Of a stretch of 59,665 nt of DNA, positions 1 to 59,665 are shown piece after piece; position 1 is the stretch's first letter; every line of letters begins with the position of its first letter. The notes under the pieces are model-generated. The model worked only from the letters and a program-made list of their open reading frames with translations, searched no databases and was not told the origin of the DNA. The position numbers and the translations under genes are program-made. The stretch comes from Methylococcaceae bacterium (GTDB taxonomy: Bacteria > Pseudomonadota > Gammaproteobacteria > Methylococcales > Methylomonadaceae): positions 1-59,665 of the forward strand of contig DAOUTG010000008.1 in assembly GCA_030626845.1 (NCBI GenBank). Direction: 5' to 3'.

Positions 1-219
1 ATAAACCGAGGATAAACTTCGTAATAAAACGGCTTTTTCATAACGACTGACTTTTCTTTTTAACTGTTGTTGTAATACTTTTTCGGCTTTAGAATAAGAT
101 TTTTTTACAATCAAACTATCAGCTTTTTTTAATTGTTGATAAACAGGTTTTGAAACAACAGCGGCAAAACTTGGCGTTGCTAGGCAAAAGAATAGGATAA
201 GTTTTAAGATTAATTTCAT
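1..219 (-). CDS. TPR-like periplasmic protein of the TonB2 cluster (3' part outside window)
   Basis: This open frame runs from an ATG at 219 off the left edge, giving 73 codons. The protein begins with a clear signal peptide (MKLILKLILFFCLATPSFA) followed by a charged, helical segment rich in Lys and Gln that looks like the first helices of a tetratricopeptide protein. Its start overlaps the last bases of tonB by 4 nt, so it is translationally coupled to that gene. In Vibrio TonB2 clusters a TPR protein follows tonB2 in the same way, which supports the assignment by context. The repeats themselves lie outside the window, so the TPR call is inference. Confidence 0.7.
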   Translation of the reverse strand, partial: MKLILKLILFFCLATPSFAAVVSKPVYQQLKKADSLIVKKSYSKAEKVLQQQLKRKVSRYEKAVLLRSLSSVY

Positions 220-1019
220 CGTAATTTAAATTTTATGGTTTGCACCGCTTTTTGAGCGACGGCTTGCCCATTAACAATTCTAGCCTTAAATTTCCAACGG
301 CGAATGGCTTTTAAGGCTTCTTTATCAAAGACACCACTCGGTTTAGATGACACCACGAAAGGACTTTTAACTTTACCACTCGCTGTAATAATAAACTGTA
401 CTTTAACCCAACCTTTTTGTTTTCGTCTTAATGCACGTCTTGGGTATTTAGGATCAACACGATGTGTTGCTCGAACATTTGAATACACTTTATTTGACAT
501 TTTTGGCTTTGCAACTTTAACAGGTTGCTTAACCACAACTTTTATTGGTTTTTTAGCAATTATCTTAGTAGGCTTTACTTGGGTTACCGATGAAATAATT
601 TTATGAGCTACTTTTTTAACGTGTTTTTTAACTTTAGCTTTTACCTTAACTTTAGCTTTAGCTTTTACCTTAACTTTAATTTTTGGCTTAGGTTTAGGTT
701 TTTTAACCACGGCAAGTTGTATATCTGAACTGGTTAATAATTCAGGTTGTGGAATATCCAACGTAGGAATTTCCATTTCAGGTAAGGGTTTTTGCTCTAT
801 CGGTTTTTGTTGTTCTGGCGGGGGGGGCGGAGGCGGGGGTTCTTCTTTAGGAAGTTCACGTTTACTTTCAACTTCTTTATTAAGCTTTTTAAGCTTAATA
901 AATTCGGTCATTTGTAATGATTCGGTATTTTTTAAAGGCTCTTGATTATTACTGGTCATCGCCTCCATAGAACCAAATAAGCCTAATGAGATAATAACGC
1001 CTAAAAAAAGTGCAAACAT
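216..1019 (-). CDS. tonB: TonB energy-transducing protein
   Basis: TonB links the ExbB-ExbD proton motor of the inner membrane to outer-membrane receptors. The 267-residue protein has one N-terminal membrane anchor (about residues 1-16), a proline stretch with eight consecutive Pro near residue 65, a Lys/Val/Ala-rich low-complexity rod around residues 105-140 that spans the periplasm, and a C-terminal TonB domain (about residues 180-267) with the typical YPRRA and GVFDKEALKAIRRWKF motifs. The start ATG overlaps the exbD stop by one base (TAATG). It lies in the DUF3450-TtpC-ExbB-ExbD-TonB-TPR order, which suggests a TonB2-type rather than a TolA-type system. Confidence 0.93.
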   Translation of the reverse strand: MFALFLGVIISLGLFGSMEAMTSNNQEPLKNTESLQMTEFIKLKKLNKEVESKRELPKEEPPPPPPPPEQQKPIEQKPLPEMEIPTLDIPQPELLTSSDIQLAVVKKPKPKPKIKVKVKAKAKVKVKAKVKKHVKKVAHKIISSVTQVKPTKIIAKKPIKVVVKQPVKVAKPKMSNKVYSNVRATHRVDPKYPRRALRRKQKGWVKVQFIITASGKVKSPFVVSSKPSGVFDKEALKAIRRWKFKARIVNGQAVAQKAVQTIKFKLR

Positions 1020-1426
1020 TAGTCCATATCCGTGGCAATAGAGGCATTCATCACCCCTGCTAAACGAATTTGATCCATCACTTTAATCAATATTTTGGTT
1101 TTTGATTCTTTATCGGCGGTAATAATGACAGCCCCTAATGGATTTTCTGCATGTAAACGGGCAACATTTGCACGGACGGCACGAATATCAACGAGATGTT
1201 TATCTATCCATACATTACCATTGGCTTTGATACCAACAATAATATTCGCATTTTCTTTACGGGTTGCCGTTTCCGCTGTAGGACGATTAACATCTATGCC
1301 AGATTCTTTAACAAAAGAGGTGGTGACGATAAAAAAAATCAACATGATAAACACGATGTCGAGCATCGGTGTCATATCTATATCGGCGGTTTGTTCTGTA
1401 GTAGAGCGGCTAGATCGACGGCGCAT
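1019..1426 (-). CDS. exbD: ExbD/TolR family biopolymer transporter
   Basis: This 135-residue protein is the stator-associated subunit of the proton-driven TonB motor. It has a short Arg/Ser-rich cytoplasmic start, the conserved DIDMTPMLDIVFIMLIFFIV segment forming the single membrane helix with the essential Asp (residue about 23) that carries protons, and a periplasmic C-terminal domain. The length fits the family (about 130-140). It follows exbB after about 60 nt and overlaps tonB by one base, so all are probably on one transcript. ExbD is preferred over TolR because TonB, not TolA, comes next. Confidence 0.93.
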   Translation of the reverse strand: MRRRSSRSTTEQTADIDMTPMLDIVFIMLIFFIVTTSFVKESGIDVNRPTAETATRKENANIIVGIKANGNVWIDKHLVDIRAVRANVARLHAENPLGAVIITADKESKTKILIKVMDQIRLAGVMNASIATDMD

Positions 1427-1485
1427 AATAAATTATTTTAGTTAAATTGATTGCATAGGGCGGATAATGCTCACGCTGCGGTAAT

Positions 1486-2010
1486 TTAATAATGTTTGAG
1501 TAAATCCGCTAAATGATGCGTTTCATCACTAACCCACTCTTCAATAAGCTTGTTAAAATAAAGTCCAGAAATAGCAATAACCATCCCAGCCATTGTCGGA
1601 ACAGTCGCTTGAGAGATTCCCGAAGCCATCGCCCGTGCATTGCCTGTTCCAGTAATCGCTAAAACATCAAACACATGAATCATGCCTGTTACTGTGCCTA
1701 ATAATCCCAGTAAGGGACATAAAGCAATTAACATTTTTATAACAGGTAACGTTTTTGTTAGACTGATTTTAGCTTGGGAAAGTGTTGCTTCACGGATAAA
1801 AAAAGCAGTTTTTGATATTTTATCAGTTCGGTTTTCCCAGTTTTCTAACCATTCTAAACGTAATTTAGGATAGTGTATTCTGAAAAATAAAAACCGTTCA
1901 ATAATAAGCGTCCATAATAAAATGGAAACAAATAGAATAATCCATAGTAATGTGCCGCCCATTTGTAAAAAATTATCAAGGGCATCAAAAAAATTGCTAA
2001 AAAAATTCAT
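1486..2010 (-). CDS. exbB: ExbB/MotA-TolQ-ExbB proton channel family protein
   Basis: A 174-residue ExbB-type proton channel subunit. It has one N-terminal membrane helix (about residues 17-40), a cytoplasmic loop, and two further helices including the family signature LCPLLGLLGTVTGMIHVFD and the following TVPTMAGMVIAISGLYF segment. It is short and close to the ExbB2 form of TonB2 clusters. Its ATG overlaps the stop codon of the upstream long ExbB-like gene by one base, so the two channel proteins are co-translated. The two ExbB-like proteins probably have different jobs, one forming the motor with ExbD and TonB and the other (TtpC-like) acting as an accessory. Confidence 0.92.
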   Translation of the reverse strand: MNFFSNFFDALDNFLQMGGTLLWIILFVSILLWTLIIERFLFFRIHYPKLRLEWLENWENRTDKISKTAFFIREATLSQAKISLTKTLPVIKMLIALCPLLGLLGTVTGMIHVFDVLAITGTGNARAMASGISQATVPTMAGMVIAISGLYFNKLIEEWVSDETHHLADLLKHY

Positions 2011-3338
2011 TACTTTTCTAACCGTTTAGACAATAAACCTGCGGTTTGTTCATCTAATATTTGAATCAGTGTTCGACTACGTGCAGCAACAATACTATGT
2101 AAAAATAATAAAGGAATCGCTATACACAGTCCAAGCATAGTGGTAACTAAGGCTTGTGAAATACCATTTGCCATTAATTTAGGGTCGCCTGTGCCAAATA
2201 AACTAATGGATTGAAAAGTTGCAATCATCCCTGTGACTGTCCCAAGCAATCCTAATAACGGTGCAACGGCGGCTAACAATTTTATCATGGGTAATCCCTT
2301 TTCTAAAGCAGGAATTTCACGCGTAATTGCTTCATCTAATAACAATTCTAAATTATCAACATCAAGGTTATCATTCTTTTGGGTGGCAATAAAGACACGT
2401 CCCAATGGATTATTTTCATCAGCAACCACTTGATCTATTTGTTGAGTCATTTTTTTAGCGGTCAAAGTCAAAGTGATGAGTCTAAACAAAGCATAGATAA
2501 ACCCTATCCCTCCCATGACTAAAATAATATAACCGATAACGCCCCCTTGTTTAATGCGTTCGATACTATCAGGGGCTTGAATCAGCATACTTAAAATAAC
2601 ACCCCGTGTTGGGTCTATGCCTATATCAACTTGCCCTGTACTCATTTCTGCCATATTTTCTGCCATTCCTAAATAACCGCCTTCAGGCTGACGAGGTAAG
2701 GTGACCAATTTTCCTGTTTTAGGTAAATAACGTAAATACTGACCGTTTGCAAAGGCATTAAAATTACCAACCCGAACCACTTTACTTTGCTGTGGCGCAC
2801 CTGCGGTATTTAATACCTCGGTGGTGAAATACACAATTTTTCCTGATTCGGTCATTTCTTGCTGTAATGTAATCCACAAAGCTTCAAGCTGGTCTATGGT
2901 TGGCACTCTTTTATTATTCGCAATTTCATTTAAAAGCACGCTTCTTTGTGGAAATTGCGCTGAAATTAAAGAGCTATCCAGATTTACTTTTAAATCCCCT
3001 GCCACTTGTTTGGCAACGGTAAATAATTCCGTTAAATCTCCACTATTTTCTTTTAATAAAGTTTGCAATAAAGCGAGTTCATTTTCATTATTTTTAACTT
3101 GGGCTTTTAATTTGTTAGTTGTCAGGCTATGTGTTTCAAATTCTTTTTGTACTCCCTTTAACAAGGCTTGCTGTTTTTCTTTATCCGCTGAAAACCGTGC
3201 TTCACGTTCCTGATTGATTTTACCTTCCATGCCTTGAATTTTTTGCGCTTCACGTAATAATTGAGTGAGGTCTAAATGCTCTGCAACAATATTTTGAAAG
3301 GGTAGAACGATTAATAAAATAAAAATTAATTTTTTCAT
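2010..3338 (-). CDS. TtpC-like long MotA/TolQ/ExbB family protein
   Basis: A 442-residue protein with a signal peptide (MKKLIFILLIVLPFQNIVA), a long periplasmic N-terminal half predicted as coiled coil (residues about 25-110) plus a globular part, then a C-terminal ExbB-like channel module from about residue 265 with the signature APLLGLLGTVTGMIATFQS. This layout is that of TtpC, the extra protein needed for TonB2-dependent iron uptake in Vibrio. It overlaps the preceding DUF3450 gene (ATGA) and the following exbB by one base. The family is also simply annotated as MotA/TolQ/ExbB proton channel protein; the TtpC role is inferred from architecture and gene order. Confidence 0.88.
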   Translation of the reverse strand: MKKLIFILLIVLPFQNIVAEHLDLTQLLREAQKIQGMEGKINQEREARFSADKEKQQALLKGVQKEFETHSLTTNKLKAQVKNNENELALLQTLLKENSGDLTELFTVAKQVAGDLKVNLDSSLISAQFPQRSVLLNEIANNKRVPTIDQLEALWITLQQEMTESGKIVYFTTEVLNTAGAPQQSKVVRVGNFNAFANGQYLRYLPKTGKLVTLPRQPEGGYLGMAENMAEMSTGQVDIGIDPTRGVILSMLIQAPDSIERIKQGGVIGYIILVMGGIGFIYALFRLITLTLTAKKMTQQIDQVVADENNPLGRVFIATQKNDNLDVDNLELLLDEAITREIPALEKGLPMIKLLAAVAPLLGLLGTVTGMIATFQSISLFGTGDPKLMANGISQALVTTMLGLCIAIPLLFLHSIVAARSRTLIQILDEQTAGLLSKRLEK

Positions 3339-4111
3339 TTGCCTTCTTCCGCTGCTGAAATCGGTAAGGTGAGTAAATCAGGGGCAGATTCTTTGCGAGC
3401 AATGCGTAAACCCTTGCGAATTTCATTACGATAACTATCAGGTAAACTTTGCCAACGTTTCTCTTCTTTATTCCAAAATCCTGCCTCACTACCATCCAGA
3501 CGTTGGTAATAAAGAGCAACACGTCCTAAGCGTAAAAAATCCACAGGACTTTTAATGCCATTTAACGCAATTTCATTTTTATAAGCTTCAATGGTATTAC
3601 CATATTCATTTTCTATTTGGTAGGCTTCAATAATTCGGCGAAACTTTTCTGCCTTAGTCATATCAGCCCTTAACATCATGGCTTTTAATTTCGTCAAACG
3701 CTGTTTTCGTTCTTCGGGCAAAAAAGGTAAATCAAGATTAATAAAGGTTTCTAAGTTAGTTAACATTCGTAAAATTAACGGGGTAATTTCATTTTGAGTA
3801 ACGACAATGGTTTTTAATTGTTCTTGCAACGCAGTTTTTTCAAGTTGTTGATTTTTTAAAACCTGTTGCAAATGCTGGGTTTGGATTTTTAAATTTTTAG
3901 TTTGCCGAGTCGCAAAGCGATATTTTTCTAATAATGAGCCTGTTTGTTCGCTAAGGTTATCAATTTTTTTTTGAGAATCAACGGCTGCATCTTGTGTTGC
4001 TTGATCAACACGGATTGCCTCCTTTAATGGTTCAACAGCAAAACAAGGAAAAGAAAGTACCCCAATCATCAGTGCAATAGAGGTTTTTACAGGTGGGTAA
4101 AAAAAGGACAT
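3335..4111 (-). CDS. DUF3450 family periplasmic protein
   Basis: This protein has a signal peptide and a long coiled-coil region (about residues 30-110 from the chosen ATG at 4111), followed by a conserved C-terminal part with the motif RLGRVALYYQRLDGSEAGFW, which is characteristic of DUF3450. A longer reading would start at a TTG at 4153; the ATG at 4111 gives a cleaner signal peptide ending at CFA, although neither has a strong ribosome binding site. DUF3450 proteins sit at the head of TonB2/TtpC clusters in many gammaproteobacteria; their function is not known. The gene overlaps the TtpC-like gene by 4 nt and is first in the operon. Confidence 0.88.
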   Translation of the reverse strand: MSFFYPPVKTSIALMIGVLSFPCFAVEPLKEAIRVDQATQDAAVDSQKKIDNLSEQTGSLLEKYRFATRQTKNLKIQTQHLQQVLKNQQLEKTALQEQLKTIVVTQNEITPLILRMLTNLETFINLDLPFLPEERKQRLTKLKAMMLRADMTKAEKFRRIIEAYQIENEYGNTIEAYKNEIALNGIKSPVDFLRLGRVALYYQRLDGSEAGFWNKEEKRWQSLPDSYRNEIRKGLRIARKESAPDLLTLPISAAEEGK

Positions 4112-4277
4112 AGAATAGAATCGTGATTGGGTTAGTAAAAGAATAACTAGCAATGTAAATTAAATAATAATTTCCGAAATAAAAAGATTGTTGTAGATTT
4201 CAGATGTTATTAAATTCTCATTTATTAAGGATATTTATATCACAACACACCGTGTCTCAAAAAGTATTTAGCTGAGA

Positions 4278-4296
4278 CTGCGACCATTAGTCGCAG
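4278..4296 (-). terminator. Hairpin in the 4.11-4.31 kb intergenic gap, possible terminator
   Basis: A perfect 7-bp stem (CTGCGAC / GTCGCAG) with a 5-nt loop lies 17 bp past the stop of the zinc-ribbon gene. A weaker outer pairing of GTCTCA (about 4253) with TGAGAC (4273) flanks it. No clear T run follows on the minus strand, so this could be a Rho-independent terminator of poor form or just a structured spacer. The promoter of the TonB2 cluster should also lie in this gap, but I see no convincing -35/-10 pair. Confidence 0.4.
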
Positions 4297-4312
4297 CTTA
4301 ATAGAAAACCTT

Positions 4313-4963
4313 TCAAGAAAATAATTTTGAAACTAAAGAAGATAAGCTTTTTAATAAGTCAGGCTCTTCAACTAATGATGAATAATTAGATTGATGATGC
4401 GTTTGAGGCGGTACAGCTATAGGTTTTCGCCGTTGTTTTTGTTGTGTTCTTTGTTCAGAAAGTAATTGTCCACCTGCTTTTTTCCATTCCATTAAATGCG
4501 TGATTTCACCATTATCAAGCCAAATACCATGTTCACGACATTGGTCAATAACCACGCCACTTCTATGACCAAAATTAACCCGACTCATCATCATTTGACA
4601 CACAGGGCATTTTATATATTTAACTTTTTTAGCTTGATAACGATCTTGGTTAATGGTTTGAATATGTTTTAGGTTCACAGCTTCTGTATTAGCAACGGCA
4701 CTATTTAATAAAATCTCAATTTCACCAGGATCAAAGAAAAGCCCAAAACATTCACTGCAACGTTCTATATATAAATGCCCTGTAATTTTTAAATCAATCG
4801 TTTGTAAAGCAACCTCACAATGAGGACAAATACGATTAGAATACGGGGCTTTGATGGTAAACTCATGTTTGCTTTCTAAATCAACATCGTTACGCACACC
4901 ACAGTATTGACAACGATTAATATTCGCTTTTAGAGGGGCAGAACAATGTCTACAGGTTGCCAT
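4313..4963 (-). CDS. Multi-zinc-ribbon protein (TFIIB-type zinc finger)
   Basis: A 216-residue protein with three or four Cys-rich knuckles: CRHCSAPLKANINRCQYCG at the N-terminus, CPHC...CSEC around residues 46-72 and CPVC...C..HG around residues 118-145. The central and C-terminal modules resemble the zf-TFIIB family (CPxC then a CxxCxGxxxDxGE-like half, seen here as CSECFGLFFDPGEIE). The C-terminal 60 residues are Gln/Arg-rich and probably disordered. It lies 2 nt behind the SPFH-SHOCT gene, and such ribbon proteins often accompany virion-core-like SPFH proteins. The function is unknown; a role as metal-binding adaptor for the membrane SPFH protein is inference. Confidence 0.75.
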   Translation of the reverse strand: MATCRHCSAPLKANINRCQYCGVRNDVDLESKHEFTIKAPYSNRICPHCEVALQTIDLKITGHLYIERCSECFGLFFDPGEIEILLNSAVANTEAVNLKHIQTINQDRYQAKKVKYIKCPVCQMMMSRVNFGHRSGVVIDQCREHGIWLDNGEITHLMEWKKAGGQLLSEQRTQQKQRRKPIAVPPQTHHQSNYSSLVEEPDLLKSLSSLVSKLFS

Positions 4964-4965
4964 CG

Positions 4966-5979
4966 TTAAAAATTATCTAAAATTTGTTGTTTTTTAGCGG
5001 CATATTCTTCTTGACTAATTAGGTTAGCATCAACCATTTTTTTTAATTTTTCAAGTTTTTCCATGGGGTCATCAACGGCTTGAGATGGTTGTTGAGGCTG
5101 GGTATGATGAAAAGCCTGTGCCATATTTTGTCCTAATCCCATGCCTGCGCCCAGACCGACACCCATTCCCGCAGCCCCGCTTTCATTACGAGCCGCTTCT
5201 CGCATGGCTTCTAATTGTTGAATACTAGCATAATCTAAGCCAACTGCTTTTGCAGCTTGCGCTTCGGCGGTTAAATCAGCAATACGATTAATGCGTTTTA
5301 AGGTTTCATCATCAAAACTTGTACCTTCAATACGAAAATCGGTAATATCAAAACCCAACTTACCAAAAACTTCAGTCAGCTTATCATTTAGACCAATCGT
5401 AATTTCATTTCGATTAGCATCAATATCAGTATAAGTAAAACGACTTTCAGCTAGAAAATCAGAAATAGGATGAATAATTCGCGCTGACATGACTTTTCTA
5501 AAATCATCGCAAAAAAAATCACTTTGACTACCAACAACATTAACAAAAAAATCTTGAGGCTTAGAAATACGATAACTGTAATTACCAAACGCTCGTAAAC
5601 CTACGGGAAACTTATATTTAGGGTCTTCGTATTTTATCGCCGAAGTCGTTCCCCATTTTTGGTCTAAAATTTTGCTGGTTTTAAAGAAATAAATGCCAAC
5701 CTTATGCTCACTTTCAAAAAACTGCATAAATTTGCTAATGGTTGTCCAAAAAGGAATGTTATCTGTTTTTAAATCAAGCATACAGGCTTTGGTGATGACC
5801 GCTTTAACTTTACCTTCATAAACAAAAATACATCCTTGCCCTGGACCTACAATTAATTTTGAGGCATTTTTAATTTCATCACCATTATCTGTCCATTGAC
5901 TGAAAAGAATATCCGCACGCGGATTTTTCCATTCAATGACTGAGCGAAGTTGTCGTTTTATACCATCAAAAAGTGCCAT
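4966..5979 (-). CDS. SPFH domain protein with C-terminal SHOCT (virion core protein-like, YdjI type)
   Basis: A 337-residue protein of the SPFH family variant sometimes called virion core protein. It has no membrane segment at the start; residues about 25-230 form the SPFH-like domain (motif LIVGPGQGCIFVYEGKVK near residue 43), then an Ala/Gly/Met-rich hinge (GAAGMGVGLGAGMGLGQNMA) and a Gln/Pro linker. The last 32 residues (DPMEKLEKLKKMVDANLISQ and following EEYAAKKQQIL) match a SHOCT domain, a short oligomerisation module. It is transcribed into the zinc-ribbon gene with only 2 nt between them. The Bacillus homologue YdjI belongs to a membrane-stress operon; here the role is not shown by the sequence. 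Confidence 0.85.
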   Translation of the reverse strand: MALFDGIKRQLRSVIEWKNPRADILFSQWTDNGDEIKNASKLIVGPGQGCIFVYEGKVKAVITKACMLDLKTDNIPFWTTISKFMQFFESEHKVGIYFFKTSKILDQKWGTTSAIKYEDPKYKFPVGLRAFGNYSYRISKPQDFFVNVVGSQSDFFCDDFRKVMSARIIHPISDFLAESRFTYTDIDANRNEITIGLNDKLTEVFGKLGFDITDFRIEGTSFDDETLKRINRIADLTAEAQAAKAVGLDYASIQQLEAMREAARNESGAAGMGVGLGAGMGLGQNMAQAFHHTQPQQPSQAVDDPMEKLEKLKKMVDANLISQEEYAAKKQQILDNF

Positions 5980-6021
5980 GGAATCCTCGTTTATAATCTA
6001 TATTTTCGCGTTAAAATTTAT

Positions 6022-6564
6022 CTAATGCAGAGAATAGTTTGCATTAACTAGGTTGGGAATTAGTAAGCTATCGGTAGAGAAAAAATCCCAATTTGCCTGA
6101 GAAATTGCGCGTTGTAACATATTTGTTAATGCCATTAATAATTCATCATTAAGTACTAGATTTACATTCTGTTCATTAGTACATAATAAATCTAAATTCA
6201 TTGCCTGATCTTGAGGGGTTAGAATTTGGCATTGATGAACCAATAAAGATTGTCCTGTTTGAATGGGTTTTCTCGGTTGGTAATCCGTTGAAAAATCTAA
6301 ATTTTGACTCACCGCATTTTTACTCATTTCCTGAGCGATGTGTGAGTTTTGTTGTGTAGCAGTTTCAGCTATTGCTGTGGCTAATGGGGTTTTATCAAAT
6401 AATTCTGACAATGATTTTGCAACACGACGTGTTAACCAAACAGAGAGTTCATGATTATTAGATAAACCAATTTTAAATAACAGTCTATCTTCCACAGCAT
6501 TATAACTAATACTCAACTGCTCGATACTTGCATTTTTTAATTCATTTTGATTTTTTGTTTCCAT
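6022..6564 (-). CDS. Conserved-looking hypothetical protein
   Basis: A 180-residue soluble protein that I do not recognise. Residues 15-60 (LSISYNAVEDRLLFKIGLSN, then ELSVWLTRRVAKSLSELFDK) look like a small beta-alpha fold, and the middle (about residues 65-100) is Gln/Ser-rich and probably flexible. The C-terminal half is amphipathic. It has no signal peptide or membrane segment. It is followed at 42 nt by the SPFH-SHOCT gene and may head that operon with the zinc-ribbon gene, so a shared job is plausible, but nothing in the sequence names one. Codon use matches the neighbours. Confidence 0.65.
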   Translation of the reverse strand: METKNQNELKNASIEQLSISYNAVEDRLLFKIGLSNNHELSVWLTRRVAKSLSELFDKTPLATAIAETATQQNSHIAQEMSKNAVSQNLDFSTDYQPRKPIQTGQSLLVHQCQILTPQDQAMNLDLLCTNEQNVNLVLNDELLMALTNMLQRAISQANWDFFSTDSLLIPNLVNANYSLH

Positions 6565-6649
6565 TATTTCAAGTTTACAGGTTTTATGGGGTTGAAACTA
6601 TTATACACTGTTAGCTATCTAACTCATGTTATGCAAAGACATATCTTGC

Positions 6650-6916
6650 TTAACTTTCAATGATTTTTTCTCGCCATCTCTTTAATATCTGTTGTAGCTT
6701 AGGTAGGGTAATAATTTCTGGGGTTATGTCATCATCATGAAGATTTGCTAAGATTGCTTTATTTGCTACGATTTTTAATTCATAAACATTACCACAGAAA
6801 CTATCATTTTTTATTGGATTACGATTAATTGCCGTTAACACTTCATCACAAAAATCTATATTTTCATTAATATCGGTTATTAAAAAATCGTCAAACATTG
6901 CTGAATATTGAGACAT
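6650..6916 (-). CDS. Small acidic protein, candidate immunity protein for the EndoU nuclease
   Basis: Read from the ATG at 6916, which has a good ribosome binding site (AAAGGA, 8 nt upstream), this is an 88-residue soluble acidic protein. A longer in-frame reading would overlap the EndoU gene and lacks a better signal. The motif FCGNVYELKI near residue 40 and the C-terminal LQQILKRWREKI are the only striking features. It starts 13 nt after the EndoU stop on the same strand, has no signal peptide, and has the size of toxin-neutralising proteins. Assignment as immunity protein is inference from position, size and charge; I do not recognise a named family. Confidence 0.6.
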   Translation of the reverse strand: MSQYSAMFDDFLITDINENIDFCDEVLTAINRNPIKNDSFCGNVYELKIVANKAILANLHDDDITPEIITLPKLQQILKRWREKIIES

Positions 6917-6929
6917 TAATAAATCCTTT

Positions 6930-7445
6930 TTAGGGTTGAGGAAATGCGGTATTAACACGCGTGCCACGTTTAATTAATCCCATCCGAATCGTAAAGGCGT
7001 TTCCATTGGTTTGTAGACAATATCCCGCACTATCAGCTTCGGGTGCAGATTCACCTAAAATACCCCATTGAGGATGCTTCCCTGTACTATGAGTTGCTGC
7101 ATAAATAATTGAGCGAGTAATAGTTGCAACATTACAGTGATCTGGAAAAAAAGTAGAAAACTTAGTTTTGCCATTTTTAAATTTTACTCTCGCGCTATAA
7201 ATTCCGCCCCTTAAAGATTTCTTTTTAGCGATGGAGGATACGACTGAGGAGCTTGAAAGTAAATAATTAGAATGGAAACCTTTGTTACGTCCCCTATGGC
7301 TTTCACCACAGAAGATATGCTTTAAATTAATCGTAGGCTTAGTATCACTCCAAGTAAATTTTTTGTCTTGGCAAGAAAGTTCAGCATTAACACTTAAAGG
7401 CAGTGTTAATAAGCCAATAAGTAAGAATTTCTTAAATTTAAACAT
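6930..7445 (-). CDS. Secreted EndoU-type ribonuclease domain protein
   Basis: A 171-residue protein with a signal peptide (MFKFKKFLLIGLLTLPLSVNA) and then an almost bare EndoU-like domain. The bacterial EndoU signature is seen as LKHIFCGE (about residue 42) followed by GFHS (about residue 57, candidate catalytic His), a Lys-rich strand, and STFFPDHCNVATITRSIIYA (second candidate His). Bacterial EndoU domains are RNases usually found at the C-terminus of CdiA or other polymorphic toxins; here there is no delivery module, only a Sec signal. The small gene right behind it suggests a toxin-immunity pair. Four Cys residues could form disulfides in the periplasm. Enzymatic activity is not proven by sequence. 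Confidence 0.78.
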   Translation of the reverse strand: MFKFKKFLLIGLLTLPLSVNAELSCQDKKFTWSDTKPTINLKHIFCGESHRGRNKGFHSNYLLSSSSVVSSIAKKKSLRGGIYSARVKFKNGKTKFSTFFPDHCNVATITRSIIYAATHSTGKHPQWGILGESAPEADSAGYCLQTNGNAFTIRMGLIKRGTRVNTAFPQP

Positions 7446-7473
7446 GATTAATTACACCTTTGTTTATTTATTT

Positions 7474-9081
7474 TTAATAAGGTTTTTGTCCTGAAAAATT
7501 ACCTGGTGGGTTATAATTGCAAGAAATTATCGTAGCACCACTATTACATGTCGCTGCTGCACAACCTAGTTCGGTTGAATTACGCCAAACCATTTGTGTG
7601 TAATGTCCATCTTGTCCTGAATTTGACTCATAATTACTTTTTTCCTCTTCCCAAGCTTTAGCAGCACTCACCATATCACGGCTTCCTGATCCCATATATA
7701 AGTTTTCACCATAATTAGAGTCGCTATGTTGAAGGCTACAACTCGTTGCTGCCAGGTTATCAACCCATGTTTGCGCGGCTTGAGCAACGGTTGTAGACCA
7801 AGTAAAAGCTTGAACACCTACGTCATTTCTTACTTTATTATGATAATCTAAAACGGCTTGTTCATCAGCACTCATGATAGAACTAGTGGGTGCTGGATCA
7901 ATGGGTGTGGGAATTGGGTCAGTGGGTACTGGATCAGTTATTTTTAATGCAGAATCTAATATAACTTTTGTTGTTTCAATAGATTCTGGGTTATCCGTAA
8001 TCGTTGAAAAAGCTGTTTGTGCTAATTCCAAACTATTCGAGCCTAAGGTTTCTGCAAAATATTTAGAAATATTCGTTTTATTGGCAATTAAAGCACTATC
8101 AATTATTCCACCAGAACTGGTATTTGCCTTAGCCCCTGCAATCATATTTAAGATGGCTTGTTCTTTTGACATCGACCCTGCATCAAGATGTCCTGACCAA
8201 AAGTTTAATCCTTCTGAATCAGAAGAACGTCCCAAAAGATTAGTATAAATCGTACTAATAAAATTAACGGAAGAAAGAGAATCAGGATAAAGGGCTTTAT
8301 ATTCATCTGATCCAGACATATCAGAAGTAATACGTTGTAATGCGAGGGCTTCCTTTTCAATCTCGGTTGCAGCTTGTGAAGTACCATAATAGCTATTAAA
8401 TGAATTTTTCCAAAAACTAAATCCACCGGCATCTGCTGCGCGGTTGAAATAAGCGGAATATAACTCAAGGATTCGATCTTCTTGGGTTGTAATTTGAGGC
8501 GATTGTTCAGTTAATGCAGTGTTATTATCCACTTCATTCCCAAACCATATCACCGCATAACCTTGATAAATTCCAACCCCAAGTGCATTCCAAGTAATAT
8601 CTTTCCAAATAGATTGATTAAGAATAGTCTCATTATGTGCGGTACTTTCTTTCCAACCTGCTAAAGCGCCTGCTGCTGTCGCAGCACCACTTGAGGCATA
8701 AGCATTCTCATAACCATTTCCTGAATAGGATGTTCCAAGGCGTTGAGGGGCTTCCCACATACAAGGATAAGTTGAACTGTCACTACTATCGTAACGACAA
8801 TTTGACCAACTATGGGTTAATGAGCCTGCATTTTCTTGTAAATCCCTTACATGACGATTGGCAACTAATGAAAGTGCAGGTGATAAAGAGATAGCATCTA
8901 AGCCTTTTTCCGCACGATATTCATTAACTAGGTTGTATAATGTCGTTTCTTCTGAATCAACACTATCGCCTACACAAGAATCAAGGCTTAAAATTTGTTG
9001 ATTATCGCACTCTGTTGCCGTAAAAGCATTGTTTGAAAACAGGCAGGCATAGGTTAATAGCCCAAAAGTTATTCTTCTCAT
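7474..9081 (-). CDS. Secreted CAP-DUF4214-CAP protein
   Basis: The ATG at 9081 has AGGAG 8 nt upstream and is preferred over an ATG at 9087, where the spacing would be only 2 nt; this gives 535 residues. A signal peptide (RRITFGLLTYACLFSNNAFT) is followed by a bacterial-type CAP/SCP domain (about residues 45-190), a DUF4214 region with two repeats (ELYSAYFNRAADAGGFSFW and TIYTNLLGRSSDSEGLNFW, about 205-330), a Pro/Thr linker (about 385-400) and a second CAP domain (about 405-535). The second domain is PR-1-like, with LQHS, GENLY, GHYTQMVWRNSTELGCA and CNYNPPGN, so its metal/cavity His-Glu set is intact. DUF4214 is known from S-layer and other exported proteins. A surface or extracellular binding or hydrolytic role is inference. 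Confidence 0.88.
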   Translation of the reverse strand: MRRITFGLLTYACLFSNNAFTATECDNQQILSLDSCVGDSVDSEETTLYNLVNEYRAEKGLDAISLSPALSLVANRHVRDLQENAGSLTHSWSNCRYDSSDSSTYPCMWEAPQRLGTSYSGNGYENAYASSGAATAAGALAGWKESTAHNETILNQSIWKDITWNALGVGIYQGYAVIWFGNEVDNNTALTEQSPQITTQEDRILELYSAYFNRAADAGGFSFWKNSFNSYYGTSQAATEIEKEALALQRITSDMSGSDEYKALYPDSLSSVNFISTIYTNLLGRSSDSEGLNFWSGHLDAGSMSKEQAILNMIAGAKANTSSGGIIDSALIANKTNISKYFAETLGSNSLELAQTAFSTITDNPESIETTKVILDSALKITDPVPTDPIPTPIDPAPTSSIMSADEQAVLDYHNKVRNDVGVQAFTWSTTVAQAAQTWVDNLAATSCSLQHSDSNYGENLYMGSGSRDMVSAAKAWEEEKSNYESNSGQDGHYTQMVWRNSTELGCAAATCNSGATIISCNYNPPGNFSGQKPY

Positions 9082-9168
9082 TGTCATCGCTCCTAAGAAT
9101 AAATAGAATCAAGAAGCCTATCAGTCTAAACCCATAATAAAGATGTTGATTTTTTTTTCTATTAAATA

Positions 9169-9195
9169 TGTGATAATTAGCACAATTATTATGCT
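9169..9195 (+). promoter_or_regulatory. Candidate suf promoter with adjacent dyad
   Basis: An extended -10 element (TGtGATAAT, 9169-9177) lies about 50 bp before the sufC ATG. An imperfect inverted repeat AGCACAATTATTATGCT (9179-9195; 14 of 17 positions agree with its own reverse complement) begins 2 bp downstream, where it could act as an operator. It does not match the IscR type 1 or type 2 consensus well. No good -35 hexamer is visible at the usual distance. Confidence 0.4.
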
Positions 9196-9229
9196 TTAAA
9201 TTTATTTAGCAAAAAACTCTGGAAACTCC

Positions 9230-9982
9230 ATGCTCAGTATTAAAAATTTAACCGTCAATGTTGGCGATAAAGAAATTCTTAAAGGTCTTAACCTTGAGGT
9301 CAAAGCAGGCGAAGTTCATGCCATTATGGGACCTAATGGTGCAGGTAAAAGTACGTTATCTCATGTACTTTCAGGAAAAGAAGGTTACAGCGTTACAGGC
9401 GGATCTATCACTTATGAAAATAAAGATTTACTCGAATTAGCCCCTGAAATTAGAGCGCGTGAAGGCGTGTTTTTAGCCTTTCAATACCCTATTGAAATCC
9501 CTGGGGTTAGTAATATTTATTTATTAAAAGCCGCCTTAAATTCAGTGCGTAAATATCAAGGACAAGATGAAATTGATGCCATGGATTTTTTAGTGTGGGT
9601 GAAAGAAAAAATTCGCTTACTAGATATGGATGAAAAATTTTTATACCGTGCTGTGAATGAGGGCTTTTCAGGCGGTGAGAAAAAACGTAATGAGATTTTA
9701 CAAATGGCAGTGATGGAACCTAAACTCTGTATTTTAGATGAAACCGACTCAGGGCTTGATATTGATGCTTTAAAAATTGTCGCTGATGGCGTTAATTCTT
9801 TACGTTCAGAACAACGCGCTTTTGTCATGATTACCCATTATCAACGTTTATTAGATTATATTAAACCTGATTTTGTTCATGTGTTAGCGGATGGAAAAAT
9901 TGTAAAATCAGGCGGGGCAGATTTGGCTTTGGAATTAGAAGACAAAGGCTATAGCTGGTTAAATGAACAGGTTGTCGCTTAA
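9230..9982 (+). CDS. sufC: Fe-S cluster assembly ATPase SufC
   Basis: SufC is the ABC-type ATPase of the SufBCD scaffold, which assembles iron-sulfur clusters. The 250-residue length is typical. It shows Walker A (MGPNGAGKST, about residues 34-43), a Q-loop region (FLAFQYPIEIPG), the signature FSGGEKKRNEI that is diagnostic for SufC, Walker B (KLCILDETDSGLDIDALK) and the switch His (MITHYQRLL). Its stop overlaps the sufD start by one base (TAATG). Unusually no sufB lies just upstream: the neighbour at 7474-9081 runs the other way. Confidence 0.97.
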   Translation: MLSIKNLTVNVGDKEILKGLNLEVKAGEVHAIMGPNGAGKSTLSHVLSGKEGYSVTGGSITYENKDLLELAPEIRAREGVFLAFQYPIEIPGVSNIYLLKAALNSVRKYQGQDEIDAMDFLVWVKEKIRLLDMDEKFLYRAVNEGFSGGEKKRNEILQMAVMEPKLCILDETDSGLDIDALKIVADGVNSLRSEQRAFVMITHYQRLLDYIKPDFVHVLADGKIVKSGGADLALELEDKGYSWLNEQVVA

Positions 9983-11274
9983 TGAATACGCAACTTAGTA
10001 GCCACTATAGTAATGACTATTCAGATCAGGTTACCAACTTATCTGGACAATCGGTAAATTGGTTAAACAAATTACGCAGTGAGGCATTTGCTAGTTTTTC
10101 TGAAACAGGTTTTCCATCAACAAGAGAAGAAGAATGGCGTTATACCAATGTTTCTGCTTTGGAAAAAAAACAGTTTAAGCCTATTGCTAAACATGAACTA
10201 ATTAATGAAAATTTATTAAAACCTTATTATCTTGATGATGCTTGGGTTGTGGTCTTTATTGATGGTCATTTTTCAAAACAATATTCTCGACTAGATAATT
10301 TAGATGAAGGGATTGAATTAGAAAGTATTGCTGATATTTTAAATACGCAAGCTGAAAAATTAGAACCCTACTTAGGGCAAGCTGTTTCAAATAATGAACA
10401 TAACTTTATTAATTTTAATACCGCTTGGTTTAATGATGGCATCTTTTTAAAAGTTGCTGCCAAGCAAGTCTTAACTAAACCCATTCAGTTATTACATTTT
10501 ATTTCAACGCCCGATTGTTTAGCAACAACACGTCATATCATCGTAACAGGCGAACATTCTCAAGCACAAATTATTGAAACTTTTGTGGGGGAAAATGCTT
10601 ATTTAACCACCACGGTTAATGAAGTCTTTCTGGGAGAAAACTCAGATTTAACCTTAACGAAACTACAATCTGAATCGGCAAAATCCTACCATTTCGGGGG
10701 GACTTATATCAAACAACAACCTCATAGTCGTTTTAAACATCATAATTTTTCATTTGGGGCATTGCTTGCAAGAAATGACATTCATACGGATTTAGAAACC
10801 GCCGCTGAATGTTCGTTGGATGGTTTATATTTAGGGACAAAACGCCAGCATATTGATAATCATACACGGATTAATCATAATAAACCCCACGGGATTAGTC
10901 GTGAATTTTATAAAGGAATCTTAGATGATCGCGCTCGTGGTGTTTTTCAAGGGCGGGTTGTCGTGGTTGAGGATGCTCAAAAAACTGATTCACAGATGAA
11001 TAACCGTAATTTGTTATTATCTAATCATGCAGAAGCTGATACTAAGCCGCAATTAGAAATTTATGCCGATGATGTTAAATGCGCCCATGGAGTAACGATT
11101 GGGCAATTAGATGAAAAATCAATTTTTTATCTACAATCACGAGGTATTGATGTGGAAGCGGCTAAAAATATATTAACGCTTGCATTTGCTAATGAAATGG
11201 TTGAAAAAGTCAGTTTAAAATCATTAAAAAAATTATTAAACACTCAGCTTACTCAATTTATGCCTATGAGATAA
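9982..11274 (+). CDS. sufD: Fe-S cluster assembly protein SufD
   Basis: SufD is a 430-residue beta-helix scaffold protein that pairs with SufB and SufC. The N-terminal part carries the TREEEWRYTNV motif, and the C-terminal core has GVFQGRVVV...AQKTDSQMNNRNLLLS and AHGVTIGQLDEKSIFYLQSR with the conserved His about 20 residues after the Asn-rich block. It is coupled to sufC by a one-base overlap. The next plus-strand gene is 250 bp away and unrelated, so no sufS or sufE follows here. Confidence 0.97.
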   Translation: MNTQLSSHYSNDYSDQVTNLSGQSVNWLNKLRSEAFASFSETGFPSTREEEWRYTNVSALEKKQFKPIAKHELINENLLKPYYLDDAWVVVFIDGHFSKQYSRLDNLDEGIELESIADILNTQAEKLEPYLGQAVSNNEHNFINFNTAWFNDGIFLKVAAKQVLTKPIQLLHFISTPDCLATTRHIIVTGEHSQAQIIETFVGENAYLTTTVNEVFLGENSDLTLTKLQSESAKSYHFGGTYIKQQPHSRFKHHNFSFGALLARNDIHTDLETAAECSLDGLYLGTKRQHIDNHTRINHNKPHGISREFYKGILDDRARGVFQGRVVVVEDAQKTDSQMNNRNLLLSNHAEADTKPQLEIYADDVKCAHGVTIGQLDEKSIFYLQSRGIDVEAAKNILTLAFANEMVEKVSLKSLKKLLNTQLTQFMPMR

Positions 11275-11329
11275 TCTATGATCGTGTAGGATGAATATTG
11301 TATCACCGCTACTGAAAAGCCAATGATAA

Positions 11330-11402
11330 CTAATATAATTTATTCACATCGCAATCAATTCAACTCTGCCACTTAAAGTAGCAGCGTCTAATATAATTTA
11401 TT
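11330..11402 (+). repeat. Short direct repeat behind sufD
   Basis: The 15-mer CTAATATAATTTATT occurs twice, at 11330-11344 and 11388-11402, 58 bp apart in the gap after sufD. In AT-rich DNA this could be chance, but the match is perfect and the two copies lie in the same spacer. It may mark an old small duplication or a binding-site pair; no gene is seen in this gap. Confidence 0.4.
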
Positions 11403-11464
11403 ATGTGTTTTTGCGGTAGGCTGTAATTTGCCCCCATTGTTCAGCTTGAAAGAAAGCTTGATTA

Positions 11465-11493
11465 TTGACAAACTAGCGTAATAAAGCTAATTT
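11465..11493 (+). promoter_or_regulatory. Sigma-70-like promoter for the TRAP permease gene
   Basis: A perfect TTGACA (11465-11470) is followed after 17 bp by TAATTT (11488-11493), about 30 bp before the first codons of the small permease. The position and spacing fit a vegetative promoter; the -10 hexamer agrees at four of six bases. Confidence 0.45.
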
Positions 11494-11524
11494 GTTAGTC
11501 ATTAAAATCTAAGGCAAGCCATCT

Positions 11525-12001
11525 ATGCTACTAAAAAATAAAATTCATAAATTCTTATTAAAAATAGAAGCCATAATGACGATTGGGCTTTTATTATCAA
11601 TGATGCTGATTGCAACCGTTCAGATTGTGATGCGTAACTTATTTGATTCAGGATTTTTATGGGCAGAATCTTATATTCGTGTTGCTGTTTTATGGCTTGC
11701 ATTATTAGGGGCGATGTTAGCCAGTCGGCATGATAAACATTTAGCGATTGATGCTTTCGTACATCGACTAAATCCACTCGTTCAATATTGGCTAAAACGT
11801 TTTAATCATTTATTTAGTGCTATTATTTGTTTTATTATTAGCTATCACAGTAGCTTTTTTATTTATTCTGATTATCAGCAAGGAAGTATTGCATTTGCTA
11901 TCGTACCCAGTTGGCTATGTGAGGCCATTATCCCCATTGCTTTCGCCCTTATTGCTTATCGTTACTTATTGATGGCTATCTTTTCATCTTCTAAAGGGTA
12001 A
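11525..12001 (+). CDS. TRAP transporter small permease (DctQ family), orphan
   Basis: A 158-residue membrane protein with four hydrophobic helices. The region QIVMRNLFDSGFLWAESYIR (about residues 35-55) followed by LWLALLGAMLASRHDKHLAID matches the DctQ family closely. DctQ normally works with a large permease DctM and a periplasmic binding protein DctP, which capture organic acids or similar solutes using a sodium or proton gradient. Neither partner is present here, so the gene is an orphan or the partners are elsewhere. Its 3' end overlaps the end of the convergent gene by 40 bp. An ATG at 11525 within a weak ribosome binding context was chosen. Confidence 0.85.
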   Translation: MLLKNKIHKFLLKIEAIMTIGLLLSMMLIATVQIVMRNLFDSGFLWAESYIRVAVLWLALLGAMLASRHDKHLAIDAFVHRLNPLVQYWLKRFNHLFSAIICFIISYHSSFFIYSDYQQGSIAFAIVPSWLCEAIIPIAFALIAYRYLLMAIFSSSKG

Positions 12002-13635
12002 GCCAGTTCTACCAAAATAATACCTGATGTTGAATGTAATTCTTTGACGACTAAGCCTTGCATTTTTTGTTTATCTTTATAGATATAAATTCCATCCCCT
12101 GCTTTAAAACTTCCAATGGAAAAAATAAGAGTATCTGCCTGACCTAATATTTTAATTCCTGGTATAAAAATAGCCCAAATATAACGTTCTTTATTATCAG
12201 GGTGACAAATATAAACAACTTCTGATTCAAAGCCAATAACCTCAGCACCAAACCTAAAATTATCGCCCTCATTCATCGAAATTCTACGAATAAGTGCAAT
12301 TTCTAAGCGTTTTTCATCTTTAGAGATAATGCCAAAAACATCCCCAATTTTTGCCTTTATTTTGGTATTAGAATCATTCCAGTAAACAGAATAACCTTTA
12401 GCTGAACTATCAAAAATATATATTTCTTTAACATTAACATCCTTATTGTCATTACTATTAATAGGGGGGGGTGTTTGCCAAATAGAATCCGCTAATGTTT
12501 CTTGAGATAAATTTTCATCATTAGTTTGCATTAAATTTTTATTTTTAATATAGAGTTTTAATTCTTCTGTTACTTCCTTCGTTTTTTGAGGTTTAACTTT
12601 TGACTCTAAAAGATTATTAGGTGAAATTGTTTTATTTTTACGCAAAAAACTTACAATCTCTTCAAAACCAATCACGCCTAATACTTTACTTCCATCATTT
12701 AAACGCGTGTATTTTCTTTTTTGTCCTAACCCTAAGATTTTGATAACTCTTAAGAATAAAGTCGTATTAACTGATTTTATCGTCCCTGTCCATGCTGTTC
12801 CTTTTTTTACTATATCATAAATTTCATGAGCAACTATAATGGGGGAAAAATAACGAATATCTACAGATGTTAAGTTATTATCATTTTTTTCATTTATCTT
12901 AAAAGGTGGGTTATCTTCTCTTAAATCAAATGAAAAGTAAGAAAGTTCTTTATCTTTTTGTTGTTTTATAACGACTTTATCACAAACATTATCTAGAAAA
13001 TAAAAAATAGTTTGCATGTCTCTTGCACGAAACTGGTTAGTATCACAAGCATGAAATATAAATAGTTTTTTAAAAATGCTGCCAACAGTTACATCTTTAA
13101 GCCGTTTAATTTTGATGTCTAAAAGCTTTCTTTTTTCTGCAACACTAAACATTTGATAAACTTCTTTCCAAAAGCCATCGGTAGGTAAAGAATAAACTGC
13201 AGCGATATGTAATTGCGCTTGTCTTTTTGCTTGCAATGCAATAGCTAATGAAAAAGCAGCCTCTTGTTTAGTAATTGTATCTTCTGCGGCAATAAAAAAA
13301 CCTTCGCTTAAAAGCAAATAATTCCAAGTGACGGCTTCTGCATAAACTCTTTCATCAATTGTTAAAGGAAACCCTACATCCCAGCAAACTCCCTCCAAAT
13401 GATTAACATAACTTTTTAAATATTCGGCAATAATCGTCAAAAAAACAAGTCGTTTTTTAGAGCTTATATTGGCTTTATTTAAAGCCTGTAATAAACGTAA
13501 AAGTTGTAAGCAAGCAACTTTACTTTCCCCAGATGACAAGTTATTTAACCATTCAAGTAGTGGTTTTTTTTCTAGTTTAAATGGAATTTCAAAATTATTA
13601 TTTTCTGGGATAGCTCGGAATTTGGAATTATTCAT
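11962..13635 (-). CDS. Hypothetical protein, possible PilZ-like C-terminal module
   Basis: A 557-residue soluble protein that I cannot name with confidence. The N-terminal 300 residues are helical with the pattern WLNNLSSGESKVACLQLLRLL near residue 30. A charged, low-complexity linker spans about residues 345-395. The last 150 residues form a beta-rich region with IFDSSAKGYSVYWNDS, KAKIGDVFGII and EIALIRRISMNEGDNFRFGAEVIGFESE (read here in parts), a pattern of Asp-x-Ser-x-x-Gly and GDxxGI typical of PilZ-like c-di-GMP effector barrels. That resemblance is by eye only. The gene is more AT-rich than uppP next to it. It overlaps dctQ tail-to-tail by 40 bp. Confidence 0.7.
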   Translation of the reverse strand: MNNSKFRAIPENNNFEIPFKLEKKPLLEWLNNLSSGESKVACLQLLRLLQALNKANISSKKRLVFLTIIAEYLKSYVNHLEGVCWDVGFPLTIDERVYAEAVTWNYLLLSEGFFIAAEDTITKQEAAFSLAIALQAKRQAQLHIAAVYSLPTDGFWKEVYQMFSVAEKRKLLDIKIKRLKDVTVGSIFKKLFIFHACDTNQFRARDMQTIFYFLDNVCDKVVIKQQKDKELSYFSFDLREDNPPFKINEKNDNNLTSVDIRYFSPIIVAHEIYDIVKKGTAWTGTIKSVNTTLFLRVIKILGLGQKRKYTRLNDGSKVLGVIGFEEIVSFLRKNKTISPNNLLESKVKPQKTKEVTEELKLYIKNKNLMQTNDENLSQETLADSIWQTPPPINSNDNKDVNVKEIYIFDSSAKGYSVYWNDSNTKIKAKIGDVFGIISKDEKRLEIALIRRISMNEGDNFRFGAEVIGFESEVVYICHPDNKERYIWAIFIPGIKILGQADTLIFSIGSFKAGDGIYIYKDKQKMQGLVVKELHSTSGIILVELAYPLEDEKIAINK

Positions 13636-13687
13636 GGTTCGCCTACTTAACTTTAACTATTAGTCAACATTATCGCTCATTGCTGAT

Positions 13688-14503
13688 TTAAATTATAGGG
13701 AAAGGAATTAAATCTTTAAATAACCAGAGTAAAAAAATACCCAGTGCAAAGCGGTAATAGACAAAAGGTAACATACCTACTTTATTCAAAAATCTTAAAA
13801 ACCAAGTAATACTCAGATAAGCAACTAAGGCAGATAAAACGGCACCGATTATCATAAACTCCCAATTAACAGGGGCTGTTGTCTGATAAAGCTCGTAAGA
13901 TTTAAGTAATCCTGCTAAAGAAATCACAGGAATAGAAAGTAAAAATGAGAACCGTGCCGCTTGTTCGCGTTTTAATCCTGTTAATAAGCCTGCGGTAATA
14001 GTAATACCTGAGCGTGATGTACCTGGAATCAAAGCAATGGCTTGAAACAAACCCACTAGAATAGCATCTCTTAAAGTAATCGTTTCACGTTTTTCAGTGG
14101 CTTTTTTTTCTGCAATCCATAAGAGTATCGCAAATACAATCGTTGCTATCGCAACCACAATAGGCGAGCGAAAGCTGGTTTCTAAATTATCTGACAATGA
14201 AATACCAATTAAACCTACTGGAATAGTACCGAGTAAAACATACCATGCAAGCCGTGCATCATCGTTTAAACCACGACCACAACAAGAGCTAAACCAAGCC
14301 GTTGTTATTTTCATTAGATCATGACGATAAAAAATAACCACCGCAGTTAATGTCCCAACATGAACCGCAATATCAAAAGCCAACCCTTGGTCTTCCCAAC
14401 CCATGAGTATCGGTAATAACAGTAAATGGGCTGAACTTGAAATAGGTAAAAATTCGGTTAAACCTTGTAATATTGCCAATGCAATGGCTTGTATAATATC
14501 CAT
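13688..14503 (-). CDS. uppP: Undecaprenyl-diphosphatase UppP (BacA)
   Basis: UppP removes one phosphate from undecaprenyl pyrophosphate in the inner membrane, recycling the lipid carrier for peptidoglycan and polysaccharide synthesis. The 271-residue protein has about eight membrane helices and both conserved motifs: LQGLTEFLPISSSAHLLLLP near the N-terminus (the Glu/Ser-rich active-site motif) and LIPGTSRSGITI at about residue 160. Length and motifs are complete. It sits 14 nt behind truD on the same strand and may share its transcript. Confidence 0.97.
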   Translation of the reverse strand: MDIIQAIALAILQGLTEFLPISSSAHLLLLPILMGWEDQGLAFDIAVHVGTLTAVVIFYRHDLMKITTAWFSSCCGRGLNDDARLAWYVLLGTIPVGLIGISLSDNLETSFRSPIVVAIATIVFAILLWIAEKKATEKRETITLRDAILVGLFQAIALIPGTSRSGITITAGLLTGLKREQAARFSFLLSIPVISLAGLLKSYELYQTTAPVNWEFMIIGAVLSALVAYLSITWFLRFLNKVGMLPFVYYRFALGIFLLWLFKDLIPFPII

Positions 14504-14517
14504 AAAATCTCACTGAA

Positions 14518-15528
14518 CTAAAAATTAATAACTTCTCTTAACAAAGCGGTTGCATAACTGCCTGCGGGTAAAAAGAAACTTAAGCGTAATTGTTGGGGGT
14601 TTAGAAATTGCCACTGTAAATTTTGAGGAATGATCCGTAAAACACGGCGATCACTTTGTAGATCAAACTTAACTAAACCTGCAGTCAATTCATGATAATC
14701 ATCTACAAGCGTCTGTTCATGGGCTAAAATTTCACCTTTGCCATATAAACACCCTGTTGGGTGAAGAATGCCGTTATTGACACGTTGTCGTAATTCAGCA
14801 TCGACTATTTCTGCTTTGAAATAACTCTTTGAATCAGTAAACATTAAAATATCATTTTCAAGCACTTGATCCCAATGATTATTTTTAACCCGATGAGCAA
14901 GAATATGATTAAATAAATAAGAACGGGCTGCCGATAAATAAATTCCCCGTTGTTGGCGTTTTATTTTTCGCATTCCTGAAAATAAAGCCAATGCAGTCTT
15001 TATATTTTGTCCTTGTAAACCAAATCGTTGCTCACCAAAATAATTAGGAAATCCTTGGGTTTTTATTTGTTCAAATTGGTGTTCACACCGCGCCTTATCC
15101 CCTGAAAGATTACGGATTAACAAATGAAATTGATTGCCTGTTAAGACACCGCGTTTAAGTTTTCGGCTATGACGTGTACTTTGTAATACGTTAATATTAT
15201 CTGTTTCAATATCAGACCAATCAGGGTCGGCTTTACCTGGTAGCCAAACACTAAACCATTGGGTTGTTAATCCATGACGATCTTTTAATCCTGCAAACCC
15301 AATATCACGTTGTCTGACATTAGCAACGCGCGCTAAGGCTCTTGCAACATAGTCAGTATTTTCACCTTGTTTTTGAATTTGTATAAAAGCATGCTCACCT
15401 GTCCCATCGGCTTGAAAAGGGAGTTGTTCTTCAACAATAAAATCATCGGCTTGAGTTTTAATACGCCCTGTTGCCAACGGTGAGCCATAGGCAGTCGCCC
15501 ATTCTGGAATCGTAATAGTTTCATTCAT
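14518..15528 (-). CDS. truD: tRNA pseudouridine(13) synthase TruD
   Basis: TruD makes pseudouridine 13 in tRNA-Glu. The 336-residue protein shows the TruD signature GFAGLKDRHGLTTQWFSV with the catalytic Asp (about residue 81), and the FPNYFGEQRFG motif (about residue 160). The start at 15528 lies 3 nt after the ispF stop, in keeping with the conserved ispD-ispF-truD order of gammaproteobacteria. The final residues are intact. Confidence 0.96.
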   Translation of the reverse strand: MNETITIPEWATAYGSPLATGRIKTQADDFIVEEQLPFQADGTGEHAFIQIQKQGENTDYVARALARVANVRQRDIGFAGLKDRHGLTTQWFSVWLPGKADPDWSDIETDNINVLQSTRHSRKLKRGVLTGNQFHLLIRNLSGDKARCEHQFEQIKTQGFPNYFGEQRFGLQGQNIKTALALFSGMRKIKRQQRGIYLSAARSYLFNHILAHRVKNNHWDQVLENDILMFTDSKSYFKAEIVDAELRQRVNNGILHPTGCLYGKGEILAHEQTLVDDYHELTAGLVKFDLQSDRRVLRIIPQNLQWQFLNPQQLRLSFFLPAGSYATALLREVINF

Positions 15529-15531
15529 GAA

Positions 15532-16005
15532 TTAAGACTCAATGAGAACCGTTGCCTGTACCGCAATGCCTTCTTTACGCCCTTCAAAGCCTAGTTTTTC
15601 AGTCGTGGTCGCTTTGACATTAATCCTATCAGCCGTTGTTTCTAAATCAGCGGCCATGTTTTCACACATTGCCCTAATATGAGGTAACATTTTTGGAGCT
15701 TGGGCGATAATAGTAATGTCAGCATTACCTAGTTTATAACCTTTTTCTTTTACAATATGATAGACATGACGTAACAAAACGCGACTATCTGCGCCTTTAA
15801 ATTCAGGATCAGTATCGGGAAAATGTTGTCCAATATCACCTAAAGCCGCAGCACCTAATAAAGCATCGGCAAGCGCATGTAAAACCACATCCCCATCAGA
15901 ATGGGCTTCTAAACCTTTTTCGTAAGGGATCGTGACACCGCCTAAAATAACTTCACCATCGTCTTTAAAACGATGTACATCATAGCCTTGACCAACTCTA
16001 ATCAT
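15532..16005 (-). CDS. ispF: 2-C-methyl-D-erythritol 2,4-cyclodiphosphate synthase IspF
   Basis: IspF closes the cyclodiphosphate ring in the non-mevalonate isoprenoid pathway. The 157-residue protein carries the metal site GQGYDVHRF (Asp8, His10) and [20 protein letters not shown] with His42, plus the C-terminal [19 protein letters not shown]. It overlaps the ispD stop by 4 nt, so the two are coupled. The length is standard. Confidence 0.98.
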
Positions 16006-16694
16006 TTTTGATTCTCCAAATAAAATTCTGCTAAGGCTAAATCCTCAGGCCGAGTAATTTTAATATTTTCCGTTGCCCCTTCGACTATTTTAACCACACC
16101 CCCTGTTAATTCCACTGCACTCGCTTCATCTGTTACCGCAGGGTTGCCTTCTGTTGTTTCTAAAGCTTTTTTTAAAACCCCATAACGAAACATTTGTGGC
16201 GTTAAAGCTCGCCAAATGGTACTTCTATCTATCGTTGATTGAATCGTATCACCTTTTACTTGCTTTAAGGTATCGTGTGAAGATAACGCTAAAATCGCAC
16301 CATAAGGTTCATTTTTTAATGAATCAATTAAACAATGTATTTCTTTAGAAGTCACACAAGGACGTGCGGCATCATGAACCAAAACCCAATCATCATCATT
16401 GGCTTCATTTTCCAAAGCACTTAGAGCCGATAACACCGAATCTGCCCGTTCTTTGCCACCTTTTGCACGGATAATATCCTTATGTTCTGCAATTGCTAAG
16501 GTTTCCCAATAAGGGTCGCCTTCTGAAATAGCAACGGCAATAGCCGTAAAAACATCGGCTTTTAAAAGTCGTGATAGGGTTTGTTCAATAACGGTTTTAC
16601 CAACCAAGGGTAGATATTGCTTAGGTTTATCTGCTTGCATTCGTTTGCCAACGCCTGCGGCAGGAACGACTGCGTAATAATTTGTGTTACTCAT
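16002..16694 (-). CDS. ispD: 2-C-methyl-D-erythritol 4-phosphate cytidylyltransferase IspD
   Basis: IspD transfers CMP to methylerythritol phosphate. The 230-residue protein has the nucleotide-binding start [19 protein letters not shown], the [11 protein letters not shown] motif (about residue 105) and TDEASAVE near residue 190, all typical. In related genomes ispD follows ftsB directly; here 2.1 kb of ATPase genes separates them from ftsB, so ispD may depend on read-through of that cassette or on its own promoter. No clear promoter is visible in the 200 bp before it. Confidence 0.97.
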
Positions 16695-16711
16695 TATGAT
16701 TAGTTTGAACT

Positions 16712-16858
16712 TTATAGATTAAAAAACTCGGTTCGAGTGCCTTTAAAAATCGTAATCAGTTCTTTTTGAACCTCGGGGAAGGCTTCAAAAGCTCGCATCT
16801 AAAAGGTATTATGTTCAAAGCCTTTAAAGTTTTGGATTTCAATTTTGTTTATTTTCAT
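16712..16858 (-). pseudogene. Remnant of a second AAA ATPase (N- and C-terminal ends joined)
   Basis: Reading from the ATG at 16858, the first 19 residues (MKINKIEIQNFKGFEHNTF) are a typical start of an AAA_15/RloA-type SMC-like ATPase, ending at an in-frame TAG just before any Walker A motif. After the stop the same frame continues for 28 residues (MRAFEAFPEVQKELITIFKG and nine more) to a TAA at 16712, resembling the end of a gene. The simplest reading is an ATPase gene that lost its whole middle by deletion. It lies between ispD and the intact ATPase cassette, so the island was once larger. Confidence 0.6.
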
Positions 16859-16900
16859 AAAACGTTTAAGTTAGTTTGAAAAAATAATAACGGGTTATAT

Positions 16901-17524
16901 TCATTGAACACCCTCACTTTTTTCATTAAGTAGTTTTTGATAATAAGTATCTATTTGACTACAGCGTAATAATTTAGGTTCATTAAGGTTATCAAAGGGT
17001 GATGCAGGAATATTCTTAACATCTCTTTTTAAAGATAAAAAAATTAATGTATGTAATCTATCTTTAATCGGATCTTTAGATTGTTCAATATCAGTAACAA
17101 CAAAGTAATTTTTTTCGACAGTTTCATATTGCTTTGCCTCTTGTTTGTTACATCTAAATTCATTTTGATTAATTACAAGCCATAAAAGAGAAAGACTATC
17201 TTTTATTTTTTTATTTAGGTTAAATTTCTTAATCTGTTCTTCTAACTTTTCTGATATATCTGCTCTAGATTTATTATGTTTGATAAATTCAGAAAAACCT
17301 TTTAATTCTATAAAGTCAATTCTATTTATATGAGGGATTATTTTTAAAGCATCGGCTGATTTAGGATCTTGAAGGTTTGATATTATAGATATTTTTGTTT
17401 TTGTATCATCAAAATCAATGACTCTAATTTTTGAGATAGTGCAACAACTTTTATCTAATTTTCCCAGCTCATCAAACTTAAAAAACTCGTTATCAATACC
17501 ATATTCAATAAGTCTATTAAGCAT
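16901..17524 (-). CDS. Partner of the AAA ATPase with candidate ExK nuclease motif
   Basis: I do not recognise this protein as a named family. The ATG at 17524 is preferred: GGGAAG sits 7 nt upstream and it follows the ATPase stop by 2 nt, while a TTG at 17539 would add five residues. The 207-residue protein is soluble and Lys-rich. At residues 68-76 it has RIDFIELKG, a hydrophobic strand with Asp and Glu-x-Lys spaced as in PD-(D/E)xK nuclease cores, preceded by another acidic strand (RVIDFDD). The C-terminal half is helical. The tight linkage to an OLD-like ATPase fits two-gene defence systems in which an ATPase controls an effector; the nuclease role is inference. Confidence 0.7.
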   Translation of the reverse strand: MLNRLIEYGIDNEFFKFDELGKLDKSCCTISKIRVIDFDDTKTKISIISNLQDPKSADALKIIPHINRIDFIELKGFSEFIKHNKSRADISEKLEEQIKKFNLNKKIKDSLSLLWLVINQNEFRCNKQEAKQYETVEKNYFVVTDIEQSKDPIKDRLHTLIFLSLKRDVKNIPASPFDNLNEPKLLRCSQIDTYYQKLLNEKSEGVQ

Positions 17525-17526
17525 TT

Positions 17527-18807
17527 TTATGCTTCCCAAACTAGGTTATGCAAAGGTTCTGTTAATTTAACAAATATTTTATTAATATCATTTGTTACAT
17601 CGTTTATTTGAGAGCTTATACCATCACTTTCTGTTAAATAATAAGCGGTTCTATTTTGAATACCGTATTCCTTACTAAATACACTGATGGCTTGTATCAT
17701 TTCAGGGCTGTGTGAAGTAATTAAAACTGGAATATCATTTTTTACTAATGCAACAATTAATTTAGCGTATTCTACTTGCCATTTAGGATGCAAATGGATT
17801 TCAGGTTCATCAATAATAAGTAAACTTCTTTCATTTAAGATGTTCGCTTGAATAAGCAGTTGAATTATGCCAAAGGATTTTAAGCCTGTTGCCGTATTAA
17901 TAGACTTAAACTGTGTATTTTCATTTTTGTTAAAATAAAAATCCTTTTTATCATCTTCAAAGGAAAAACCATTTCCATTGGTTATACTACATATATCCTC
18001 AATTATTTTTCGACCTTTGTCTGGTACATTCGAGTTATGATAGTGTGTCTTTCCGATTTTTAACAGTAAATCTTTATTATGTAATGTTATTTTTGGACGT
18101 TCTAATTTGGTTTTGTCATTGATTATTTCAATTAAAGAAAATGCCGAGATAATTAGATTATACATCTGTAAAAAAATAGGTGTTTCAATAAAAGTAACAT
18201 CATCAAATAATAAAGTATCATGTAGCACAAGCGATTTTATTTCATCGTTATTAATTTTAATATTTAATATATTATTTAATCCTTCTGATAAACTAATTAA
18301 TGAAGTCATATCTAAGTTTTTAGGACTTAAATCAAAATAAAACTCAGAAGCAAGGACATCGGTTAATGCTGTTTTTATAATCTCATTTTGCCCTTTATTT
18401 TCTTGAAAAATCATTTTTATTGATTCAATATGTTCTAACGCTTTAATATCATTTTCTTTTTTTAATAAGTTTATTTTTTTTTCAATTAATTGAACTTCAA
18501 GACCTTCATTTTTTTTTAATTCGCTAAAAAAGTTATTAGGATTAAACTCTTTTTTTAATTCTTTATGCTCATCGAAATTATATTTTTTTCTTAATTGAAA
18601 ATAAGTATCATTTATAAGTTCTAAAATTTTTGTATCTTTACTTTTATTAAAATCTAATTGATAACGGTTTAAAGCATTAACTACAGAAAAAATAATTTTT
18701 CCCACTGTACTTTTTCCCGTATCATTTTCACCTGCAATAACGGTTAGCCCATCTAGCCTAATATCGGCATGAGCAATCATTCCTATATTCTCTAATTTTA
18801 GTCTCAT
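17527..18807 (-). CDS. AAA family ATPase (SMC/OLD-like), probable defence gene
   Basis: A 426-residue ABC/SMC-type ATPase. It opens with MRLKLENIGMIAHADIRLDG, a strand pair typical of AAA_15/AAA_21 proteins, then Walker A GENDTGKST (about residues 26-34). A long coiled or helical insertion of roughly 250 residues separates this from the signature region, Walker B LLIIDEPEIHLHP (about residue 330) and the switch motif VLITSHSPEM. No TOPRIM domain follows, so it is not a full OLD nuclease. It sits 24 nt behind ftsB and is directly followed by the ExK-motif gene. Both are visibly richer in A/T runs than eno or ispD, which suggests acquisition into the operon. Confidence 0.88.
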   Translation of the reverse strand: MRLKLENIGMIAHADIRLDGLTVIAGENDTGKSTVGKIIFSVVNALNRYQLDFNKSKDTKILELINDTYFQLRKKYNFDEHKELKKEFNPNNFFSELKKNEGLEVQLIEKKINLLKKENDIKALEHIESIKMIFQENKGQNEIIKTALTDVLASEFYFDLSPKNLDMTSLISLSEGLNNILNIKINNDEIKSLVLHDTLLFDDVTFIETPIFLQMYNLIISAFSLIEIINDKTKLERPKITLHNKDLLLKIGKTHYHNSNVPDKGRKIIEDICSITNGNGFSFEDDKKDFYFNKNENTQFKSINTATGLKSFGIIQLLIQANILNERSLLIIDEPEIHLHPKWQVEYAKLIVALVKNDIPVLITSHSPEMIQAISVFSKEYGIQNRTAYYLTESDGISSQINDVTNDINKIFVKLTEPLHNLVWEA

Positions 18808-18831
18808 AACTTTATCTTTTACTGTTAAAAA

Positions 18832-19080
18832 TCACTCAATAATCTGAAAAAACGTTTCATTTTTCTTAATCATCCCTAATTCATGTCGAGCGCGTTCTTC
18901 TAAGGCTTCCGTGCCACTTCTTAAATTCAACACCTCACCATATAGAATCTCATTCCGCTCTGAATTTGATAATTCTTCCTTTTTGAGTGCATCTAATTGT
19001 TCTTGATATTCATAAACCTGCGTGATACTTCCATCGCCGTACCACAGTCGGGTTTGTAGCAACATAATCAATATCGTCAT
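18832..19080 (-). CDS. ftsB: Cell division protein FtsB
   Basis: FtsB is a small bitopic protein that joins FtsL and FtsQ in the divisome. The 82-residue frame shows a short hydrophobic start, the LWYGDGSI motif conserved just after the membrane segment, a coiled coil (about residues 25-60) and the C-terminal EERARHELGMIKKNETFFQI, a hallmark of FtsB. It lies between eno and ispD as usual in gammaproteobacteria, apart from the ATPase cassette that now follows it. The membrane segment is short in this frame. Confidence 0.93.
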   Translation of the reverse strand: MTILIMLLQTRLWYGDGSITQVYEYQEQLDALKKEELSNSERNEILYGEVLNLRSGTEALEERARHELGMIKKNETFFQIIE

Positions 19081-19126
19081 AATGCTAACTAAAAAAAGTT
19101 TGATAACACGCTCCTTAAAACAAGAA

Positions 19127-19167
19127 AGGACACAAACCCCATTTAATCTAAATGTTTTTTGTGTCCT
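19127..19167 (-). terminator. Terminator-like hairpin between eno and ftsB
   Basis: A 10-bp perfect stem AGGACACAAA / TTTGTGTCCT encloses a second dyad (CATTTA / TAAATG). On the minus strand it is followed by a T-rich run (TTTCTTGTTTT). It lies 28 nt past the eno stop and ahead of ftsB, so it probably ends or attenuates eno transcription before ftsB. Confidence 0.75.
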
Positions 19168-19194
19168 AATAAAACCAAGCTTTAACGGTTAAAA

Positions 19195-20958
<1,764 letters not shown>

Positions 20959-21129
20959 AATCGCTAACTCCAATAGTTTCAAGCAAATTTTAATAACTCA
21001 TACCTAATTACACATCAAGACACAAAATAAACCTTTTAATATTTTATTCTGTATTTTCAATACTTTCATGTATAAACTATGTTACCAATAAAATTATATT
21101 TTTTCTTTTAAATTTCAAAAAACAACCTT

Positions 21130-23442
21130 TTATTCACCTTTTAACACCTCAATACGAATACTCGCGGTCTTCCCCATTTCATCACTCACCGCAATTTGAT
21201 AACGTCCTGTTTTTTGAAATTGATGCTTTAAATGTTTCTCTGGATGAACTTTATAAAGCAGTTTACCGTTAATAAACCAATAAACGATCCCTTGCGCCCC
21301 TGTTGTTTCAAGTTTCACCGTCGGTAAATTTTTAGCCGCTCCCGCAGAGCGTAATTTAGCCAAATTATCCAACCCTTCTATTTTAAGTTCACCTTGTTTA
21401 AATTGTGGTGGATGTTCACAGCTTAGATCATACGTGCCTATTTGTTGTCGGCGATGTTGGTTCGGGGGGATCCACGGTTCAACTTCTAATGGCCACAATG
21501 CGACCCTTTTACGTGCAATTTTTTTTGCCTGACATGATCTATCCACTAACCGCCCTGTTTCTGCATTGATAAGCAAGCTTACGGGGTTGGTTTCCCAGCG
21601 ACTAGTATTGACCTCAGGCAGTGTTTTCGGGACAGTTTGATTTAATAACCATGCCTGTTTTTTTTCATGACACAATTCTGGCGGTGTGGCAGATTGTAAA
21701 CTACCGAGTGGCCAGCATATAAAATCTTGCGTTACCGATTTAGGGTGTTTTTTCGGGGGCGAGTAAGTGTGTTGCGGTAACAAGCGTTCGACAATTTCAA
21801 ATAATAATGGCGATGCAGTACGTGCGCCATAATGTCCTGCGGTTGATGTGCCATCAGGTCGTCCTAACCAAACGCCAATCGTATACTCATTAGTGACACC
21901 AATACTCCAAAAATCTCGATGCCCGTAACTCGTTCCTGTCTTCCACGCTAATTGGTTATTATTTTGATGTTCATTTTGCAATAATTGACGAATAATCCAT
22001 GCCGATCCTTTTGATAATAAATAACGCGATTGTTTGGGTTGTTGTTTAAAAAAACGTAATTGTCCTGTTACCCCCTCATTCGCTAAGGCGGTATAGGTTG
22101 CAACTAATGATTCTAAAGTTGTGCCAATGCCCCCTAAAATAACCGATAAATTAGGTTTGGCATGATAGTCAAATTGTAATTTCAACCCTGAATTTTTAAG
22201 TTGACTGACAAATTTTTCAGCACTTAAATGATATAGCACTTGGATAGCGGGAACGTTTAATGAACGTTTTAAAGCGTTACTCACACTGACAGGACCGATA
22301 AACCCCCGACTAAAGTTTTTGGGTCGATAACCCTCTAAAGTGATCGGCGCATCGGTTAATAACGATTCCGAATGAATTAAGCCTTCATCCAAGGCTAAAC
22401 CATATAAAAAAGGCTTTAAGGTTGAACCCGGTGAACGTAATGCCTTTATCATATCAACATGCCCAAAGCGTTCATTATTACTAAAATCAGCCGAACCGAT
22501 ATAGGTTTTAACCGCTAACGTTTTATTGTCTACCACCAGTATTGCCGCTGACGTTTTAGACGGTAACCGTTTAATATAACTACTGACTAAATCTTCTAAG
22601 CCTTGCTGCATTTCATAATCTAATGTGGTGACTAAAGGCTGATTATTCGGGGCTAATTGTCTAAAGCGACGGGCAAATAAAGGCGCGATAACAGGGGGTT
22701 TATTACGTTGCGCATAAACCGTTTCTATTAAGGCTTCTTGGACTTGCTTAGGTGTCCAAACATCATAGTCTTCTAGCCGTTTAATGACTTTATCACGCGC
22801 AAACTGGGCTTTTTCAGGATGTCGGTCTGGACGATTACGACTAGGGGCTTGCGGTAACACGGCTAATAATGCCGCCTCTGCATAAGTCAATTCGTGTGCT
22901 GATTTCCCCAAATAAACATAGCTTGCCGCTTGTACGCCTTCGAGTGTTCCACCAAAAGGGGCGTGATTGAGGTAATAGTTTAAAATCTCGGTTTTGCTGT
23001 AATGCCATTCCAATTGCAAAGCGCGTAACATTTGTAAACACTTTCCAAAAAGGGTTCTTTTTCGGGGAATAATTAAACGAGCCACTTGCATGGTTAACGT
23101 TGAGCCACCTGATATTATTTTGCCATGTTGAAGGTATTGGAAACTTGCCCGTATTAACGCTAAGGGATTGATACCAAAATGTTGCCAAAAATAACGATCT
23201 TCATAATTCAGTAAGGCTTCAATATAAAGCGATGAAACTTGCTTTAAGGTAATTGGATAACGCCAAATGCCATTTTTATCAGCAAAGGCGCGTAAAGGCG
23301 TGCCATCTTCTGCAACAATGATTTGAGCATATTGCTGTTGTGAGGACTGTAAACTGATAGGGGATAAGACATCAAAAAATAAAAAACTGACCCCACTGAC
23401 AATCATCAATAAACAACTAATTTTAAATTTTAAATAACGCAC
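21130..23442 (-). CDS. pbpC: Penicillin-binding protein 1C
   Basis: PbpC is a bifunctional class A penicillin-binding protein of the inner membrane. The 770-residue protein has an N-terminal anchor (about residues 8-25), a GT51 glycosyltransferase domain with EDRYFWQHFGINPLALIRA and GGSTLTMQVARL, a transpeptidase domain with SPGSTLKPFLYG (catalytic Ser), and KTGTSYGHRDFWSIG, then the C-terminal BiPBP_C module from about residue 690. In enterobacteria pbpC follows the alpha-2-macroglobulin gene yfhM; no such gene is next to it here. The length is complete and the active-site motifs are intact. Confidence 0.97.
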   Translation of the reverse strand: MRYLKFKISCLLMIVSGVSFLFFDVLSPISLQSSQQQYAQIIVAEDGTPLRAFADKNGIWRYPITLKQVSSLYIEALLNYEDRYFWQHFGINPLALIRASFQYLQHGKIISGGSTLTMQVARLIIPRKRTLFGKCLQMLRALQLEWHYSKTEILNYYLNHAPFGGTLEGVQAASYVYLGKSAHELTYAEAALLAVLPQAPSRNRPDRHPEKAQFARDKVIKRLEDYDVWTPKQVQEALIETVYAQRNKPPVIAPLFARRFRQLAPNNQPLVTTLDYEMQQGLEDLVSSYIKRLPSKTSAAILVVDNKTLAVKTYIGSADFSNNERFGHVDMIKALRSPGSTLKPFLYGLALDEGLIHSESLLTDAPITLEGYRPKNFSRGFIGPVSVSNALKRSLNVPAIQVLYHLSAEKFVSQLKNSGLKLQFDYHAKPNLSVILGGIGTTLESLVATYTALANEGVTGQLRFFKQQPKQSRYLLSKGSAWIIRQLLQNEHQNNNQLAWKTGTSYGHRDFWSIGVTNEYTIGVWLGRPDGTSTAGHYGARTASPLLFEIVERLLPQHTYSPPKKHPKSVTQDFICWPLGSLQSATPPELCHEKKQAWLLNQTVPKTLPEVNTSRWETNPVSLLINAETGRLVDRSCQAKKIARKRVALWPLEVEPWIPPNQHRRQQIGTYDLSCEHPPQFKQGELKIEGLDNLAKLRSAGAAKNLPTVKLETTGAQGIVYWFINGKLLYKVHPEKHLKHQFQKTGRYQIAVSDEMGKTASIRIEVLKGE

Positions 23443-23487
23443 AAGAAGGCTATCAACTTAAGAGGGAGAGGCGGTAGTAAATGACGG

Positions 23488-24405
23488 TTAAGCTTTAAAA
23501 TCAAAATTAACTAAGGTATCTTTCCCCCCTTCTATATCCTGACCTAAGCTGATAAAACCATCACCTGTTAACGGCATGGCTTCTCGATGTAAAAAAACGG
23601 TTTGCTGAGTTTCATTAAGTAAGACATAAGTTCCATTAGAACTTTTATCAACTAAAATATATTTTCCGCGACTAAATTCAATAAACGCATGGATTCTGGA
23701 TACAAATTGGGTGTTAATGAGGATATTTGCTTCCTGGCTACGCCCTAAACTAAAAGGAACTGATGAAAAAGGGACTAAAAATTGTTGCTGATTAAAACTT
23801 AGCTGTAATTTAAAACTCTGCTCTGACTCAACAGGGGTTGCACGAGCAATATAGGTTGCATCTTCTTCATCTTCCCAGACAATTTCCCAGATAGAAAGCT
23901 CAGTTTTCTTACCTTTAATGGGCGCAACGTCATAAACACGCGCCATGGTTTTTAATGAGCCATTGAGTTCTTCTACCACTATATTAGTCGTTAAAATTTG
24001 TCTGGCTTTGGCAAAGCTTGAAATCCGTGCAGCGACATTAACGGTATCACCAAAAATATCCCCCTTATCTTGAATAATACTCCCTGAATGTAAACCAATT
24101 CGAATGGCGATGGTTTCTGTTCTTAATTCATTGTGATTATCAATCAGCTTGTGCATAGCACAAGCTGCCTGCACAGCGAAATTTGCTGAAGGATAGCGAC
24201 ACATAATTTCATCACCAATCGTTTTTATCACTCTGCCTTCATATTCCTCAGTAATTCTAATCATTAATTTAAGGCAAATATCAATTTTTTTCTTTGCGGC
24301 AATATCACCTAAGGTATCGTAAAGAGCGGTGCTACCTGCAATATCTGCAAACATGACGGTGCAATGATGACTAGAATTATTTCTGAGTTTAAAAAACTTT
24401 AACAA
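23488..24405 (-). CDS. Class III adenylate/guanylate cyclase with C-terminal FHA domain
   Basis: A 305-residue soluble signalling protein. Residues about 15-170 form a class III nucleotide cyclase: VMFADIAGSTALYDTLGD gives the first metal-binding Asp, RVIKTIGDEIMCRYPS the second, and GDIFGDTVNVAARISSFA the transition-state region. Residues about 210-295 form an FHA domain with FSLGRSQEANILI, VSRIHAFIEF and DKSSNGTYVLL, including the Arg, Ser and Asn that bind phosphothreonine. No membrane segment is present. FHA domains read Ser/Thr phosphorylation, and a PP2C phosphatase is encoded 5 kb away, but a link is only speculative. Confidence 0.92.
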   Translation of the reverse strand: MLKFFKLRNNSSHHCTVMFADIAGSTALYDTLGDIAAKKKIDICLKLMIRITEEYEGRVIKTIGDEIMCRYPSANFAVQAACAMHKLIDNHNELRTETIAIRIGLHSGSIIQDKGDIFGDTVNVAARISSFAKARQILTTNIVVEELNGSLKTMARVYDVAPIKGKKTELSIWEIVWEDEEDATYIARATPVESEQSFKLQLSFNQQQFLVPFSSVPFSLGRSQEANILINTQFVSRIHAFIEFSRGKYILVDKSSNGTYVLLNETQQTVFLHREAMPLTGDGFISLGQDIEGGKDTLVNFDFKA

Positions 24406-24521
24406 TTAATCTTCCCATTGACACAATAAACCAAGTAACACATTAATTTTATTTCAGTATAAAATCAAATTGTAACGTTAAATTTGTTGCTTAGAACTAT
24501 TTAATTTAATAATTTTTATCA

Positions 24522-25352
24522 TCAATGATGATGCCCATGACCCTGTGCTTGAGCAAAGGCTCTATAGCTACAACCATCACATTCCATCATTGCTACAGGC
24601 TTAGATTCCAATAAATTATTTACATTATTGTCTAGTAATTGATAAATTTCTTTTTCAAAACCTAAATACGTTCCAAGAATAAGTCGAATTTGTGGATATT
24701 GTTGCTGTAAATAATGAAACTGTTCACTAATGCGTTTAATTAATGTCCCTGTAAATAAATAATAAGGTTGAATAACAATTTGCTTCATTCCCAGCTTAAC
24801 TTGTCGTTGAATGACGGTTTCCAAACGTGGATAGGTAATACCTGTAAAGGCTATATCAATTAATTCATGATCGGTTTCTTCCCATAACCAACGCCCTAAT
24901 TTTGCAACTTCACCATTGGCCACTTTATCTGATGAACCGCGCCCCAAAATAATCACCCCTGTGGTTTTAGGATCAGGCATGGCAATTTCATTCATTAATT
25001 GCATTAATCGCCGTCTAACAATTTTTAGCATGGTCATATTAATACCCAGATGTTTTCCATAACTGAACTCAACCTTTGGGTGACGCGTTTTAGCTTTTTC
25101 TAAATGCTCAGGAATTTCCATTTTTACATGCCCTGCAGCATTGAGTATTAAGGGTATCACTAAGACTCGCTCAGAATTTTTAGCCGCATTATCAAAGCCT
25201 TCATCTAATAAAATGTTGGCAAATTCAATAAAGCATACCTCAATCCGCCAATCTGGATGCTGTTTGCGCCAATGATTAGCAAATTGATCTATTTCAATAT
25301 TTCCTTGTTGATCGCGTGAACCGTGACCGACTAATAAAATCGTGGTTTTCAA
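24522..25352 (-). CDS. cbiX: CbiX-type sirohydrochlorin chelatase with His-rich tail
   Basis: The protein inserts a metal ion (cobalt in cobalamin synthesis, or iron for siroheme) into sirohydrochlorin. It starts at TTG (25352), with GAGG 7 nt upstream and TTGA overlapping the cobM stop. The 276 residues contain two CbiX halves: the first with LLVGHGSRDQQG and its active-site His, the second with VIILGRGSSDKVANG, in which that His is Arg. The tail holds CDGCSYRAFAQAQGHGHHH, a likely metal-binding extension. Pairing with cobM favours cobaltochelatase. Confidence 0.9.
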   Translation of the reverse strand: MKTTILLVGHGSRDQQGNIEIDQFANHWRKQHPDWRIEVCFIEFANILLDEGFDNAAKNSERVLVIPLILNAAGHVKMEIPEHLEKAKTRHPKVEFSYGKHLGINMTMLKIVRRRLMQLMNEIAMPDPKTTGVIILGRGSSDKVANGEVAKLGRWLWEETDHELIDIAFTGITYPRLETVIQRQVKLGMKQIVIQPYYLFTGTLIKRISEQFHYLQQQYPQIRLILGTYLGFEKEIYQLLDNNVNNLLESKPVAMMECDGCSYRAFAQAQGHGHHH

Positions 25353-26143
25353 ATGTTTTCCTCTTTTATTTTATTGGCTTTACGAAACTTGTGAGTAAAA
25401 TCGGCATCATAAAGTTTAGATTTTTTTAATGTTTTCCAATGACGCGCCCCTAAGGTTGGGCTAATAATAATCATGGCTTGACTGTTTATTTTGGCTTGTT
25501 GACATTGCTCGCGAATAGTCGCTAATGTACCGTGAATAATTTGCTGTTCATTTTCCCAACTGGCTTTATAAACAACAACAATAGGTGCAGACTCATCCCA
25601 ACCAGCGGCTAATAATTCCGTTTTTATTTTTTTCAATAGAGTAATTGATAAATATAGACATAAAGTACAATGATGAGAAGCCAGTTCTCGTAATGACTCA
25701 CCTTCTGGCATGGGGGTTCGTCCTTCAACACGACTAAAAATGACTGTTTGTGTGATCTCAGGTAAGGTTAAAGTTTCAACAGCAGCAGCAGCTGATGCCA
25801 TCGCGGAGGTAACACCTGGGATAACTTCAATCGCAATGCCTTCTTTATCCAAAGGTTGTATCATTTCAACCAATGCACCATATAAACTAGGATCACCTGT
25901 TTGCAAGCGAATGACTTTGGCATTATCAACCGCATGACTTATTAACCAATCAGTAATTTCTTTTAGGGTCATGCCTTTAGAGTCTTGAATTATGCTGCTT
26001 TCTTTTGCCCACATCATGGCAGCTTTTGAGACTAATGAGCCTGCAAATAAAATAGCATCGGCTTCACTAATTAAACGTTGTCCCTTTAGCGTTAATAATT
26101 CAGGGTCACCAGGTCCTGCACCTACGAAGTATATTTTTTTCAT
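25349..26143 (-). CDS. cobM: Precorrin-4 C11-methyltransferase
   Basis: CobM/CbiF methylates C-11 of the corrin precursor using S-adenosylmethionine. The 264-residue protein begins with the tetrapyrrole methylase motif YFVGAGPGDPELLTLKGQRL, and has RLQTGDPSLYGALVEM and VIPGVTSAMASAAAA, all diagnostic of precorrin-4 methyltransferase. It is coupled to the chelatase gene behind it by the overlapping stop/start and follows the phosphatase-like gene after 18 nt. No other cobalamin genes are visible in the window. Confidence 0.94.
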   Translation of the reverse strand: MKKIYFVGAGPGDPELLTLKGQRLISEADAILFAGSLVSKAAMMWAKESSIIQDSKGMTLKEITDWLISHAVDNAKVIRLQTGDPSLYGALVEMIQPLDKEGIAIEVIPGVTSAMASAAAAVETLTLPEITQTVIFSRVEGRTPMPEGESLRELASHHCTLCLYLSITLLKKIKTELLAAGWDESAPIVVVYKASWENEQQIIHGTLATIREQCQQAKINSQAMIIISPTLGARHWKTLKKSKLYDADFTHKFRKANKIKEENI

Positions 26144-26161
26144 TTGAATATTTTGTTGTTT

Positions 26162-26926
26162 TTACATAAGTGGCAAAATTTGTGGTAATAATTTTTTATT
26201 AGTCGCTAAAATTTGTTTAGGAAAAATACCCTCATTACCTTTAAAATCTGTAACTGTTCCCCCTGCTTCTGTAACAATCAATGCGCCCGCAGCCACATCA
26301 TATAAATTTAACTCTTGTTCCCAAAAAGCATCAACTTGACCATCTGCCACCATACATAAATCCATTGCAGCCGATCCAAAACGCCGTTGTCCTGTGGTTT
26401 TTTGAGCAATACGACAAAAGCGGGCTAAATTATTGTCTTCCAAATAACTACGCAGACAAGCAAAACCTGTCGCAATCATTGAATTTCCTAAATCAGGTTC
26501 ATTGGAAACTTGAGTGATTTCCCCATTTTTCCACGCGCCTTTATTTTTTTCAGCACAATAATAATCATCTACCGTCGGTACATAAATTGCGCCAAAAACA
26601 ATGTCACCTTCAATTTCTAAAGCGACACTAATTGACCAAAAATACTGGGCTTTAGTAAATGAATGGGTTCCATCTATCGGGTCAACAATCCAGCGTTGAT
26701 TTTGATTATCACTTTGTCCACTTTCCTCACCCCAAAATCCAAACTGTGGATATTGGGTGGTTAATTTTTCTTTTAAAAATTTCTCAACTGCAACATCAGC
26801 TGCGGTTACAAAGTCACGCGGCGCTTTTTTATTAATGTCGGTTTTTTTTAAATCATTAAAATACGTCAACGCTAATGCGCCAGCTTCTCGAATAATTTCT
26901 TCTAAAACGTTACGCGAAATAGACAT
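26162..26926 (-). CDS. Inositol monophosphatase family protein
   Basis: A 254-residue member of the IMPase superfamily. The metal-binding set is present: GEESG (about residue 66), WIVDPIDGTHSF (about residue 79) and ELNLYDVAAGALIVTEAGG (about residue 205). The superfamily contains inositol-1-phosphatase, histidinol-phosphatase (HisN), CysQ and fructose-1,6-bisphosphatase; FWEQELNLYDVAAGALI leans toward the HisN-like group, but the substrate cannot be fixed. It is the first gene of a probable operon with cobM and cbiX. Confidence 0.88.
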   Translation of the reverse strand: MSISRNVLEEIIREAGALALTYFNDLKKTDINKKAPRDFVTAADVAVEKFLKEKLTTQYPQFGFWGEESGQSDNQNQRWIVDPIDGTHSFTKAQYFWSISVALEIEGDIVFGAIYVPTVDDYYCAEKNKGAWKNGEITQVSNEPDLGNSMIATGFACLRSYLEDNNLARFCRIAQKTTGQRRFGSAAMDLCMVADGQVDAFWEQELNLYDVAAGALIVTEAGGTVTDFKGNEGIFPKQILATNKKLLPQILPLM

Positions 26927-27068
26927 AAATGAGTCCTTGATAGAGGTGAAAAATAAAGTGCGGTTACTTTACCATTATTTGAAGATTGTTAGGGCTTAGA
27001 TAAATGAATAGGGTATAATTTTTTTAAATAATGATTTATTCACCCTCCCCTTATGGTTAAACTATAAA

Positions 27069-27647
27069 ATGGCTCAAATTCAAACACAGTCTAATTTTTA
27101 TACACCAGAAGATTATCTTGATTTAGAAGCGCAAGCGACAGAAAAAAGTGAATATTATAATGGAGAAATTTTTAAAATGGCTGGCGGTAGTTTAAATCAT
27201 AATCAAATTTCTTTAAATATAAGTAGCGCATTAAACTTTGATCTTAAACGAAAAGATTATCGTGTCTGTATCGCAGATGTTAAATTATGGATACCGCAAA
27301 AAAATAGTTTTAATTATCCTGATGTAATGATTATTCCAAAACCACCTACTTTTTATAAGAATCGTAAAGATGTTGTGTTAAATCCTGTGGCGATTATTGA
27401 GGTACTTTCAGATTCGACCAAAGACTATGATCGTAGCGATAAATTTAGACAATATCGAAGCCTACCTTCGTTGCAAGACTATATTTTGGTAGATCAAGAT
27501 AAAGCCTATATTGAATATTTTAAAAAGACCGCAGCACATGAATGGCTTTTTATAGAAATTGATCATATAGATAAATCATTAAATTTAGCATCCATCAATA
27601 CCTCACTAAAACTGATAGATATTTACGATAATGTAGACTTTGATTAA
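27069..27647 (+). CDS. Uma2 family (DUF820) PD-(D/E)xK endonuclease-like protein
   Basis: A 192-residue Uma2 protein, a family abundant in cyanobacteria and some proteobacteria. Typical features are EDYLDLEAQATEKSEYYNGE at the N-terminus, NYPDVMII with the catalytic Asp, VAIIEVLSDSTKDYDRSDK with the Glu, and the C-terminal LQDYILVDQDKAYIEYF. Function is not established; Uma2 proteins are often solitary and mobile. A TATAAT sequence lies at about 27015 upstream. The next gene begins 18 nt behind, so they may be co-transcribed. Confidence 0.92.
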   Translation: MAQIQTQSNFYTPEDYLDLEAQATEKSEYYNGEIFKMAGGSLNHNQISLNISSALNFDLKRKDYRVCIADVKLWIPQKNSFNYPDVMIIPKPPTFYKNRKDVVLNPVAIIEVLSDSTKDYDRSDKFRQYRSLPSLQDYILVDQDKAYIEYFKKTAAHEWLFIEIDHIDKSLNLASINTSLKLIDIYDNVDFD

Positions 27648-27665
27648 CTTTTCTTTAACGCCCCT

Positions 27666-28823
27666 ATGTCTTTTTCAAAAACAATTTCTTTACCCACAGG
27701 CTCATTAAGTATTCAAATTAATGAATCTGAAAATTTATTTAATCAAACTATTGACTTTGCGGCACGTAATAATCCTAAGCGGGGTTTCTTATTTGTCAGT
27801 AAAGTATTAGCCAAACATTATCCATGCCGACCCGCTCAAATGCGAGCGAGTTACACAGATTTGGTTAATAAATTATTAAGGATTGAAACGGGTTCTAAAA
27901 AAATTATTTTTATAGGCATGGCAGAAACAGCAACGGCTTTGGGTTTAGGTGTTTATGAAACTTGGTTAAATAAGACCCAACAACAAGGGATTTATTGTCA
28001 AACGACCCGTTATTTTTTAGATAATCAGCCCTTTGTCGATTTTGAAGAAGCGCATAGTCATGCCACAGGGTTTTATTTATATTTACCTAAAAAGAAGATT
28101 GTTAGAGAAGTTTTTAATAGCGCGGATACTTTAGTTTTAATTGATGATGAAATTAGTACAGGCAATACTTTTGCTAATCTAATTAATGCTTATAAAAAAC
28201 TCAACCCAAGTTTAAAACGGGTTATTGTTCTTAGTTTATTAAATTTAACCAATGAGCAAGCACGCAATAAAGTAGCGGTTAAAACAGAGATAGCCGTTGA
28301 ATGGTTATCTATTTTATCAGGTCAATTTGAATTTACCTCTAATCCTGAGTTTAATTTTCATGCCACGCTGGTAGAAAGTAATCAACAATGTAAAAAATAT
28401 TTATTAAATGGTGATTATGGAAGGCTTGGGATTAATCAATACCTCCCTTCATTAACAGGGCAATTAGATAAATTAATCACCCGTTTTCAGCCTAAAGCCA
28501 AAATATTGGTCTTAGGAACAGGAGAATTTATTTATCATGCTTATTTAGTCGCTGTCGAATTAGAAAAGTATCAATTTAAAACTTATGTGCAATCAACGAC
28601 TCGTTCACCTCTCCTAATGGGTGATGCCATTGTGAGTTGTGTAACATTTCAGGATAATTATAAAGATGACATTAGCAATTATTTATATAATGCCGAAATG
28701 AATAACTATGATGCTATCATCGTTGTATATGAAACTTTAAAAACGACTGAGTTAACGCATTTAATCAAGCGTTTAAGTGCCGCTTCTGTCAAGATAACCA
28801 ATGGAACGGTTAGTTTTTCTTAA
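27666..28823 (+). CDS. Phosphoribosyltransferase with C-terminal TRSP domain
   Basis: A 385-residue protein with a phosphoribosyltransferase domain (PRTase_2 type) whose PRPP loop is LVLIDDEISTGNTFANLI (about residue 160). The C-terminal part contains the name-giving motif TTRSPLLMGDAIVS, so this is a TRSP-domain protein. Such proteins belong to the biosynthetic module described near tellurite-resistance/stress (ter) genes, together with an ATP-grasp ligase, HAD phosphatase and others, where a modified nucleoside-like product has been proposed. None of those partners is in this window, so it appears as an orphan. Confidence 0.88.
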   Translation: MSFSKTISLPTGSLSIQINESENLFNQTIDFAARNNPKRGFLFVSKVLAKHYPCRPAQMRASYTDLVNKLLRIETGSKKIIFIGMAETATALGLGVYETWLNKTQQQGIYCQTTRYFLDNQPFVDFEEAHSHATGFYLYLPKKKIVREVFNSADTLVLIDDEISTGNTFANLINAYKKLNPSLKRVIVLSLLNLTNEQARNKVAVKTEIAVEWLSILSGQFEFTSNPEFNFHATLVESNQQCKKYLLNGDYGRLGINQYLPSLTGQLDKLITRFQPKAKILVLGTGEFIYHAYLVAVELEKYQFKTYVQSTTRSPLLMGDAIVSCVTFQDNYKDDISNYLYNAEMNNYDAIIVVYETLKTTELTHLIKRLSAASVKITNGTVSFS

Positions 28824-28883
28824 GCTATCAATTTAAAGCGGGTAGCTGGCGTGAAAAAACAAGCGTTTCCATTTCTTGTTAAA

Positions 28884-28907
28884 AAGTAAAAAACTTATTT
28901 TTTACTT
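28884..28907 (+). terminator. Hairpin between the phosphoribosyltransferase and TagF-PP2C genes
   Basis: AAGTAAAAAA pairs perfectly with TTTTTTACTT over 10 bp around a 4-nt loop, leaving T-rich DNA in the stem. It is 60 bp past the stop of the previous gene and could be a weak terminator in either direction; it ends 25 bp before the chosen start of the next gene. Confidence 0.45.
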
Positions 28908-28932
28908 ATGTTGCGTAATATCAGGTAATAAT

Positions 28933-30369
28933 ATGTTAAACAAGTCAACTTTGATTCCTGGGTTTTATGGAAAACTGCCTATTTTAGGTGATTTTGTTTC
29001 TAGGCATTTACCTAAAGATTTTATAGAGCCTTGGGATAATTGGCTGCAACATTCTATCGCGGTTAGTAAGCAAGAATTAGGTGAAAATTGGTTAAAAACC
29101 TATTTAACCTGTCCCATATGGCGTTTTGCACTGACACCTGGTTTATGTGGAGAAAATGGCTGGATGGGCGTGATGATGCCTAGTGTTGATCGTGTTGGGC
29201 ATTATTTTCCCCTCACTATTGCCGTCCCCATTTCAGAACACAAACATTCTCCCTCCTTACTCTGTTTAAATAATGATTGGTATTTAGAATTAGAAAAAGT
29301 GGCTTTAACGGCATTAGAGGATGAATTAGATTTACATTCTTTGGCGTTATTACTCAATAATATTTCTACAGCTTCCGTCTCAACACTTCTAGCTCAAACT
29401 AATAAAAATAAAGAACATAACCCTTTTGCACCCTCTCATAGTCTTTGGTCAATTAAATCTCCTAATACGCATCAAAACATTCCATTTTCCCCCTTAGTAT
29501 TTAAAGGTTTCCCCCCTGTTAATGAATTTTCTAATTTATTAGGTTATCGTTTATTTGAGCGAAATAAGCCATTAATGATAGAAAAACCACATAACCTTAA
29601 ACAACAAACCCAATTAAAATTACAAAAATTCAATCAGCAATACTCGGACAATGCGATTAGCGTAGAAACGGGGCAACAAGAAAATAAACATTGGCGATCC
29701 TATGCCATAACAGATAAAGGAAACCGTAGACGTTATAATCAAGATGCTTTTTTAAACCGTCCTGATTTAGGGTTATGGGTGGTTGCAGATGGGATGGGAG
29801 GACATCAAGCGGGTGATGTTGCCAGTCGTATGATTGTTCATAAAATGAATGCTTTAGAATTAACTAAAGCACTTTATCCTTGTATTGATTTAGTTCAACA
29901 ATGTTTGCAACAAGTCAATCAAACTTTGCGTCTTTTTGCTAAAGAAATATTTGCAGGACAAACAGTCGGCAGTACAGTGATTGCCTTATTAGCAAATGAC
30001 AACCATTTTTCTTATCTATGGGCGGGTGATAGTCGTTTATACCGCTTACGAAATCAAAAACTAGAACAGTTATCAGTTGATCATAGTGAAAAAAATGAAG
30101 GGCTTTTTTTTTCACCTAGAAATAATCATGCAATTACCCGTGCAGTCGGTGCTTTTGATGAACTAGAACTTGATTCTGCGGTTGTCGAGGGACGTTCTGG
30201 AGATAAATTTTTATTATGTAGTGATGGCTTAGATAATGAAGTCCTGTTTCACGAAATTGAACAAATTATGAATAATGATTATCAAACAAATGTTAATGGG
30301 TTAATCTCCCTAACATTAAGTCGAGAAGCAAGAGATAATGTCACGGTTTTAGTGGTTGAAGTTTTATAG
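28933..30369 (+). CDS. TagF-PP2C fusion (type VI secretion regulator)
   Basis: The ATG at 28933 (AGG upstream) is preferred over one at 28876, giving 478 residues. Residues 1-215 are TagF/ImpM: GFYGKLPILGDFVSRHLP, WRFALTPGLCG and MMPSVDRVGHYFPLTIA. Residues about 235-478 are a complete PP2C phosphatase: NRRRYNQDAF, LWVVADGMGGHQAGDVAS, YLWAGDSRLYRL, LLCSDGLDNE and ARDNVTVLVVE hold the metal-binding Asps. In type VI secretion, PppA removes the phosphate that PpkA adds to Fha1, and TagF represses firing independently; here both brakes are on one chain. No other type VI gene is in the window. Confidence 0.93.
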   Translation: MLNKSTLIPGFYGKLPILGDFVSRHLPKDFIEPWDNWLQHSIAVSKQELGENWLKTYLTCPIWRFALTPGLCGENGWMGVMMPSVDRVGHYFPLTIAVPISEHKHSPSLLCLNNDWYLELEKVALTALEDELDLHSLALLLNNISTASVSTLLAQTNKNKEHNPFAPSHSLWSIKSPNTHQNIPFSPLVFKGFPPVNEFSNLLGYRLFERNKPLMIEKPHNLKQQTQLKLQKFNQQYSDNAISVETGQQENKHWRSYAITDKGNRRRYNQDAFLNRPDLGLWVVADGMGGHQAGDVASRMIVHKMNALELTKALYPCIDLVQQCLQQVNQTLRLFAKEIFAGQTVGSTVIALLANDNHFSYLWAGDSRLYRLRNQKLEQLSVDHSEKNEGLFFSPRNNHAITRAVGAFDELELDSAVVEGRSGDKFLLCSDGLDNEVLFHEIEQIMNNDYQTNVNGLISLTLSREARDNVTVLVVEVL

Positions 30370-30378
30370 GAATAAATA

Positions 30379-31332
30379 ATGAAAACAGTTTTATTAACAG
30401 GGAGTAGTGGTTTTATTGGACAAGTTTTATTACAACGCTTACAAGAGAGTGCTATTAATGTTAACAACTTAGTACGAAATAATCATATTGAAATACCTAA
30501 TAAAATTTTCTTGGATTTAACTGAAAACTGGTTAATTAATCCTTGTGAAGGCGTTGACACCGTATTTCACTTAGCAGGAAAAGCCCATGCTTTATCAGAA
30601 GTTTCTCAAGATAATGCCCAATATCAACAAATTAATACTCAGGCTACACGCAAATTATTGGAAGCTGCACAACAAGCAGGCGTTAAACGATTTATCTTTT
30701 TTAGTAGTGTTAAGGCCGTAGGGGATAGTGAAATACTGCAAAACGAAACCAGTCAATTACCAGCCGATACACCTTATGGGCAATCTAAATATGCCGCAGA
30801 ACAACTTGTTTTACAAGGTAATTATGTCCTGCATCCTGTTGTTATTCGTCCTTGTATGGTTTATGGAAATTCAAAAAAAGGTAATTTGCCAAAAATGATT
30901 AACGCGATTGTCCGTGGTTTTTTCCCTCCTTTACCTGAAGTTAATAATCACCGATCAATGGTTCATGTTGAAGATATTGTTCAAGCAGCTTTATTAGCCG
31001 CAAACACATCAAAGGCAGCAGGAGAAATTTATATTGTCTCAGATGGTCAAGATTATTCATCACGACAACTTTATGAATTGATTTGTAAGGCACTCAATAA
31101 ATCAATTTCTCGGTTTAGCATTCCATTGATTGTGCTAAATTTTTTGGCTAAATTAGGCGACATCATTGGAAAATTATTAGCACGGCGATTTATTTTTGAT
31201 TCAGATACCCAACAAAAATTATTAGGTTCTGCGCGTTATTCATCCCAGAAAATTGAAAATGAATTAGGCTTTAAGGCAAAATATTCTTTGCAGCAATCAT
31301 TGCCTGAAATTATTCATTATTTAAATCCTTAA
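30379..31332 (+). CDS. NAD-dependent epimerase/dehydratase (UDP-sugar epimerase type)
   Basis: A 317-residue extended short-chain dehydrogenase with the Rossmann start VLLTGSSGFIGQVLLQRL and the catalytic pair in TPYGQSKYAAEQL (YxxxK). The Ser of FFSSVKAVG completes the triad. The following genes for a WecA-like transferase and WbpM-like dehydratase show that it works in surface polysaccharide (O-antigen or capsule) synthesis, where such an enzyme interconverts UDP-N-acetylhexosamines or reduces a 4-keto sugar. It begins 9 nt behind the TagF-PP2C gene. The exact substrate cannot be read from sequence. Confidence 0.88.
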   Translation: MKTVLLTGSSGFIGQVLLQRLQESAINVNNLVRNNHIEIPNKIFLDLTENWLINPCEGVDTVFHLAGKAHALSEVSQDNAQYQQINTQATRKLLEAAQQAGVKRFIFFSSVKAVGDSEILQNETSQLPADTPYGQSKYAAEQLVLQGNYVLHPVVIRPCMVYGNSKKGNLPKMINAIVRGFFPPLPEVNNHRSMVHVEDIVQAALLAANTSKAAGEIYIVSDGQDYSSRQLYELICKALNKSISRFSIPLIVLNFLAKLGDIIGKLLARRFIFDSDTQQKLLGSARYSSQKIENELGFKAKYSLQQSLPEIIHYLNP

Positions 31333-31345
31333 ACACATCCAAATA

Positions 31346-31465
31346 CAATGGCAAGAAAAAATAAAAGCTTTGTTATCGCTAAAAATTATGAAACAAGTCG
31401 GTATGAAAATAGAGACTATTATCCAAATGACAGGCTTATCAAAAAAACAAATCAATGACGTATAA
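31346..31465 (+). pseudogene. C-terminal remnant of an Rpn/PD-(D/E)xK transposase-like gene
   Basis: In the 137-bp gap between the epimerase and the transferase, 39 codons read QWQEKIKALLSLKIMKQVGM, then KIETIIQMTGLSKKQINDV to a TAA. The pattern GMKIETIIQMTGLSKKQI is the usual C-terminal end of Rpn-type recombination-promoting nucleases (lengthy proteins of about 300 residues). No start, nuclease core or inverted repeats remain. The fragment is read in another frame from both neighbours. It shows that a mobile-type gene once lay here and was lost. Confidence 0.6.
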
Positions 31466-31468
31466 TTT

Positions 31469-32530
31469 ATGTTAATTATACTTATTTTGTTGATTTCTTT
31501 TTTATCAACCTACCTGATAACGTCTTTAATTCATCAATACGCACTCAATAAAAATCTACTGGATATTCCCAATGAGCGCAGCTCTCATGAAATTCCTACT
31601 CCAAGAGGGGGCGGTTTATCCGTGGTCATTGTTTTTTTAATCACGCTTTTGGGGCTTCAACAATTTAATATTATTTTACTTGCAGATAATGCGTTGATAG
31701 GGATTGTTGTTTCAAGTGTCTTAGTTGCCTCAATTGGTTTTTGGGATGACCATCAATCTATTCCTGCACGTTGGCGATTTGCCGTTCATATTATTGCAAG
31801 CTTAGTCATTTTAGTTTGTATTCCTCAACTTCCCCCCCTTAATTTTTTTGGAATAACACTCAACTTATCTATTTTTGGTTATATTTTTTATACCTTCGTT
31901 TTAGCTTGGCTATTGAATTTATATAATTTTATGGATGGCATTGATGGGTTTGCAAGTTCAGAGGCGATTAGTGTCAGCTTAAGTGCAGCCTTATTATTGT
32001 TAATACAAGGTGATACGCAATGGAATTTGGTTTTAATCCTTTTATCTATTTGTGTTGCAGGGTTTTTAATTTGGAACTGGCCTCATGCAAAAATATTTAT
32101 GGGCGATGCTTGTAGTGGTTTTCTAGGGTTTATTTTAGGGGTATTAGCTTTAATGACGACATTAGAGGGAATGATTAATCTGTGGAGTTGGTTTATTTTA
32201 TTAGCTCTTTTCATTACTGACTCATCAGTCACCTTAGGTAGCCGTATTTTAAAAGGGGAAAAGTGGTATCAAGCACATTGCACTCATGCTTATCAATATT
32301 ATGCCTTGAAATTAATTGAAAAATTTGAACAACAAGGACTGGAAAAATCAGTGGCTAGAACTTCCGCTCATCAACAAATAAATTTTAGCTTAATTTTAAT
32401 CAATATTTTTTGGCTTTTACCTTGGGCAATGATGGCAAATTTTTATCCTTCGTGGAGTTTTATGTTGATGATTTTAGCTTATATCCCGTTAATTTTTATC
32501 GTCAAACAGCTTAGAAAACGCTATGCTTAA
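31469..32530 (+). CDS. WecA-like undecaprenyl-phosphate sugar-1-phosphate transferase (glycosyltransferase 4 family)
   Basis: A 353-residue membrane enzyme with about ten helices. It starts polysaccharide synthesis by moving a sugar phosphate onto undecaprenyl phosphate. Motifs: NERSSHEIPTPRGGGLSVV (cytoplasmic loop 1), NLYNFMDGIDGFASSEA (metal-binding Asp pair) and FMGDACSGFLGFILG. The set is that of WecA/WbpL proteins. It overlaps the following dehydratase gene by 8 nt. Taken with that gene, it is part of a lipid-linked oligosaccharide pathway that also needs UppP (13.7 kb) for carrier recycling. Confidence 0.93.
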   Translation: MLIILILLISFLSTYLITSLIHQYALNKNLLDIPNERSSHEIPTPRGGGLSVVIVFLITLLGLQQFNIILLADNALIGIVVSSVLVASIGFWDDHQSIPARWRFAVHIIASLVILVCIPQLPPLNFFGITLNLSIFGYIFYTFVLAWLLNLYNFMDGIDGFASSEAISVSLSAALLLLIQGDTQWNLVLILLSICVAGFLIWNWPHAKIFMGDACSGFLGFILGVLALMTTLEGMINLWSWFILLALFITDSSVTLGSRILKGEKWYQAHCTHAYQYYALKLIEKFEQQGLEKSVARTSAHQQINFSLILINIFWLLPWAMMANFYPSWSFMLMILAYIPLIFIVKQLRKRYA

Positions 32531-34502
32531 TCGCTCAATTAATAGCATGATTGAATGGTTTTTAGCTCTTTCTCGAAATAAAAAAGCCGCTCTTCTAATT
32601 AGTGTTGATATAGTTTTTGCGATAACCGCATTGTGGGTCGCATTTTCATTACGTTTAGGGGTTTTTTATCAGCCTGTTGATGAAATCGGTTATTTTTTTA
32701 TTGCCGCCCCCATTATCGCCGTCCCTGTTTTCATAAAACTAGGACTTTATCGGGCGATTATCCGCTACATGGGAATTAAAGCCTTATGGACAATTATTCA
32801 AGCAACCACATTTTACGCCCTTCTTTTTGCTACTTGTGTTTTTTATTCAGGGGTCGGTAGTATTCCACGAACCGTACCGACTTTAAACTGGATGATTATG
32901 CTATTACTGGTTTGTTGTAGTCGATTTTTTGCACGATGGCTATTAAGAGAAAATTATTCTCGGGTGATTCATAGACAAAGAGGCAATGAACAGGGAAAAA
33001 AAAATGTGGTTATTTATGGGGCAGGTAATGCAGGGGTACAACTCGCCTCTGCATTAATTCATGGACATGAATTTAAAGCCGTTGCCTTTATTGATGACAA
33101 AAAATCACTCCACAAACAAAAAGTTAATGATTTAAGGATTTATCCTTTCAGTGCATTAGAACAGCTTATCGCGCGTTATAAAGTCAGCGATGTACTATTA
33201 GCGATTCCCTCTGCAGGGGGGGCACGACGCAGTGAAATTATTCGATTATTAGAACCCCACTCTGTCCATGTTCGTACTATGCCTGATATTAACGAAATAG
33301 CACGGGGTAGATTAACCTTTGATACTTTACGTGAAGTCGATATTGGTGATTTATTAGGCCGAGAAAGTGTGCCACCTAACGAGGCCTTATTACATGCTAA
33401 TATCCGCGATAAAGTTATCATGGTGACAGGGGCTGGCGGGTCAATAGGCTCTGAATTATGTAGCCAAATCATTGAAAATAAACCGTGCTGTTTGGTTCTT
33501 TTTGAAATGAGTGAGTTTCAACTCTATCATATTGAAAAAAAATTAGCAGCAATAAACGCAGAAAATTGCCGAATTATACCTATTCTAGGTTCAATCAGGG
33601 ATAAAAACCGCCTTGAGCAGGTTTGCAAGGCTTTTGCGATTCAGACTATTTATCATGCAGCCGCTTACAAACATGTTCCCTTAGTTGAACAAAACCCGGC
33701 GCAAGCGATTTGGAATAATATCTTTGGTACGCTAACCCTTGCACAAACTGCGATTAAGTTTAAGGTCGAAACCTTTGTCCTTATTTCTACAGATAAAGCC
33801 GTGCGCCCAACAAATACCATGGGTGCGACAAAGCGTTTTGCTGAGTTAATTTTACAAGCGTTAAGTCAAAAACCTGAGCATTATCAACAGACCCGTTTTA
33901 CGATGGTTAGATTTGGCAATGTTTTAGGCTCATCAGGTTCAGTTGTCCCTTTATTTCGAGAGCAAATTGCTAAAGGTGGACCTGTGACGGTAACGGACAA
34001 ACGTATTATTCGTTATTTTATGACTATTCCAGAGGCCGCTGAATTAGTCATTCAAGCAGGGGCAATGGGACAAGGAGGCGATGTCTTTGTTTTAGATATG
34101 GGAACACCGATTCATATTGTTGAACTCGCTCGGAAAATGATTCATTTAAGTGGTTTTAATGTTAAAGATCAATCCCAACCTCAGGGGGATATAGAAATTA
34201 TTTATACAGGGCTTAGACCCGGTGAAAAACTCTATGAAGAATTGTTAATTGGTAATAATGTTTCCCCAACACAGCATGAAAAAATTATGCGGGCAGAAGA
34301 GGCTGTGATTGCTTGGGATGAATTAAGCTTACTTTTAACAACATTAGAAAAAAAAGTAACTATTAATGATTTTGAAGCGGTACGAGAATTATTAAAACAA
34401 GTGGTAACAGGTTTCAATCCACAATGTGCCATTGTTGATGAAGTGAGCTTAGGTTTGCAAAGGTTAGAAGAAAACACCCTACACGATCATGCAAACAGCT
34501 AA
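32523..34502 (+). CDS. WbpM-like nucleoside-diphosphate sugar 4,6-dehydratase
   Basis: A 659-residue protein. About four N-terminal membrane helices (residues 20-130) and a CoA-binding-like domain (VVIYGAGNAGVQLASALIHG) precede the dehydratase domain, which has MVTGAGGSIGSELCSQI and the catalytic stretch STDKAVRPTNTMGATKR. The residue normally Tyr in short-chain dehydrogenases is Met here, the diagnostic SMK-type site of WbpM. The enzyme converts UDP-GlcNAc to the 4-keto-6-deoxy form, the first step of rare amino-sugars. It overlaps the WecA-like gene by 8 nt and is the last of the cluster. Confidence 0.94.
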   Translation: MLNRSINSMIEWFLALSRNKKAALLISVDIVFAITALWVAFSLRLGVFYQPVDEIGYFFIAAPIIAVPVFIKLGLYRAIIRYMGIKALWTIIQATTFYALLFATCVFYSGVGSIPRTVPTLNWMIMLLLVCCSRFFARWLLRENYSRVIHRQRGNEQGKKNVVIYGAGNAGVQLASALIHGHEFKAVAFIDDKKSLHKQKVNDLRIYPFSALEQLIARYKVSDVLLAIPSAGGARRSEIIRLLEPHSVHVRTMPDINEIARGRLTFDTLREVDIGDLLGRESVPPNEALLHANIRDKVIMVTGAGGSIGSELCSQIIENKPCCLVLFEMSEFQLYHIEKKLAAINAENCRIIPILGSIRDKNRLEQVCKAFAIQTIYHAAAYKHVPLVEQNPAQAIWNNIFGTLTLAQTAIKFKVETFVLISTDKAVRPTNTMGATKRFAELILQALSQKPEHYQQTRFTMVRFGNVLGSSGSVVPLFREQIAKGGPVTVTDKRIIRYFMTIPEAAELVIQAGAMGQGGDVFVLDMGTPIHIVELARKMIHLSGFNVKDQSQPQGDIEIIYTGLRPGEKLYEELLIGNNVSPTQHEKIMRAEEAVIAWDELSLLLTTLEKKVTINDFEAVRELLKQVVTGFNPQCAIVDEVSLGLQRLEENTLHDHANS

Positions 34503-34557
34503 TTTTAAAGGTATAATAATCAATTAACTTAAAGTTCTAAAACAATGGGGAAGTCGT

Positions 34558-35814
34558 GTGGATATTAAAGCATATATGCACCAACTTGGCATACAAGCCA
34601 AACAAGCTGGGCGAGAAATTAGTAAAGCCGATAGCATAAAAAAAAATAAAGCTTTACTTGAAATTGCAAAGCAACTTGAATTGCAGCATGATTTCTTAAC
34701 CTCAGAAAATCAAAAAGATTTAGAGAAAGGAAAAGAAAAAGGGTTAGATGCAGCATTACTAGATAGATTAGAGTTAACAGCCCCAAGAATTACCGCAATG
34801 ATTGAGGGATTGAAACAAATTGCAGGATTACCAGATCCTGTCGGTGAAATCAGTCAATTAAGTTATCGCCCTAGCGGTATTCAGGTTGGACAAATGCGTG
34901 TCCCTTTAGGGGTTATTGGTATTATTTATGAATCACGTCCTAATGTAACGATTGATGCCGCTGCATTATGCCTAAAATCAGGTAATGCGTGTATTTTACG
35001 AGGCGGGTCTGAGTCTATTCACTCTAACCAAGCCATTGCAACTTGTATTACTCAAGGTTTGGAAATCGCAGGACTGCCAAAAGAAATCGTTCAAGTGGTT
35101 AAAACGACAGATAGAGCCGCTGTCGGTGAATTGATTACCCTAAAAGATTATGTGGATGTGATTGTTCCTAGAGGGGGTAAAAGCCTGATAGAGCGCATTT
35201 CTAAACAAGCCACCATTGCGGTTATTAAACATTTAGATGGGATTTGTCATGTTTATATTGATGATAAAGCCGATATAAATAAAGCCATTGCGATTGCAGT
35301 TAATTCTAAAACCCATCGTTATGGGGTTTGTAATGCAATGGAAACGCTACTTATTGCAGAAACTATGGCAGCAACTATACTACCTCTATTAGTTGAAAAA
35401 TATAAAGAAGCAGGCGTTGAGCTTCGGGGGTGTGCTAAAACTTGTGCTTTAATTTCCCCTTGTTTAGCAGCAACTGAAGAAGATTGGCAAACAGAATATC
35501 TAGCCCCCATATTATCCATCAAAATAGTGACTAATATAGAGGAAGCGATTACGCATATTAATCATTATAGTTCAGCCCATACGGAATCAATTATTACTGA
35601 AGATTATACTTTAGCACGACGTTTTCTACGTGAAGTTGATTCTAGTTCAGTGATGGTCAATGCCTCAACCCGTTTTGCCGATGGGTTTGAATATGGCTTA
35701 GGGGCTGAAATAGGAATTAGTACCGATAAACTTCATGCACGAGGACCTGTGGGCTTAGAAGGATTAACTACGCTAAAATATATCGTTTTAGGTGACGGTC
35801 AAATTCGTCCTTAA
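34558..35814 (+). CDS. proA: Glutamate-5-semialdehyde dehydrogenase (gamma-glutamyl phosphate reductase)
   Basis: ProA reduces gamma-glutamyl phosphate in proline synthesis. It starts at GTG with GGGGAAG a few nt upstream, giving 418 residues. Motifs: [45 protein letters not shown] with the catalytic Cys, [20 protein letters not shown] and [19 protein letters not shown]. The gene is followed after 2 nt by nadD, as is common in gammaproteobacteria. proB is not visible here. Confidence 0.97.
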
Positions 35815-35816
35815 TA

Positions 35817-36452
35817 ATGATCGCTATTTATGGTGGAACATTTAATCCTATACATTTGGGGCATTTACGGGTTGCTTTAGAAATTAAGGAAACCTTTGAA
35901 TTTGATGAAATTCGTTTTATCCCTTGCTATCAACCCGCCCTTAAAAATAAACCCTTAGTGACAGCTTCGATGCGTCTTAAAATGCTAGAACTAGCGATAG
36001 CAGGGCAGCAGGGGTTTGTTTGTGATAGTCGAGAACTAGATAGAGCTGGGACATCATACATGGTGGATACACTTGCCTCATTGCGGGATGAATTTCAAAC
36101 AGAATCTTTAGCTTTATTAATCGGAAATGACGCATTTATTAGCCTAGAAAAATGGTATCAATGGCAAAAGTTATTCGATTATTCACATGTCATTGTAATG
36201 ACTCGCCCCGATAGTTGTAAAATACCGCTTGTTCCTTTTTTAAAACCGCGATTTATAAATAATCCCGCCCTATTAAAGCAGACTTTAGCAGGAAAATTAT
36301 ATTTTCAAAAGGTTACTCAACTGGCTATTTCTTCGACAAAAATAAGACATTTACTAGCAACAGCGCATAGTTCTCGGTTTTTAATCCCAGACAACGTGAT
36401 AAACTATATACAACAAAATCAACTTTACAGGAATTTGAATGCAAACCAATGA
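35817..36452 (+). CDS. nadD: Nicotinate-mononucleotide adenylyltransferase
   Basis: NadD makes deamido-NAD from nicotinate mononucleotide. The 211-residue protein has the nucleotidyltransferase start AIYGGTFNPIHLGHLRVA and the ISSTKIRHLL motif near the C-terminus. It overlaps rsfS by 14 nt. Length is standard. Confidence 0.96.
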   Translation: MIAIYGGTFNPIHLGHLRVALEIKETFEFDEIRFIPCYQPALKNKPLVTASMRLKMLELAIAGQQGFVCDSRELDRAGTSYMVDTLASLRDEFQTESLALLIGNDAFISLEKWYQWQKLFDYSHVIVMTRPDSCKIPLVPFLKPRFINNPALLKQTLAGKLYFQKVTQLAISSTKIRHLLATAHSSRFLIPDNVINYIQQNQLYRNLNANQ

Positions 36453-36792
36453 GTTATTGACCCTAATAACTGCTGAATTAGATGAGCGAAAAGGTCAAAG
36501 TATTACCGTCATTGATGTTAAAGATAGAAGTAGTGTAACTGACTTCATGGTTTTAGTAACCGCAACCTCTGAACGTCATGGTCAAGCATTATCTAGTTAT
36601 ATTACGATAAAAATTAAAGAACAAGGGATGAAGCCCTTAGGTCTTGAAGGTGAACAAGGCTCTGACTGGGTATTGTTGGATTTAGGTGATATTGTGTTAC
36701 ACATTATGACCCTACAAGCCCGCGAACGTTATCAATTAGAAAAATTATGGTCAATTGAAACGCGTAAAGAAGAAATAAAAGAAGTCCTCTAA
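36439..36792 (+). CDS. rsfS: Ribosome silencing factor RsfS (Iojap family)
   Basis: RsfS binds ribosomal protein uL14 and blocks subunit joining under starvation. The 117-residue protein shows the DUF143 signature ITVIDVKDRSSVTDFMVLVT, the GLEGEQGSDWVLLDLGDIVL strand pair and the acidic C-terminus. It overlaps nadD by 14 nt, a usual arrangement. In many relatives rlmH follows directly; here rlmH is at 45 kb on the other strand. Confidence 0.96.
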   Translation: MQTNELLTLITAELDERKGQSITVIDVKDRSSVTDFMVLVTATSERHGQALSSYITIKIKEQGMKPLGLEGEQGSDWVLLDLGDIVLHIMTLQARERYQLEKLWSIETRKEEIKEVL

Positions 36793-36827
36793 TTTAGAGT
36801 TACCCAAATAGAAACTAAAGGTATCTG

Positions 36828-37457
36828 ATGGTTAAAGTTTTGCTAGTTGACGATCATGAATTAATTACGACGGCAATAAAAGCATTATTAAACACCGCTA
36901 ATAATATTACCGTTGTTGGCGTTGCAGAAAGTGGTGAGCAGAGTCTTCTAGCTGTTGAAACCATGCGACCCGATGTGGTTTTAATGGATATTGAGATGCC
37001 TGGAATGGGGGGTGCTGAAGCCTGTCGACGTATTTTAAAAATTCATCCTGAAATAAAAATTATTGGACTCTCGCAGCATGATGACAATTCAGTACCTAAT
37101 CAACTTTTAAAAATTGGTGCGGTTGGTTTTATTTCAAAAAAATCATCCTCAGAAGAAATGATTCATACCATCCATAAAGTCATGGCCGGTGATATTTATC
37201 TTTGTGCGGATGTTGCAGATAAGTTTGTTATTAAAACTAAAACTAAAGATGAGGATGATCCCTGTTCAATTTTGTCCCCTAGAGAATTAGAAGTGGTTAG
37301 ATTAATTTTACAAGGAAAAAGTATTAAAGAAATAGTAAAAATATTGGGGATAAAAGATAAAACTGTCAATACTTTTCGTTATCGAATTTATAAGAAATTA
37401 CAAGTAAAAAATGATGTTGAATTAATTCGTTTAGTTGATAAATTTAATCGTACTTAA
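36828..37457 (+). CDS. NarL/FixJ (LuxR-type) response regulator, UvrY/GacA-like
   Basis: A 209-residue DNA-binding response regulator. The receiver (about residues 1-120) starts VKVLLVDDHELITTAIKALL, with phospho-acceptor Asp in DVVLMDIEMPG (about residue 54) and Lys in GFISKKSSSEEM. The C-terminal LuxR helix-turn-helix begins LSPRELEVVRLILQGKSIKE and contains KDKTVNTFRYRIYKKL. The fold resembles UvrY/GacA, which activate CsrA-binding small RNAs, but no histidine kinase is next to it, so the partner is unknown. It starts 36 nt after rsfS. Confidence 0.9.
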   Translation: MVKVLLVDDHELITTAIKALLNTANNITVVGVAESGEQSLLAVETMRPDVVLMDIEMPGMGGAEACRRILKIHPEIKIIGLSQHDDNSVPNQLLKIGAVGFISKKSSSEEMIHTIHKVMAGDIYLCADVADKFVIKTKTKDEDDPCSILSPRELEVVRLILQGKSIKEIVKILGIKDKTVNTFRYRIYKKLQVKNDVELIRLVDKFNRT

Positions 37458-37462
37458 GTATA

Positions 37463-37546
37463 AATCAGCTACCAACTCAAAAACTGTAAAGACACGATAC
37501 ATAGCGTCTCTACCCATTTTGTCCCCCCTTAAATTGGTAGCCGATT
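37463..37546. repeat. Nested inverted repeat behind the response regulator (MITE-like)
   Basis: An outer imperfect inverted repeat (AATCAGCTACCAA at 37463-37475 and TTGGTAGCCGATT at 37534-37546, 12 of 13 pairing) encloses an inner one (GTAAAGACACGAT at 37486-37498 and ATAGCGTCTCTAC at 37501-37513). The GTAGAGACGC...GCGTCTCTAC core looks like small intergenic palindromes widespread in some bacterial genomes. It begins 6 bp after the response regulator stop and could also act as a terminator, followed by TTTTGTCCCCCC. Confidence 0.55.
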
Positions 37547-37573
37547 ATCAGCACAAATTTAAAGCCAATGATT

Positions 37574-38170
37574 TTAATCCAACGGTAAATCATTTTTCAA
37601 TGTCCTGTATAAATGATGGATTAGTTGATCTGCACCATCATCCACTTTATCATCAAATATTATATTTTCATCACCCTCTAGTGAATCCATTTCAATAGCG
37701 GCTAATTTTTCAGCAATAATCTTTACAGTTCGAGAAATTTGAATCACGGTAATTTTATAAGCCGCTTTTGCATAATCATCTTTAAATAAAAAAGTAGCGA
37801 TATTATCTAATAAGTCCGTCTTTTTATTTTGATTATTATCTGGGTCATAATTAACAAAATATTCTCCTGTTTCTTGATTACGGTCGCTAATCTCAATACG
37901 ATTAAATTCTAATGCAGTCGCTACTGTTCTCCAAGCTTGTTCATAAGGTTGCTTTAAATGTAAACGTGTGTCAACTAATCTAACCGCGTCATTTAATCCT
38001 GTATTGATATGAGTTTCAGTAACAGCAGGCGAGTTAATCGTTTTTTCAATTTCTAATGAGGGCGGTTGCTCTAGCGAGGTATTTTTTTGAGGTTGATGTC
38101 CACCGCAAGCAATTATTAACGATGAAATACTTGCCAATAATATAAATTTAAACCCCCTAGAAATATTCAT
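37574..38170 (-). CDS. BamC-like (NlpB/DapX) lipoprotein
   Basis: A 198-residue lipoprotein with signal peptide and lipobox (SLIIACGG; the Cys is at about residue 22). After a disordered stretch the segment DTRLHLKQPYEQAWRTVATA and SDRNQETGEYFVNY match the helix-grip repeat of BamC, a subunit of the outer-membrane protein assembly machine. BamC has two such domains and is about 340 residues long; this protein has only one and looks like a shorter form. It is not next to dapA, the usual neighbour, so it may be a BamC paralogue. Confidence 0.7.
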   Translation of the reverse strand: MNISRGFKFILLASISSLIIACGGHQPQKNTSLEQPPSLEIEKTINSPAVTETHINTGLNDAVRLVDTRLHLKQPYEQAWRTVATALEFNRIEISDRNQETGEYFVNYDPDNNQNKKTDLLDNIATFLFKDDYAKAAYKITVIQISRTVKIIAEKLAAIEMDSLEGDENIIFDDKVDDGADQLIHHLYRTLKNDLPLD

Positions 38171-38193
38171 ATCTTAGATCACTCTGGCTGTAT

Positions 38194-38250
38194 ATCGGAA
38201 TCCAAAACATGTTTTTGACACCAGCATTCCATTGATTTATTAGTAACTTA
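38194..38250 (+). repeat. Dispersed palindromic repeat, copy 1
   Basis: The 57-bp stretch contains TCCAAAACATGTTTTTGACACC and then ATTGATTTATTAGTAACTTA (each quoted in part). It matches the reverse complement of 48939-48994 and, more loosely, 42974-43021. It lies in the gap between the lipoprotein and nitrilase-family genes. A separate short match (ATTTTTGTCATGTACA) follows at 38262 and recurs beside copy 3. Confidence 0.6.
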
Positions 38251-38287
38251 TTTTAAAAAATATTTTTGTCATGTACAGAAATTAGAT

Positions 38288-39118
38288 TTATTCACAAAAT
38301 AAACGTCTATGGGTCAAAACAGGAAAATTAGTCCGAACTTTTTTTAGGCGTTGTTTATCTATTTCAGCACAAACAACGCCAGCCCCTGTTTTATGGCAAC
38401 CTAAAATACCGCCCCAAGGATCAACGATCATGCTGTGTCCAAAAGTCTTACGACCATTAACATGAAACCCACCTTGGTTTGGAGCAATAACGTAGCATAA
38501 ATTTTCAATAGCTCGGGCGCGTAATAATATTTCCCAATGAGCTGCCCCTGTTTCTGCGGTAAAAGCAGAGGGTGCTATAATAATTTCTGCCCCTTCACGT
38601 ACTAATTTACGAAAAAATTCAGGAAAACGTAAATCATAACAAATACCTAACCCGATTTTACCAAAGGGCGTATCTATAACAACAGATTCAAAACCTGCCT
38701 CAATGGAATTAGACTCAAAATATTTTTCATCGGTATCTGGCACACTGACATCAAATAAATGGACTTTATCATAACGTGCAACCCGTTCTCCCTGATCGTT
38801 ATAAACCAAACAAGCCGCTCTAATTTTATGCGCATCATTTGCGACCAAAGGCACTGTTCCACCTACAATCCATACTTGATGTTTTTTAGCAGAATTAGCT
38901 AAGAAATCTTGAATAATACCTTGACCATCGACTTCTTTTTCTTTGACTTTATCGAATTCATTCATTCCCATAATGGAAAAATTTTCAGGCAATGCAATTA
39001 ATTTTGCACCTTGTTTAGCCGCTTCTGCAATTAGTTTTTCAGCCTCTAAAAGGTTGGCTCCAACATTCGGGCTAGATGCCATTTGTATGGCAGCACATTT
39101 GCTCATTCTTTTTTTCAT
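38288..39118 (-). CDS. Carbon-nitrogen hydrolase (Nit/omega-amidase-like)
   Basis: A 276-residue nitrilase-superfamily protein with the full catalytic set: Glu in LIALPENFSIMG (about residue 43), Lys in YDKVHLFDVSVPDT (about residue 113) and Cys in IGLGICYDLRFPEFFR (about residue 156). It is close to Nit1/omega-amidase and deaminated-glutathione amidases, which hydrolyse small amides for metabolite repair. The ATG at 39118 abuts AGG; an ATG at 39106 (MSKCAAIQMASSP) is an equally possible start. It follows yhdP closely, as its homologues do in many gammaproteobacteria. Confidence 0.93.
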   Translation of the reverse strand: MKKRMSKCAAIQMASSPNVGANLLEAEKLIAEAAKQGAKLIALPENFSIMGMNEFDKVKEKEVDGQGIIQDFLANSAKKHQVWIVGGTVPLVANDAHKIRAACLVYNDQGERVARYDKVHLFDVSVPDTDEKYFESNSIEAGFESVVIDTPFGKIGLGICYDLRFPEFFRKLVREGAEIIIAPSAFTAETGAAHWEILLRARAIENLCYVIAPNQGGFHVNGRKTFGHSMIVDPWGGILGCHKTGAGVVCAEIDKQRLKKVRTNFPVLTHRRLFCE

Positions 39119-39136
39119 CCTGTTTATTGTTATTTA

Positions 39137-42100
39137 TTAATCCACAATCCATGAAAAATCTGTTAATCCACGCCCTATTTTGGGTAATAAGCCATCTTGC
39201 TCATGTAAAGGCGTAATTTTAAGTTTGTCCCATTTCCCTTGTAATTGATATTTAGTTCGTAAATAGAAACCTGCTTCATATTCACCTGTTAATGTTTGTG
39301 CAATCACTGTTGCGATACTGCCGACAATTGTACCAGCAATAGGTAATGCCGCAGAACTTTTAGGCACAACAGAAATTTCTTTATTAAGCTGTTGTCGTCC
39401 TAAGTCTATTTCACCTTTCAAAAATATTTCAGCAGGAATTGCATCAACAATTAAGTTATCACTATAAGCTTTGCCATTTTGTAAATTATAATGACCTTTA
39501 ATACTATTAAAACTCAAGCCTTCTTTGTAAATATCCCCAAAATCTAATTGTAAACGTTTAATCCACTGCTCCATCGCTAAAACACCTAATAATCGTCCAA
39601 AACCTGGTTCTATACTAGATATCCGTCCTTCACTAAGGTTCAATTTTATCTGTCCGTTCAAAGTCGCTAAAGAAAATTGGTAAGGTGTGCCTTGCCAATT
39701 CAAATCAAGATTAATTTTAGCGGCACTTTCTTTTAAATCATCATTAAACTTTAGTTTTTTTAATAACTGTCCAAAATCACTGGCATTTAATTGACCTTTC
39801 AAATAAGTTTGTGATGCGTTATTTTCGCTATTCCAATCTGCGGTTAAGGCAAGGTTATAATTTTCGCCTAATAAAGCAATGGAATCGAAATAAACCCCTT
39901 GTCCTTTACGTTGACTACTAAGACTTAGTTTTCCTAAATTAACACCTCGCCAAATAAATCTTTGGCTTTGAATATCAATGGGAATAATATTTTTTTGTAA
40001 ATCGGTATTTTTATCTTTTTTAGCGGTTTTAAGTTTCGCAATTTCTGATATATTAATCATTTCCATATCCAAATGATATTTACCTGTATCAGTGGTCGGT
40101 AAACTTATTTTTCCTCTGCTAAAATGACTGTCTATAAAACCTGTCCAGCTATTTTCTTCACGGGTTAAATTTAGTGAAAATGGACCTAAGTTTTGGTTTT
40201 CCCAGTTAAGGGCGGGGGTTTTTATATTAATATGAGTTAATAAAGATGAACCATTCTCATTAGGTTGACTATCAATAAAATCTAACCAAGCGAGAGGGTA
40301 AAAATTAGCCTGCTTTAGTTGGATATTAACCCCTTTTTGTAAGGGAAAATCAACATTTCCTTGACCTAATAAAATATTAGCCGCCTGTAATTCTTTAGTT
40401 TGCTTGTGAATCTTTAATTTAATTTTTAAATTTTTATTATAAAAAATACTGGCTGCTAGTAAAGGTTTTTCATTAATTGCTAATTCAACTAAAAGTGATT
40501 TTTTTTCATTCGCTTTTTTTGCTAAACCTTTTGGTAACTTTAAACTAAGTCCCATTAAGTTAGAGCTTATTTTTAATTTTGTATCCTGATTATCATTTGC
40601 AGGTAAATTAAGTTGTAGTTGGTAAGTAGTATTTCCTTGAGCAAAATTTAAATTATCAACTCCAAACTGTTGTTGTAATGCTTTAATACCTACTTTACCT
40701 TTAACATTAAGCATAATATTTTCTGCATTATCTTTTAGATCTATATCAATAGCAGCCCCTAATGCAATAGCATGTAATTTATCGGTATAAAAATGTTGCT
40801 CATCAAAGTTTAAATTCCCTTTAATCGCTGTAATAGGTAGTTCTAGCGCACGTATTTTAGTAGAAGCACTTTTAAATTTAACTTGTCCTTTGACTTTTTC
40901 AGTCACCTTATCGGTTAAAGGTATTTTCAAATCAGCCTGAATATCATTTTCACCTTTAACCGTTAGCTGTTCTAAGATTTCTTTAACGGGTAAATCCAGC
41001 GGTGTTTGTTGTAACCAATGTAAGCTATCAATAATTTTACCTTGCGCTTTAACTTTAACTAATAAATAATCACTTTTTTTCAATGAGGGGATAGTCGCTA
41101 AAACTTTATTAATCTTAATTTTATTGGTTTTAGCTTGATGAACATTAACTTTTAACCCTTCATTTAAAAACATAATATCTGCATTAACGCCTTTAAAATT
41201 TGGCCAGTTCTCAGCATAGTGGAGATTAAGATTGTGAGTGGAAAATAAAAATTGGAAAACACCTTGATGCTTTTTAAAAGGAAAATTCACTAAATTTCCA
41301 TAGAGTGTAAAATTCCCTCGATTTATTGAGCCACTAACAAAAGCATTGTCTAACCAAGCCCGTGTATCTTTGCTCATTGAGTTTATAGGAAAATAATGTT
41401 TAAGTTGACTAACATCGTTAATATTAGGAAAAACCGTTTGTAAATCTATAAAAGTAGGCAGCTTAGTTTTAGGAATTTTAACAATAAATTTATGCTCAGT
41501 TTTAAAATGAGGCATTTTCAAACGTAAAAATTTAGAGTTGATAGCCCAATCATCATCGGATTGTTTCCAATGGATATTTCCTTTTAATTGACTGATTTTT
41601 AAAGGTTTTTTAAATATTTTTTTTGCACGTAAACGTAAATTAAAACTGTTAAGCGTTAAACGTCCTTGTTCCTCATTGCCTGCAATAGAGCCTGATAAAT
41701 TTGATAGACTTTGAATGCCATTTTTAATTAAGAGCTGGTTAAAATCAGCTTTTAACGCATACTGCTGTTGCTCAAAGTCGGCAAATAACACGCCATTAAA
41801 TAGTCTACCTGCTAAAGAAACCTTATTAATAGCCACAGGAATTTTCGTGATTAAAGGGGTAAAAAATTGATGAAGACGATTCAGAAAGTGTAAATCTAAC
41901 TGTTCTATTCGTGCTGCTATTTTAGGCTGTTTTGAATCTGTCAGCTTTAATGAAAATGTTGACGCTTTTGAATTTTTTTTATGATCCCGATAAATTAAAT
42001 TTTCAACATCTAAACGCCAAGTACCATTTTCATTGAACCAATTAAATTTACCTTTAAGTGTGTTAAATTTTAATTTTTTAGCATCGTTTCGTTGTAAAGT

Positions 42101-42925
42101 TAATTTTTGTACATTAATTTTTCCCGTTAAGGATTTTAACTCAGATTGTTGTATTTCTCCCCAAATTTTAAAATCACCCATGCCTTGCTTTAAGGTTAAT
42201 TTTAACGGCAATTTACCTGTTAATAATTGACTAAATTGTATTTTTTCACCCTCAATAAAAACATACCCATTAAGATTATCTGGTTCAAAAATATTACCGT
42301 ATATATCAACTGAAACCCGTAGTTTTTTACCATAAAGTGAAGGAAGTTGACTCAAGAAATGAATTTGATGACGATTTTTACTAATATCATTTTTCATCAC
42401 TAAATCAACTTGTTTAAAAGTAACTTTTTTCCCTCGTCTTTTTTTATCTAGCCAACTAATTTCACTGTTTAAGAGTTGATAGTTTTTACCTTGTAATAAC
42501 CATAAAGGCTGCCCATCGCCCGCCTTTAAACCCACAATACTAAAACGACCATCTTGTTGACGAATAACAGATAATTTTGCCCCAATTAAACGAATATGAG
42601 TTGCGGCAATTAATTGCCCTGTTAGTAGCATTTCAGTTAAATCAAAACCTAGCTGCACTTCTTTAAGACTAATATTGGCATGCTGGTTATTATTTAAAAG
42701 GGAAACATTTTTTAAACTAATTTCAGGATATAAACGATACATCTTTGCCGATAAATAGCCAATAGTGACAGGGCTTTCGACAAGTTCTGAAAGTTTAATT
42801 TCTAATTCATGTTTGTAAAGATTGATGGAAAATACAAAAATGCGTATCACCGTGAGTATCAAGGCGATAAGAATAAGGCTACTGAGAAGGAAATAGCGTG
42901 TAAGGCGGGTTAATTGGGGAATCAC
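39137..42925 (-). CDS. yhdP: YhdP-family AsmA-like envelope protein
   Basis: A 1262-residue protein with one N-terminal membrane anchor (about residues 10-32) and a very long periplasmic part built of beta-strand repeats. It is of the AsmA-like DUF3971 superfamily and in the usual neighbourhood rng-yhdP-nit, which identifies YhdP. The last segment contains SEGRISSIEPGFGRLLGVLA and KSSAALPIAGTIVGSIA, typical of the family end. YhdP forms a bridge thought to carry phospholipids from the inner to the outer membrane, with TamB and YdbH as partners. Full length. No frameshift is seen. Confidence 0.94.
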   Translation of the reverse strand: MIPQLTRLTRYFLLSSLILIALILTVIRIFVFSINLYKHELEIKLSELVESPVTIGYLSAKMYRLYPEISLKNVSLLNNNQHANISLKEVQLGFDLTEMLLTGQLIAATHIRLIGAKLSVIRQQDGRFSIVGLKAGDGQPLWLLQGKNYQLLNSEISWLDKKRRGKKVTFKQVDLVMKNDISKNRHQIHFLSQLPSLYGKKLRVSVDIYGNIFEPDNLNGYVFIEGEKIQFSQLLTGKLPLKLTLKQGMGDFKIWGEIQQSELKSLTGKINVQKLTLQRNDAKKLKFNTLKGKFNWFNENGTWRLDVENLIYRDHKKNSKASTFSLKLTDSKQPKIAARIEQLDLHFLNRLHQFFTPLITKIPVAINKVSLAGRLFNGVLFADFEQQQYALKADFNQLLIKNGIQSLSNLSGSIAGNEEQGRLTLNSFNLRLRAKKIFKKPLKISQLKGNIHWKQSDDDWAINSKFLRLKMPHFKTEHKFIVKIPKTKLPTFIDLQTVFPNINDVSQLKHYFPINSMSKDTRAWLDNAFVSGSINRGNFTLYGNLVNFPFKKHQGVFQFLFSTHNLNLHYAENWPNFKGVNADIMFLNEGLKVNVHQAKTNKIKINKVLATIPSLKKSDYLLVKVKAQGKIIDSLHWLQQTPLDLPVKEILEQLTVKGENDIQADLKIPLTDKVTEKVKGQVKFKSASTKIRALELPITAIKGNLNFDEQHFYTDKLHAIALGAAIDIDLKDNAENIMLNVKGKVGIKALQQQFGVDNLNFAQGNTTYQLQLNLPANDNQDTKLKISSNLMGLSLKLPKGLAKKANEKKSLLVELAINEKPLLAASIFYNKNLKIKLKIHKQTKELQAANILLGQGNVDFPLQKGVNIQLKQANFYPLAWLDFIDSQPNENGSSLLTHINIKTPALNWENQNLGPFSLNLTREENSWTGFIDSHFSRGKISLPTTDTGKYHLDMEMINISEIAKLKTAKKDKNTDLQKNIIPIDIQSQRFIWRGVNLGKLSLSSQRKGQGVYFDSIALLGENYNLALTADWNSENNASQTYLKGQLNASDFGQLLKKLKFNDDLKESAAKINLDLNWQGTPYQFSLATLNGQIKLNLSEGRISSIEPGFGRLLGVLAMEQWIKRLQLDFGDIYKEGLSFNSIKGHYNLQNGKAYSDNLIVDAIPAEIFLKGEIDLGRQQLNKEISVVPKSSAALPIAGTIVGSIATVIAQTLTGEYEAGFYLRTKYQLQGKWDKLKITPLHEQDGLLPKIGRGLTDFSWIVD

Positions 42926-42973
42926 TCATTATCCAATAGGGTGGACAGTTATTTATTGAAGCTAAAAAATTAA

Positions 42974-43021
42974 AGCCCAAAACATGTTTTGGACTCCCGT
43001 ATTTTATTTATCAGTGAATTT
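42974..43021 (+). repeat. Dispersed palindromic repeat, copy 2
   Basis: AGCCCAAAACATGTTTTGGA contains the perfect 16-bp palindrome CCAAAACATGTTTTGG and is followed by CTCCCG and TTTATTTATCAGTGAATTT. The same arrangement is seen at 38194-38250 and, reversed, at 48939-48994. The copy lies between the starts of yhdP and the end of rng, and could form a hairpin in either transcript. Confidence 0.6.
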
Positions 43022-43026
43022 ATTTT

Positions 43027-44472
43027 TCACAATAACACCACATCATATTGCTCTTGGCTATACTCAGCTTCGGCACGAAATCTAATTTGAACATGTAAAA
43101 AAACTTCCAATTCTGAGAGCATGTCAGCAGCTTCATCTAATAAAGCTTCAACGACTTCATTTGAGGCTAAAACCAATAATTTTTGAACTTCATATTGTCG
43201 AACTTCACGAATAATTTCTCTAAAAATCTCAAGACACATGGATTCAGGCGTTTTCAGTACCCCGCGTCCTTCACATACAGAACAAGGTTCACAAAGAATA
43301 TGCTCTAAACTTTCACGTGTTCGTTTACGTGTCATTTCAACTAACCCTAAAACAGAAACGGCAGTAATATGCGTTTTAGCATGATCCTTTTCCAGACAAC
43401 GCTCAAGTGCCTGCAACACTTGATTTTTATGAGCCGTACTTTGCATATCAATAAAATCAATAATAATGATTCCACCTAGGTTTCTAAGCCTAAGCTGTCG
43501 TGCAATCGTTTGTGTAGCCTCAAGATTAGTTTTAAAAATAGTTTCTTCTAAATTTCGCCCACCCACATAAGCACCTGTATTCACATCAATCGTTGTCATC
43601 GCTTCGGTTTGGTCAAAAACTAAATAACCGCCTGATTTTAACAGTACATTTCTATCTAGGGCTTTTTTTATTTCACCTTCAACATTATAAATATCAAACA
43701 TAGGACATTCGCCTGAATAATGCTCAATAATCGGTACAATTTCAGGCACAAAGGTTTTTGCAAATTCACTCACGCGAACAAAAGTTTCACGTGAATCTAT
43801 GCGTATACGTTCAATTTTTTCATTATAAAGGTCTCTAAGAATACGCTCACTGAGAGGAAAATCCTGATGAATTAAGCTTTTGGGCGCAGCGGTTTCAACT
43901 TTTAAAGCAATAGACTCCCATAGCTTTATTAAAAATTTCATGTCGGCAAATAAAATCGACTCCTCCGTACATTCGGCTGCCGTGCGCGCAATAAATCCCC
44001 CACAATTATTTTTCTTTTGAAAAGCTCTTGTACAGGCTTTTAATCTAGCCCGTTCTTCTTGACATTCAATTCTTTGGGAAACCCCCGCCGTTTTACCATA
44101 GGGCATATAAACTTGAAAACGTGAGGGAATTGAGATTTCAGTGGTTAATCTTGCGCCTTTAGAACCTAAAGGGTCTTTAGTAACTTGCACCAGAATGGAT
44201 TGTTTATCATGTAAATACTGCTCAATGCTATCACAACCTTTTTCTTTTGCATTAAAATCAGATAAATGTAAAAAGGCAGCTTTTGCTAAACCAATATCAA
44301 TAAATGCGGCTTGCATTCCAGGTAAAACACGACAAACTTCCCCCTTATAAATATTACCGACTAAGCCCCGTTGTAAAATTCGCTCAATGACCAGTTCTTG
44401 TAAAATACCGTTTTCTATGAGCGCGACACGCGTTTCAGGCGGGGTAATATTAATTAAAATTTCTTCACTCAT
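43027..44472 (-). CDS. rng: Ribonuclease G
   Basis: RNase G trims 16S rRNA 5' ends and decays some mRNAs. The 481-residue protein has an N-terminal S1 domain (NIYKGEVCRVLPGMQAAFID), the catalytic DNase I-like region with TIDVNTGAYVG and IIIIDFIDMQS (two metal-binding Asps), the zinc-link (ILCEPCSVCEGRG, Cys pair) and RSRESL-like segment KRTRESLEHIL. It lacks the long RNase E C-terminal scaffold. It overlaps maf by 8 nt. Confidence 0.97.
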   Translation of the reverse strand: MSEEILINITPPETRVALIENGILQELVIERILQRGLVGNIYKGEVCRVLPGMQAAFIDIGLAKAAFLHLSDFNAKEKGCDSIEQYLHDKQSILVQVTKDPLGSKGARLTTEISIPSRFQVYMPYGKTAGVSQRIECQEERARLKACTRAFQKKNNCGGFIARTAAECTEESILFADMKFLIKLWESIALKVETAAPKSLIHQDFPLSERILRDLYNEKIERIRIDSRETFVRVSEFAKTFVPEIVPIIEHYSGECPMFDIYNVEGEIKKALDRNVLLKSGGYLVFDQTEAMTTIDVNTGAYVGGRNLEETIFKTNLEATQTIARQLRLRNLGGIIIIDFIDMQSTAHKNQVLQALERCLEKDHAKTHITAVSVLGLVEMTRKRTRESLEHILCEPCSVCEGRGVLKTPESMCLEIFREIIREVRQYEVQKLLVLASNEVVEALLDEAADMLSELEVFLHVQIRFRAEAEYSQEQYDVVLL

Positions 44473-45043
44473 GGATTATTTTTATTCCCTGTTTAGTTAG
44501 AATTTCCGCAGTTTCAAAAAGTGGTAGCCCCATTACCGCTGAAAAACTACCTTTAATAGATTCAATAAAAATACTTCCCAGTCCTTGAATCGCATAACCG
44601 CCTGCTTTATCCTTTGGCTCACCTGTACGCCAATAAGCTGCCATTTCAAAGGCCTGAATAGCTCTAAAGGTAACCTCGGTGATATTAACGCATTGCCAGT
44701 GTTTTTTACCTCTAAAAGAAATAGCACTATAAACTTGATGAGTTTGAGCTGATAGGCAGTGCAACATTTGTGCTGCATGTTGTTGATTTTCAGGTTTTCC
44801 CATAATTTGATTATTAAGTACGACTGCAGTATCAGCGGCTAGTATAGGTAGCGAGGGGTATTTTAACTGTAAACAGGCGGCAGATTTTTCAGCGGCGACA
44901 CGTTGTACATAATCTAAAGGCGACTCATTTTCAAATGGAGTTTCATCAATATCAACCGCACAGACTTGATGATTGACCCCTAATTGAGTTAATAGTTCGG
45001 CACGTCTAGGTGAATTTGAGGCTAAAATAATTTTTGCGGTCAT
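44465..45043 (-). CDS. maf: Maf family nucleoside-triphosphate pyrophosphatase (YhdE type)
   Basis: Maf proteins hydrolyse non-canonical or excess nucleoside triphosphates. The 192-residue protein starts ILASNSPRRAELLTQLG, with the SxSPRR phosphate-binding motif, and has LAADTAVVLNNQIMGKP and AGGYAIQGLGSIFIESIKGS. The neighbours rlmH and rng support the YhdE subgroup (dTTP/UTP pyrophosphatase). It overlaps rng by 8 nt and follows rlmH by 2 nt. Confidence 0.95.
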   Translation of the reverse strand: MTAKIILASNSPRRAELLTQLGVNHQVCAVDIDETPFENESPLDYVQRVAAEKSAACLQLKYPSLPILAADTAVVLNNQIMGKPENQQHAAQMLHCLSAQTHQVYSAISFRGKKHWQCVNITEVTFRAIQAFEMAAYWRTGEPKDKAGGYAIQGLGSIFIESIKGSFSAVMGLPLFETAEILTKQGIKIIHE

Positions 45044-45045
45044 AA

Positions 45046-45513
45046 TTAGCGATGGTAGGGATGGTTTTGAAGTAAACTCCAGCTGCGATAAATTTGTTCG
45101 GCAACTAATACCCTAACTAATGGATGAGGGAAAGTTAATTTAGATAAACTCCATGATTGTTGGGCGCTAGATTTTACGGCATCAGCCAGTCCTTCGGGGC
45201 CTCCAATTAATAAAGCGACATTTTGTCCACTGGCTAACCATTTTTTAAGGTTGAGTGATAATTCAACGGTTGTCCAAGGCTTACCAGGAATATCCAAGGT
45301 AACAAGATGTGTCCTAGGAGAAATTGCAGCCAGCATTTTTTCGCCTTCATCTTTGACAATGCGTGGAATATCACTATTTTTACCCCGTTTTCCTGCGGGA
45401 ATTTCTTTTAAGATTAACTCACATTCTTTAGGTAGGCGTTTTGCATAGTCGTTATAACCTTGCTCAACCCAATGTGACATTTTTTTTCCTACTGAAACAA
45501 GTTGTATTTGCAT
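45046..45513 (-). CDS. rlmH: 23S rRNA (pseudouridine1915-N3)-methyltransferase RlmH
   Basis: RlmH methylates pseudouridine 1915 in helix 69 of 23S rRNA. The 155-residue SPOUT enzyme shows [20 protein letters not shown] at the start, [16 protein letters not shown] at the knot and the C-terminal LLQNHPYHR. It is 2 nt before maf. Confidence 0.97.
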
Positions 45514-45529
45514 TATTTAGGGGAGAAAA

Positions 45530-45554
45530 GTAGGGTGGGCTATGCCCACTCTAC
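45530..45554 (-). terminator. Strong hairpin between panD and rlmH
   Basis: GTAGGGTGGGC and GCCCACTCTAC pair over 11 bp (one mismatch-like G-T) around a 3-nt loop. It sits 5 bp past the panD stop on the minus strand. A T run does not follow cleanly, so a terminator or an intergenic repeat hairpin are both possible; hairpins of the GTAGGGTGGGC type recur in many bacterial genomes. Confidence 0.5.
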
Positions 45555-45559
45555 AGGGA

Positions 45560-45940
45560 TTACGCTGCTTGAACAGGAATCTCATGACTTGAATGGCTAA
45601 TATTATTTTGTTCATCAAAATAAACTAAGGTTGGTTTATAATCGCTGAGTTCGTCGTTATTAAAACCTGCAAAAGCACAAACAATAATAAGATCCCCTGG
45701 ACATGCTCGACGCGCCGCTGCCCCGTTAATTGAAAAAACCTTCGAGTTTTCTTCGGCACGAATGGCATAAGTGGTAAAACGTTCACCATTATTAACATTA
45801 TAGATTTGAATTTGCTCGTATTCCCTAATCCCTGCAAAATCTAGAATTTTGGCATCAATCGCACAAGACCCTTCATACCCTAATTCAGCATGGGTAACAG
45901 TCGCTCGGTGCAATTTTGCTTTAAGCATTGTGGTTTGCAT
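45560..45940 (-). CDS. panD: Aspartate 1-decarboxylase PanD
   Basis: PanD makes beta-alanine for pantothenate and coenzyme A. The 126-residue proenzyme contains [19 protein letters not shown], with the Gly24-Ser25 bond that self-cleaves to make the pyruvoyl group, and the essential region [20 protein letters not shown]. panC is 5 kb away at 50.9 kb, so the pathway genes are split in this genome. Confidence 0.97.
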
Positions 45941-46287
45941 AATAAATAAACTTAAATACTTGTGAACTCTTAATTATGCCTTATTTTAAATCGACTATCA
46001 ACTTTTCTAAAGAGGATTTTATTATCCTATTTTCTAAAGCCGTCGTTCTACAGTGATGATTACATTATTACTTGGACTAGGCGGCTTACGGTCATTTAAA
46101 TAGATATCTTTGGATACTATTTCTGATTTATCTGATGTGCAAGTGATTGTCTTTACAAAATATCAGGGTAATTTACGGCAAGCTTTAGAAGTTAAGGCAT
46201 CTATCATGGGTACACCCTCTTTTATTAATCCATTATACACGCGCTATCTTAACCGCCCAGCAGATGATACAGTGCAAGGTAAATCCC
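45941..46287. other. Gap upstream of the TPR-sulfotransferase gene, degraded sequence
   Basis: This 347-bp stretch holds no intact gene. A plus-strand open frame starting at TTG 46110 encodes 62 residues (VQVIVFTKYQGNLRQALEVK is part of it) and ends at 46298; it looks like a piece of a decayed gene I cannot identify. It overlaps the 25-codon ORF described next in another frame. The beginning of the gap should contain the panD promoter on the minus strand. Confidence 0.4.
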
Positions 46288-46365
46288 ATGACTGTTGAAC
46301 AAATGAAAAAAATATTAGCAGACACTATCGAAATGCCTCAACATTTTAAAACAAAAGCCGCTTGA
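46288..46365 (+). CDS. 25-residue ORF coupled to the TPR-sulfotransferase gene
   Basis: ATG 46288 has AAGG 8 nt upstream and opens a 25-codon frame (MTVEQMKKILADTIEMPQHF then KTKAA) that ends 2 nt before the start of the large gene. That gene has no good ribosome binding site of its own, so it may be translated by reinitiation after this peptide. The peptide lacks Tyr, so it is not an obvious sulfation substrate. It may equally be the tail of the decayed gene before it. I do not recognise it. Confidence 0.4.
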   Translation: MTVEQMKKILADTIEMPQHFKTKAA

Positions 46366-46367
46366 TA

Positions 46368-48941
46368 ATGGAAAATACCAAAGCTATTTTAGTTAGTTTA
46401 AGAAAAAAAGCCGATTACCAACAATATTTGTCCTTAAAACAAAGCTGTCTCGATTTTATTGCAACCCATTCACATCCTGCTATTTATCCCCTGCTTGCAA
46501 TAGCTCATGCACATTTAGGTGAATTTACACAAAGTGATGAAAGATTGGCACAGGCTTTAAAATATCGTTCGCAATTTGATGCTAATGCCTTGGTTGATTT
46601 AGCGGCGGTTTATATGCTCAAACAACCCCTTGATTTTGCAGTTGAAATTTTAAATGAAGCCATTGACACTCAGCCTACCCATGCACTAGCACTTGCACGT
46701 TTAGGTTGGTGTAAAATTCAGCAACAGCAATTAGAAACCGCAAAAAAATTATTTATTCAAGCCGCAGAACTTGAGCCTGAACGCATTACTATTTTAATCT
46801 ATCTGGTGCAAATTTATTTACAATTATCCGATGAACAATCTGCCCAGCAAAGAATTACTCAAGCACAGCAAAAATTAACGCAAATAAAAACCCAGATTCC
46901 AGAGGTGCTTTATCAACAACATCGGCAACAAATTAATCAGTTGCAATTGCAAATTTGGGTGAGCCAACAACAGTTTTCTCAGGCTGAACATTGGTTACAA
47001 CAACAAAAAGACTGTGTTGAAGAGGAAGAACGTTGTGTTCACGAATTTATTCACTATGCGGTTTTACTTGCAGAACATGATTTACATCAACAAGCCATAG
47101 AGATTCTCAGGGAAGAATTGAAGCATTTTAAAGATAATGTCAGCTTATTAAAGCAACTCGCTGAATTGTCACAGATACAAGGCCACGCCATGCAGGCTGT
47201 GTTGTTACTCAAACGCGCCATTAGTCAGGATGAAAAAAATAGTCTGCTTTGGGTGCAATTGTCAGCGGTTTGTTTACAAAATTTAACTGAAGAAGCTAAA
47301 AAAGCGGCGATAAAAGCCTGTGAGTTAACCCATGATTTAAAAATAGATGAAGCCCATCCGCAAGTTTTTATTAATTTACTCAAAAATCAGGCAAAAAATG
47401 CGTTGGCAATGGTTGAAAGCCAAGAACAAAACTATACTTTGGCTGAAAAATTATTTAGAGAAATTCTTGCTGAACAAGCTAATTTTTTACCTGCTTTACA
47501 AGGCTTAGGTCAGCAAAAAATGCAATGTGGTCATATTGATGAGGCGATTGAGCTATTTAAAAAAGTTAAAAAAATTGATCCGATAAAAGGCTATTCATCA
47601 CTCATTAATGCCCGAAATTTTCCAGAAGATGATGAAGTTTTAGAAAAACTGGAAAAAGCAGCCAATTTACCCAGTCTTGAAGGCTCATTAAGAACAGGTA
47701 TTTTATTTCAATTAATTGCCGTTTGGGAAAAACGCAAACACTATGATAAAGCCTTTAAATTTGCGATACAAGCGAATGAGGCAAGTAAGCGTTTTCTGTC
47801 ATATAAGGCTAAAAACCACCGTCAACAATGCGCGCAGGTTCGGGCTAGTTTTTGTAAAGCCTTATACCAACATCGTGTCGATTATGGTAGTGATTCACAA
47901 TTACCTGTTTATGTTCTAGGGATGCCACGTTCAGGAACGACACTGGTTGAACAAATTATTTCAGGGCATAGCCAAATTTTTGGCGCAGGTGAATTGGGCG
48001 TTATTCCTAATGTTATTCAAGGACTCAATCGCTGGGAACGCCATGTTGGCTCAGAGCGAAGTTATCCTGACTGTATAGATGATTTAACCGCATCTGTCAC
48101 TGAGGGAATTGCCAATAATATTTTAAAAGAGTTGCAAGAATATGACCTGCAAGCAAAACATATTGTCGATAAATTACCGCATAATTTTGAAAATATCGGC
48201 TTAATTAAATTTATATTTCCTCATGCAAAGATTATATCAGTGCGGCGTGATCCACGTGATATAGCCATTTCCAATTATTTTACTGACTATCAAGCTAAAC
48301 ATGGCGGCATGGGCTTTGCTTATGATTTAACTGATATTGGTGAACAACTTGCTGACCATAATCAAATGATGCAACACTGGAATACTATTTTTCCAGGTGA
48401 AATTTTAGAAATTAATTATGAAGCGATGGTTGATGATCTTGAAGGCAGTGCGCGTAAAATGTTAGCGTATATTGGCGTTGATTGGGAACCTGAGATTTTG
48501 CGATTTAATGAATTGGATCGTCCGATTAAAACCGCCAGTGTTTGGCAAGTTCGTCAACCTGTTTATAAAAGTTCTAAAGCCCGTTGGCGACATTATCAAA
48601 CCTATTTAACACCGCTGCTTAAAGGGACGAATGCCAAAATATCTGTTGAGCCGATTGAAATGATTACTTTGCCTGAGCCTGGTTTTTTAACCCATGGGGT
48701 TGATTTATTTCATCAACAAAAATGGGATGAAGCTGAAATTAGTTTTAAAAAAATGTTATACCATAATGCAGAACATGCGGCTTGTAACTATATGTTGGGA
48801 TTAATTTATCTACGCAAAGGTTATCTTAACGAAGGGATTGAGCAACTTAAAATGGCGGTGAAAAAAGTTCCTTGGCAGCGTGAATGGCAAGAATCATTGA
48901 TACAGGCTTATGAAACAGCAGGCAGGAATGATGAGAAATAA
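46368..48941 (+). CDS. TPR-sulfotransferase (protein-tyrosine sulfotransferase-like)
   Basis: From the ATG at 46368 the protein has 857 residues; a TTG at 46362 is less likely. Residues about 20-480 are tetratricopeptide-type helices rich in Gln and Leu. Residues about 515-770 form a PAPS-dependent sulfotransferase: VLGMPRSGTTLVEQIISGHS is the 5'-phosphosulfate loop and ISVRRDPRDIAISNYFTDYQ the 3'-phosphate site. A last TPR pair follows (VDLFHQQKWDEAEISFKKML). Such TPR-sulfotransferases are frequent in marine and symbiotic bacteria; the substrate is not known. Confidence 0.9.
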   Translation: MENTKAILVSLRKKADYQQYLSLKQSCLDFIATHSHPAIYPLLAIAHAHLGEFTQSDERLAQALKYRSQFDANALVDLAAVYMLKQPLDFAVEILNEAIDTQPTHALALARLGWCKIQQQQLETAKKLFIQAAELEPERITILIYLVQIYLQLSDEQSAQQRITQAQQKLTQIKTQIPEVLYQQHRQQINQLQLQIWVSQQQFSQAEHWLQQQKDCVEEEERCVHEFIHYAVLLAEHDLHQQAIEILREELKHFKDNVSLLKQLAELSQIQGHAMQAVLLLKRAISQDEKNSLLWVQLSAVCLQNLTEEAKKAAIKACELTHDLKIDEAHPQVFINLLKNQAKNALAMVESQEQNYTLAEKLFREILAEQANFLPALQGLGQQKMQCGHIDEAIELFKKVKKIDPIKGYSSLINARNFPEDDEVLEKLEKAANLPSLEGSLRTGILFQLIAVWEKRKHYDKAFKFAIQANEASKRFLSYKAKNHRQQCAQVRASFCKALYQHRVDYGSDSQLPVYVLGMPRSGTTLVEQIISGHSQIFGAGELGVIPNVIQGLNRWERHVGSERSYPDCIDDLTASVTEGIANNILKELQEYDLQAKHIVDKLPHNFENIGLIKFIFPHAKIISVRRDPRDIAISNYFTDYQAKHGGMGFAYDLTDIGEQLADHNQMMQHWNTIFPGEILEINYEAMVDDLEGSARKMLAYIGVDWEPEILRFNELDRPIKTASVWQVRQPVYKSSKARWRHYQTYLTPLLKGTNAKISVEPIEMITLPEPGFLTHGVDLFHQQKWDEAEISFKKMLYHNAEHAACNYMLGLIYLRKGYLNEGIEQLKMAVKKVPWQREWQESLIQAYETAGRNDEK

Positions 48942-48994
48942 ATTACTGATAAATCAATGAAATATAGGAGTTAAAAACATGTTTTGGGCTCCGA
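48939..48994 (-). repeat. Dispersed palindromic repeat, copy 3
   Basis: Reverse-strand copy of the element at 38194-38250. It contains TTAAAAACATGTTTTGGGCT and TTACTGATAAATCAATGAAA and starts at the stop codon of the sulfotransferase gene. The short ATTTTTGTCATGTACA motif follows at 49000 on the plus strand, as it does for copy 1, though here the palindrome block is inverted relative to it. The gap lies between convergent genes. Confidence 0.6.
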
Positions 48995-49048
48995 TTTACA
49001 TTTTTGTCATGTACAAAATAAAACTTTACACTTATTATTTCAATGTCA

Positions 49049-50893
49049 TCAATTCATTATCTTATCCTCTAAAGCCGTAGTCCCTATTCGATTAATCCTA
49101 ACTTCAGTAGGATATGCAAATTCTAAATTATTTTTTTGTAAAATATCGGCAATCTTAAATAAAACATCTTCTTTAACGGTTAACCATTCCGCCCAATTAA
49201 CCGTTTTTGAAAAACAATACACCAGTATATCAATAGAAAAATCATTATATTTATCCATGAAAACTAATTGGGTATTTTTTATTCCTTGGGTATCGGCTTG
49301 AGATAAAAATCTAAAATTACGTCTTTTTCTACCTGCAACTGTTGATCTAGGATTAGCAATATCAGTATGATTTTGTAACATTTCACGTATATCTGTTACC
49401 GCTTGACGTATATCATTCATATCACTTTCATAAGTAACACCAATATACATTTTAATTCGTCTCCCAACGGCTCGCCGACTCCAATTTTTAACACAGGAGA
49501 CAGAAACAGAGGCATTTGGAATCGTAATCAGCGCGTTATCAAAGGTTCGTATAGTGGTGCTACGCAAACCAATTTCAGCAACTGTACCTTCTGCATCGCC
49601 AATTTTTACCCAGTCTCCCATTCTAAAAATATTATCAAATAAAATGGTAATACCGCCAAATAAATTAGACAAAGTATCTTTAGCAGCGAGCGCAAAAGCA
49701 ATACCACCAACACCTAAAGTAGAGACAATAGCAGTAATATTAATGCCAAAATGTTTTAAACATAAGGTAATAACGACAATAAAGATCAAGCCTTTAATCA
49801 CTTGAATACCTAAGTTAAATAATTCTTTTCTTAATTCTTTATTGGTACGAGTAATTTTTCTAATATGAAGTAAAGCAATGCTATCAAGTAATTTAAAAAA
49901 GAACCAGACATAAATAAATGCATAAACAACCCAAAAAATATTTTCAATTAATAGCCGATAATCAGTTTTATAGAAAAAAGCATAGGTTGCTAAATCTAAT
50001 CCAAAAAATATAAGAAGTATTCTTAAGGGGCGACGGATTTCATGATAAATTAATTCTTGATGATCTGCACCGGCCTCTAAAATATAGGTTTCAACCACCC
50101 AACTCGTACATTTAAAAACAAGGGGGCGACACAGATAGACTAAAAGGACAATAATAATTGATAGAAAAATTCCACCCATATCAATTTTAAATGCAGATAA
50201 TTTACGATTAACCGGTTTAACAAACTGAAAATGATTAACGTAGGCAATCATTGAAGGAAGTGTGAAGTTTTTCAGCCAATGTGTCATTGATATTTTTTCA
50301 GGATTACTCGCAGCATAACGTAAAATATTTTGGTAACTATCATTGGTAATGTGAAATTCGTGGTAATTCTTTTCAAGCTCTGTATAAATTAAAGAGGTTT
50401 GTACTTCGGGTAATGTAATTCGTGCGCGTTGTTGAATATTACTTGATAATAATTCTTTTGCCCTGCTTACAATTTTATGTCGACTTTTATAATTATGGGA
50501 TGCTTGAATTAAATAGACAATGAAATCATAGGTTTGCTGTTGCGTTTGATAAAGAGCCTGTTTAAATTCATCTCGTTCTACCGCTAATAAATTATTTTTT
50601 TCTTTATTAATACTAATACGGTTATTTAAAAAATTTAAACGTTTTTTATCAATGGCTACAGGGAGTTTTTCTACTGAACTGGCCTTTAATTGTGACATTA
50701 AATCACCTAATACTTTTATTTTTTGGTTAAGTAACTTATCAATTTCTTTATCATTCTCAAGTGTTAATAATGATTTATTAAGCGCGTTAAGTTGCTCTAT
50801 TTGGCTAATGATTGCTTGTTGTTTTATAGTTATTTCTGCGTGAATAGACTGGCTACAAAACAAGGTTAGCAAAAAAATTAATCGTATAATCAT
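49049..50893 (-). CDS. MscS-family mechanosensitive channel
   Basis: A 614-residue channel protein. It has a signal peptide, an N-terminal periplasmic coiled region (residues about 25-225), several membrane helices (about 235-390) and the MscS pore helix TLGVGGIAFALAAKDTLSNL (about residue 395), followed by the beta domain ITILFDNIFRMGDWVKIGDA and a C-terminal domain. The length resembles extended channels such as YbiO or YnaI relatives rather than the 286-residue MscS. It should relieve turgor under osmotic downshock. Confidence 0.93.
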   Translation of the reverse strand: MIIRLIFLLTLFCSQSIHAEITIKQQAIISQIEQLNALNKSLLTLENDKEIDKLLNQKIKVLGDLMSQLKASSVEKLPVAIDKKRLNFLNNRISINKEKNNLLAVERDEFKQALYQTQQQTYDFIVYLIQASHNYKSRHKIVSRAKELLSSNIQQRARITLPEVQTSLIYTELEKNYHEFHITNDSYQNILRYAASNPEKISMTHWLKNFTLPSMIAYVNHFQFVKPVNRKLSAFKIDMGGIFLSIIIVLLVYLCRPLVFKCTSWVVETYILEAGADHQELIYHEIRRPLRILLIFFGLDLATYAFFYKTDYRLLIENIFWVVYAFIYVWFFFKLLDSIALLHIRKITRTNKELRKELFNLGIQVIKGLIFIVVITLCLKHFGINITAIVSTLGVGGIAFALAAKDTLSNLFGGITILFDNIFRMGDWVKIGDAEGTVAEIGLRSTTIRTFDNALITIPNASVSVSCVKNWSRRAVGRRIKMYIGVTYESDMNDIRQAVTDIREMLQNHTDIANPRSTVAGRKRRNFRFLSQADTQGIKNTQLVFMDKYNDFSIDILVYCFSKTVNWAEWLTVKEDVLFKIADILQKNNLEFAYPTEVRINRIGTTALEDKIMN

Positions 50894-50942
50894 TGAATCA
50901 ACCGAGTTATTGTTTTGAAAAGAAAATGTTAAAGTTCATCAC

Positions 50943-51791
50943 TTAAGACCACCTTTTGATATAAATATTGTCAATTAGCCGAGGTTTACCTAATGTGACG
51001 GCCGCTAAAATAACCAATTCTTTATCATTTTTATCCGCAAATAATAGATCATTTGCTCGGCAAATTGAAAAATAATCAACCTTAAACCCTAAATTAATTA
51101 AAACACACTGTTGTTGTTGTTCAATTTCTCTAAAGCTTTGCAGGTTTTGCTTAATTTTATCAGCGGCATTACAAAGTCCTTGATATAAATTTGGAGCAAT
51201 TTTACGTTGTTCAGCTGTTAAATAACCGTTACGAGAACTCATTGCTAAACCGTCGGTTTCACGAATTATTTTTACACTGTCAATAATGACAGCAATATTT
51301 AAATCGCGCACCATTAGGCGAATAATAGCTAATTGTTGAAAATCTTTTTCACCCAAAAAAATACGATCAGGCTGTACTATATTAAGTAATTTACAAACAA
51401 TAGTCGCAACGCCTGAAAAATGAGCTTTACGCATTTTCCCACAATGTAAATTAGAAATATCTGCAACCGTAATCATTGTTTTTGCCTCACTATGATAAAT
51501 TTCTTCAATGAGGGGTAAAAAAAGTAAATCAACATCATAAGTGACTAACGTCTTTATATCCTGCTGCTGCGTACGTGGATAATTTTCAAAATCTTCTCCT
51601 TCGGAAAACTGGGTTGGATTAACAAAAATACTTACGACGACTTTATCGGATTTTTCTTTTGCAGCTTTTATTAATTCTAAATGTCCTTTGTGTAAATTTC
51701 CCATCGTAGGAACAAAGGCAATTGACATTTGTTGCCGCTTCCAATCGGTTATCAGTGAACGCAAGGATAAAATTGAATTAAGAGTTTTCAT
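50943..51791 (-). CDS. panC: Pantothenate synthetase
   Basis: PanC joins pantoate and beta-alanine. The ATG at 51791 (MKTLNSILSLRSLI) is the usual kind of start; a longer reading to 51821 adds ten residues. The 282-residue protein carries FVPTMGNLHKGHLELIKAA, NPTQFSEGEDFENYPR, MRKAHFSGVATIVCKLLN, FLGEKDFQQLAIIR and GLAMSSRNGYL, the full PanC set. Confidence 0.97.
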   Translation of the reverse strand: MKTLNSILSLRSLITDWKRQQMSIAFVPTMGNLHKGHLELIKAAKEKSDKVVVSIFVNPTQFSEGEDFENYPRTQQQDIKTLVTYDVDLLFLPLIEEIYHSEAKTMITVADISNLHCGKMRKAHFSGVATIVCKLLNIVQPDRIFLGEKDFQQLAIIRLMVRDLNIAVIIDSVKIIRETDGLAMSSRNGYLTAEQRKIAPNLYQGLCNAADKIKQNLQSFREIEQQQQCVLINLGFKVDYFSICRANDLLFADKNDKELVILAAVTLGKPRLIDNIYIKRWS

Positions 51792-52136
51792 AATATTTTC
51801 AATGGATAAGCTTAGTTGCACATCATCTTAACGTTAATCAATTAAAATGTCTTTTTATCCTGCAAAAATTATAGTTTATTTTGTTGGGGTCAAATCTTCT
51901 GTGTGCATTTGGCGAATACCGACAGCTTTTGACAAACTATTCATGTAAAAATAAAACCTTTCCACTCAATGGATCAGTGTTTTTCACCCCCCCAAAAGTT
52001 CGTAAAATGTTGTTTATGTTTCTGCCATTACTTATTATTTGTATAATTGAAACTAAATGATGCTAGTGTATCCAACCAATTATCAGCTTTCATTAAACAT
52101 TCTCGATCCTTTACCTGAGCCATTAGTATTATAAAT
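51792..52136. other. Gap between panC and recJ
   Basis: No intact gene is seen in these 345 bp. A TTGACA at 51929 is followed after 17 bp by the poor -10 TAAAAC, so it is a weak plus-strand promoter candidate for recJ. A run of seven C lies near 51985. A minus-strand open frame ending at 52028 crosses the start of recJ but lacks a start signal or any recognisable product, and I leave it out. Confidence 0.35.
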
Positions 52137-53882
52137 ATGAATAAACCATCGGTTAAAAAAAACATCGTAACGCGTAAGGTCAAAAATATTTCAACTGATT
52201 TATCACATTTAGATTTTTTACTACAACGCATTTTTGCAGCAAGAGGTATTAGCTCTGCTGATGAGCTGAATAGAAGTTTAACTAAATTGCCTTCACCGTG
52301 GTTATTATCAGGAATGGAGGTCATGGTTTCTCATTTAATAACGGCAATTAAAACCCAGCAAAAAATCGTTATTGTTGCTGATTTTGATGCCGATGGCGCA
52401 ACCAGTTGTGCAGTTGCTATTCGTGGACTTAATTTATTAGGGGCAAGAAAACTTAATTTTGTTGTCCCTAATCGTTTTAAATATGGCTATGGCTTGACCC
52501 CTGAAATTGTTGCCTTAGTCAAAGAACAAAATCATGATGTTGAAGTCATTGTTACTGTTGATAACGGTATTTCTAGTATTGATGGAGTCGCTGCTGCTAA
52601 AAATTTAGGAATTAAAGTATTGGTCACCGACCATCATTTACCTGCTAAAGAACTCCCCCTTGCTGATGCGATTGTTAATCCTAATTTAGATGATGATAAA
52701 TTTCCCAGTAAAAATATTGCAGGGGTTGGGGTTATTTTTTATGTACTGATGGCGTTACGCGCTCGTTTACGGGAATTAGATTATTTTAATTCTTTTCCAG
52801 AACCTAATTTAGCGCAGTTATTAGATTTTGTTGCTTTAGGGACAGTTGCTGATGTGGTGCAGCTCGATGAGGTTAATCGTATTTTAGTTCACCAAGGGCT
52901 ATTGCGTATCCGTTCAGGACAAGCACATGTGGGGATTAAAACCTTAATGTTGATTTCTAAACGTAACCCAAAAAACTTAATACCGTCTGATTTAGGGTTT
53001 TCACTTGCACCCCGTTTAAATGCCGCAGGACGGATGGATGATATGAGCTTAGGTATTCAAGGTTTTTTAACCGATAATGAGCAGTTTGCTTATTCAATGA
53101 CACAGCAACTAGATCAACTCAACCAGCAACGTAAAGAAGTTGAAGCAGAAATGAAACAACAGGCCACTTTATTATTAGAACAAATGCGTCCTAGTGAGAA
53201 GCATAAATTAATGTCAGGCATTTGTCTTTATGATGAAGACTGGCATCAAGGGGTGATTGGTATTTTAGCTTCACGAATTAAAGAGCGTGAACACCGCCCT
53301 GTTATCGCCTTTGCACCGGCGGGTGATGGTGAGATTAAAGGCTCAGCACGTTCAATAGAGGGCGTTCATATCCGTGATGTTTTGGCCGATATAGCCACAA
53401 CGCACCCTAAACTGTTACATAAATTTGGTGGTCATGCAATGGCGGCGGGCTTAAGTCTTAAAACCCATGATTACCCCGTCTTTGCTTTAGCCTTTGATAA
53501 TACCGTTGCTAAACATCTTAAGGGCATGGACTTACAGCAAAGAATTTATTCTGATGGTCAATTATCAGCTAATTATTTAACCCTTGAATTTACCCAAATA
53601 TTACAAGAAATCGCCACGTGGGGACAAGGATTTCCTGAACCTATTTTTCACGGTATTTTTGATGTGATTCAATGTCGTATTGTGGGCGGACATCATCTTA
53701 AATTGGTGTTAAGACAACCCGCTGCGGATATATTTATTGATGCGATTGCTTTTTTTGTCGATCACACTGAAAGTTGGTTAGGCATTCGACAAATTAAAGC
53801 GGCTTATAAATTAGATATTAATGAATATCGAGGACAGCGAACGCTACAATTAAAAGTTGATTATTTAGAAAAAATACAATAA
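52137..53882 (+). CDS. recJ: Single-stranded-DNA-specific exonuclease RecJ
   Basis: RecJ degrades 5' single-stranded DNA in recombination and mismatch repair. The 581-residue protein shows the DHH motifs: VIVADFDADGATSCAVAIRG (motif I), VIVTVDNGISSIDG (II), VLVTDHHLPAKELPLADAIV (III, DHH) and FVALGTVADVVQLDEVNRIL (IV), then the DHHA1 GSARSIEGVHIRDVL and FGGHAMAAGLSL motifs and the C-terminal OB fold. The start ATG is followed by a Lys-rich stretch. Complete. Confidence 0.97.
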   Translation: MNKPSVKKNIVTRKVKNISTDLSHLDFLLQRIFAARGISSADELNRSLTKLPSPWLLSGMEVMVSHLITAIKTQQKIVIVADFDADGATSCAVAIRGLNLLGARKLNFVVPNRFKYGYGLTPEIVALVKEQNHDVEVIVTVDNGISSIDGVAAAKNLGIKVLVTDHHLPAKELPLADAIVNPNLDDDKFPSKNIAGVGVIFYVLMALRARLRELDYFNSFPEPNLAQLLDFVALGTVADVVQLDEVNRILVHQGLLRIRSGQAHVGIKTLMLISKRNPKNLIPSDLGFSLAPRLNAAGRMDDMSLGIQGFLTDNEQFAYSMTQQLDQLNQQRKEVEAEMKQQATLLLEQMRPSEKHKLMSGICLYDEDWHQGVIGILASRIKEREHRPVIAFAPAGDGEIKGSARSIEGVHIRDVLADIATTHPKLLHKFGGHAMAAGLSLKTHDYPVFALAFDNTVAKHLKGMDLQQRIYSDGQLSANYLTLEFTQILQEIATWGQGFPEPIFHGIFDVIQCRIVGGHHLKLVLRQPAADIFIDAIAFFVDHTESWLGIRQIKAAYKLDINEYRGQRTLQLKVDYLEKIQ

Positions 53883-53900
53883 TAAAATAAGGAATGATTT

Positions 53901-54440
53901 ATGAGAACTCAAAAATACCTTCACATAGGATTGATTATATTAATCAGCAGCAGTTTTCTTTATGGCTGTGGTGATAATCAATCGAAAGAAAAACAAACGA
54001 TACAAAAAATTAAAAGCTTTAAACAAGCCACAACGCTTAAAGGTCTTGTTACTGATGATAAAGGCCGGGTAAAACAAGGTGAATTAACCGCAACTAACGC
54101 AAAAAAACAAGTCATTGCAACGACGATAATACAGGATGATGGTTATTATAAAATTGATATTCCAGCCGCCACTTCATTACCCCTTTTATTAAGCGTTTCT
54201 TTTCAGTCCAATGAGGGAAAGACCCAGGAATTATCTGCCGCTGTGGTTTATACATCAATGACTAAATTTGATATTAATTCTTTATCCACTAAAATTGCTA
54301 AAAAGGCAAAATCATTAGGCGGCTATACTCATGCCAATATGATGCTGTCGGCTGAAAGCATGGTTGATATGCCTGATGATAATAAAACAACACAAGGCTT
54401 TCGAGGTGATCCAACCAAGCAATATGGCGGTTGGCATTAA
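53901..54440 (+). CDS. Hypothetical lipoprotein
   Basis: A 179-residue protein with an N-terminal lipoprotein signal (LIILISSSFLYGCGD; lipobox LYGC). Residues about 45-110 resemble a small carboxypeptidase-regulatory-like beta domain (TTLKGLVTDDKGRVKQGELT) of the kind found in surface proteins. The end is Gly/Asp-rich. It starts 18 nt behind recJ but is otherwise unrelated to it. Its 3' end abuts the broken HPP gene on the other strand. Confidence 0.7.
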   Translation: MRTQKYLHIGLIILISSSFLYGCGDNQSKEKQTIQKIKSFKQATTLKGLVTDDKGRVKQGELTATNAKKQVIATTIIQDDGYYKIDIPAATSLPLLLSVSFQSNEGKTQELSAAVVYTSMTKFDINSLSTKIAKKAKSLGGYTHANMMLSAESMVDMPDDNKTTQGFRGDPTKQYGGWH

Positions 54441-54716
54441 TTTTAATATTTAACGCACAAAAAACCCCAACAATCGCAGAAACTAATTGTCCACCAGCGA
54501 AAGACCACGGTTGTGCTAATGGACTAGGGATAAAAAATAAAATAACCGCAGATTCCCCATTGAGGCAACGATCATTGGGTAACCATCCCAAGGTAAAATA
54601 ACTTTAGTTATTAAAGCGATAAAAAAAATTGAACCAAAACAAGCTAAAAGGGAAAGGAGTTTTGCCTTAACACTTAAATTAATAAGATTAATGGTAAAAT
54701 ATTTAAAGAATCTCAT
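54438..54716 (-). pseudogene. HPP family membrane protein gene, frameshifted and cut short
   Basis: From ATG 54716 the protein MRFFKYFTINLINLSVKAKL continues through a membrane helix and PWDGYPMIVASMG to about 54560, where the frame is lost. In the next frame it carries on as GESAVILFFIPSPLAQPWSF and AGGQLVSAIVGVFCAL. The two parts together make the HPP signature (pattern ASMGxSAVxLFxxPxSPLAQP). One missing G in the run ATGGGG(G)AATCT restores the frame. The second part ends after about 93 residues, where HPP proteins have more helices, so the gene is also cut short near the lipoprotein gene end. Confidence 0.7.
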
Positions 54717-54748
54717 GATTTTAAGTCGTCATTTAATTACCAAGCTTT

Positions 54749-55189
54749 TTAATCAACGCGTTCTACTTTAAAAAAATTTCCATCAACTTCAATAACTCTA
54801 ACTCTTGAGCCTACTGGGGAATCTTGCCCTTCAACTTTCCAGTGTGAATCATTGATTTTAATTTTTCCCCAGCCATTTTCTATTGCCTCAATCAACGTAT
54901 AGCTCTGACCTATATATTGCGCGCTACGTTGATTAAGATTGGGATGATCTGTCTTCACAGGATGATTGACCATATAACGTTTCCAAGCAATAACCGAAGA
55001 CATTGATAATACTGAAAAAATAAATAGCTGTAGTTCTACACTCAATATCGGTATTAATAATAATAAAAACCCCGTCACAAAAGCCGATACCGCCATCCAT
55101 AAAAAGAAAAATCCTGCCGCTAACATTTCTGTCCCTAACAAAAATACCGCAATGACCCACCAGTACCAAAATACAACTTCAAGTTCCAT
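54749..55189 (-). CDS. NfeD family protein
   Basis: A 146-residue protein with two or three N-terminal membrane helices and a C-terminal OB-fold domain (QYIGQSYTLIEAIENGWGKI; GQDSPVGSRVRVIEVDGNF). NfeD proteins pair with SPFH proteins of the stomatin/QmcA group, and this gene follows such a gene after 2 nt. The pair is thought to organise membrane microdomains or quality control; the short form lacks the ClpP-like protease domain. Confidence 0.93.
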   Translation of the reverse strand: MELEVVFWYWWVIAVFLLGTEMLAAGFFFLWMAVSAFVTGFLLLLIPILSVELQLFIFSVLSMSSVIAWKRYMVNHPVKTDHPNLNQRSAQYIGQSYTLIEAIENGWGKIKINDSHWKVEGQDSPVGSRVRVIEVDGNFFKVERVD

Positions 55190-55191
55190 GA

Positions 55192-56115
55192 TTACGTGCC
55201 TTTTTTATTAAATATTTCTTTGGCAATTTCGCTTACCCCCCCTAATGCACCGATGACACTAGAAGCTTCTAATGGCATCAAGATTAATTTACTATTATCT
55301 GCACTGGCAATATCTTTTAATGATTCAATATATTTTTGAGCAACAAAATAATTAATTGCTTGAATATCACCCTCAGAAATTGCTTTAGAAACCATTAAAG
55401 TGGCATTAGCTTCGGCTTTAGCTAAACGTTCTCTGGCTTCTGCATCTTTAAATGCTGAATCTCTACGTCCTTCTGCTTCTAAAATAGCTGATTGTTTATC
55501 ACCCTCTGCACGTAAAATCTCAGATTCACGTTGACCTTCGGCTTCTAAAATTGAGGCTCTTTTCAAACGTTCCGCTTTCATTTGTCGCCCCAAAGCTTCC
55601 ACTAAATCTTTAGGCGGTGCAATATCTTTAATTTCAATCCGCGTAACCTTAACGCCCCAAGGGTGGGTCGCCTCATCAACAACATCCAATAGGCGTGCAT
55701 TAATTTCATCCCGTTTAGATAAAAGATCATCTAAAGCCATACACCCCATAACGGTACGAATATTAGTCATCACTAAGTTTAAAATAGCAGTACTTAAATC
55801 ACTCACTTCATAGGCTGCTTTCGGCGCATCCATGATTTGAAAGAAGACCACACCATCAACTGTTACCATGGCATTGTCTTTAGTAATAATATCTTGAGAA
55901 GGAACATCTTTAACTTGTTCCATCATATTTAATTTACTTCCAACACGATAAACAATGGGAATAATAATATTTAGCCCCGGTGTTAACGTTGACGTATATT
56001 TTCCAAAACGCTCAACTGTATACTCTGCCCCTTGGGGTACAGCCTTCACACTTAAAAATAACACTAATATAGCAAAAATAAATACGACCAATGCAAATAT
56101 AGCAAAACCCCCCAT
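55192..56115 (-). CDS. SPFH/Band 7 (stomatin-like, QmcA-type) membrane protein
   Basis: A 307-residue protein with one N-terminal membrane helix, an SPFH domain ([20 protein letters not shown] near residue 30, through [20 protein letters not shown]), a heptad coiled coil ([20 protein letters not shown]) and a short C-terminal tail ([20 protein letters not shown]). This is the QmcA/stomatin architecture. It forms an operon with nfeD. A second, distant SPFH protein is at 4966-5979, of another subfamily. Confidence 0.95.
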
Positions 56116-56231
56116 AACTGTCTCCTAATAATATTAAAGAATAAAAACTAGACAATCTGTTGCAAATAAACAACGACTCCCTAATAATAATGTATCTTTG
56201 TTAACTCTGTATATGATTAATTGGTGAAAAT

Positions 56232-56591
56232 ATGATGATTCACGCAGCTATTAATATTCTAATTTTAAGTGCTTTGCTACTTATCGTTGGTTTATGGAAA
56301 CCTAAATTATTATTATTTTGGATGGATGAACCTAAGCGTTTCCCCATTATAGTGATGTTTCTTCTGCTAGTAATGGTAGGTATGACCTTATTTGGCGAAG
56401 GTTCTCGACAAAAACAATTAGAACAAGAAACGCTGCAAGCTAAAGAAACTTCCCTCAAGAAGGTAACAACATCTGAAACCCTAGAAGATATTCCTAGTGT
56501 TGTTGAAAATAAATTCTCAACTGACGCAACAAAAATATTAGCTAAAGATGAAAAAAAACCATCTTCTGCAACAACAACTTCAACCCCCTAA
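56232..56591 (+). CDS. Small membrane protein of unknown function
   Basis: A 119-residue protein with two hydrophobic helices (residues about 5-20 and 35-55; LILSALLLIVGLWKPKLLLF and IIVMFLLLVMVGMTLFGEG) and a hydrophilic Lys/Glu/Thr-rich tail. It starts divergently from the SPFH gene (gap of about 115 bp) and is followed by the CNNM gene after about 100 bp. I do not recognise it. Confidence 0.6.
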   Translation: MMIHAAINILILSALLLIVGLWKPKLLLFWMDEPKRFPIIVMFLLLVMVGMTLFGEGSRQKQLEQETLQAKETSLKKVTTSETLEDIPSVVENKFSTDATKILAKDEKKPSSATTTSTP

Positions 56592-56693
56592 AATGTACCT
56601 TCATAAAAAAATCAGCTCTTTAAGATAATGAATACTTGACAAAAAAATCTATCCTAGAGAGCATATCACTTTCTAATAAATATAGAGACTTCC

Positions 56694-57938
56694 TTGAACG
56701 ACATTCCTCTTAGTATATTATTCAGTATACTTGCAGTCCTTCTCCTTCTTTCTGCCTTTTTTTCAGGTTCTGAAACCGCCTTAATGACCTTAAATCGCTA
56801 CCGTTTACAGTATTTGGTTAAACAAAAACATAAAGGGGCAATCAAGGCCAATAGACTGCTACAAAGACCTGACCGTTTAATTGGCTTAATTCTATTAGGC
56901 AATAATTTTGTTAATATCCTTGCCTCATCACTTGCCACTGTTATTGCAATAAGAGTGGCAGGTGAAAAAGGTATTCCTGTGGCAGCCGCTTTATTGACTC
57001 TTGTGGTGTTAATTTTTTCCGAAGTCACCCCAAAAACATTAGCTACCATTAAACCTGAAGTACTGGCTTTTCCTGCCTCCTGGGTTTACACACCACTATT
57101 AAAATTATTTTATCCTATTGTTTGGGTGGTTAATTTGATTGCTAATTTATTGCTACGGATTTTTGGTGTCCATGTTACTAAGAATAAACAAGATAGTTTA
57201 GATAAAGAAGAGCTAAAAAGTATCCTTGCTGATGCTGATAACATTATGCCTGTACGTTATCAAAATATGTTGTTAGGTGTTTTAGACCTTGAGTCTGCTA
57301 CTGTTGAAGATATTATGACCCCACGTAATGAAATTGTAGGGATTGATTTAGATGATTCTATTGAAGAAATTTGCCAACAAATTCTAAGTAGCCCCCATAC
57401 ACGCTTACCTGTTTTTAAAACGAGTATTGATAGGGTAATAGGTTTTTTACATTTACGCCATATACTAGTTTTATTAAATAATAAAGATTTTGATAAGAAA
57501 AAAATTACCGCTCACTTGATTAAACCCACATTTATTCCTGTTAGTACTTCTTTACATAAGCAAATGCAAAGCTTTAAAGCGCAACGTTCACGGATTGGAC
57601 TGGTTGTTGATGAATATGGTGACGTCCAAGGTCTTGTCACCTTAGATGATTTATTACAAGAAATTGTTGGCGAATTGATTACTGAAGAGGCGAATGTTAA
57701 AGAAGAGTCAAATGGTAGCTATTTAGTTGATGCGAGTGTAACTATCCGAGAACTCAACCGTATTACACATTGGTCATTACCGACACAAGGCCCTAAAACG
57801 CTTAATGGATTAATTATCGAGTTTATGGAAACTATTCCAAAGGCGGGAACAAGTTTAAAACTTCACGGGTATTTACTAGAAATTATTAAATGTGATAAAA
57901 AAACTATCCGTCAGGTTAGGTTTCATCCCCTAAAATAA
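56694..57938 (+). CDS. CNNM/CorC (HlyC/CorC) family transporter, CorB-like
   Basis: A 414-residue membrane protein: DUF21 domain with four helices (FSGSETALMTLNRYRLQYLV near residue 25), then a CBS pair (VEDIMTPRNEIVGIDLDD and VVDEYGDVQGLVTLDDLLQE) and a C-terminal CorC_HlyC domain. The full form (with DUF21) is CorB/YfjD-like, implicated in magnesium or cobalt efflux or homeostasis. The start is a TTG at 56694 with AGAGACTT upstream; the region before it has no ATG in frame that fits. Confidence 0.93.
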   Translation: MNDIPLSILFSILAVLLLLSAFFSGSETALMTLNRYRLQYLVKQKHKGAIKANRLLQRPDRLIGLILLGNNFVNILASSLATVIAIRVAGEKGIPVAAALLTLVVLIFSEVTPKTLATIKPEVLAFPASWVYTPLLKLFYPIVWVVNLIANLLLRIFGVHVTKNKQDSLDKEELKSILADADNIMPVRYQNMLLGVLDLESATVEDIMTPRNEIVGIDLDDSIEEICQQILSSPHTRLPVFKTSIDRVIGFLHLRHILVLLNNKDFDKKKITAHLIKPTFIPVSTSLHKQMQSFKAQRSRIGLVVDEYGDVQGLVTLDDLLQEIVGELITEEANVKEESNGSYLVDASVTIRELNRITHWSLPTQGPKTLNGLIIEFMETIPKAGTSLKLHGYLLEIIKCDKKTIRQVRFHPLK

Positions 57939-58005
57939 ATTTAACTATGAAAAATTCTGGCCTATTTTATTATTTTATGAAAAACTAAAAACGAACTTAT
58001 ACAAA

Positions 58006-58494
58006 TCACTTTCCAGCCAGAAATTCTGCACCCGATAACTTTATGATAACTTGTGCATTTTTCAAATTGTTTAATGTGTTAGAGATAACCTGATACCGCC
58101 ATTCAAAATCAGCAATACTGAGAGGTTCAGAAATGGGTTTTAAAAAATCAAAAGTTTGATTTGTGACAAAGGCATCGTAAGCACGAATAACTTTAATATG
58201 GAAGGCTGCGTTTATCCACATGGCATAACTATAAACTAATTCTTTGACAACATAAGTTCCTTGCTGGCTTGAATTTCCGCCTTTTACTACGTTGACAGGT
58301 GCGATACCCAAATTCTGGGTATCGGTTAATTCATTTATTAAATCAATAGTTTGCTGGCTTGATAAAAATTTTGCAGGTTCTTTTGTACGTTTATTTGCAC
58401 CCGATAGAATAGCAGATTTATGTAAGTCGTTTAAACAATAACGACCTTCTGAATCTTGACGAATAGAATAATCTGAAATGATTAATTTTGACAT
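58006..58494 (-). CDS. KilA-N domain protein, intact copy
   Basis: A 162-residue protein with the N-terminal KilA-N DNA-binding domain (SIRQDSEGRYCLNDLHKSA) and a core ending YSYAMWINAAFHIKVIRAYD, then about 45 residues. KilA-N domains come from phage and mobile element proteins (antirepressor-like, often inserted in host). The start ATG follows a 250-nt leader that is closely related to that of the copy at 58840-59319. Seen in the sequence are both the conserved domain and the tandem copy; regulatory function is unknown. Confidence 0.85.
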   Translation of the reverse strand: MSKLIISDYSIRQDSEGRYCLNDLHKSAILSGANKRTKEPAKFLSSQQTIDLINELTDTQNLGIAPVNVVKGGNSSQQGTYVVKELVYSYAMWINAAFHIKVIRAYDAFVTNQTFDFLKPISEPLSIADFEWRYQVISNTLNNLKNAQVIIKLSGAEFLAGK

Positions 58495-58716
58495 GATTTA
58501 TTTCCAGTTGAAATTTAATAATTCCACCAGACACACTTTCAAACATGGGCGGCGGATGTAATCGAGTTGAAAGACCATCTCAACGGGATAGCGTGCATAA
58601 TGCACCACGATTACACCTACCATAAATAATAGACGTAAAAAACGCATAAGATGCGCTTGCACCGTTGATTTTTCAGGCTTTCAACCCTGACTGTTATATT
58701 CGATAACAGCGAGAAA
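58495..58716 (-). promoter_or_regulatory. Structured leader of KilA-N copy A
   Basis: The 222-nt stretch between promoter and ATG holds a dyad TTCAGGCTTTCAACCCTGA (58672-58690), a small hairpin GTGCA/TGCAC (58593-58605), and a stem CTTTCAA/TTGAAAG (58536-58542, 58567-58573) with a 24-nt loop. The same elements at the same places occur in the leader at 59320-59541. A 49-codon frame from ATG 58647 to 58498 lies inside but is not open in the other copy, so RNA or DNA structure, not a peptide, seems conserved. Confidence 0.6.
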
Positions 58717-58745
58717 ACTATAATCGTAGCGGCGTTGATTGTCAA
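58717..58745 (-). promoter_or_regulatory. Promoter of KilA-N copy A
   Basis: On the minus strand TTGACA (58745-58740) and TATAGT (58722-58717) are separated by 17 bp, a near-consensus sigma-70 promoter. It precedes the intact KilA-N gene by about 220 bp. Confidence 0.75.
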
Positions 58746-58761
58746 ATTTATTTTTTACCTA

Positions 58762-58777
58762 AGCAGGAATTCCTGCT
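58762..58777. repeat. Perfect 16-bp palindrome between the KilA-N genes
   Basis: AGCAGGAATTCCTGCT is its own reverse complement. It lies 17 bp upstream of promoter A and about 60 bp behind the end of the second copy, so it could be an operator, a terminator stem for the broken copy or an insertion-related scar. It contains an EcoRI-type hexamer by chance. Confidence 0.45.
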
Positions 58778-58839
58778 ATGCGTTCCTCATATCTGAGCAA
58801 CGCAATTAAATCAATTACTTATTGGCATATAAACGCCTA

Positions 58840-59319
58840 TTATTTTTCAAGTAATCCACCTGCCATTAATTCTGCCCCTGATAATTTTATAATAACCTCG
58901 GCATTCTTCAGATTGTTTAACGCTTGAGTAACCGCTTGAAGCCGCCATTCAAAATCATTGATAGCCAGCGGTTCGGTAATCGGTTTTAAAAAATCAAAGG
59001 TTTCACCTAGAATAAGTGTTTCATAGGCTTCAATAACATGTAAATTGAAGGTAGGACTAATCCACATCGCATAAGCATAAACCAGTTTTTTAATAACATA
59101 AGTACCTCTATTATTACCGCCATTAATAACATTTACGGCAGTTCTCATTTCTGAGAAGTCGGTTATTTCGTCAATCAAAGCTTTAGTTTATGCTAGTCTT
59201 AGCCAATTTGCAGGTTTATCTTTTGATTTATTCCCAGCAGATTTATGTAAATCGTTTAAACAATAACGACCTTCTGAGTCTTGGCGAATAGAATAATCTG
59301 AAATGATTAATTTTGACAT
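58840..59319 (-). pseudogene. KilA-N domain protein, second copy with an internal stop
   Basis: The frame opens at ATG 59319 with MSKLIISDYSIRQDSEGRYC, nearly identical to copy A, and continues LNDLHKSAGNKSKDKPANWL up to RLA followed by a TAA at about 59190. After the stop the same frame resumes TKALIDEITDFSEMRTAVNV and goes to the end (112 further residues, closing with AELMAGGLLEK). In copy A this place reads through. One base change (TAA) thus separates the domain start from its C-terminal part. It may be expressed as two fragments or not at all. Confidence 0.75.
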
Positions 59320-59541
59320 GATAGTTTCCTTGGATTGTGAAAACCACCGAACATACTCTCAAATATGGGCGGTGAATATATTCAGAGTTTGAGAGACCGC
59401 TTCCAAGGATACGGCGAGCAAAAGCTCCTCTTCATACATCCACCATAAAATGATAGTTATAAAAAGTGCGTTAAACACGCTGATATATTGGAATATTCAG
59501 GCTCTCATCCCTGACCACTACAATGAGGCAGTGGAACAAAA
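59320..59541 (-). promoter_or_regulatory. Structured leader of KilA-N copy B
   Basis: The 222-nt leader repeats the elements of copy A: TTCAGGCTCTCATCCCTGA (59496-59514, 17 of 19 identical), a hairpin GAGC/GCTC (59416-59427) and the stem CTCTCAAA/TTTGAGAG (59356-59363, 59388-59395) with a 24-nt loop. Compared with copy A the stem has T-to-C in one arm and A-to-G in the other, which keeps pairing. Confidence 0.6.
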
Positions 59542-59571
59542 ACTATAATCGTATTCAGTCTTGTTTGTCAA
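59542..59571 (-). promoter_or_regulatory. Promoter of KilA-N copy B
   Basis: TTGACA (59571-59566) and TATAGT (59547-59542) lie 18 bp apart on the minus strand, one base wider than in copy A. The promoter lies inside the last codons of the upstream gene: its TGA (59557-59555) is in the spacer between the two hexamers. Confidence 0.7.
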
Positions 59572-59665
59572 ATGCTAATGAATTTTTATGATCGTATTTT
59601 TCCCACATCTGCCACAATGTTTTTTCAAAATTTTTCGCAAATCTTGGGGCATCAAATAAAGGCGA
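59555..59665 (-). CDS. C-terminal end of a TPR/O-GlcNAc-transferase (SPINDLY)-like protein, cut by the window
   Basis: The last 36 residues read SPLFDAPRFAKNFEKTLWQM and then WEKYDHKNSLAFDKQD before TGA. The pattern LFDAPRFAKNFEKTLWQMW is that of the end of glycosyltransferase 41 (OGT/SPINDLY-like) proteins, which in bacteria carry TPRs in front. Only this end is visible. The stop lies inside the promoter of KilA-N copy B, showing a tight join. Confidence 0.7.
   Translation of the reverse strand, partial: SPLFDAPRFAKNFEKTLWQMWEKYDHKNSLAFDKQD

Follow-up and report, generated by a model that had tools for sequence, protein, structure and literature searches.

Two leaders of about 220 nt, each followed by a gene for a KilA-N protein, stand in tandem near the end of the window, the 59,665-nt stretch analysed here. 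The window is a whole contig of a Methylococcaceae bacterium and ends 94 nt past the −35 element of the outer leader. The initial annotation noticed that a stem is maintained in both leaders while its sequence differs, and read this as a functional RNA structure or DNA dyad rather than as the trace of a peptide. The question is which molecule the leaders encode and with what it pairs. The leader at 58495-58745 (copy A of the initial annotation) is called copy 58 and the leader at 59320-59571 (copy B) is called copy 59; both lie on the minus strand.

Identification of the Two Leaders

Judged by sequence, both leaders are C4 antisense RNAs (Rfam RF01695), an already described family that includes the immunity RNA of phages P1 and P7. 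In an Rfam scan of the whole window, both aligned to the full length of the model (positions 1-87), with E values over the window of 2.4e-6 (copy 58) and 8.7e-6 (copy 59). The scores (Table 1) exceeded the curated cut-off of 45 bits by a small margin of 1.5-3.8 bits. At the curated cut-offs, the two C4 RNAs were the only two Rfam matches in the entire window. The order on one strand is the same in both cassettes: promoter, a1 and b1 sites, C4, a2 and b2 sites, and a KilA-N gene of the antirepressor type (the a'/b' naming follows the phage P1 record).

We believe that each leader represents a phage-type immunity cassette, with a probability of about 0.87. This value covers the identity of the cassette and the way in which the type works, the latter by analogy with P1, and not present activity in the strain. 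The puzzling duplicated leader can now be explained as a known phage RNA. What is new is modest: a tandem pair carrying two different C4 alleles, its persistence in a genus with no match to the phage families tested, and the architecture that joins C4 with IsrK.

Table 1. Features of the two C4 cassettes in the window
Feature	Position	Strand	Evidence
Copy 58, −35 TTGACA	58740..58745	-	promoter scan
Copy 58, −10 TATAGT, spacer 17	58717..58722	-	promoter scan
Copy 58, a1 site, within the 19-bp motif	58678..58687	-	10 consecutive pairs (G-U allowed) with C4 a'
Copy 58, b1 site	58662..58668	-	7 consecutive pairs with C4 b'
Copy 58, isrK-like segment	58637..58710	-	30.8 bits, under the cut-off of 50
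Copy 58, terminator-like hairpin with T6, between a1/b1 and C4	58634..58656	-	hairpin and T-run rule; absent from the simpler terminator scan
Copy 58, C4 antisense RNA	58545..58627	-	RF01695, 48.8 bits
Copy 58, a2 target site	58536..58542	-	7 consecutive pairs with a'
Copy 58, b2 target site	58503..58514	-	8 consecutive pairs at 58507-58514; Shine-Dalgarno GGA pairs past one mismatch (by eye)
Copy 58, KilA-N gene, 162 aa, intact	58006..58494	-	PF04383, 70.8 bits
Copy 59, −35 TTGACA	59566..59571	-	promoter scan
Copy 59, −10 TATAGT, spacer 18	59542..59547	-	promoter scan
Copy 59, a1 site	59502..59507	-	6 pairs
Copy 59, possible b1 site	59488..59493	-	6 pairs, weak, read from sequence; the best upstream b' match lies elsewhere
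Copy 59, C4 antisense RNA	59365..59450	-	RF01695, 46.5 bits
Copy 59, a2 target site	59356..59363	-	8 consecutive pairs with a'
Copy 59, b2 target site, includes Shine-Dalgarno AAGGA	59327..59334	-	8 consecutive pairs with b'
Copy 59, KilA-N gene, interrupted	58840..59319	-	in-frame TAA at 59190-59188

The Compensated Stem

Most of the elements described by the initial annotation were recovered. Promoters lie at an equal position in both leaders (TTGACA-17-TATAGT at 58745-58717 and TTGACA-18-TATAGT at 59571-59542). Each has 11 of 12 consensus matches, and they are the two best among 8 promoter-like sites in 57900-59665; the number of such sites alone is not significant, because shuffled sequences average 6.7. 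The 19-nt motif is identical at 17 of 19 positions and begins 26 and 27 nt past the last base of the −10 element. The central inner hairpins GTGCA/TGCAC and GAGC/GCTC are predicted in the two copies, and this small hairpin is the inner hairpin of C4. The stem with a 24-nt loop reads CTTTCAA...TTGAAAG in copy 58 and CTCTCAAA...TTTGAGAG in copy 59, and its exchange of T-A for C-G is real.

The annotation was right that pairing is kept and that no peptide explains it. However, the partners were wrong, and the structure is predicted to be neither a new cis element nor a DNA dyad. One arm of the stem is a', which lies within C4, and the other is a2, just past the end of C4; therefore, the swap of T/A to C/G is a covariation of antisense and target. 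The change from GAAAG to GAGAG occurs at a1 and at a2, and its complement occurs at a'. The compensated stem fits antisense-target pairing of a' with a2, with a third copy at a1 inside the 19-bp motif. Pairing covaries since the antisense RNA and its target must change together. This anatomy of a', a1 and a2 points to a trans-acting antisense RNA with targets, belonging to a described family.

A cis-acting leader, such as a riboswitch or an attenuator, could also be built on the CTTTCAA/TTGAAAG stem, which can be drawn in both copies with its compensatory change. That stem is incompatible with the closing helix of C4, because the 3' strand of the helix sits inside the supposed 24-nt loop, and this long helix is the covarying element. 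A third occurrence of the stem sequence, at a1, is what an antisense RNA with two targets would predict. We consider a cis-acting leader very improbable. For a leader that codes for a peptide, or a DNA dyad bound by a protein, the probability appears negligible. An open frame does run over the copy 58 leader (49 codons from an internal ATG, as first described, or 54 from a GTG), and a frame of 65 codons covers the related leader of locus L109. The frame overlaps the covarying RNA and is not kept in copy 59, where no frame of at least 40 aa was found at this place and the shorter frames are of other sequence.

Covariation of the C4 Fold

A wider alignment, which the initial annotation had proposed as a check on covariation, gave pair counts over 38 loci that support the C4 fold. 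There were 58 C4 places in 61 genomes (window genome included), of which 31 were taken and combined with 7 loci from named genomes. A 39th locus, L109, one of the 58, was added for the comparison of own and other pairing. The duplicate L088 was left out, as was L018, which is the same place as L068. The second hairpin of C4 was poorly aligned by MAFFT, and the count was limited to pairs of the closing helix and of the first hairpin, plus a single doubtful pair.

In the 38 loci, 92.9% of cells were paired, compared with 28.8-47.9% when the 3' sides were slid by 1-3 columns, an advantage helped by the fold being taken from the same alignment. The corresponding value was 72.6% in shuffles (n = 500), which never reached the observed fold values, as related sequences can also achieve against such shuffles. 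Changes on both sides were seen in 21 of 23 pairs.

Antisense-Target Pairing

A second pairing, that of b' with b2 at the Shine-Dalgarno sequence, had gone unnoticed in the initial annotation. In copy 59, TCCTTGGA pairs with TCCAAGGA. In copy 58, GTTGAGAT pairs with ATTTCAAC, and TCC with GGA follows past one mismatch, the last step being read by eye. The a'-a2 and b'-b2 pairings extend over 7 and 8 consecutive positions in copy 58 and over 8 and 8 in copy 59.

The results showed that C4 RNAs match their own target sites better than those of other loci. Over the 39 loci, the mean number of consecutive pairs was 7.54 for a' with its own a2 and 4.98 with the sites of other loci, and 8.64 and 5.35, respectively, for b' and b2; neither own-site mean was reached in 10,000 permutations (0/10,000 each). 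The loci are mutually related, which should lower rather than raise this contrast. At least 6 pairs at each of a2 and b2 were present in 38 of the 39 loci, a length also reached by 432 of 1,482 (29%) non-cognate a'-a2 pairings and 589 of 1,482 (40%) non-cognate b'-b2 pairings. The exception at both sites, L087, is the lowest-scoring C4 of the set (42.2 bits). L109 lacks a start codon, and its b2 window was set as if the start lay 50 nt after C4.

The upstream sites showed a smaller excess (a' 7.64 versus 6.26, b' 7.90 versus 6.91; each 0/10,000 permutations). Within the window, a1 and b1 pair over 10 and 7 positions in copy 58 and over 6 and 6, which is weak, in copy 59. The c4-a1b1 model (RF03163) gave 24.2 of 46.7 bits in copy 58 and no match in copy 59.

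Between the two copies, b' is strongly different, and a' differs at one core position. The a' of copy 58 pairs with the a2 of copy 59 over 7 positions by way of a G-U pair. Therefore, copy specificity would lie mostly on b', and cross-talk through a' is possible.

Target Genes

Both KilA-N genes are present behind the leaders, as first described, but only the copy 58 gene is intact; codon 44 of the copy 59 gene is TAA, and the C4 and target sites of copy 59 remain. By tblastn, the copy 58 protein matched 114 phage records, the best with 62.5% identity over 64% of its length. Among the first genes after C4, 18 of 37 had a Pfam domain above cut-off (one of the 38, 13 aa long, fell outside the scan). 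The domains were KilA-N (9, a count that includes both window copies, copy 59 through the N-terminal part of its gene), Bro-N (3), HTH_36 (2), AntA, P22_AR_N, Rha and AlpA (1 each). By the names of their domains, the downstream genes would be antirepressors or regulators. Starting from KilA-N, C4 was found at cut-off in 8 of 50 loci, upstream of the KilA-N gene in 7 of these 8; some of the 50 stretches end at the contig.

A C-terminal tail, FLKPI.EP...DF.WR...NL.NA.VI...SGAEL or alike, is common to the KilA-N proteins (window 58840-59178 and 58006-58494; L086) and to the L084 protein. The latter has an AntA N-terminal domain instead of KilA-N with the same tail, which suggests a domain swap behind the C4 leader. 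Five more KilA-N matches were found in the window genome on contigs C13, C72, C16 and C15 (22.8-40.3 bits, four over cut-off), and the C4 search of this genome gave no C4 on these contigs. In L032 (Thiothrix lacustris), positions 2027-2809 hold c4-a1b1, isrK and C4, each scoring above its cut-off, followed by a 75-codon frame and a KilA-N match, in an order that resembles c4-icd-ant of P1.

Proposed Mechanism and Comparison with P1

By analogy with P1, RNase P would cleave the leader transcript at the GG with which C4 starts (58621-58620 in copy 58 and 59444-59443 in copy 59). The free C4 would then pair in trans, a' with a2 and b' with b2. With b2 lying at the Shine-Dalgarno sequence, no KilA-N protein would be made while C4 is present. 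In both copies, C4 opens with GGT. For P1 and P7, one report describes cleavage of C4 by RNase P at GGW, partial covering of ribosome-binding sites by the b' loop and specificity conferred by a', and gives a 4-nt difference as what sets P1 and P7 apart (PMC5320573).

The P1 record, used as a control, gave 68.8 bits for C4, 51 for c4-a1b1 and 35.1 for isrK (below the cut-off of 50); its annotation runs a1, b1, c4, a2, b2, icd, ant. In the same windows, P1 showed 7 (a'-a2) and 12 (b'-b2) pairs, and its leader found 33 phage records. The P1/P7 system and the cassettes studied here share the C4 fold, the GG opening, the order from promoter through a1/b1, C4 and a2/b2 to the start codon, and the position of b2 at the Shine-Dalgarno sequence. 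The spacing is also alike, with the start codon 47 nt after the end of the C4 model in P1, 50 nt in copy 58 and 45 nt in copy 59. In contrast to P1/P7, the KilA-N gene here follows directly without an icd-like frame, and there are two tandem cassettes of different alleles, with no phage found around them and one target gene broken.

Several chromosomal C4 RNAs with different a'/b' in one genome have also been described as the Group 1 C4-like sRNAs of Acinetobacter baumannii (PMC5320573). There, 21 sequences were reported by RNA-seq, whereas the window genome has three, predicted from sequence alone, each with a matching downstream target. The third C4 (G000:C6:44754-44837; L001; L004 8755-8838) scores 62.9 bits and lies near a contig end. 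It shows 8 a'-a2 pairs and 10 b'-b2 pairs, and the gene behind it is incomplete, with a start like those of L078 and L081 (HTH_36).

Possible Relationship between C4 and IsrK

A terminator-like hairpin with a T run was found between a1/b1 and C4 in 31 of 39 loci, compared with 3.5 expected from shuffles. The search covered 90 nt upstream of C4; in the farthest case, L030, 64 nt separate the T run from C4. The P1 control also has such a hairpin, but its shuffles give one in 24%. By the same rule, copy 59 has none, and the simple terminator scan lists none on the minus strand in either copy. Just upstream of C4, 25 of 38 loci have an isrK match (E up to 0.01), and 10 of the 38 exceed the isrK cut-off; the 39th locus in this count, L030, was scanned at cut-off only and gave no isrK. 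In the window, the isrK model (RF01394, cut-off 50 bits) gave 30.8 bits in copy 58 and no match in copy 59. From these data, C4 and IsrK appear to belong to the same leader.

In its published description, IsrK is short, ends at a terminator and activates the read-through mRNA of its own locus; the stable, processed STnc1160 is made downstream (PMC4825925). The isrK-orf45-anrP system of Gifsy-1 (RF01394) joins a leader with a terminator to a read-through mRNA and an antirepressor-type gene. This layout resembles the one predicted for the present cassettes, of which copy 58 has a terminator-like hairpin by the rule and copy 59 has none; copy 58 lies below the isrK cut-off, and copy 59 has no match. 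The phrase 'C4 antisense' is absent from the main text of that paper; we infer that orf45/STnc1160 of Gifsy-1 is a C4 RNA. The same paper compares the IsrK system with the CI RNA of phage P4 (PMC4825925). By its description, P4 CI RNA with seqA and seqC is a processed antisense RNA between two target sites, as in the C4 cassettes, but is said to work by premature transcription termination (PMC4825925). The two families have been tabulated side by side in Xylella (PMC12189769). A second paper, in its passages on STnc1160, names STnc1160 and IsrK only as transcribed Gifsy-1 RNAs. In the one paper library searched, nothing paired 'C4 antisense' with 'KilA-N'.

It is possible, at somewhat short of even odds, that the leaders work as a two-RNA switch of the IsrK type. 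A short RNA, terminated between a1/b1 and C4 (near 58636-58641 in copy 58), would titrate C4 or remodel the mRNA and turn the gene on, and read-through would make C4 and the mRNA. This would extend the C4 reading, not replace it. The hairpins in 31 loci and the isrK matches in 25 argue for such a switch, as does the action of IsrK on orf45-anrP shown in Gifsy-1 (PMC4825925). Against it stand the score of copy 58 below the isrK cut-off, its hairpin missing from the simple scan, and copy 59 with neither an isrK match nor a terminator by the rule. Co-expressed STnc1160 was reported to strengthen, not relieve, the IsrK effect (PMC4825925), which does not fit plain titration. The matter bears on whether C4 and IsrK, which have been studied separately, are two halves of one switch.

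Distribution and Persistence of the Cassettes

C4 was found in 26 of the 61 genomes searched (window genome included), in 24 of them above cut-off. At E up to 1, 1 of 14 control genomes, that of Thermus composti, gave a match, which was below cut-off. Within the genus, 5 of 6 genomes carry C4, at 8 loci in all, one of which scores just under cut-off. The gene at 56694-57938, which adjoins the cassettes, is present in 6 of 6 genus genomes. Around this gene in the other five (L102-L106), the stretches, which are of unequal length and in some cases end at the contig, gave no blastn similarity to 57900-59665.

In all 6 genus genomes, capsid PF05065, terminase PF03237 and portals PF04860 and PF05136 gave 0 matches at E up to 0.001, a result that leaves other phage types possible and includes several fragmented or incomplete genomes. 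Each of the four families matches 3 to 6 of the 14 control genomes. With 8 C4 loci in the genus and no match to the four families, the cassettes may be prophage-less. The frames beside the cassettes in L107, L108 and L110 were not phage-like by eye. Next to the C4-HTH_36 cassette of G001, L110 also has a tandem short repeat at 10186-10838, with VFGLWSL as the repeated unit of its frame.

The a' and b' of copy 59 are identical to those of L086/L107, in another genus genome, and those of copy 58 to those of L109, in a third. The latter (G005:C31) has the C4 allele of copy 58 and a KilA-N gene without its start-codon region, and upstream lies a long frame that by eye resembles a type I restriction enzyme. 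Comparison of copy 58 with L109 gave 126 identical positions of 133 for C4 with the gap before the start codon, and 309 of 402 for the genes (Fisher p 7e-7). The corresponding values for copy 59 and L107 are 116 of 129 and 325 of 442 (Fisher p 4e-5). The cassettes within the genus look shuffled, a pattern that both selection on the RNA and leader exchange by recombination would give.

The cassettes could be decaying relics without any present function, left behind by prophages that carried C4 loci and were lost. We regard this as unlikely. Such decay would agree with the stop in the copy 59 gene, the missing start-codon region of the homologous cassette L109, the absence of matches to the four phage families in all 6 genus genomes, and the C4 score of one of five cassettes (L086/L107), which at 43.6 bits falls narrowly below the cut-off of 45. 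However, each of the 5 KilA-N/AntA-type cassettes of the genus has 7 to 10 paired positions in a'-a2 and in b'-b2. C4 with its gap is also more conserved than the gene in both comparisons above, though leader recombination would give the same. The promoter scan covered the two window copies only.

A further proposal, quite unlikely at present, is that the C4 cassettes of this genus, which probably consists of methanotrophs, persist without a prophage as stand-alone immunity alleles, with the RNA rather than the KilA-N protein being kept, and that C4 and IsrK are the repressing and activating RNAs of one widespread leader. Given the identity of a' and b' across genus genomes, each C4 under this proposal would silence incoming phages or cassettes with matching a2 and b2. 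If this were true, the tandem pair would protect against two immunity types. The proposal bears on why C4 cassettes survive where the phage is not found.
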